Below are positions 1-35,364 of a DNA stretch of 35,364 nucleotides, one piece after another (within the stretch, counting starts at the first letter, position 1; every line of letters starts with the position of its first letter). Both the position numbers and the translations under genes were made by a program. The notes under the pieces are model-generated. The model was not told the DNA's origin. It did not search any database and saw only the letters and a program-made list of their open reading frames with translations. This DNA comes from Actinomycetota bacterium. Lineage in GTDB: Bacteria; Actinomycetota; Nitriliruptoria; Euzebyales; JAHELV01. The DNA lies in the NCBI GenBank assembly GCA_019347695.1, contig JAHWKT010000003.1, forward strand, positions 3,448 through 38,811. Direction: 5' to 3'.

Positions 1-1
1 G

Positions 2-1312
2 AGCACACGACCGCACATCGTGATCGTCGGAGGCGGCCTGGTCGGGCTGACGACCGCATGGCGCCTGCAGCGCCGGCTCGGCGCCGACGAGGCCGCAGTC
101 ACACTGGTCAACCCGAACAACTACATGGTCTATCAGTCGCTGCTGCCGGAGGTGGCGTCGGGCATGCTCGAGCCCAGCGACGTCGTCGTGCCGCTCCGGC
201 GGGTGCTGCGCGACACGCACGTCGTCGTGGGTCGCCTCTCGGCGCTGGACACCGGACGCAGGGCGATCACGGTGGCGCCGTCCGACGGCCCGTCGACCGA
301 GCTGACCTACGATCACGTCGTCCTCGCGCTCGGTTCGGAAACCAAGGTACTGCCGGTCCCCGGTCTCGCCGAGCATGCGGTGGGCTTCACGACGGTGCCC
401 GAGGCGCTGTTCCTGCGCGACCACGTGCTGTCGCGGCTGGAGGCCGCCACGCAGTTGCCGGATCCCCGCGCCCGCGGGCGGACGCTGACGTTCGTGTTCG
501 TCGGCGGCGGCTACTCGGGCGTGGAGGCGCTCGCTGAGCTGCAGATGATGGCGCGCAAGGCCGTGGCGCTGTACCCGCAGATCGACCCCGCCGACCAGCA
601 CTGGGTGCTGATCGAGGCGACCGATCGCATCCTGCCGATGGTCGACGGCGACCTCGCGGACGACGCCACGCAGGCGCTGCGCGAGCGGGGCACCGACATT
701 CGGCTGGAGACCACGTTGGACTCCGCCGAGGACGGCGTAATGCGCCTGTCCGACGGCGACGTCCTCGAGGCGGACACGCTCGTGTGGGCCGCCGGTGTGA
801 CCCCCAGTCCGCTGATGTCTGAGCTCGGTCTGCCGGTCAACGACGCCGGCGCGGTGGAGGTCGACGCGGCGCTGCGGGTCCGTGGTGTCGAGGGGGTGTG
901 GGCCGCCGGCGACTGCGCCGCCGTGCCGAACATCGTCGACGGCGGCACGTGTCCCCCCAGCGCGCAGTACGCGCTGCGCGAGGCCCAGCAGCTCGCCACC
1001 AACCTCGTCGCCACCGTGCGTGGCGAGCGGATCGAACCGTTCCGCCACCGGATGGTCGGCGAGATGCTGACGCTCGGCGACCACGATGGCGTCGCCCAAG
1101 TGCTCGGCCGCCACCTGCACGGCGTGCTGCCCTGGTACCTGCGTCGGCTGTATCACATCGCGCGCGTACCCAGCGCGCGCCGCAAGGTCCAGGTGTGGGC
1201 CGACTGGTCACTGCGCCTGGCGTTCGGCCGGGACGTCGTCAGCCTCGGTTCGCTGCGCCGCCCGCAACTCCCCCTCCAGGCGGCGGCGGAGCAGCAGGCC
1301 GACAGCGGCTGA
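2..1312 (+). CDS. NAD(P)/FAD-dependent oxidoreductase, NDH-2-like (5' end probably outside the window)
   Basis: Reading frame is open to the left edge (..STRPHIVIVGGGLVGLTTAWRL); Rossmann GxGxxG FAD motif, second nucleotide-binding motif VFVGGGYSGVEALAEL, and VWAAGDCAAVP motif. The ORF-track start at 20 is an internal GTG. Confidence 0.88.
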   Translation, partial: STRPHIVIVGGGLVGLTTAWRLQRRLGADEAAVTLVNPNNYMVYQSLLPEVASGMLEPSDVVVPLRRVLRDTHVVVGRLSALDTGRRAITVAPSDGPSTELTYDHVVLALGSETKVLPVPGLAEHAVGFTTVPEALFLRDHVLSRLEAATQLPDPRARGRTLTFVFVGGGYSGVEALAELQMMARKAVALYPQIDPADQHWVLIEATDRILPMVDGDLADDATQALRERGTDIRLETTLDSAEDGVMRLSDGDVLEADTLVWAAGVTPSPLMSELGLPVNDAGAVEVDAALRVRGVEGVWAAGDCAAVPNIVDGGTCPPSAQYALREAQQLATNLVATVRGERIEPFRHRMVGEMLTLGDHDGVAQVLGRHLHGVLPWYLRRLYHIARVPSARRKVQVWADWSLRLAFGRDVVSLGSLRRPQLPLQAAAEQQADSG

Positions 1313-1393
1313 CCCGTCGGCGGCGCGCGCACGCGGTTGTGCTGGCTGGAACCCGGGCACGGTTGGACAGCCCACCCAGCGAAAGGCCTCGCC

Positions 1394-1939
1394 GTGCCAT
1401 GGGACTGGTTGACCGCGTCATGGACGAGCGTCGCCCGCATCGCGGTCTCCGCCATCGTCATCTTCGTGTGGCTGCTGCTGACGGTCCGCGTCACCGGGTT
1501 GCGCACCTTTTCCAAGATGGCCGCGGTCGACTTCGCCGTCACCATCGCCAGCGGCGCCGTGCTGGCCACCACCATCACGTCGTCGAGCACCTCGGTCGTG
1601 CAGGGTGCCGTCGCACTTGGGGTGCTGTTCGGCATCCAGGCCGCGTTCGCCAAGCTGCGCCGCAACGACAGGATCAGCGCGGTCGTCGAGAATGCACCGC
1701 TGCTGCTGATGGCCGGCGATCAGATGCTGCACGACAACCTGGGCGCCGCGCGGGTGAGCGTCGACGACGTCAAGGCGAAGCTGCGCGAGGCCAACGTGTT
1801 GCGCAGTGCCGACGTCCGCGCGGTGGTGCTCGAGACGACCGGGGACATCAGCGTGCTGCACGGCGACGGGCCACTCGAGCCGGACCTCGTGGACGGTGTG
1901 CGCGGCGCCGACCGTCTCGAGCATGACGGCAGCTCGTGA
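1394..1939 (+). CDS. DUF421/YetF-like membrane protein
   Basis: GTG start giving VPWDWLTASWTSVARIAVSAIVIFVWLLLTVRVTGLRTFSKMAAVDFAVTIASGAVL; N-terminal TM helices and a YetF-like C-terminal domain. Confidence 0.8.
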   Translation: MPWDWLTASWTSVARIAVSAIVIFVWLLLTVRVTGLRTFSKMAAVDFAVTIASGAVLATTITSSSTSVVQGAVALGVLFGIQAAFAKLRRNDRISAVVENAPLLLMAGDQMLHDNLGAARVSVDDVKAKLREANVLRSADVRAVVLETTGDISVLHGDGPLEPDLVDGVRGADRLEHDGSS

Positions 1940-2470
1940 TGCTGATCGTACAGCTCGTCGCCGGCACCGTGGTCCTGCTGGTCACCGCCGCCGACATCGT
2001 CGTGACCACCACGTCGGTGTCCAGCGGCCGAGGTCCCCTGTCGTCCCAGGTCGCCGCGCGCGTCTGGTCGGTCGTGCTCGCAGTGCACACCTGCACACCC
2101 GGCCACCGGCTGATCCAGGTCGCGGTCTGGTGATCCTGTTCGGGATCGTCCTGACGTGGGCGTCCTGCTGAGCGTCGGCTGGGCGCTGCTGTTCAGCGCG
2201 CCGGGGGCGCTCGATGGCAGCGGCGGTGTGGGCTTCGGCCAGCGCCTGCACTTCGCCGCGACCACGGTCGCCGGGGCGTGGCACCTCGTCGCTGCAGGTG
2301 GCCGACGGCGGCTGGTGGATCGCCGAGCGGGCCTGCCCATGCGCGAGCCCGACGCCTTCGAGGCCGCCGTCGACGAGTTCGACGACCGACGTCGCGTGCT
2401 GCGCGGCTTCCTGGCCTTCGAGGGGCGGCAGTGGCCGCCCGACACCGAGCTCCAGTCGGACGCGCCCACC
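1936..2470 (+). pseudogene. Frameshifted remnant of a two-TM ion-channel-like membrane protein
   Basis: Continuous similarity-like signal jumps frame: MLIVQLVAGTVVLLVTAADIVVTTTSV..GHRLIQVA (frame of 1936), then GLVILFGIVLTWASC (frame of 1806), then VGVLLSVGWALLFSAPGALDGSG..RLHFAATTVAG..MREPDAFEAAVDEFDDRRRVLRGFLAFEGRQWPPDTELQ (frame of 2156). Confidence 0.6.
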
Positions 2471-2523
2471 GACGAGCACGCCGCGACGTCAGACAGCTAT
2501 CCGCCGGCTCTGGGCGGCCGACG

Positions 2524-4053
2524 TCAGCCCGTCAGGCCACGGAGTCCCCGGATCAGTGCCCGGCGCTGGGTCCCGAGCCACGACCGGAGCTCGTCGGCGT
2601 CGAGGGCGTCGGGAGCAGCGTCGGCGAGCAGTCGCGCGATCTCGTCGTCGGTCGTCGCCAGCTCGTCGGAGATCTCCCCGCCGGACGAGGTGGCGACGTC
2701 GAGCAGCGCCGCGTCGCGCTCCTTCCACAGCTGCAGGAACGCAGACTCCTCGGACGCGTCGATCGCCGGCGCGCGTCCGATCGCCTCAGCCAGCTCGTCG
2801 GCGTTCTCGTCGAGCACATCGGCGACTGCCGCGCGGTCGAGCTCCCCGACGTCCACGGCGGTGGCGAGCAGGAACACCTCGTCGATGAGCTGGCTGGCGA
2901 TCTCCTGGCGTAGCACGGCGGTGGTCGTCTCGAAGCCGTCGAGGTCCAGGTGCTCCACGTACGACCGCGCGACCTCCAGCCCGAGCGGTTCCACCGCCTC
3001 GGTCGCCGCCTGATGGGCGCGCTGGACTGTCGTGTCCACCTGGGCACCCTCGCGGACCGCTTCGAGCACCGCGTCGGTCCACGTGCGGAACAGCTCGGTG
3101 GCGGCGTCGGTCTCGATGACCTCGCCGGCGGTCACGGCGATGAGTGGTCCGAGCTCGGCCGAGATCTGCTCGAGCTCGGCCCGCGGTGCCTCGAGCGGCT
3201 CGCCTCCACCTGCGTCGACGACGGTGGCGTACTCCTCCACCACCGCAACGTGGTCGCGGAGCAGCCGCACGACCGCGCGGCGATCGACGGCTTGCACGCT
3301 GCGCAATCGGCCGATCGTCTCCGCCACCTGGCCAGCCGCCGACTCGGCGAGCACGCGCGCCCCCTCGACGTCGCCGTCGGTCACCACCTGGTACGCCAGG
3401 AGCAGCTCGGCAAACGTCAGGCGAGCGAACGCGTCCGCGATCTCCTGGCGGACCACCGCGCCTTCGGCGTCGAAGGCGTCGCTGTCGGCGAGTGCCGACG
3501 CCAACGGCAGCGCGAGGTCGGCGGTGGTCGTCTCCACCGCGGACGTGAGCTGCTCGTAGCGCTGCGATGGCGACGGCGTGGCGGTTGGCTCGGGCGACGC
3601 CGTCTCGCTCGCGACGTCACCGGTGACGGTGATCGGCCGGCGAACGGTCCGCAGCTTGGGCATCCCGGTCGCCGTGGCCATGACCTCGTACTCGCCGGGC
3701 GCGACGGGCAGCGACCCGACGTCGAGCTCGAAGCGCACCTGCTGGCCGGGAACCAGCGCCACACGGTGAGGATCATGCGCGAACGCCCGGCGCTCGGCCC
3801 AACGGTAGACCTCGACGCCGTTGGTCAGGAACGCCACGTCGCCGCGCTGTGTCGTGTCGAAGGTCAGCAGTGCCCGCTGGTCGCTGACGTTGCGCACCCG
3901 CAGGTCGAACGTGGCGGGTTCTCCGGTGATCAGCGGATCCGGCGAGGTCACGATCTCGAGCTGCAGGCGGTCGGTCGAGGTCTCCGCCAACGGGGGCGAC
4001 GAGTTGCCGCAGGCGGTCACGAGGACCGCCATCACGGCGACGAGCATGGTCAC
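2524..4053 (-). CDS. Putative lipoprotein with a BsuPI-like domain and a duplicated helical module
   Basis: N-terminal VTMLVAVMAVLVTAC lipobox; beta-rich segment LQLEIVTSPDPLITGEPATFDLRVRNVSDQ..VPGQQVRFELDVGSLPVAPGEYEVMATA resembles BsuPI; two helical repeats follow. ORF-track start at 4464 is overextended into the SDR gene. Confidence 0.75.
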   Translation of the reverse strand: MTMLVAVMAVLVTACGNSSPPLAETSTDRLQLEIVTSPDPLITGEPATFDLRVRNVSDQRALLTFDTTQRGDVAFLTNGVEVYRWAERRAFAHDPHRVALVPGQQVRFELDVGSLPVAPGEYEVMATATGMPKLRTVRRPITVTGDVASETASPEPTATPSPSQRYEQLTSAVETTTADLALPLASALADSDAFDAEGAVVRQEIADAFARLTFAELLLAYQVVTDGDVEGARVLAESAAGQVAETIGRLRSVQAVDRRAVVRLLRDHVAVVEEYATVVDAGGGEPLEAPRAELEQISAELGPLIAVTAGEVIETDAATELFRTWTDAVLEAVREGAQVDTTVQRAHQAATEAVEPLGLEVARSYVEHLDLDGFETTTAVLRQEIASQLIDEVFLLATAVDVGELDRAAVADVLDENADELAEAIGRAPAIDASEESAFLQLWKERDAALLDVATSSGGEISDELATTDDEIARLLADAAPDALDADELRSWLGTQRRALIRGLRGLTG

Positions 4054-4069
4054 GCGCACCGGGGGACCT

Positions 4070-5065
4070 CTACGCCCGACGCGCCACCGCGGCGGCGGCC
4101 GCGGCCGACAGGGCCGCCACGCCGAGTGCGACGGGCCCGCGGTGCTTGGTGAGCCACAGCTGCGGGCTGACGTCGTGCGCCTGGTCGTCGAATGGGCCGT
4201 GCGCGCCGCGGTCGCCGGACGCGGGCTCGTACAGGTTGTCGTGGTCGGTGGGGTCCAATGGCTGGTCGGTCTGCTGGCCGCTGTAGGCGGTCCTGGCCAG
4301 GTAGCGGTCGGCGAGCCATGGCGCGAACTTCTCGCCGAGGATCGTGTAGACGGTCGAGGTTCCGACGTACACCTCGCGTCGGCGGTGGTGCGCCGCCCAG
4401 TGGATGGCGTCGGCGGCCACCTCCGGCTGGAAGATCGGCGGCACCGGCATGGTCTGCTTGTCAAGCTTCGTGCGGCCCCACGTGAACTGGGGGGTGTTCA
4501 GTCCGGGCAGCTGCACCATGGCGAGGTGAACGTTGCTGCCGCGGTGGCGCAGCTCGGTCATGATCGACTCGGTCACGCCTTTGATGGCGTGCTTGGCGCC
4601 GCAGTACGGCGACTGCAGCGGGATGCTGCGGTAAGCCATCGCCGATCCGACCTGGACGATCGTGCCGCGGTCACGGGGCAGCATGCGCTGCAGCGCCGCC
4701 CTGGTGCCGTACACGGTCCCCAGGTAGGTCACCTCGGTCGCACGCCGAAACTCGTCGGGCTCGATGTCGAGGAACTCCGCGTAGATCGTGACCATGGCGT
4801 CGTTGATCCACACGTCGATCTCGCCGAGGCCCTCCTCGACGGCGCTCGCCGCAGCCTCGACGCGGTTGGGGTCGGCGACATCGGTCGGCAGGCACAGCAC
4901 CGTGGCCCCGAGCTGCTCCAGCTCCTTGCGCGCCGCCTCGAGCCGGTCGCTGTCGCGGGCGAGCAGGGCGATGCGCGCGCCGTCCTGCGCGAACCGCCGT
5001 GCGGTGGCCCGTCCGATCCCAGCCGTCCCGCCGGTGATGACCACCGTCGTGTCGGGGTCCGCCAT
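4070..5065 (-). CDS. SDR family oxidoreductase
   Basis: TGGTAGIG cofactor motif, YCGAKHA catalytic YxxxK, C-terminal hydrophobic segment. Confidence 0.9.
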   Translation of the reverse strand: MADPDTTVVITGGTAGIGRATARRFAQDGARIALLARDSDRLEAARKELEQLGATVLCLPTDVADPNRVEAAASAVEEGLGEIDVWINDAMVTIYAEFLDIEPDEFRRATEVTYLGTVYGTRAALQRMLPRDRGTIVQVGSAMAYRSIPLQSPYCGAKHAIKGVTESIMTELRHRGSNVHLAMVQLPGLNTPQFTWGRTKLDKQTMPVPPIFQPEVAADAIHWAAHHRRREVYVGTSTVYTILGEKFAPWLADRYLARTAYSGQQTDQPLDPTDHDNLYEPASGDRGAHGPFDDQAHDVSPQLWLTKHRGPVALGVAALSAAAAAAVARRA

Positions 5066-5144
5066 GTCCGCTCCTCGTCGTCGCCTGGATCCGGCGGTGC
5101 GCGATCCTGTGCATCACCACTTCCCGACCGGAAGGAGGAGACAC

Positions 5145-5255
5145 ATGGTCCGCCGGTGCGTACCCGACGCGCGCCCCGTTGGAACCATCGCGGTCGATCG
5201 CACGACGATCCCGATCGTTTGTCCGGCGGCGCGGGGGGTAGGCCCGCGCCCATGA
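5145..5255 (+). CDS. Putative 36-aa leader peptide upstream of qcrC
   Basis: GGAAGGAGGAGACACATG: near-ideal SD 7-8 nt before ATG at 5145; MVRRCVPDARPVGTIAVDRTTIPIVCPAARGVGPRP, TGA at 5253-5255 overlaps the qcrC ATG at 5252 (ATGA). Confidence 0.5.
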   Translation: MVRRCVPDARPVGTIAVDRTTIPIVCPAARGVGPRP

Positions 5256-6052
5256 CGTACTCCGACGCCGTCACCCGGCGCCGGGCCGCTCGTGGCGACC
5301 GGCGTGACCGCGCCCGAGCACTTCTCGGCTGGGCGGTGGTGCTCGCCGCCGCTGGCGCGCTGCTCGTCTTCCAGCCGGCGCGGGGACAGGAGGACGGCGA
5401 CGGGGACCGGCCAGAGCGCGGCCCCGCGTTGTACCAGGCCAACTGCGCGAGCTGCCATGGCAACCGGGGCGAGGGCACCTTTCGCGGCCCGAGCCTGATC
5501 GGCGTGGGGGCGGCCAGCGCCGACTACTGGCTGCGCAGCGGGCGGATGCCACTGCCGATCCGGGAGCCCGGCCAGGAGGCCAAGCGGGGCGAGCCGGCGT
5601 TCAGCGACCTACAGATCCGCGAGCTGGTGGACTACGTCGCGAGCCTCGGCGACGGTCCGCAGATCCCGGAGCTCGATCTGACCGACGTCGATCTGGCGAA
5701 GGGTGGGGAGCTGTACCGGCTCAACTGCGCGTCCTGCCACAACTGGGACGGCAAGGGCGGCGCGCTGGTCAACCGCGGCAACGCCCCGCCGCTGCATCCG
5801 GTGCCCGACCGGCAGCTGGCCGAGGCCATCCGCATCGGCCCCGGCGCGATGCCCCAGTTCAGCGAACGCCAGCTCGACGACGAGGAGCTCAACGACGTGG
5901 TCGCCTACGCCGACTATCTGCGGACCCCTCAGGACGCCGGTGGGTACGGGCTCGCCCACTGGGGACCCTCCACCGAGACGGTCGCCGGGTTCGTGGCGAT
6001 GCTGGTGCTGGTGCTGGTGACCGCCTGGCTGGGAGAACGTCGCCGTGGCTGA
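5252..6052 (+). CDS. qcrC: Diheme cytochrome c subunit of the bc complex (QcrC-like)
   Basis: Two CASCH heme-binding motifs, N-terminal signal/TM and C-terminal TM (ETVAGFVAMLVLVLVTAWLGERRRG); followed by Rieske and cytochrome b genes. Confidence 0.9.
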   Translation: MTYSDAVTRRRAARGDRRDRARALLGWAVVLAAAGALLVFQPARGQEDGDGDRPERGPALYQANCASCHGNRGEGTFRGPSLIGVGAASADYWLRSGRMPLPIREPGQEAKRGEPAFSDLQIRELVDYVASLGDGPQIPELDLTDVDLAKGGELYRLNCASCHNWDGKGGALVNRGNAPPLHPVPDRQLAEAIRIGPGAMPQFSERQLDDEELNDVVAYADYLRTPQDAGGYGLAHWGPSTETVAGFVAMLVLVLVTAWLGERRRG

Positions 6053-6908
6053 GCAGCGAGGCGGTACCGTGCGGGTGGCCCTCGCCTTCCTCGTGAGCAT
6101 GGCGGCCAGCGTCGGCTTCATCGGCGCCTACCAGCTCGACGCCGGCACCCAGTGGCTCGCGCTGTCGCTGTCGATCGCGCTGGGTTCGCTGGGTGCGGGC
6201 CTGGCGTGGTGGTCGCGGCGACTCATGCCGCAGGAGTCCTCCGAGGAGGCGCGCCCCACGCTCGCGCCGCCACCGGAGGAGGAGCGCGAGACCGCCGAGA
6301 CGTTCGAGGCCGGCAGGCGTGGGATCCGCCGCCGCGGATTGCTCGGGGGCTTGCTGGCGGCCGCGGTGGGCGCACTGGGTCTTGGCACGGTCTGGCCGGC
6401 CCGCTCCCTGGGTCCGCCGCCGTCATCGGGGTTCCGCCAGACCGGCTGGCGCGAGGGCGTGCACCTCATCGACGAGACCGGTCGCCGGATCGGGATCGAC
6501 ACGCTGGACTTCGGGGGTGTCGTCACGGTGTTCCCGGAGGGACGCGATCCGGCCGCCGACGACCAGGTGGTCCTCATGCGCATCCCGCTGGAGGACCTGG
6601 ACCTGCCGGAGGGGCGCGCCAACTGGACGCCGGACGGCTACGTGGCGTTCTCGAAGGTCTGCACCCACGCGGGCTGCCCGGTCGGGCTCTACCAGGACGT
6701 CGGCTACCTGCTGCTGTGCCCGTGCCACCAGGCGACGTTCGACGTCGTGCAGGGCGCGGTCCCGGTCTTCGGGCCCGCGCCGCGTGAGCTGCCGCAGCTG
6801 CCGCTGCGTGCCGATCGCGACGGCCTGCTGCTGGCCGCCGGCGACTTCTCCGGTCCGGTGGGACCGGACCGGTGGCGGCTCGGCGAGGTCAAAGACGGCG
6901 ACGCATGA
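6045..6908 (+). CDS. qcrA: Ubiquinol/menaquinol-cytochrome c reductase Rieske iron-sulfur protein
   Basis: CTHAGC...CPCHQATFDV Rieske cluster motifs; three N-terminal hydrophobic segments; overlaps the qcrC 3' end. Confidence 0.93.
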   Translation: MAEQRGGTVRVALAFLVSMAASVGFIGAYQLDAGTQWLALSLSIALGSLGAGLAWWSRRLMPQESSEEARPTLAPPPEEERETAETFEAGRRGIRRRGLLGGLLAAAVGALGLGTVWPARSLGPPPSSGFRQTGWREGVHLIDETGRRIGIDTLDFGGVVTVFPEGRDPAADDQVVLMRIPLEDLDLPEGRANWTPDGYVAFSKVCTHAGCPVGLYQDVGYLLLCPCHQATFDVVQGAVPVFGPAPRELPQLPLRADRDGLLLAAGDFSGPVGPDRWRLGEVKDGDA

Positions 6909-8440
6909 CCGATCACACCACGACGCCGATCGGTCGTCTCGCGCAGTGGATCGACCAGCGGGTCGGCGCGGCGAAGTTCACGCGCTCGACGCTGGACTAC
7001 GTGTTCCCGAAGCACTTCTCGTTCCTGTTCGGCGAGATCGCGCTGTACTCGTTCGTCGTGCTCGTCGGGACCGGCATCTTCCTGGCGCTGTTCTACACGC
7101 CCAGCGAGGCCGAGGTGATCTACGCGGGCACGTACGACCCGCTGCGCGGCGTGGCCATGACCGAGGCCTACGAGTCGGTCGTCGACCTGTCGTTCTCGGT
7201 GCGAGCCGGTCTGCTGTTCCGCCAGACCCACCACTGGGCGGCGATCATCTTCCTCGGCGCGATCTTCCTGCATCTGTGCCGGGTGTTCTTCACCGGCGCC
7301 TTCCGCCGGCCGCGTGAGCTCAACTGGATCACCGGCGTGACGCTGATGGTCGTGGCGATCGCCGAGGGCTTCGCGGGCTACTCGTTGCTCGACGATCTGC
7401 TGAGCGGCACCGGCGTGCGGATCGCCTACTCGATCGCCGAATCGATCCCCGTCGTGGGCACGTGGCTCGCGTACTGGATCTGGGGAGGCGAGTATCCCGG
7501 CGAGGGCTTCCTGTCGCGGTTGTTTGCCGTGCACATCTTCCTGCTCCCGGCCGTCATCGCCGCGCTGATCGGCGTGCATCTGTTCCTGGTGGCACGGCCG
7601 CACCACACCCAGTTCGCCGGCCCCGGCAAACGCGAGGACAACGTGGTGGGCCTGCGCCTGTGGCCGTCGTACGCCACCTTGTCGGTCGGGCTGTTCTTCC
7701 TGGTGGCTGCGGTGCTCAACCTGATGGGCGGGTTCCTGCAGATCAACCCGGTGTGGCTCTACGGGCCCTACGACGTGTTCGTCGTGTCGAGCGGATCGCA
7801 GGCCGACTGGTACTTCCTGTGGCTGCAGGGCGCGCTGCGACTGATGCCGGGCGTGAGCCTGGAGCTCGGCCCCTACACCGTCGCCAACCAGTTCTTCCCG
7901 GCGGTCCTGTATCCGGGCGTGGTGTTCGCGCTGCTGTACCTGTGGCCATTCCTCGAGGCGCGCGTCACCGGCGACCGTGGCGAGCACCACCTGTTGGACC
8001 GTCCGCGCGACCGGCCGCTGCGCACCGCGCTCGGTGCTGCGGCCATCGCCGGCTTCGTGGTGCTGCTGCTCGCCGGCAGTGACGACGTCTTCGTCACGAC
8101 CTTCGACTGGTCGATCGTCCCGGTGCGCAACGTCGAGCGCGTGCTGTTCTTCGTGCTCCCGGTGCTGGTCGGGCTGGGCGTGTGGAAGGCGGCCCGCGAC
8201 CTGTCGCGTGCCGATCCACCAGACCGCCGGTCCGCGGCGCCGGCATCCACCGAGCCGACGCCGGCGGACGCACCTGCCGGGTCGTCGGGCGTCGCCGCCG
8301 ACGCCGTGGCCTACCGTCGGCATGAGGTCCGGCACGGCGACAGCGGACCGACGACGCTGGTCGGTGCGATCGCGGCGGTGGGTGCGGCGGTCGCCGTGGG
8401 ATCACTGGTGCGGCGCGGCCTGCGCGACCGCTCGCACTGA
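6905..8440 (+). CDS. qcrB: Cytochrome b subunit of the bc complex
   Basis: RQTHHWAAIIFLGAIFLHLCRVFFTGAFRRPRELNWITG, EGFAGYSLLDDLLSGTG, HIFLLPAVIAALIGVHLFLV; ATG at 6905 overlaps the qcrA stop region. Confidence 0.93.
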   Translation: MTDHTTTPIGRLAQWIDQRVGAAKFTRSTLDYVFPKHFSFLFGEIALYSFVVLVGTGIFLALFYTPSEAEVIYAGTYDPLRGVAMTEAYESVVDLSFSVRAGLLFRQTHHWAAIIFLGAIFLHLCRVFFTGAFRRPRELNWITGVTLMVVAIAEGFAGYSLLDDLLSGTGVRIAYSIAESIPVVGTWLAYWIWGGEYPGEGFLSRLFAVHIFLLPAVIAALIGVHLFLVARPHHTQFAGPGKREDNVVGLRLWPSYATLSVGLFFLVAAVLNLMGGFLQINPVWLYGPYDVFVVSSGSQADWYFLWLQGALRLMPGVSLELGPYTVANQFFPAVLYPGVVFALLYLWPFLEARVTGDRGEHHLLDRPRDRPLRTALGAAAIAGFVVLLLAGSDDVFVTTFDWSIVPVRNVERVLFFVLPVLVGLGVWKAARDLSRADPPDRRSAAPASTEPTPADAPAGSSGVAADAVAYRRHEVRHGDSGPTTLVGAIAAVGAAVAVGSLVRRGLRDRSH

Positions 8441-8514
8441 CCGGCACGCGACTGTGGTGCGGACGCCGCAGCCGGACGCAGCGCCGCTCTGTCGACAACA
8501 GCGCGTCTACGCGT

Positions 8515-8919
8515 CTACTCCAGCGACAGCAGGTAGGCGGAGATGTTGACGGCGTCCTGCTGGGTGACGCCGAGATCCGGCATGGCCGTTCCGGACTCGA
8601 CCTCCTGCGGGTTGGCGATCCACCGCACCAGGTTCTCCTCGTTGTTCGTCAACGACCCCGCGATGTAGGAGCGCTGACCCCAGTGGTCCAGCGGCGGACC
8701 GACGTAGGACGGCGTCGAGTCGACGCCGGGTACGACATGGCAGCTGACGCACCCGTAGTCGCTGATGAGCCGCCTGCCGATCTCGGGCTCCCCGCTGCCG
8801 ACCTGCTGGGGACGCGTCATCGGCGCGGTGCACCCGGCCACCAGCGCGATCGCGAGCGCCCAGCTCGCGAGAACCCGCCACTGACGGGAGCCGTCAACGC
8901 CACTGATCCCGGTGTCCAC
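8515..8919 (-). CDS. Lipoprotein c-type cytochrome (single heme)
   Basis: GTG start preceded by CAGGAG; lipobox LVAGC; CVSCH heme motif; downstream Met GTAMPDLG. Confidence 0.85.
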   Translation of the reverse strand: MDTGISGVDGSRQWRVLASWALAIALVAGCTAPMTRPQQVGSGEPEIGRRLISDYGCVSCHVVPGVDSTPSYVGPPLDHWGQRSYIAGSLTNNEENLVRWIANPQEVESGTAMPDLGVTQQDAVNISAYLLSLE

Positions 8920-9048
8920 TGTGCGCTCCTGCGATCACTGCTGTGGCGTACATCTCCGACTGGGCCAGACATATGCATTCCACCCGCGGCATCGCAGGAC
9001 GACACCGAACCGCGCCAAGCCCCACGGCGCGGTCCGGGTCCGACGGCG

Positions 9049-9276
9049 TCAGCTCGACAGTCCGCTGTCCTTGGTCAGCGCCGTCAGCAACTCGTGACAG
9101 CGGACAGCGCGTTGGGCGTCCTGCTCCTGGCACTCCCGGATGAAGGACTCGACGTCGTCGTGTCCCTGCGCGTCCTGCGCATACGTGTCGTACAGCTGGG
9201 ACGCCTGCAACGCGTGGTACTGGATGCTGACGAGGTCGTAGACGATGTCGTCAGCGGGTGTGTGGTCACTCGTCAT
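9049..9276 (-). CDS. Small hypothetical protein (75 aa)
   Basis: MTSDHTPADDIVYDLVSIQYHALQASQLYDTYAQDAQGHDDVESFIRECQEQDAQRAVRCHELLTALTKDSGLSS; ATG at 9276 preceded by AAGGAGCAGCC on the minus strand. Confidence 0.7.
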   Translation of the reverse strand: MTSDHTPADDIVYDLVSIQYHALQASQLYDTYAQDAQGHDDVESFIRECQEQDAQRAVRCHELLTALTKDSGLSS

Positions 9277-9419
9277 GGCTGCTCCTTGTCGTTCGCGGAG
9301 CCGCTGGAATACCCGGCCACATCCGCCACACACCTCAACTGAGCGGTGTAACGCGCGGCGCAGCGGGAAGGGAGCAACCAGACACGGATAGCGATGACCG
9401 ATGAGCACAGGAGGCTGCC

Positions 9420-10043
9420 ATGTCGTCCGATCCACGGCCCCGACGGGTGGACCCGGCGTCCGACCGTGACGTCGATGTGCCGGCGACATCCGACCGTGAC
9501 CTCAACGTGCAGCCGGCGTCCGGGCGCGACGTCCCGCCAGGGTCGGAACGTGACCTCGGCGTATCCCCGTCCCCCGACGTCCGACCGACCCGACGGCGCA
9601 CGATCGCCCGCTACGACGACTACGCCGGTGCGCAGCGCGCCGTCGACTACCTGTCCGACGAGCGCTTCCCCGTCGAGCACGTCGCCATCGTCGGCATCGG
9701 CCTGCGCTACGAGGAGCAGGTCACGGGCCGTCGTGACTTTCCCAGGGCCATCCTCGACGCAGCGCTCACGGGACTGGTGCTCGGCGCGTTGCTCGGCTGG
9801 TTCTTCGGGCTGTTCTCGCTGGTCGACCCATTGGTTTCAGGGCTCGTGCTCGCGCTGTGGGGCGCGCTCATCGGCGCGCTCATCGGCGCCGCGTTCGGCG
9901 CCGCCGCGCACGCGGCCACCGGCGGCCGGCGTGACTTCTCGTCGGTCCGTGGCTACCGCGCCGATGAGTACGAGGTCCAGGTCGACGAGGCGCGAGCCGA
10001 CGAGGCCGAGCGCCTCATCGAGCGTATGCCGGGACGGCTGTAG
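9420..10043 (+). CDS. General stress protein-like, glycine-zipper membrane segment with repetitive N-terminus
   Basis: RRTIARYDDYAGAQRAVDYLSDERFPVEHVAIVGIGLRYEEQVTGR; glycine-rich hydrophobic hairpin; SD AGGAGG before ATG. Confidence 0.8.
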   Translation: MSSDPRPRRVDPASDRDVDVPATSDRDLNVQPASGRDVPPGSERDLGVSPSPDVRPTRRRTIARYDDYAGAQRAVDYLSDERFPVEHVAIVGIGLRYEEQVTGRRDFPRAILDAALTGLVLGALLGWFFGLFSLVDPLVSGLVLALWGALIGALIGAAFGAAAHAATGGRRDFSSVRGYRADEYEVQVDEARADEAERLIERMPGRL

Positions 10044-10393
10044 TGGTGTCCCGGCAGATGTCAGCGACCGACCGACGCAGCCCTCCGCAGTCGTCGCTGC
10101 TGGCGGCGGGCGCGACCATGCTCGGCTTGTCCCTCCTGCTGTTCTGGCTGCCGATCCTGGGACCGGCGATCGCCGGAGGCGTGGGCGGGCGGATGGCCGG
10201 CAGTCCTGCCCGCGGTGTTCTGCTGGCGCTGCTACCGGCCGTCGCGGTGGGCATCCTGATCGTGCTGGTGCTCGGCGCCTTCGACCTGCCGGTGCTGGGA
10301 GCGGTCGCGGGCCTCGGTGTCGCGGTCGTCGTCCTGGTGCAGGATCTGCCGCTGCTGATCGGTGCGGCGGTCGGTGGGATGAGCGCCGAGTAG
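10043..10393 (+). CDS. Small hydrophobic membrane protein
   Basis: Four hydrophobic stretches, e.g. MLGLSLLLFWLPILGPAIAGGVGGRMAGS; start may be the internal ATG at 10058. Confidence 0.6.
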   Translation: MVSRQMSATDRRSPPQSSLLAAGATMLGLSLLLFWLPILGPAIAGGVGGRMAGSPARGVLLALLPAVAVGILIVLVLGAFDLPVLGAVAGLGVAVVVLVQDLPLLIGAAVGGMSAE

Positions 10394-10406
10394 TCGCTGT
10401 CCGACG

Positions 10407-10877
10407 TCAGCCGGCCTCGCCGCGGCGGGTGAGCCACTCGAACGCCGCGGCGGTGGCGCCGACGTAGACCAGGTGGTGCCACGCGTCGATCGCGATCTCG
10501 GTGGCGCCCCACTGCGTGGCCGGTGGGGTGACGTCCAGCGCGGGCAGCATCACCTGCTCGCCGCCGTACACCAGCGCGAAGTGCGTCACCGACGCCGCCC
10601 CCCGGCCGAGGCCCAGTGCGCGCAGCAGCCCGCGGGCAACACCCCAGCCGGTGCCGTAGCCCCAGTGCACGAGCTGGCTGAAGCGCTGCTCGGCAGCATC
10701 GCTGTTGAACTTCTCGATTCCCAGCACGGTCCGCGCGGCGTCGCCAGGCGCGCTGCTGCCGCCGCGGTCCCGAAGCTTGGCCTCCAGGGTGCTCGATACG
10801 GTCATGGCGACCGTGCCGACGAACCCTGCCACCACTCCCCTGCCGATGTTGCGCGCGATGCGATCCATGCTGCTCAT
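10407..10877 (-). CDS. Hypothetical membrane protein (YagU/DUF1440-like architecture)
   Basis: MSSMDRIARNIGRGVVAGFVGTVAMTVSSTLEAKLRDRG; several hydrophobic helices. Confidence 0.65.
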   Translation of the reverse strand: MSSMDRIARNIGRGVVAGFVGTVAMTVSSTLEAKLRDRGGSSAPGDAARTVLGIEKFNSDAAEQRFSQLVHWGYGTGWGVARGLLRALGLGRGAASVTHFALVYGGEQVMLPALDVTPPATQWGATEIAIDAWHHLVYVGATAAAFEWLTRRGEAG

Positions 10878-11235
10878 CCTGTCGTCGTTGCCGTGGCGCT
10901 TCGCCGCACGGGTGCGCAGCGTGTCCTTCACCGGTGCGATGAAACGTCGTTCAGCCCGGTCCCACGAACGACGCGGCGGACCGATGCAGCGCGGCGTCGA
11001 CGTCCGCGATGGGCTGCACTCAGCGCTGCACGATCCTCCTTACCGTTGCCCGGTACAGCCGTTACGGTGGACTCAGGCGTCTAGATCTCGCGTCCGGAAG
11101 CGAGGACTTCGACCCCCGGGCAAGTTCCTGGTTGAGGACAACCTCGTCGAGTTCCGTGCCTGTCGAGCCTGACGGATGCGTTACCCGGGTCTTCACCCGA
11201 ATGGTCCGCATTACGCATCCCGTCGAGGACAGGCC

Positions 11236-11888
11236 ATGGTCGACCGTCAACGTCTGCAGACCGTACTCCGAGCATTCCCTCACACCCTGGTGCGCCGCTA
11301 CGACGTCGGCCACGTGCTGTACCAGCTCAGCGACGACGTCACCGCCGTCCTGGAGGTCACGGGCAGCGGCGTGTCCCTGCTGGAGGAGGACACGCTGCGG
11401 TTCGTGTCCGCGACCAGCGAGCAGGTCGAGCACGTCGAGCGGCTTCAGGATCACTTCGGCGAGGGATCGTGCGAGCACGCGGCGTCGACCGCATCGCCAA
11501 TGGTCGTCGACGACCTGCGCATGGAGCGTGACCGTTGGCCCAAGTTCGCGCCCGCGGCAGCCGACCACGGGCTGTTCGCGGTGCTCGCATCCCGATGCAC
11601 CTCGAGGGCACCACCATCGGCGCGCTCAGCGTCTACGCCGACCAACCGCGCCCCTGGTCAGACGAGGAGCTGACCACGGCACAGCTGCTGGCCGACATGG
11701 CCACCGCCTACATCGTCATGGTCGACCAGCTGCGGTCGGCCGGCCAGGCGCTCCACGGGGTCCGGGCAGCGCGCCTGACAGACCGCAACAGACGTATGAC
11801 CGACGTGCTGCGCGGACACGATCCGGTCGCACCGGTGTCGCTCACGGCAGCGCATCGCCGGCGGGCTGACCGGATTCGTCAGCGGTGA
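11236..11888 (+). pseudogene. GAF-domain protein with an apparent one-base frameshift
   Basis: Frame of 11176: MVDRQRLQTVLRAFPHTLVRRYDVGHVLYQLSDDVTAVLEVTGSGVSLLEED..DHGLFAVLA; continues in frame of 11535: IPMHLEGTTIGALSVYADQPRPWSDEELTTAQLLADMATAYIVMVDQLRSAGQ. Break near 11588. Confidence 0.7.
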
Positions 11889-12588
11889 GCTGGCGGGCGT
11901 GCATTCGGCCGTCGACGATGTCGGTGGCGACGTCATGCAGCCGGCGCTGGTGATTGCGGGCGTACCGGCGCATGCGCTCGAACGCCTCGGAGGTGGTGAC
12001 ACTCCACTCCCCCGACAACTTGCCCTTGGCCTGCTCGATCACCACGCGGCTGTCCAACGCGTGCTGCAGCTGTGACGCCAGCCTGGTGGTCCGTTGGGCC
12101 GCGTCGACGCTGAGGATGTAGCTGGTCCCCAGATCGGCGAGCAGCTGCGCCGCATGCTCGACGTCATCGGCGAAGCGACCGGGCTCGAAGCGGTACAGGT
12201 TGAGCGCGCCGACCTTCGTGTCGTCGACCCGCATCGGGAAGCTGTACACCGCGTGCATGCCGTGATCCAGCGCGCGTGGCGCGAAGCGCGGCAGCCAGTC
12301 GACCGCCGTCAGATCGTCGATGGTGACGGCCTGTCCTGTGGCGTGCGCGGTCACGCAGGGACCCTCGCCGGTCTCGACCTGCAGCTGTTCGATCTCTCCG
12401 ATGTGATCGTCCGATGCGGCGAGGAACCGCAGATCGCCCTGGGCGTCCTCGACCATCACACCGGCGCCGTCGACGGCCAGCAGCCCGGTCACGTCTGCGC
12501 ACAGCTGACCGAGCTCGTCAACAGCCGCGGGGTCCGGACGGCGACGCCGCCCATTCTTGCACAGATGTTCCCGACGCGGCTGCCGCAC
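11842..12588 (-). CDS. GAF and ANTAR domain-containing protein
   Basis: GAF: GAGVMVEDAQGDLRFLAASDDHIGEIEQLQVETGEGPCVTAHATGQAV; ANTAR: LQHALDSRVVIEQAKGKLSGEWSVTTSEAFERMRRYARNHQRRLHDVATDIV. Start uncertain (GTG about 12588 used; ORF open to 12750). Confidence 0.82.
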   Translation of the reverse strand: MRQPRREHLCKNGRRRRPDPAAVDELGQLCADVTGLLAVDGAGVMVEDAQGDLRFLAASDDHIGEIEQLQVETGEGPCVTAHATGQAVTIDDLTAVDWLPRFAPRALDHGMHAVYSFPMRVDDTKVGALNLYRFEPGRFADDVEHAAQLLADLGTSYILSVDAAQRTTRLASQLQHALDSRVVIEQAKGKLSGEWSVTTSEAFERMRRYARNHQRRLHDVATDIVDGRMHARQLTADESGQPAGDALP

Positions 12589-12683
12589 GCGACCTTGGGT
12601 CAACAGCGTCGGTACAAGGACCGAGCCGCCGACGCCGTCAGCGGGCGCATGGAACAGATCACCGGCGTCGGACGGACCAGTCG

Positions 12684-13451
12684 TCACGAGTTGCTGGCGA
12701 GATCGACGCGGCGGGCCCGCTCGACGGTCTCCGCGATCGGTCCCCTCCACGGGTCGCCGTGGCCAGGCAGGAGCACGTCGCCCGACAGCTCAGCGAGCAG
12801 CGCCAGGCTGTTTCGTGCGTTGACCGGGTCGGCGTTCAACGCGTCTGGCATCAGCCGCGGACCGCGCTCGCGGGTCAGCACGTCCACCGTCGCGAGCGCA
12901 TCGCCCGCCAGGACGACGCCACGGTCGGGAAGGTGATACACCACATGGCCGGCGGTGTGCCCGGCCGTTCGCACCGGCTCCGGCGTGCCGGGGACATCCA
13001 GCGGCGACATGCCGTCGAACGCGGTGATCTCCCCGACCCATCGCGGCGTCATGAACCCGTGCATCGTGGCGTGGACCACGAAGGCGAAGGCCGACGGCCG
13101 CCAGAGGTGCGGCAGCAGGCCGGGAACCAGCGCGAACGGCGAGGCACCCGACGCCTCGCCGCGCGCCCGCGCCACCTCGTCGCGGTGCGCGTAGACCGGG
13201 ACGGCCGCCTCCGTGCGCACGCGCTCGGCGGCACCGAGGTGATCCGGGTGTCCGTGGGTCAGCAGCACCGCGCGCAGATCCGGCAGCGCACGACCGACGC
13301 GGCCGACGGCGGCTTCGATCTGGGGCCAGCTCCGCGGCCAGCCGGCGTCGACGAGTGTGACCTCGCCATCGTCAGCGATCAGATACCAGTTGACGAGGCC
13401 GTCGGCACAGCGATACACGCCGTCAGCGACCTGTTGGATTTCCACAGCCAT
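12684..13451 (-). CDS. MBL fold metallo-hydrolase
   Basis: LLTHGHPDHLGAAE, GHTAGHVVYHLPDRGVVLAGDALA, LLPGHGDPWRG metal-binding motifs. Confidence 0.92.
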   Translation of the reverse strand: MAVEIQQVADGVYRCADGLVNWYLIADDGEVTLVDAGWPRSWPQIEAAVGRVGRALPDLRAVLLTHGHPDHLGAAERVRTEAAVPVYAHRDEVARARGEASGASPFALVPGLLPHLWRPSAFAFVVHATMHGFMTPRWVGEITAFDGMSPLDVPGTPEPVRTAGHTAGHVVYHLPDRGVVLAGDALATVDVLTRERGPRLMPDALNADPVNARNSLALLAELSGDVLLPGHGDPWRGPIAETVERARRVDLASNS

Positions 13452-13614
13452 GCAGGTGGGCTACCCGCCGCTCGCACGCATAACCGGACGCGATGACGGA
13501 TGACGCGCGGGACGGTCAGCGGCGGTGAATCACCACACGTTTGTGGGATCTCTCCCGGCCAATGCTGCTGCGCGCCGTGACCACGGCAGCCGGGACCAAC
13601 ACGAAGGGAGCGCC

Positions 13615-13882
13615 ATGGCTGGCGAGGCCAGGACCACCACAGATCACGATGAGATCCGCGCATGGGCCGAGGCGCGTGACGGTCGCCCGGCGACCGTGTC
13701 AGCGACGCGGTCGGGCGACGACGCCGGCGTGATCCGGATACTCGGACGAGGAGTCGCTTGAGCCGGTCTCGTGGGACGAGTGGTTCGACAAGTTCGAGGA
13801 AGGCAACCTCGCGCTCGTCTACCAGGACACGACGACCGACGGGCAGGAGAGCAACTTCAACCGCCTCGTCAAGCGGAGCTGA
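13615..13882 (+). pseudogene. Small acidic protein of unknown function, disrupted by a frameshift
   Basis: AAGGAG SD; MAGEARTTTDHDEIRAWAEARDGRPATVSATRSGDDAGVIRI, then the frame shifts to YSDEESLEPVSWDEWFDKFEEGNLALVYQDTTTDGQESNFNRLVKRS ending at 13882. Confidence 0.65.
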
Positions 13883-13918
13883 CGGACGACCGGCGGGACA
13901 CGCCGCACCGCCGCGGAC

Positions 13919-15019
13919 TCATCCGGCGACCCGGTACTGCTCGGCGTCGGCCCGCTTGAGCTCGAGGCCGATGCCCGGACGCGATCGATCGACGACCAGG
14001 CACCCGTCGACCAGCTCGGGTCGTCCGTCGAAGAGCATGCGCTCGATGCGCACGTGGTCGTGGAAGTACTCGATGTGACGGAAGTGCCACTGTGCGGCGC
14101 ACACGTGGGCGCTGACCGACGGCGCGCAGTGCGCTGACAGGTCGATGGTGTGCGCGTCGCACAGCGCGCCGACCCGCTGGAACCCGGTAACGCCGCCGCA
14201 GCGCGTGACGTCGGCCTGCAGACAGTCGACGGCGCCGGCGGCGAGCATGTCGCGAAACGTCGGCAGGTCATAGCCGTACTCGCCGGCGGCGATGTCCATC
14301 AGCCCCGGGCCGCGGTCACGCAGCAACCGCAGGCCCTCGGGGTCGTCGGACGTCACCGGCTCCTCGAGCCAGCGGACGCCGAACTCCGCCAGCCGCCAGG
14401 CCATCGCGAGCGCCTGCTTGCGCGTCCACGCGCCGTTGGCGTCGACGTACAGCTCGACGTCGTCACCGACCGCGGCGCGGGCGGCGGCGACACGCTCGGG
14501 GTCCGCCGGCGTGTCGCGTCCGACCTTCATCTTGACCCGCGGGATGCCCTGCTCGACCCACCCGGCCAGCTGCCCGCAGAGCCGCTCGACCGGGTACGAC
14601 GTGAACCCGCCGCTGCCGTACACCTCGACGCCGTCGTGGAACGCTCCGAGCAGCGCCGTCACCGGCGCGTCGAGCAGCCGGCCCTTGAGGTCCCACAGCG
14701 CGATGTCGACCGCGGAGATCGCGGTTGACGCGATGCCCGGCCGACCCAGGTTGCGGATCGCACCGACCATCGCGGCCCACGCGTCGCCGGTCTGCAGGGC
14801 GTCGCGACCGATGACGACGTCGGCGAGCTTGTCGGCGATCAGCGTCGCCGCCGACTGGTGCGCGTACGTGTAGCCCAGGCCGGTGTGGTCCCCGGCGGAC
14901 ACCTGCACGACGACGCATGTCACCGAGTCCCACTGCAGCGTCCCGTCGGACTCGTGGGCATCGGTGGGGATCTCGTACGCCGCGACATCGACCGACTCGA
15001 CCGGGACCTGAACGGACAC
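13919..15019 (-). CDS. Mandelate racemase/muconate lactonizing enzyme family protein (enolase superfamily)
   Basis: VKMKVG (KxK), LYVDANGAWTRKQAL, WLEEPVTSDDPEGL, IAAGEYGYD, LSAHCAPSVSAHV. Confidence 0.92.
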   Translation of the reverse strand: MSVQVPVESVDVAAYEIPTDAHESDGTLQWDSVTCVVVQVSAGDHTGLGYTYAHQSAATLIADKLADVVIGRDALQTGDAWAAMVGAIRNLGRPGIASTAISAVDIALWDLKGRLLDAPVTALLGAFHDGVEVYGSGGFTSYPVERLCGQLAGWVEQGIPRVKMKVGRDTPADPERVAAARAAVGDDVELYVDANGAWTRKQALAMAWRLAEFGVRWLEEPVTSDDPEGLRLLRDRGPGLMDIAAGEYGYDLPTFRDMLAAGAVDCLQADVTRCGGVTGFQRVGALCDAHTIDLSAHCAPSVSAHVCAAQWHFRHIEYFHDHVRIERMLFDGRPELVDGCLVVDRSRPGIGLELKRADAEQYRVAG

Positions 15020-15025
15020 GCTCAG

Positions 15026-15106
15026 GACCGGCTGGCGCCGGGCAGGAACTTCGCAGAGCCTGGTTCCGCGAACATCAGGACGACCGGCTGGCGCCGGGCA
15101 GGAACT
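15026..15106. repeat. 25-nt direct repeat, two copies 56 bp apart
   Basis: gaccggctggcgccgggcaggaact at 15026-15050 and 15082-15106; second copy encodes the C-terminal FLPGASRS of the ThDP enzyme. Confidence 0.9.
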
Positions 15107-16871
15107 CCTGGACCTTCTGCTTGGCGCCGGTCTTGATCAGGTGCCAGGCATCGGGGTCACCCTTGAGCACCGCCTGCGTCGCCTCCTTGATCTGCTCGGG
15201 CGTCGCGTGCGGCGGGATCGGCGGGACCTCCGGGTCGCACAGCGCGTCGATCACGGTCGGCCGTTGCGCCGCCAGGGCGCGGTCCCACGCGGGTGCGATG
15301 TCGTCGGGCTTCTCCACCCGGATGCCGTCGAGTCCGAGCAACTTCGCGTAGTCGGCGTAGTTGACGCTCGGTAGCACCTGGGTCTGCTCGAACTTGGGGA
15401 ATCCGCCCATGGCGCGCATCTCCCAGGTGACCTGGTTGAGGTCGTTGTTGTGCAGGATGAGCACGATGAAGCGGGGGTCATCCCACTCCTGCCAGTACTT
15501 CGACACGGTGATGAGCTCGTTCATCCCGTTCATCTGGAAGGCGCCGTCGCCGACGCAGGCGATCACCGGCCGGTCGGGGTGACCGAACTTCGCACCGACC
15601 GCGTAGGGCATGCCGGGACCCATCGTCGCCAGCGTCCCCGACAGCGACCCGCGCATCCCCTTGCGGAACACCAGGTACCGGGCGTACCAGTTCGCGGTGG
15701 AGCCCGAGTCCCCGGTGACGATGACGTCCTGCGGCAACCGTGGCGACAGCTCCCAGAACAGCCGTTGCGGGTTGACCGGATCCGCCTCGGTGTTGGCCCG
15801 GCGCTGCATCGTTGCCCACCAGTCGGAGACGTTCTGCTCGATGTCGTCGCGGAACGACCGGTCGTCCTTGCGCTGCAGCTTCGGCAGCAGCGCCTGCAGC
15901 GTGAGCCTGGCGTCGCCGACGAGCAGCGACTCCATCGGGTAGCGCATGCCGATGAACTTGGGGTCGAGATCGATCTGCACGCCGCGCGCCTGATCGAACG
16001 GCGGCAGGAACTGGCTGTACGGCATCGACGACCCGATCATCACGAAGGTGTCGCACGCCTGGAACATGTCCCACGTCGGCCGGGAGCCCAGCAGCCCGAC
16101 CGGCCCGGTGCAGAACGGCAGGTCGTCGGGGATCACGTCCTTGGCCAGCAGCGCCTTGGCGATCCCGCCACCGACCCGCTCGGCCAGCTCGACGACCTCG
16201 TCGGCGGCGTCGCGGGCGCCCTGACCGACGAGGATCGCCACCTCGCTGCCCTCGTTGATGATCTGCGCCGCGCGGTCGATCTCGTCCTCGGGAGGACGGA
16301 TCTCCGGCGGGCTGAACCCCATCGACGATGGCACCATCTTGAAGGCCTGCTCCGGCGCCGAGTACTCGGTCTCCTGCAGATCGGCCGGCACAATGACCGC
16401 CGTGACGGTCCTCTCCGCCATCGCCGTCCGCATCGCCCGGTCGATCAGGTTCGGAAACTGCGCCGGCACCATCGCCGTGTGCACATACTCCGCGGCGACG
16501 TCCTTGAACAGCGTCTGCAGATCGACCTCCTGCTGGTAGCTGCCACCCAGCGCAGTCCGAGCCTGCTGTCCCACGATCGCGACCACGGGCACGTGGTCGA
16601 GCTTGGCGTCGTACAGGCCGTTGAGTAGGTGGATCGCGCCCGGCCCGGAGGTGGCCATGCACACCCCCACCTTGCCGGTGAACTTCGAGTAGCCGGTCGC
16701 AGCGAACGCCGCCATCTCCTCGTGGCGCGTCTCGATGAACCGCGGGTCGTTGTCGGCACGCCCGAATGCCGCCAGGATCCCGTTGATGCCGTCGCCCGCA
16801 TAGCCGAAGATCCGATCGACGTCCCACTCACGGAGCCGTTGGAGGATGTGGTCACCGACTGTCTGGGCCAT
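15075..16871 (-). CDS. Thiamine-pyrophosphate-requiring pyruvate oxidase/dehydrogenase-like enzyme
   Basis: RHEEMAAFAATGYSKFTGKVGVCMATSGPGAIHLLNGLYDAKLDHVPVVAIVG; ThDP motif VGDGAFQMNGMNELITVSKY..LHNNDLNQV. Start MAQTVGDHIL at 16871. Confidence 0.92.
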   Translation of the reverse strand: MAQTVGDHILQRLREWDVDRIFGYAGDGINGILAAFGRADNDPRFIETRHEEMAAFAATGYSKFTGKVGVCMATSGPGAIHLLNGLYDAKLDHVPVVAIVGQQARTALGGSYQQEVDLQTLFKDVAAEYVHTAMVPAQFPNLIDRAMRTAMAERTVTAVIVPADLQETEYSAPEQAFKMVPSSMGFSPPEIRPPEDEIDRAAQIINEGSEVAILVGQGARDAADEVVELAERVGGGIAKALLAKDVIPDDLPFCTGPVGLLGSRPTWDMFQACDTFVMIGSSMPYSQFLPPFDQARGVQIDLDPKFIGMRYPMESLLVGDARLTLQALLPKLQRKDDRSFRDDIEQNVSDWWATMQRRANTEADPVNPQRLFWELSPRLPQDVIVTGDSGSTANWYARYLVFRKGMRGSLSGTLATMGPGMPYAVGAKFGHPDRPVIACVGDGAFQMNGMNELITVSKYWQEWDDPRFIVLILHNNDLNQVTWEMRAMGGFPKFEQTQVLPSVNYADYAKLLGLDGIRVEKPDDIAPAWDRALAAQRPTVIDALCDPEVPPIPPHATPEQIKEATQAVLKGDPDAWHLIKTGAKQKVQEFLPGASRSS

Positions 16872-17042
16872 TGCTGTCTCCCGGTACGTGACGGTCTTCA
16901 GATCTGCCCCCGGGTACCCAACGGAGGCGCGCTTACACGGTGGCTCGCCTATTCCGTCCAGCATGACCACCGACTCGAGCTGGCTTGGGTATGCACGCGA
17001 CGTGCGGGTAAGTCGGACACAGCCCGCACGAATGGAGCAACG

Positions 17043-17669
17043 GTGAAACTCGGAGTCGTGCTCGACCTGGACGGGACGCTGGTCGATTCCGTCTACCACC
17101 ATGTGCTGGCGTGGGACCGAGCGCTGACCGCGTGCGGGCACGCGGTGCCGCTGGCAGACATCCACCGCGGTATCGGCATCGGCGGCAGCCGGTTGGTCAC
17201 CTGGCTGCTCGGCAGGCCGCCCGACAAGCTCGACACGATCTCCGACGAACACGAGCGCCTCTTCCTCGAGCAGCGCGACCGGCTCCGCGCGACGTCGGGT
17301 GCGACCGCACTCCTCGACGACCTCCGGCGACGGAACGTACCGACGGTCATCGCGACCTCAGCGGAGTCGTCCGTGCGCGCCGCACTGATGGCCGCACTCG
17401 GCGAACCCGATATCCCGACGACGGACGCCGATGCGGTCGGTGACTCCAAGCCCGCGGCCAACCTGCTGCTGGCCGCGTGTGATCAGCTCGACGTCGAGCC
17501 AGCCCACGCCGTGCTGATCGGGGACAGTCCATGGGATGTCGCGGCGGCCCGACGGGTGGGGATGCAGATGATCTCCGTGCGCACCGGAGGCTTCGGTGAT
17601 AGCGCGTTGGCAGATCGGGGACCCACGACCGTGGTCGACGCGCCGATCAACCTGATCGGAACGCTCTAG
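17043..17669 (+). CDS. HAD family hydrolase (phosphoglycolate phosphatase-like)
   Basis: VVLDLDGTLVDS (DxDGT), VIATSAE, VGDSKPAANLL, AVLIGDSPWDVAAARRVGM. Confidence 0.9.
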   Translation: MKLGVVLDLDGTLVDSVYHHVLAWDRALTACGHAVPLADIHRGIGIGGSRLVTWLLGRPPDKLDTISDEHERLFLEQRDRLRATSGATALLDDLRRRNVPTVIATSAESSVRAALMAALGEPDIPTTDADAVGDSKPAANLLLAACDQLDVEPAHAVLIGDSPWDVAAARRVGMQMISVRTGGFGDSALADRGPTTVVDAPINLIGTL

Positions 17670-17746
17670 CGCACGTACGCGCCCGGTGGTCCTGACCGAC
17701 CGCGTGTCACAGATCCGACCGCAGGCAGCGACGAGGAGGACCATCC

Positions 17747-18118
17747 ATGGAACCGCTAGGCAGGCGCCGCTGGGCCATCGCCGAAGGCTACATCCCAGGC
17801 TGGAGCAACGGGCCGGAACCGCAGATGACCAGCCACGAGTCGGCGTGCATCCTCAACCCCGCCGACGAGGACGCGTCGATCGAGCTGACCGTCCTCTTCT
17901 CCGACCGGGAACCCGCGGGCCCCTACTGCATGACCGTGGCCGCCAGGCGGACGCTGCACCTGCGGTTCAATCAGCTCGATGACCCCGAGCCGATCCCGGC
18001 CGACACCGACTACGCCAGCGTCATCGAGTCGTCGGTACCGGTCGTCGTTCAGCACACCCGCCTCGACTCGCGCCAGGCCGAGAACGCGGTGCTGTCGACG
18101 ATCGCCTACGCCGAGTGA
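17747..18118 (+). CDS. Sensory rhodopsin transducer (ASRT-like) family protein
   Basis: RRRWAIAEGYIPGWSNGPEPQMTSHESACILNPADEDASIELTVLFSDREPAGPYCMTVAARRTLHLRFNQLDDPEPIPADTDYASVIESSVPVVVQHTRLDSRQAENAVLSTIAY; SD GGAGGA. Confidence 0.85.
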   Translation: MEPLGRRRWAIAEGYIPGWSNGPEPQMTSHESACILNPADEDASIELTVLFSDREPAGPYCMTVAARRTLHLRFNQLDDPEPIPADTDYASVIESSVPVVVQHTRLDSRQAENAVLSTIAYAE

Positions 18119-18279
18119 GCGCGCCGCGGGCCTGACCGTTCGCGACGGGTCCGGTTCTCGATGCGTATGGGCTCCGTACCGCATGTGGGGCAGTCCCACG
18201 GCTCGGTCACGTCGGTCGGGCACCCGAACCACCGATCGCAGCGTTCGCAGTATCCCCAGAGATTGTGGTCGTCCAGCAT
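18106..18279 (-). CDS. Small zinc-ribbon-like protein (57 aa)
   Basis: MLDDHNLWGYCERCDRWFGCPTDVTEPWDCPTCGTEPIRIENRTRRERSGPRRAHSA; CxxC...CxxC spacing; tail-to-tail overlap with the ASRT-like gene. Confidence 0.6.
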   Translation of the reverse strand: MLDDHNLWGYCERCDRWFGCPTDVTEPWDCPTCGTEPIRIENRTRRERSGPRRAHSA

Positions 18280-18289
18280 CCTCGTGACC

Positions 18290-18933
18290 CCTGTGACTTG
18301 ATTGGCGGGTCGAGGTCCTGGAGCCGCATGCGGTTTGCGAGTATGGGATGTGCCCACGGGCCAACTGCACAAACATCGCCGATGCGCGCGGCCAACGAGA
18401 TCGCCTCGGGGCCAAACGCCGACACGTTGCACCTCGGGCGGCTGCTCGGGCAGCGTGTAGAGCCGCGCGTTGTCGACGACATAGTGACGCCCCTGGTGTG
18501 TCACGAGATCACCCGTCCACAGCGTGCGCGTCACCTCGACGGCCTCCTCGAGCATCTGCAGCCGGATGTCGACCGACGGCCACACGTCACCCAGGATGTG
18601 CTCGTTGAGCTTCTCGCCGCCGCCGACGCCCAGCCGGAACCGACCCTCGGTGGCGACGGCAGCCGTGGCGGCGGCCTGGGCGATGATCGCCGGGTGGATC
18701 CGGACCGTCGGACACGTCACGGCCGTGGTGATGCGCAGCTGCGTGGTCGCCGCGATGCCGCCGATCGGCGTCCAGACGAACGGGCTCTGGCCCTGCGCGT
18801 CGGTCCACGGATGGAAGTGGTCGGAGATCCACACCGACAAGAACCCGCTGGCCGCGGCCTGCTAGGCGATGTCGACCAACGCCCGGGGACCCTGCTCCTC
18901 CGTCGCCAGGAAGTACCCGAACTCCGCCATCAT
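18290..18933 (-). pseudogene. LLM-class (F420-dependent) flavin oxidoreductase pseudogene
   Basis: MMAEFGYFLATEEQGPRALVDIA*QAAASGFLSVWISDHFHPWTDAQGQSPFVWTPIGGIAATTQLRITTAVTCPTVRIHPAIIAQAAAT..; in-frame TAG at 18862-18864, frameshift near 18428 (continues VSAFGPEAISLAARIGDV in the frame of 18207), C-terminus missing. Confidence 0.8.
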
Positions 18934-19052
18934 GTCTCCGTTCGAACGAGATCGGTGATCACCGGGAGTCCGTCGGTTCCCGACGACGCGCAGCACAAAC
19001 CGGGCCGACTCATCGGCATGACCATGGCGTGACAGGGAACGGAAAGCGCTGC

Positions 19053-20318
19053 ATGAGTTTCTGGCGTAACCCGTCGCTGCGCAGACCCGCGATCACCGGT
19101 GTCGTAGGCCTCCTCCTGGCGGTCGTGACCCTGCGGCTCGACGCGGCGTTGCCATCCGGCTGGTTGTTCGGCCTGCAGCCGCCCGTCGCCGGCACACGGG
19201 CCGTGCTGGGCGCGGTGCTCAGCTCGATCATCACCGTCAGCGCACTGGTGTTCTGGGTCCGCGGCATGTTCGTGCAACTGTCGGCCGGTCAGTTCTCCTC
19301 GCGCGTGCTCCGCTGGTACCTCGCGGACAACTACCAGCAGCGAGTGCTGGACTTCCTGGTAGGCGTGTTCGGCTACGTGACGGGCGTGACGCTCACGCTC
19401 GGCGGTAGCCCCACCGCACCGGCGCTGAGCACGGTCGTCGCCGTGAGCCTGTCACTGTGCGCGCTGATCGTCGTGATCGTCACCATCACCGACAGCGCAC
19501 GGGCCACAGAGCTGACCGGGGTCATGGCGCAGATCGCCGAGCGGACCATCGGCGCGGTCCGCGACGCGCATCCCGAGCGTGGAAAGGGGATCACCCGCCG
19601 CTCAGACAGCAGCGCAGGCGATGCCACGCGGTCAGGCGATCGGCTTCTCGTGCACGCGCCAGCGTCGGGATGGGTGGGCCACATCGACGACGCACGCCTC
19701 GCGGCCACGCTGCCCGCGAACACGACGGTACGGATCTGGACACGCGCCGGCACGTTCGTCGTGCGTGACAGCATCGTCGGCGATGTCGAGCCCGGTGGTG
19801 ATGTCGATCCATCCGCAGTCGGCAACGCGCTCGACATCGGCCGCACCCGCGACGTCGCCAACGACGTCGAGCTCGGGATGCGGGAACTCATCGACATCGC
19901 GCTGCAGGCGTTGGCCGTGGGCACGCGCGACACCACCAGTGGCTACGAGGCGATCAACTACCTCGCCTTTGTCGTGCACGAGATCCTGCTGCGCGACCTC
20001 CCGGACGACGTGTACGTCGGACACGATGGCCGACGAGTCGTGCGCATGGCCGAGCTGACGTACGAGGACTACGTGAACACCGCCTTCGATCAGATCCGCC
20101 TGTCCGGCGCCGGCTATCCGGCGATCGCCTCGGCGCTGCTCACCGCGCTGCGCATGCTGGCCGACGCCGTCGCCCAGACCGACCTGCCGGAACGGCTCGA
20201 TCCGCTGCAGCGCCAGATCGACCTCGTGCTCGACCGCCTCGAGCAGGCTGACCTCCCGCAGCACGATCGTCAGCACATCGACGGCGACGTGGTCGCGTGG
20301 CGCAAGCCTGCCGAGTAG
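19053..20318 (+). CDS. DUF2254 domain-containing membrane protein
   Basis: MSFWRNPSLRRPAITGVVGLLLAVVTLRLD..SSIITVSALVFWVRGMFVQLSAGQFSSRVLRWYLADNYQQRVLDFLVGVFGYVTGV; DIALQALAVGTRDTTSGYEAINYL region. Confidence 0.85.
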   Translation: MSFWRNPSLRRPAITGVVGLLLAVVTLRLDAALPSGWLFGLQPPVAGTRAVLGAVLSSIITVSALVFWVRGMFVQLSAGQFSSRVLRWYLADNYQQRVLDFLVGVFGYVTGVTLTLGGSPTAPALSTVVAVSLSLCALIVVIVTITDSARATELTGVMAQIAERTIGAVRDAHPERGKGITRRSDSSAGDATRSGDRLLVHAPASGWVGHIDDARLAATLPANTTVRIWTRAGTFVVRDSIVGDVEPGGDVDPSAVGNALDIGRTRDVANDVELGMRELIDIALQALAVGTRDTTSGYEAINYLAFVVHEILLRDLPDDVYVGHDGRRVVRMAELTYEDYVNTAFDQIRLSGAGYPAIASALLTALRMLADAVAQTDLPERLDPLQRQIDLVLDRLEQADLPQHDRQHIDGDVVAWRKPAE

Positions 20319-20479
20319 GAGCTCGGGCCGGTAGTGGGCTCGATCAGGCAGTCCGCCACCGCCACGGCCCGTACCACCGCCCGCCGTACAGGTCCGTCGA
20401 TGATCCGTGTCTCTGCGTCCACGTCTCGGGCATGCTGCGCGGCACGACGAACAGCTGAGCCGAGAACACAGGAGCCGAC

Positions 20480-20638
20480 ATGAGCGATCCACAGCAACCC
20501 GAGGACGACACCGGCGGCGGCGGGCCACGAGAGGAGTCCGATGCCACCAGCGAGGCCGACGCTGGTCTCACCGGCGATGAAGGTGTAGGGACGGCCCAGC
20601 CGGCGATCGCGCATGACGACGATCCCGACGATGACTGA
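20480..20638 (+). CDS. Very acidic small hypothetical protein (52 aa), tentative
   Basis: SD CAGGAG before ATG 20480; MSDPQQPEDDTGGGGPREESDATSEADAGLTGDEGVGTAQPAIAHDDDPDDD. Competes with a minus-strand hydrophobic ORF (20270-20614). Confidence 0.35.
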   Translation: MSDPQQPEDDTGGGGPREESDATSEADAGLTGDEGVGTAQPAIAHDDDPDDD

Positions 20639-20828
20639 CCGCCGCCTGTCAAGGCCAAGCCCCGACCGTCAGCCGACGAGTCTGACGTCTGTACAGGACG
20701 TGCGAGGTGACCCTCGTCTGACGTCCACGAAGGGAGGCAGGATGGGCGACGCTGAGCTGCCGCGGAGCACACTGGCGAGCGTTGCCCACTGACCGACCAG
20801 GTACCACCGTGCTGCGGACTGGAGCATC

Positions 20829-23800
20829 ATGTCCACCCTGTCATCACGACCACCACGGGACCGCAGAACGGTGACCGTGCCGAGCAAGCCGGTGCCGTCG
20901 GCGGCGACCGGCATGGTCGGCTCGACCGATGTCGACGCCGAGGGGCTGCAGCGCGATCTCACCGCTGCGATCGACGGAGAGGTGCGCTTCGACCGGTCGG
21001 CGCTGGGCCTGTACGCGACTGACGCGTCGAACTTCCGGCAGGTGCCGATCGGCGTGGTGATCCCCAGGACCCTCGACGACGCGGTCGAAACCCACCGCAT
21101 CTGCCGGGCGTACGGAGCGCCGATCCTCAGCCGCGGCGGCGGAACAAGCCTGTCGGGCGAGACCGTCAACTACGCGGTGGTGATCGACCACTCCAAGTAC
21201 CTGACCGACATCGGCGAGCCCGACGCCGACCACCGGTTGGTCACCGTGCAGAACGGGGCGATCAACGAGCAGGTCAACGAGAAGACCGGCAAGGCCAACC
21301 TGGTGTTCGGACCGGATCCGTCGTCGCACTCGCGGTGCACGATCGGCGGCAACGTCGGCAACAACTCGTGCGGCATCCACTCGGTGCAGGCGCACCTGTA
21401 CGGACCGGGCCCGCGAACGTCGGACAACATCCACTCGCTCGACATCGTGACCTACGACGGCATCCGCATGACCGTCGGCGAGACCAGCGACGACGAGTAC
21501 GAGCGGATCGTCGCCGACGGCGGCCGGCGCGCCGAGATCTACCGGGCGCTGCGCGACCTGCGCGATCGCTACGCCGATCTGATCCGCGAGCGCTATCAGC
21601 CGGTCGACCGGCTGCCGCGGCGAGTGTCGGGCTACAACCTCGACGAACTGCTCCCCGAGAAGAGCTTCAACGTCGCGCGTGCGTTGGTCGGTACCGAGGG
21701 CACGTGCGTCACGGTGCTCGAAGCGACGCTGATGCTGACCCCGGCGCTCCTCGAGCGGGTGACCGTGGTGGTCGCCTGTCCGAACATCGCCGACGCCGGC
21801 GACTTCGTGCCGGAGATCATGGCCGGCTTCCGACCGATCGGGTTGGAAGGGATCGACCACCGGCTGTTCGAGGACCAGTGGCAGGAGCACATGCACCGCG
21901 GCGGGCTGCGGGCCCTGCCAGGCAAGGGCGAGAACGCATGGTTGCTCGTCCAGTTCGGCGCCGATGACGCCGACGACGCCCACGGACAAGCCTACGAATT
22001 CGCCGACTGGCTGCGCGACCGCGAGTTCACCGACGACATGTTCACCGTGTACGACAGCGCGCAGCTCGGCGGCGAGTCCGGTCAGATCTGGGGCATCCGC
22101 GAGGGTGGCCTCGGTGCCACCGCGTTCCCACCCGACGGCCGCGACCACTGGCCGGGATGGGAGGACTCCGCGGTGCCGCCGGAGTCCGTCGGCCCCTACA
22201 TCCGCGACCTGCAGCAGCTCTACGCCGACCACGGGCTGCGCGGCGCCATGTACGGCCACCTCGGTGAGGGCTGCGTCCACTCACGCATCTCGTTCGACCT
22301 GCGCCACACCGACGGCATCCGCACCTACCGCGCCTTCATGGAGGCGGCCGCCGACCTCGTGGTGTCCTACGGCGGCACGTTGTCCGGTGAGCACGGCGAC
22401 GGTCAGCAGCGCGCCGAGCTACTGAGCAAGCAGTTCGGGCCCGAGCTCGTCCAGGCCATGCGGGAGTTCAAGGCGATCTGGGATCCCGAGTGGAAGATGA
22501 ACCCGGGCAAGGTCGTCGATCCCTACAAGATGGACGAGGACCTCAAGCTCGGCGTCGACTACAACCCCCACGCCCGGCTTCCGCTCGCGAACACCACGGT
22601 CAGGTTCGCCTACCCCGAGGACGACGGGGATTTCGCCCACGCCACGTTGCGCTGTGTGGGCGTCGGCAAGTGCCGCAATCCTGACGGCGCGCCCACCATG
22701 TGCCCGAGCTACATGGTCACGCGCGAGGAGGAGCACTCCACCCGTGGGCGGGCGCGGCTGCTGTTCGAGATGCTGCAGGGGGATGTCGTCACCGACGGCT
22801 GGCAGAGCACGGAGGTCTACGACGCGCTCGACCTGTGCCTGGCGTGCAAGGGCTGCACCAACGACTGCCCCGTCAACGTCGACATGCCGACGTACAAGGC
22901 CGAGTTCCTCTACCACCACTACAAGAGCTCGAAGCGCTGGCGTGGGCGCTACATGTACGCCTTCGGCTTCATCGACCAGGCGGCGCGGCTCGCCTCCCTC
23001 GTGCCGGGCGTCGTCAACGCGCTGACGCAGTACCAGCCGTTCGCGAGCCTGGCCAAGCGCATCGCCGGCATCGATCCCCAGCGCCAGCTGCCCACCTTCG
23101 CGCCGCTGACGTTGCAACAGTGGTTCGCCCAGCGAGGCGGCACCGTCAACCCCGACGGACCGCGCGTGATCCTGTGGCCCGACACCTTCAACAACTACCT
23201 GCACACCGACGTCGGTGTCGCGTGCGTCGAGGTGCTGGAGGATGCGGGGTGGCAGGTCGTCATGCCCGACGCGCACGTGTGCTGCGGCCGGCCGCTGTAT
23301 GACTACGGGTTCCTCGACGTCGCCGAGCGCTACCTGCGACGCACCATCGCCCAGCTACGCGACGACATCCGCACGGGCACGCCGGTCGTCGGCATGGAGC
23401 CCAGCTGTCTGGCGGTCTTCCGCGACGAACTGGGCAAGCTGCTGCCACACGACGAGGATGCACAACGACTGCGCCGCAACGCCTACCACTTCGCCGAGTT
23501 CTTGGACGCCCACGACATCGACCTGCCGACCTTCGACCGCGACGCGCTCGTGTGGACCCACTGCCATCACCGCGCCACCGGCGGGAGCGGACCCGAGCAG
23601 CAGGTGCTCGGCGACCGGATCGGCATGGACGTGACCGAGGTGTCGGGCGGCTGCTGCGGACTCGCCGGATCATGGGGGTTCGAGCAGGGCAAGTACGACA
23701 TCTCGATGGACTGCGGCGAGCAGGCGCTGCTGCCGGCGGTGCGCGACGCCGACGCGGACACCGTCATAGTCGCCGACGGGTTCTCGTGCAAGACGCAGAT

Positions 23801-24017
23801 CGAACAGGCCGGCACGGGCCGCCGCGCGCTGCACGTCGCTGAGGTCATCAAGCTCGCCCGTCACGCCGAGGGCGACGAACATGGACGCCTGCCGGAGGAC
23901 CGGTCAGAGGTCGGTCAGCGGCCGCAACCGGGATGGAGACGCCGTGTCGCGCGCGGCGCGTCGGTGGCCGGTACCGTCGTAGCCATCGCGGCGCTGCCAC
24001 GACTCGCGCGGCGTTGA
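20829..24017 (+). CDS. FAD-linked oxidase / Fe-S / CCG-domain fusion dehydrogenase (GlcD/D-lactate dehydrogenase-like)
   Basis: FAD-binding: GAPILSRGGGTSLSGETVN; GEHGDGQQRAELL; Fe-S: CLACKGCTNDCPVNVDM; CCG-type: VCCGRPLYDYG and GCCGLAGSWGFEQGKY. Confidence 0.93.
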   Translation: MSTLSSRPPRDRRTVTVPSKPVPSAATGMVGSTDVDAEGLQRDLTAAIDGEVRFDRSALGLYATDASNFRQVPIGVVIPRTLDDAVETHRICRAYGAPILSRGGGTSLSGETVNYAVVIDHSKYLTDIGEPDADHRLVTVQNGAINEQVNEKTGKANLVFGPDPSSHSRCTIGGNVGNNSCGIHSVQAHLYGPGPRTSDNIHSLDIVTYDGIRMTVGETSDDEYERIVADGGRRAEIYRALRDLRDRYADLIRERYQPVDRLPRRVSGYNLDELLPEKSFNVARALVGTEGTCVTVLEATLMLTPALLERVTVVVACPNIADAGDFVPEIMAGFRPIGLEGIDHRLFEDQWQEHMHRGGLRALPGKGENAWLLVQFGADDADDAHGQAYEFADWLRDREFTDDMFTVYDSAQLGGESGQIWGIREGGLGATAFPPDGRDHWPGWEDSAVPPESVGPYIRDLQQLYADHGLRGAMYGHLGEGCVHSRISFDLRHTDGIRTYRAFMEAAADLVVSYGGTLSGEHGDGQQRAELLSKQFGPELVQAMREFKAIWDPEWKMNPGKVVDPYKMDEDLKLGVDYNPHARLPLANTTVRFAYPEDDGDFAHATLRCVGVGKCRNPDGAPTMCPSYMVTREEEHSTRGRARLLFEMLQGDVVTDGWQSTEVYDALDLCLACKGCTNDCPVNVDMPTYKAEFLYHHYKSSKRWRGRYMYAFGFIDQAARLASLVPGVVNALTQYQPFASLAKRIAGIDPQRQLPTFAPLTLQQWFAQRGGTVNPDGPRVILWPDTFNNYLHTDVGVACVEVLEDAGWQVVMPDAHVCCGRPLYDYGFLDVAERYLRRTIAQLRDDIRTGTPVVGMEPSCLAVFRDELGKLLPHDEDAQRLRRNAYHFAEFLDAHDIDLPTFDRDALVWTHCHHRATGGSGPEQQVLGDRIGMDVTEVSGGCCGLAGSWGFEQGKYDISMDCGEQALLPAVRDADADTVIVADGFSCKTQIEQAGTGRRALHVAEVIKLARHAEGDEHGRLPEDRSEVGQRPQPGWRRRVARGASVAGTVVAIAALPRLARR

Positions 24018-24089
24018 TCGACCGCCGCGCGACGGTGCAGCGCATTCGGGACGGCCGCGCGGACCTCGATGCCGACCTGGTCTGAGGGA

Positions 24090-24476
24090 TCAGCGATCGC
24101 GCCCGCCGGCCAGCAAGCCGTCGAGCGCGTCGGGCAGATCCAGCGACATCGTCACGAACTCGCCGCCGGTGACGGCCTCGCGCAGCACGCCGACGACCGC
24201 ACGCGCATGGACCTCGGACGAGCCGTCGTCGATGCCCGCCAGCTCCGCGACCCGCACGAGGAACGTGTCATGGTCGTAGATGGTCGTCTGCTCCGCGGAC
24301 TCTCGGACCGTGTCGGCGAGCTCTCGCGGCAGCTGGGCGGCGAGGTCGTGCGCCTCGTCGGCCGACAACGCCTCGCCGAGCACTCGTAGCGTCACAATCG
24401 TCGAGCGCCGCGCCTGCTCGCGATCGACGTTGCCGAGACGCTCGTGCACCCGGTCCACGAACTCGTCGGTCTGCAT
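24090..24476 (-). CDS. DUF2267 domain-containing protein
   Basis: MQTDEFVDRVHERLGNVDREQARRSTIVTLRVLGEALSADEAHDLAAQLPRELADTV. Confidence 0.85.
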   Translation of the reverse strand: MQTDEFVDRVHERLGNVDREQARRSTIVTLRVLGEALSADEAHDLAAQLPRELADTVRESAEQTTIYDHDTFLVRVAELAGIDDGSSEVHARAVVGVLREAVTGGEFVTMSLDLPDALDGLLAGGRDR

Positions 24477-24629
24477 CTGCTCTCCTCATCTTGTCTGTGC
24501 CGTTCGGTCTTCCCGGTGATGACGGGGACATGCGTCACGCGCGGTGACGCGCGTCCACCGGTGACGGCACGTGGTGGCGATGTATGTGCGGCGACGACGC
24601 GGGAAGGACCGCCACGACCACGACATGAC

Positions 24630-25078
24630 AGGAGTGACCCACGGCCCCGGTACCTGTTGATCGCCAACGAGACGCTGGGTGGCCAGAACCTCCTCGACGC
24701 GCTCGAAAGACGGATCGACGGTGACATCAGCTTCCACGGAGGGCGCCTTCGACGAGATCATCGTCTCGACGCCGCCGCCCGGTGGGTCCTACCTTCCCGG
24801 TGATCGGCAGCGGCGCGCCGATCGAGCTCGTCGGCAACCTGGCGAGCCTGTCCTTCCCGCTGTCGTTCGTGTTGGTCAACGTCGCAGTGAGCAAGCTCCG
24901 CCGCGACGAGCCGGACCGTGACCGGATGTTTCGGGTGCCGTTGTTCCCCGCTCCGCCGGTGATCGGCGCGGTGGTGTCGCTCGGGCTCGCGGCGTTCATC
25001 CCGCTGCGGGTCTGGGTCACAGCCGTCGGCTGGGTTGTGCTCGGCATCGGTGTGCACGTGGCGATGCGACGCGCCTGA
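24630..25078 (+). pseudogene. Composite remnant: USP-like fragments joined to an amino-acid permease C-terminus
   Basis: RYLLIANETLGGQNLLDALERRIDG (frame of 24444), EGAFDEIIVSTPPPG (frame of 24679), then VGPTFPVIGSGAPIELVGNLASLSFPLSFVLVNVAVSKLRRDEPDRDRMFRVPLFPAPPVIGAVVSLGLAAFIPL (frame of 24782). Confidence 0.65.
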
Positions 25079-25168
25079 GGTGAGTACGAGCCGACGTCGC
25101 ACCGTCACGGTTGCGTCCGATGGAGCGCGTCGACGACAGTGCGGGGACTGGTCGCAAGGAGGCAGCGG

Positions 25169-25690
25169 ATGTGGAGCCAACTCGGCATGACGTGGTCACA
25201 GCTCTGGCTGACGGTCGTGTCCGCCATCGGCGTGTACGCCACCATCATCACGCTGAGCCGGATCTTCGGCCAACGGCAGTTCGCGACCTCGACCACCTAC
25301 GATCTGGCGTTCAACTTCGCGATGGGCAGCCTGATCGGGCGAACGCTGCTGGTACGCGTATCGCTGCTCAACGCCGTCGTCGCGCTATGCGCGATGTTCC
25401 TCCTGCACGCAGGCGCCACGTGGTGGCACCACCGCTACAGCGCCATCCACGACATCATCCAGAACCGGCCCGTCCTCCTCGTCGTTGACGGAAAGGTACT
25501 CGACGACGCGCTGCGTCGGACGGGTACGAGCAGGCTGGAAGTCAACCAGGCGTTGCGGCTGGCGGGAATCGGCGCGGTGGAGGACGTCGGCGCCGTGATT
25601 CTCGAACGCAACGGCCAGTTCAGCGTGTTCGGGACGACCCAGCGCCGCACCGACGACGTGTTCGACGAGGTGGTCGACGTCCGACGGTGA
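25169..25690 (+). CDS. DUF421/YetF-like membrane protein (second copy)
   Basis: SD AAGGAGG before ATG 25169; MWSQLGMTWSQLWLTVVSAIGVYATIITLSRIFGQRQFATSTTYDLAFNFAMGSLIGRTLL..RPVLLVVDGKVLDDALRRTGTSRLEVNQALRLAGI. Confidence 0.87.
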   Translation: MWSQLGMTWSQLWLTVVSAIGVYATIITLSRIFGQRQFATSTTYDLAFNFAMGSLIGRTLLVRVSLLNAVVALCAMFLLHAGATWWHHRYSAIHDIIQNRPVLLVVDGKVLDDALRRTGTSRLEVNQALRLAGIGAVEDVGAVILERNGQFSVFGTTQRRTDDVFDEVVDVRR

Positions 25691-25757
25691 CGATCGCCGT
25701 CGGGACTGCCGAGCCCCGAGAGGTGACCGTGCTCGCGGCGAACCCCCTATCCCCGCG

Positions 25758-26018
25758 TCAGTCCGACGCGTCGTCGGCCGGCGAACCTGGCGCGGCGCTG
25801 CCGGTCTCGGGACGCTCCGGCTCCTGCCCCGGCCCACCCGGCCGGTCGACCTTCTCTGCCGACTCCGTATCGTCCGCACGACCAGGCCCGTGGTCGGTCT
25901 CCATGCCCTTCAACGGCGCGTCCGGTCGTGGTCCGGATCTCCGCATGGTCACGGCTGCGATCACGACGGCGATGGCCGCCAGCCCCCCGAGCAGGAGGAA
26001 CACGAGTGTGCCGCTCAT
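25758..26018 (-). CDS. Small single-TM hypothetical protein
   Basis: MSGTLVFLLLGGLAAIAVVIAAVTMRRSGPRPDAPLKGMETDHG; one TM and a hydrophilic Pro/Asp/Glu-rich tail. Confidence 0.55.
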   Translation of the reverse strand: MSGTLVFLLLGGLAAIAVVIAAVTMRRSGPRPDAPLKGMETDHGPGRADDTESAEKVDRPGGPGQEPERPETGSAAPGSPADDASD

Positions 26019-26068
26019 CTCAGATCCTCTGCCGTTCCGCTGTCATGTGCAGGTCCGTACCTCTCGTG

Positions 26069-26677
26069 TCACCGCGTACTGGCGACCCGCGCCGACGCTC
26101 TCCGGCGGCGCGCTCGGGAACCACCTCCGACCCTCCTCGCGATCCGGCGCAGGTGACGACTGCCCGCGTGCGCGTGGCGGTCCTGAGCGACGATCAGCAC
26201 GGGGCAGCGTGCGTGCGACACGCAACGCCGGTGGACCGAGGAGCCGAGGAGACGATCGCCCAGCCGGCGACGATCCGGCGTGCCGACCACCAACAGGTCA
26301 GCGCTCGACGCAAGCCGAAGCAGTGTGCGCGCCGGATCAACGTCGCCGACGACGATCTGCTCGACATCGCGCGTGCGCAGGCCGGCATGTGCGACACAGC
26401 GCTCGAGCCGTCGAACTGCGTTGTCGTGCGCCCACCGGTGCTGCACCAACTCGGACCGCACGCCGTCGGTCGCGTCACGCAGCCCTCGCCACGTCGCCCG
26501 GGGCCACATGGCCGTCGCGGTGACCGCGAGCTGGGCATGGTCATCGCGGTGCCACGGCAGCGCATACAGGTACACCACGTCCAACCGGGCGTAGCGCCAC
26601 CGTGCTTCGGTATCGGCGACGAGCAGCACCTCGCGCGAGTGCGCCGATCCGTCGATCCCGACGACGACCTGTGCCAT
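26069..26677 (-). CDS. Universal stress protein family
   Basis: MAQVVVGIDGSAHSREVLLVADTEARWRYARLDVVYLYALPW; VVGDVDPARTLLRLASSADLLVVGTPDRRRLGDRLLGSSVHRRCVSHARCPVLIV. Confidence 0.88.
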   Translation of the reverse strand: MAQVVVGIDGSAHSREVLLVADTEARWRYARLDVVYLYALPWHRDDHAQLAVTATAMWPRATWRGLRDATDGVRSELVQHRWAHDNAVRRLERCVAHAGLRTRDVEQIVVGDVDPARTLLRLASSADLLVVGTPDRRRLGDRLLGSSVHRRCVSHARCPVLIVAQDRHAHAGSRHLRRIARRVGGGSRARRRRASARVASTR

Positions 26678-26929
26678 CGTGCCAAGCTCCCCTCGCATCG
26701 CTGGCGGGAGCGGCCGGGGTCACGGGTCCGCACAAGGAGGATCGGTGTGCCCGTTCGTGACGCACTCAAACACCCAACGCCTCAAACCCGCTGTCGCAGC
26801 CCCGGGGGTCCTGGTGACGGTCGAGGTGATCCGTGGTCGGAACTTGGGGCAGCCTTTGCCTTCGGACATACCGCGGATGACCCCGCCGAACATACGGTCG
26901 TGTGGCCTACCCCGACCGGAGGACGCCGC

Positions 26930-27622
26930 ATGCACCGTCGACCTGCACCAGCCGCGACGGCTGTGCTGCTGGTCGCGGACGTCTCGCTGTGGCGTGAGGC
27001 GCTGGTCGCTCACCTCGACCAGCGCGACGACGTCGCGCTCGTCGGGTGCGGCGAGCTGGCGGACGCCGCCACACGCGCGGCGGCCGTGCAGGCACCCGTG
27101 GCGATCGTCGACGCCCAGCACGCGACCAGCGATCCCGCGGTAGCGATCCGTGCGGTGCGGTCGGCGAGCCCGCTCACCCGCTGTGTGGCCGTCGTCGGCG
27201 GAGGGGGGCCGGCCGAGCACGGACGAATGCTGGAGGCAGGCGCCACGAACGTGATCGGTGCGGCAGGCTCGCTGTCACATCTGGCATCGGCGATCGTCGC
27301 AGCCCGCGATGGCCGGACGACGCTCGACCCCGCGACGCAACGCAAGCTTCAGCAGGCGTGGCACACCCGCCGCACGTGGGAGCAGGAACGCGACGCGATC
27401 CGCGCACGGCTCAGCCGGCGTGAGATGGAGGTGCTGGCCGATCTCGCGGGCGGGCATGATCAGCGTCAGATCGCCCAGCGCCTGGGCATCTCACCGGCGA
27501 CCGTGCGGACGCACATCAGGAACCTGCTCGGCAAGCTCGGTGCCACGTCACGCCTGCAGGCGGTCGCCGTCGCGCTGCGGTACGGGATCATCCGAGCACC
27601 GCGCTCGCGGCGGGCGGCCTGA
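26930..27622 (+). CDS. LuxR-family response regulator with atypical receiver domain
   Basis: ATG at 26930 after CCGGAGG; C-terminal HTH LSRREMEVLADLAGGHDQRQIAQRLGISPATVRTHIRNLLGKLGATSRLQAVAVALRYGII. Confidence 0.88.
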   Translation: MHRRPAPAATAVLLVADVSLWREALVAHLDQRDDVALVGCGELADAATRAAAVQAPVAIVDAQHATSDPAVAIRAVRSASPLTRCVAVVGGGGPAEHGRMLEAGATNVIGAAGSLSHLASAIVAARDGRTTLDPATQRKLQQAWHTRRTWEQERDAIRARLSRREMEVLADLAGGHDQRQIAQRLGISPATVRTHIRNLLGKLGATSRLQAVAVALRYGIIRAPRSRRAA

Positions 27623-28290
27623 TGCTGGGCCCATCCGGTGGCCGATCGCGGGTGGATCGCCGACTCCTCAACTGGTGCAACACTTGGAGCTCAGGCGGCC
27701 CTGGCGGATCGTCGACCGGGTCGATGTGGGCGGCGTAGAGTGCCTCGACCAGCGCCTCGACCGCCTGGGTCGCGGCGCACAACGTCACGCCCTCGAGGCG
27801 ATGCGGTCGCGCTACCCCGTGCCGCAGCTGCGTCAGCGCGTCGTCGAGCACCGCGACCGCCGGCGCGAGCGCCGACGTGCGGTCCGCGGAGTGGAAGTAG
27901 TGCAGCACCGGGTACGCGATGTGCTGCTGCGCCAGCCCGGTCAGCTCGGGAACGAGGTTTGCCAGATGCGTCCGCAGCGGTGCAGGCCCCTACCGTCCCA
28001 GCCGTCGGCGACGATGTCGTACAGCAGCAGGATCCATGTGGCGATGATCACCGCGACCATCACCGTGCCGTACCGGGCGAGCGCACGCTCGCTCCCCGGC
28101 GGCCGCGGAGGGCCGCTCGCCACAGCCGGTCCACGACACCGGACCGCCGCCCCGCATCGCGACGGTGGTGACGTACCGGTCGATGAGCGCCACGACGACC
28201 AGCGCGACACCTGGAACGGTCAGCCCGATCGTCATCGGTCCAGACAGCGCACCCATGACGCCTGACCGCCACCCCGAGGTCGACACACAT
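27588..28290 (-). pseudogene. Frameshifted remnant of a two-TM ion-channel-like membrane protein (second relic)
   Basis: GPMTIGLTVPGVALVVVALIDRYVTTVAMRGGGPVSWTG (frame of 28286), ERALARYGTVMVAVIIATWILLLYDIVADGWDG (frame of 28210), MLHYFHSADRTSALAPAVAVLDDALTQLRHGVARPHRLEGVTLCAATQAVEALVEALYAAHI (frame of 27908). Confidence 0.6.
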
Positions 28291-28320
28291 CCGTATCGCG
28301 AGCGGAGCGGCTATCGGAAC

Positions 28321-29721
28321 CTATCGCCGCAGAACGATGGGTACGGCGGTCTCCGCCCCGTCGCGATCGACCGGCTGCAGGTAGGTGAACGTGCCCTCGC
28401 TGTCGACGTCGGTGACCGGGTGGATGGTCATGCGGTCCTCGTCGACGTCCACGATGAGGAGGTGTCCCTCGTCAGCCCACGACAGCGTGCCGGCCTGGTC
28501 CCACCCGTCGCCGTCGGGACGCCCCTCGCGGACCTTGCCCGCCGCACCCGAGATGACGTAGTCCACGCCGTCGACCCGGGCGTGCTGGAAGTTGTGCTCA
28601 TGCCCGCTGAGCATGAGGCGCACACCCTCCTGCTCGAGCAGGGGGACGACCGAGTCGACCAGGTGCTGGGAGTTGCCGTGCTTGGGTCCGGCACAGAACG
28701 GGGGATGGTGGGAGAACGGGATCGTCCAGCCCGATCCATCGCCGGTCAGCGCCTGCTCGAGGAACGCGCGGTGCTCGGGATGGTCGACGAAGTGCTGGGC
28801 GTCCAGGCTCGGCGCCATCGTCGAGTCGACCGCCACGAACTGCACGTGCGAACCGTAGGAGAAGCGGTAGAACAGCCCCGGCTCGACCGACGCGCGACCG
28901 TGCTCGGCTCCGTCGGCGAACCGCAGGTTGGTGAACATGTTGTCCGCCAGCTGGTCGCGGTTGTCGCTGACCTCGGTGTCGCCCGTGTCGTGGTTGCCGA
29001 CTCCGGGGTACACCGGCACCCGGCTGATCGCGTAGCGGTACGGCTCGTAGAAGCTGAAGTACCAGTCGTCGTCGTGATTGCCCGTGCCCGCAACCGTGTC
29101 GTCCTCGCCCAGGTAGATGTTGTCGCCCGTCGTGACCACCAGCCGGACGCCGGCGTGGTCGACGGCGCGCTCGAGCGCGGCACCCAGCCGTCGCTGCCGA
29201 TCCCCCGCCCCGCCAGACGCCAGGATGCCGACGCCATAGTCACCCAGGACCGCGAAGCGCAGCGGCGCGGCGGTGTCGGGTGCCGGGAAGGTGCGAAACC
29301 GCGTGTCGTAGACGCGGTCGGTCTCGACGAGGTCGGGGCCGTCGCCGCGGTCGAGCCAGTCGCGGCGCCGTCCGTCGGTCCATGGCTGGCCGTCGATCGT
29401 GATGCGGTAGCGGTACTCGGTGTCCGGACGCAGCCCCGTGAGCCACGCGTGGTTGCGGGCTGACGTCTCGGTGGTGGCGGCCACCTGACCGGTCGCCAGC
29501 TCGGTCACCTCGACCACCGCGTGACCGAAGGAGCGGGACTCGACACCGAAGGTCGCTCGCCGGTCCGCGTCGAGGGCGTCATCGAGGTCGGGGTCCTCGA
29601 TGATGCCCCAGTCGACGCCGTCCTCATCGGGGTCGTCGAAGTAGAAGGCACCCCACGCGATCAACGCGTCATCGTGGGTCAGCCCAGCCAGGTGCACGAA
29701 CGGTTCCCGGTGGATGGTCAT
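28321..29721 (-). CDS. Metallophosphoesterase (purple acid phosphatase/alkaline phosphatase D-like)
   Basis: FAVLGDYGVGI, VTTGDNIYLGEDD, YPGVGNHDTGD, FSHHPPFCAG, LSGHEHNFQH; N-terminal Fn3-like segment NHAWLTGLRPDTEYRYRITIDG. Start ATG 29721. Confidence 0.9.
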   Translation of the reverse strand: MTIHREPFVHLAGLTHDDALIAWGAFYFDDPDEDGVDWGIIEDPDLDDALDADRRATFGVESRSFGHAVVEVTELATGQVAATTETSARNHAWLTGLRPDTEYRYRITIDGQPWTDGRRRDWLDRGDGPDLVETDRVYDTRFRTFPAPDTAAPLRFAVLGDYGVGILASGGAGDRQRRLGAALERAVDHAGVRLVVTTGDNIYLGEDDTVAGTGNHDDDWYFSFYEPYRYAISRVPVYPGVGNHDTGDTEVSDNRDQLADNMFTNLRFADGAEHGRASVEPGLFYRFSYGSHVQFVAVDSTMAPSLDAQHFVDHPEHRAFLEQALTGDGSGWTIPFSHHPPFCAGPKHGNSQHLVDSVVPLLEQEGVRLMLSGHEHNFQHARVDGVDYVISGAAGKVREGRPDGDGWDQAGTLSWADEGHLLIVDVDEDRMTIHPVTDVDSEGTFTYLQPVDRDGAETAVPIVLRR

Positions 29722-29764
29722 GACGCTCCTTGCGGCGACACCTTCGGTCGCCACTGTCTCCGTG

Positions 29765-30046
29765 CTACCCAGCCAGTCGGCCCGTTGGCACCTCGCCGAC
29801 GTAGCTCCCCGCGCCCATGTGACGGGTGACGCGGCGTGGCGCGGCCATGCCACCCTTGAGCAGATCCCGCAGGTCCGGCTCGTCACGGTACAGCTGGGCG
29901 AGGCGGGCCAGGTAGGTCAGGTCCTCGCGCACACCGATCCACTGGACGATTGACCGCACCTCGTCGCTGACCCGAAACGGATGCTCCTCGATACTCAGCC
30001 GCTCGAGCCCCGCGCCGACGAGCACGCCCACATCGATCAGCGGCAT
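29765..30046 (-). CDS. Hypothetical protein
   Basis: MPLIDVGVLVGAGLERLSIEEHPFRVSDEVRSIVQWIGVREDLTYLARLAQLYRDEPDLRDLLKGGMAAPRRVTRH; start uncertain (ORF open to 30268). Confidence 0.5.
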   Translation of the reverse strand: MPLIDVGVLVGAGLERLSIEEHPFRVSDEVRSIVQWIGVREDLTYLARLAQLYRDEPDLRDLLKGGMAAPRRVTRHMGAGSYVGEVPTGRLAG

Positions 30047-30301
30047 GTCCTGTCCGTCGGTCACGGGCCCCGGTCGTCGCGGGGTCGTGTCGACGCACGG
30101 TACCGCCACGACATCGACTGCCTGCACCGGCAATACCCGTCGGCTCGTGGGATATGTCCGTACGAGAAGTACGCGACGCTGGCGAAGCGCACGCGTCGTG
30201 CACAATGCCGTGGCAGCGACGGTGCTCGCCGGCCGGCCGCAGCTGCACTGTTCTTCTCGGTCGACCACACAACCGACACGCCGACGCCGCCAGGAGACGA
30301 T

Positions 30302-32077
30302 GTGGACAGGATCGACGGGTTCGCGCCGATCGGCGCGTACGGCGTGATCGGCGATGGTCGGGTGGCGGCGCTCGTTGCCGCCGACGGCGCCATCGATTGG
30401 CTGTGCCTACCGGACCTGTCCGGGCCGGCGGTGTTCGCGGCGCTGCTCGACCCCGAACGCGGCGGCAGCTTCGAGCTGCGACCCCGCGACGAGTTCACCG
30501 CGCAGCGGCGGTACCTGCCGGACACCAACGTGTTGGAGACCACCTTCACGACCGCCGACGGTGTCATCCGGGTCACCGACGTGCTGACGCTGCAGGAGGG
30601 TCGTCTGCTGCCGTGGGTCGAACTGGTGCGCCGCGTCGAGGGCGTCAGCGGGCGTGTCGACGTCGCTGTGCGCGTGCGCCCGCGGTTCGACTTCGGCCGC
30701 CTGGCGACGCGCTGGAGGACCGAGCGGGGGTATCCCGTCGCCCGCGGCGGCTCGACCGCGGTGTCGTTGGTGACCGACGGCGACTGCGAGCTGCGCTGCG
30801 AGGGCGACACGCTGACGACGACCGTGTCGTGTGCGGAGGGGTCGCAGCGGCTGGTGTGCCTTGTCGGCGTGGACGACGAGCCGCTGGTCTTCCCGCACCT
30901 CGACCAGATCGGTACGCGCATCGGGCGCACGGCCGACTTCTGGCGGCAGCGCGCCTCGGCGATGCGATACGACGGACCGTATCGCGACGCGGTGGTACGC
31001 AGCGGGCTCGCGCTGCAGCTTTTGATCTCGCAGTCATCTGGAGCGATCGCGGCGGCCGCGACGATGGCGCTGCCCGAGCGCATCGGCGGCTCGGCGAACT
31101 TCGACTACCGCTACCAGTGGGTGCGGGACGCGTCGTTCATCCTCGACGCGTTCATGGGCATCGGGTTCCAGGCGCAGGCACACGCGTCGTTCACGGCGCT
31201 GCAGCGCGCGACCAACCGGACCCATCCTCGCCTGCAGCCCATGTTCCGGCTCGACGGCGACCCGCGACTGCCCGACGAGACCCTGGACCTGCGTGGCTAC
31301 CGGGACTCCCGGCCCGTGCGGATCGGCAACGGCGCTGCCGGCCAGCTGCAGCTGGGCAACTTCGGCGACCTGCTCGACACGACATGGCGCTACACCAACG
31401 ACGGGCACGTGCTCGACACGAGCACCGCCCGCAGGGTCGCCGACGTGGCGAACCTGGTCACCGCACTGTGGACGTGCGACGACTCGGGAATCTGGGAGCT
31501 GCGGCGCTCGCAGCGTCCGTACACCAGCTCCAAGATGGCCTGCTGGCTGACCCTCGACCGCGCGATCACGTTGGCCGAGGACGACCATGTGCCCAAGGCG
31601 CGCGCGGAGCACTGGCGCCGCGAGCGCGACCGCATCCACCGGTTCGTCGAGCAGCACTGCTGGTCGCAGCGACGCGGCAGCTACATCTTCTACGCCGACG
31701 CCGACGACGCGCTGGACGCGAGCGTCCTGTTGGCCGCCCGGATGGGCTATCCCGCCAGCACCGACCGGCTGGAGGCCACGATCGATGCGATCCGGTCGGA
31801 GCTCGGTGCCGGTCCGTTCGTCTACCGCTACAGCGGCACGCAGTCCAGCGAGGGCGCCTTCCTGGCGTGCTCGTTCTGGCTGGTCGAGGCGCTCGCGCTC
31901 GTCGACAAGGTCGAGGAGGCGACCGAGCTGATGGACCAGCTGATCGGCGCGGGCAGCGACCTCGGGCTGTTCTCCGAGGAGATCGATCCCACGACCGGGA
32001 CCTTGCTGGGCAACTACCCGCAGGGCCTGTCGCACCTGGCGCTGATCAACGCCGCACTGGTGCTCCAGCGCGCATGA
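30302..32077 (+). CDS. Glycoside hydrolase family 15 protein (glucoamylase/trehalase-like)
   Basis: RIDGFAPIGAYGVIGDGRVAALVAADGAIDWLCLPDLSGPAVFAALLDPERGG; FDYRYQWVRDASFILDAFMGIGF; EGAFLACSFWLVEALAL. Confidence 0.92.
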   Translation: MDRIDGFAPIGAYGVIGDGRVAALVAADGAIDWLCLPDLSGPAVFAALLDPERGGSFELRPRDEFTAQRRYLPDTNVLETTFTTADGVIRVTDVLTLQEGRLLPWVELVRRVEGVSGRVDVAVRVRPRFDFGRLATRWRTERGYPVARGGSTAVSLVTDGDCELRCEGDTLTTTVSCAEGSQRLVCLVGVDDEPLVFPHLDQIGTRIGRTADFWRQRASAMRYDGPYRDAVVRSGLALQLLISQSSGAIAAAATMALPERIGGSANFDYRYQWVRDASFILDAFMGIGFQAQAHASFTALQRATNRTHPRLQPMFRLDGDPRLPDETLDLRGYRDSRPVRIGNGAAGQLQLGNFGDLLDTTWRYTNDGHVLDTSTARRVADVANLVTALWTCDDSGIWELRRSQRPYTSSKMACWLTLDRAITLAEDDHVPKARAEHWRRERDRIHRFVEQHCWSQRRGSYIFYADADDALDASVLLAARMGYPASTDRLEATIDAIRSELGAGPFVYRYSGTQSSEGAFLACSFWLVEALALVDKVEEATELMDQLIGAGSDLGLFSEEIDPTTGTLLGNYPQGLSHLALINAALVLQRA

Positions 32078-32079
32078 CC

Positions 32080-32258
32080 GTGCAGCCTGACACCCCGCAT
32101 CCAGCCCCCATCCGCAACACCGACCGCCCACCCCCGCCGCCGTGCAGCCTGACACCCGCATCCGGGCCCCATCAGACACCCACGACCGCCCACCCCGTCA
32201 CCGTGTCGGCCGATACTCATATCCGGGCCTCATCCGACACACCCCACCCGAGCCGTCC
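32080..32258. repeat. Degenerate tandem repeat, three units of about 61 bp
   Basis: Units start gtgcagcctgacacc.. (32080), gtgcagcctgacacc.. (32142), gtgtcggccgatact.. (32203), sharing catccgg..ccatc..gacac..cgaccgcccacccc. Confidence 0.75.
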
Positions 32259-32315
32259 GCGGTTCTGGCGAGACGACGCATAGGTGGGCGGTCTGTCGGG
32301 TACTGCGGGCCGGGC

Positions 32316-33353
32316 ATGCTGACGACTTTCGCATCCGGGACGCAGCCACGCGAACACCTCCGGGTTCGCTCGGTGCGCCGTGGCACGCGTGTGTCGGCCG
32401 TGGTCGCGAGCTCGCTGGCGCTGACGGGGTGCAGCCTCAGCGGGACGCTGGCGCCCCGCGGTCCCGATGCGCAGATCGCGGCCAACATCTGGTGGTACAT
32501 GCTCTGGCTGAGCGCGGCGATCTTCGTCGGGTGGCTGGCGTTGTTCGTCGTCGCGATGGTCCGCCGGCCCACCGGGGAGATCGACGAGGAGCACGAGCAG
32601 CGGCTGCATCGGCGCTTCATCGTCGGCGGCGGCATCGTGCTGCCGTCGATCGCGTTCGCCTCGCTGTTCGTGATCGACCTGCTCGGCATCGCCGCGCTCC
32701 CGCAGGGCGACGAGGTCGTCGTCGACGCGGTCGGCTACCAGTTCTGGTGGGAGTTCGCCTACGAGCATCCGGAGCTCGTGACGGCCAACGAGCTGTACAT
32801 CCCGACCGACACCGACGTGCAGGTGCGGCTGCGCACCGAGGATGTGATCCACAGCTTCTGGGTGCCGCAGCTGTCGGGCAAGCGCGACATGGTCCCCGGC
32901 CGCACCAACGTGCTGACGCTGCACGCCACCGAGCCGGGCCGCTACCTGGGCGAGTGCACCGAGTTCTGCGGTGTGCAGCACGCCAACATGCGCTTCGAGG
33001 TGGTCGCCGTGCCGCCTGACGAGTACCAGCAGTGGCTCGACGACATGGTCGCGCCGGCGGCCGAGCCCCAGACCGAGGACCAGCGACGCGGCTACGACGC
33101 GTTCATGACCGCCAGCTGCGCGGCCTGCCACGTGATCCGCGGCACGCCAGCGGACGGACGGGCCGGGCCGGATCTCACGCACTTCGCGCAACGCCGTTGG
33201 CTCGGGGCCGGCGCAGCTCCCAACGACCGCGGTCACCTCGGCGGGTGGGTGGTCAACCCACAGTCGATCAAGCCTGGCAGCACCATGCCACCGGTCGAGC
33301 TCGACGCCGAGGACCTGCCGGTGCTGCTCGACTACCTCGAGAGTCTGGAGTAG
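32316..33353 (+). CDS. ctaC: Cytochrome c oxidase subunit II with C-terminal cytochrome c domain
   Basis: Lipobox-like LALTGC; two TM helices; CuA ligands DVIHSFWVP and GECTEFCGVQHANM; CAACH heme c motif and GSTMPP. Confidence 0.93.
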   Translation: MLTTFASGTQPREHLRVRSVRRGTRVSAVVASSLALTGCSLSGTLAPRGPDAQIAANIWWYMLWLSAAIFVGWLALFVVAMVRRPTGEIDEEHEQRLHRRFIVGGGIVLPSIAFASLFVIDLLGIAALPQGDEVVVDAVGYQFWWEFAYEHPELVTANELYIPTDTDVQVRLRTEDVIHSFWVPQLSGKRDMVPGRTNVLTLHATEPGRYLGECTEFCGVQHANMRFEVVAVPPDEYQQWLDDMVAPAAEPQTEDQRRGYDAFMTASCAACHVIRGTPADGRAGPDLTHFAQRRWLGAGAAPNDRGHLGGWVVNPQSIKPGSTMPPVELDAEDLPVLLDYLESLE

Positions 33354-33355
33354 GC

Positions 33356-35287
33356 ATGTCGATCCTGGACCCGGCGACCGACTCCCCCAGACAGGTCAAG
33401 GAGCGCCTGGTCGAGACGTGGTCCGACGATCCCGGCACGCCAGGGTTCTTCTCGACCGTCGATCACAAACGGGTCGGTCACCGCTACCTGGTGACGTCGT
33501 TCGTGTTCTTCCTCATCGGCGGGGTCGAGGCACTGATCATGCGCGCGCAGCTGACGGGCCCGGACGCCAACCTCGTGTCGCCCGAGCTGTACAACCGCAT
33601 GCTCACCATGCACGGCACCACGATGTTCTTCCTGTTCCTGGGCACGATCATCGCCGCGTGGGGCAACTACATCATCCCGCTGGCCATCGGCGCGCGCGAC
33701 ATGGCGTATCCCCGCATGAACGCGCTGAGCTACTGGGTCTTCCTGTTCGCCGGCATCTTCCTGTACCTCAGCTTCTTCGTCGGCGCGATCCCGGACGGCG
33801 GCTGGTTCGCCTACGTCCCGTTGACCACGGAGTACTCCGAGGGCCTGGCGATGGACTTCTGGGCGCTGGGAGTGGTGTTCGTCGGCATCTCCAGCACCGT
33901 CGGCGCCATCAACTTCATCGTCACGACCTTCAAGATGCGCGCGCCCGGGATGACCATGAGCCGCCTGCCACTGGTGGTGTGGTCAACGTTGACGACCTCG
34001 TTCATGATCCTGCTGTCGTTCCCGGCGATCACCCTGGCGCCGCTGCTGATGGCCTTCGACCGCATCATCGACACCCACTTCTTCGACGCCGCGCTCGGCG
34101 GCGACCCGCTGCTGTGGCAACATCTGTTCTGGTTCTGGGGTCACCCGATCGTCTACATCGTGTTCCTTCCACCGATCGGCTGGCTGTACATGATCATCCC
34201 GACGTTCACCGGGCGACCGATCGCCGGGTACACCTGGGCGGTCGCGGCGACGGTGGCGACGGGCTTCATCAGCTTCGGCGTGTGGGTGCATCACATGTTC
34301 GCCACCGGCCTACCCGACGTGACCGCCAGCTTCTTCTCCGTCGCCTCACTGGGGGTGTCGTTCCCCACCGCGGTGGCGTTCTTCGTGTTCACCGCCACGC
34401 TGTGGACGGCCCGGCGCATCCGCTGGACCGCCGCGATGCTGTGGGCCGTCGGCGCGCTGGTCAGCTTCGTCATCGGCGGCATCAGCGGCGTGATGGTCGC
34501 GGTCATGCCGTTCGACTGGCAGGCGCACGACACCTACTTCATCGTCGCCCATCTGCACTACGTGCTGGTCGCCGGTAACGTGCTGCCGATGTTCGCGGCC
34601 TTCTACTACTGGCTGCCGAAGGTGACCGGCTGGATGCTCGACGAGCGCCTGGGCAAGTACAGCTTCTGGGTGACCGTCGTCGGACTGCACCTGCTTTTCT
34701 TCCCGCAGCACTGGCTCGGGCTGGTGGGCATGCCGCGTCGGGTCTACACCTACCCCGAGGGCCTGGGGTGGGAGACCGCGAACCTGGTGTCGACGGTCGG
34801 CGCCGCCCTGTTCGCGCTCGGCGTGCTGATCTCGATCGTCAACTTCTTCTGGTCGCGCCGGCGTCATGTCGCAGCCGGATCCAACCCGTGGGGCGCCGGC
34901 ACCCTGGAGTGGGCGACCACCTCGCCGGTCGCGACCTACAACTTCGCGCAGATCCCCACCGTCCGTGACCGCTATCCGCTGTGGGCGGACGACGGGGAGG
35001 TGGTCGCCGATCCCGTCGGCATCGACCCGCAGCCGGGCGGTGTGGTGCTGGCTCCCGAGGAGGAGCATCACGAGACGCTGGAGACCGTCGGGCTCGACGC
35101 GCGCTACGGCGGCGTGCTCGAGATGCCCGGCCCGTCGTACTGGCCGCTGTGGACGGCGGCCAGCACCTTCCTGGCGTTCTTCGGCTTCCTGATCCACAAC
35201 GCCGCCACACTCGGGATCGGCATCGCCGCGGTGATCGTCTCGCTGCTCCGCTGGCACGCCGGCCACATCACCGGAGAGGACCACTGA
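33356..35287 (+). CDS. ctaD: Heme-copper oxidase subunit I (cytochrome c oxidase-like)
   Basis: MLTMHGTTMFFLF, WGNYIIPLAIGARDMAYPRMNALSYW, FWGHPIVYIVFLP, VWVHHMF, HDTYFIVAHLHYVLVAG; follows ctaC directly. Confidence 0.93.
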   Translation: MSILDPATDSPRQVKERLVETWSDDPGTPGFFSTVDHKRVGHRYLVTSFVFFLIGGVEALIMRAQLTGPDANLVSPELYNRMLTMHGTTMFFLFLGTIIAAWGNYIIPLAIGARDMAYPRMNALSYWVFLFAGIFLYLSFFVGAIPDGGWFAYVPLTTEYSEGLAMDFWALGVVFVGISSTVGAINFIVTTFKMRAPGMTMSRLPLVVWSTLTTSFMILLSFPAITLAPLLMAFDRIIDTHFFDAALGGDPLLWQHLFWFWGHPIVYIVFLPPIGWLYMIIPTFTGRPIAGYTWAVAATVATGFISFGVWVHHMFATGLPDVTASFFSVASLGVSFPTAVAFFVFTATLWTARRIRWTAAMLWAVGALVSFVIGGISGVMVAVMPFDWQAHDTYFIVAHLHYVLVAGNVLPMFAAFYYWLPKVTGWMLDERLGKYSFWVTVVGLHLLFFPQHWLGLVGMPRRVYTYPEGLGWETANLVSTVGAALFALGVLISIVNFFWSRRRHVAAGSNPWGAGTLEWATTSPVATYNFAQIPTVRDRYPLWADDGEVVADPVGIDPQPGGVVLAPEEEHHETLETVGLDARYGGVLEMPGPSYWPLWTAASTFLAFFGFLIHNAATLGIGIAAVIVSLLRWHAGHITGEDH

Positions 35288-35364
35288 TGTCCGCCCCTCG
35301 TGCCTCGAGTAGCGCCAGCGGTAGGCACACGCCACGTGCCTCGAGTAGCGCCAGCGGTAGGCAC
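35287..35364 (+). CDS. Start of a further ORF coupled to subunit I, truncated by the window edge (oxidase subunit III would be the expected neighbour; not verifiable)
   Basis: TGATG overlap of the ctaD stop with ATG 35287; MSAPRASSSASGRHTPRASSSASGRH remains open. Confidence 0.55.
   Translation, partial: MSAPRASSSASGRHTPRASSSASGRH
35300..35364. repeat. 29-nt direct repeat, two copies, 36-bp period
   Basis: gtgcctcgagtagcgccagcggtaggcac at 35300-35328 and 35336-35364, spacer acgccac. Confidence 0.95.

Follow-up and report, generated by a model that had tools for sequence, protein, structure and literature searches.

Apparent single loss of the K-channel and recurrent loss of Glu286 in a clade of bacterial A-type caa3 oxidases

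A 35,364-nucleotide stretch of DNA from an Actinomycetota bacterium, hereafter called the window, encodes an oxidase that lacks both the K-channel lysine (K362) and the glutamate of the HPEVY motif (E286). The gene COX1 (CtaD-like; 33356..35287, on the forward strand like all window features given below) specifies a protein of 643 amino acids, the catalytic subunit I of an A-type caa3 oxidase according to PF00115 (489.8 bits), TIGR02891 and an AlphaFold model searched with Foldseek. This protein belongs to a clade whose members all lack K362.

Residues are numbered according to R. sphaeroides COX1, with the PDB 1m56 sequence as the reference. Profile and MAFFT alignments both place residue 265 of the window COX1 at E286 and residue 341 at K362. 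The initial annotation, made from the sequence, had read an isoleucine in place of the HPEVY glutamate and an alanine at the K-channel lysine, and both readings were exact. HPIVY occupies residues 263-267 (CAC CCG ATC GTC TAC, 34142-34156), with Ile265 (ATC, 34148..34150) at the position of E286, and Ala341 (GCG, 34376..34378) stands at the position of K362. The glutamate of the A1-type XGHPEV motif is therefore absent, Ile265 taking its place, and the A2-type YSHPXV motif is absent too: the sequence is WGHPIV, with the Trp-Gly already noted where Tyr-Ser would precede HP. Because helices VI and VIII align to R. sphaeroides COX1 without nearby gaps, neither alignment offers a Glu, Tyr-Ser or Lys at a shifted position in the window COX1. 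An alignment shift as the cause of HPIVY and Ala341 was ruled out, as separate alignments gave the same result and the motifs on either side contain no gaps. The histidine ligands, cross-link tyrosine and D-channel entrance residues had been described as kept, and the alignment to R. sphaeroides COX1 confirmed this: the six haem/CuB histidines (H102, H284, H333, H334, H419 and H421) are conserved, as are the cross-link tyrosine Y288 (Tyr267, TAC, 34154..34156; kept in all 187 aligned sequences), N121, D132 and N139 within GNYIIPLAIGARDMAYPRMN (33662..33721), and N207.

Judged by sequence and predicted fold, the window COX1 is assigned to the A-family haem-copper O2 reductases. Its TIGR02891 CtaD score (665.6 bits) is slightly under the cut-off of 670.75, and its sequence match is 458.6 bits to A-type compared with 57.6 bits to B-type oxidases. 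The AlphaFold model (pLDDT 90.9), which is of the protein only, with no haem and no water, had its best Foldseek match in the caa3 oxidase of T. thermophilus (2yev_A; rmsd 1.9 A, TM 0.86 normalised by query length), and every one of the 50 matches listed was an A-type oxidase. The structure-based comparison and the tree described below, in which the protein is nested among A1-type enzymes, thus bear out the earlier view that it is A-like despite HPIVY. Sequence, fold, D-channel and the cross-link tyrosine ruled out a B-type or NOR identity. Upstream, COX2 (32316..33353; PF00116, PF00034, TIGR02866 162.9 bits) has a lipoprotein-like start, two transmembrane helices, a CuA domain and a C-terminal cytochrome c. 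The contig also carries COX3, a small membrane protein with no Pfam match and CtaG, which lie 3' of COX1 outside the window. With CuA and a fused cytochrome c on COX2, and with COX3 and CtaG present, the genes form a complete caa3 operon together with the window COX1.

The 187 COX1 proteins aligned were taken from named genomes, from class- and phylum-wide genome searches and from plasmids. They were sampled by similarity to the window protein or to a relative lacking K362 (hereafter K-less), and the counts of K loss apply to such a sample. K362 is missing in 81 of the 187 rows, where Q, A, I, V, L or T takes its place. Two maximum-likelihood trees of 95 and 92 rows were built without the two trait columns, and in both every K-less row fell into a single clade (support 100/100), which nests among the A1-type caa3 oxidases and has members from Actinomycetota and Pseudomonadota. 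Loss of K362 maps to one change on the tree and is reconstructed as ancestral to the whole clade, with loss of E286 later and recurrent. The divergent branch of the superfamily that the initial annotation had suggested is thus this clade, apparently a large bacterial branch with no known characterisation.

The loss extends to subunit II. The glutamate at the mouth of the K-channel (Glu101 of R. sphaeroides subunit II) is described, on the basis of earlier mutation work, as essential for K-channel transport (PMC9687966). In the window COX2 this position is a valine (32622..32624). The entrance glutamate is present in 83/83 operons that retain K362 and in 0/79 readable K-less operons; because the rows share ancestry, the Fisher value of 3e-48 merely illustrates a clean split, and the joint pattern of subunit II Glu and K362 is essentially one event on the tree. 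Position 365, the polar residue beneath K362, holds Asn or Ser in 106/106 K362-containing rows. Among the K-less rows it is Ala, Val or Cys in 30/30 of one group, hereafter grade A (Asn or Ser in 0/30), and Ser in 12/51 of the other, hereafter clade B. The residues at these positions indicate that the K-channel was lost on both subunits in the K-less clade.

Grade A, which includes the window, retains the canonical D-channel asparagines, and 15 of its 30 rows have lost the acid at 286. Isoleucine is found there in the genus of the window, in the relative L004 and in Salsipaludibacter, valine or leucine in L167 and L170, and tryptophan in L161. Tryptophan also occurs, as HPWVY, on Pseudomonadota plasmids of Mesorhizobium, Caballeronia, Paraburkholderia, Methylocella and Methylocystis. 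At 362, Salsipaludibacter albus (HPIVY) has Gln and plasmid p1 of Methylocella tundrae (HPWVY) has Ala. The acid losses amount to four changes on the tree, all within the K-less clade (the Pseudomonadota group being two rows), so that E286 appears to have been lost at least four times (to I, V/L, W and W), in no case with the A2 Tyr-Ser motif. All 15 of these E-less rows have N139, N207 and T211, 14 have D132 and 13 have N121. Among the K362-containing rows E286 is present in 92 of 106, and the remaining 14 carry the A2 Tyr-Ser motif. Clade B, the sister subclade, has kept E286 and rebuilt its D-channel with new glutamates: position 286 is always E or D, N207E and G198E are each found in 51/51 rows, Glu is found at 117 in 47/51, and N121 is replaced in 51/51. 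The oxidases with this rebuilt D-channel are L096-L131 and L173-L187.

Recurrence in close relatives was seen as well. The sister genomes L089 and L090 share the Ile/Ala pair in genes 91% and 88% identical to that of the window, and the further relative L004 has Ile and Thr at positions 286 and 362. Among close relatives of the window-type COX1, dN is ~0.06-0.10 and dS ~0.40-0.54 (dN/dS ~0.15-0.19), which shows that the gene is under purifying selection. A pseudogene or assembly artefact was ruled out by the presence of both losses in close relatives together with dN/dS ~0.15. The window's genome (3.48 Mb, 87.7% complete) carries on another contig a canonical second caa3 oxidase with HPEVY and VPTGVK, found by a PF00115 search. 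The genomes G028 and G029 carry an additional, distinct K-less gene. A weak COX1-like membrane protein (L003; 18.8 bits, far under the cut-off) is encoded on contig C51 of the window's genome, and a gene for a winged-helix-like regulator follows it; with so low a score, L003 was set aside.

The K-channel of R. sphaeroides is used in the reductive phase, and E286 handles chemical as well as pumped protons; mutants in E286 or K362 are nearly inactive. Natural enzymes lacking both residues must therefore hold compensations. Inspection of the alignment identified no single compensating residue in the E-less enzymes and no compensating acid shared across the E-less lineages. We infer that the window oxidase may use a different proton path, as the initial annotation had proposed. 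In the reading we favour, to which we would give an even chance, the enzyme reduces O2 with electrons from cytochrome c, takes up protons by a single D-type inlet, pumps little or not at all and acts as an auxiliary electron sink. All chemical protons would enter by the retained D-channel (D132, N139, N121, N207 and S200/S201) and would then move along a water chain linking its water cavity with the haem-copper site, with no carboxylic-acid branch point. As this branch point is missing, pumping may be weak or absent, at ~1 charge per electron rather than 2. A weakly pumping or non-pumping enzyme could go on oxidising cytochrome c at high proton-motive force, and so could serve as an auxiliary electron sink beside the canonical caa3 oxidase of the same genome.

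A possible but less probable reading is that pumping persists, gated by water and the haem propionates alone or by a lineage-specific donor that replaces E286. The D-channel asparagine ring tunes pumping in model enzymes, and its full conservation in the E-less rows could be an argument for retained pumping. Other donors can be pointed to in particular lineages. All seven aligned Pseudomonadota HPWVY proteins (L176, L177, L188-L191 and L196) have a tyrosine in helix II (FLYA; position 110 in R. sphaeroides numbering), and this Tyr110 is a possible stand-in proton donor; a further example is a helix II Glu in Salsipaludibacter (Glu116 in L007). That E286 is replaceable is known from the A2 enzymes, where Tyr-Ser takes its role (PMC8780969). 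However, no substitute is common to the four losses, and neither an acid nor a Tyr has newly appeared beside 286 in the window's lineage. The more specific proposition that pumping proceeds with neither K362 nor E286/Tyr-Ser, through a water-only gate above the intact asparagine ring, we consider doubtful; if true, the carboxylic-acid valve that is central to most pump models would be dispensable.

It is improbable that the role of the lysine has passed to an alternative K-channel of the B-type kind, with Tyr299 and Thr359 leading to Tyr288 as in ba3. In the window protein and its two sisters, positions S299 and 359 are indeed Tyr and Thr, and in B-type enzymes Thr, Ser and Tyr replace Lys, Thr and Ser, respectively (PMC3084760). 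However, the window protein, in which the D-channel is present, has A362 with T359 and Y299 and so lacks the Thr-Ser-Tyr set, which is complete in none of the rows displayed; Tyr299 is found in only 3 of the 15 E-less rows, and the subunit II entrance Glu is missing. Still further from the evidence is an NO reductase or some other superfamily member that does not reduce O2 (eNOR, sNOR or CuA-NOR), which is very unlikely: the proton channels are unusual and NOR families are often misannotated as oxidases, but NORs have Gln, Asn, Glu or Asp for the cross-link tyrosine (PMC8756737, Table A4), which is kept in the window COX1 and in 81/81 K-less rows, and the operon is of the caa3 kind with CtaG. 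Decay of the gene with neutral losses, which a canonical copy in the genome and two missing key residues might suggest, is likewise unlikely and hardly credible given dN/dS ~0.15, intact metal ligands and operon, and the same changes in sister species.

Compared with known systems, the closest are the A1-type caa3 oxidases (T. thermophilus 2yev, and CtaD of Bacillota, Chloroflexota and actinobacteria), which share with the window the fold, metal ligands, cross-link tyrosine, lower D-channel, a CuA- and cytochrome c-bearing subunit II, COX3 and CtaG; the window lacks their K362, subunit II entrance Glu and E286. In A2-type enzymes E286 is replaced at the same site, but by way of Tyr-Ser rather than the Trp-Gly of the window, and the A2 rows keep K362 (14/14); general A1 and A2 definitions are given elsewhere (PMC3084760, PMC8780969). 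B-type (ba3) enzymes share with the window the absence of the lysine and of the D-channel Glu, and HPxVY, but have a Thr-Ser-Tyr K-channel and no D-channel (PMC3084760), which the window retains. Family A enzymes without the K-channel are not new as such, because seven losses have been published for archaea (PMC8239418); those lineages are archaeal, and the parts consulted of its main text do not mention the added acid loss seen in the window. A Burkholderia cenocepacia plasmid copy (L257) has HPWVY, Ala at 362 and a fused COX1-COX3, differing from the window in its Trp at 286, its fused subunit III and its phylum. It is probably the same gene as that of the caaBAC oxidase on pC3 of strain H111 of this species, whose expression is reportedly confined to nutrient-limited conditions on surfaces (PMC11742914). 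The coxMNOP alternative oxidase of rhizobia and Pseudomonas (PMC5492768), compared by its description, resembles that of the window in being, in rhizobia, reported as a second aa3-type oxidase whose subunit II bears haem c. A full-text literature search, which had subscription papers outside its scope so that an earlier mention is possible, found no report of combined K362 and E286 loss, of the coupled subunit II Glu loss or of the Glu-rich D-channel of clade B.

How chemical and pumped protons are routed in A-type oxidases is an old open question that has mostly been probed with crippling point mutants. Evolution seems to have dispensed once with the K-channel, in both subunits at the same time, and later, at least four times, with the gating glutamate, in enzymes under selection. 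This K-less, E-less branch may serve as a natural test of which textbook parts of the proton pump matter, and its variants, together with clade B, where glutamates stand in for the asparagine gate, could let claims about the residues needed for pumping be tested directly. These observations also suggest that 'cytochrome c oxidase' annotations may hide enzymes of much lower energy yield.

The surroundings of the operon were also compared. A GH15 family (trehalase/glucoamylase-like) protein is encoded directly upstream of COX2 (30245..32077; PF00723, 181.2 bits). A GH15 gene lies directly 5' of coxB in two phyla, in the window, in L188 (a Caballeronia plasmid; 1994-3802) and in L198 (of the window's genus). 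Because L198 and L188 share the gene order GH15-coxB-ctaD-cox3 with the window's operon, GH15 is a possible partner gene of the window oxidase. Relatives of PQQ alcohol dehydrogenase, GMC oxidoreductase, sorbosone dehydrogenase-like protein, FdhF or GH15 were found at 27/69 K-less loci and 0/32 loci with K362, and within one phylum at 9/41 and 0/20, respectively; this enrichment is suggestive only, because plasmid loci were picked by similarity, flank lengths vary and the query set was drawn from K-less neighbourhoods. Next to each of the two cox operons of the window's genome lie 36-bp tandem repeats that are related to one another (35296-35364 in the window, where the copy ends in an assembly gap, and 7842-8021 in L085), and the core pattern of the repeat occurs 13 times in this genome.
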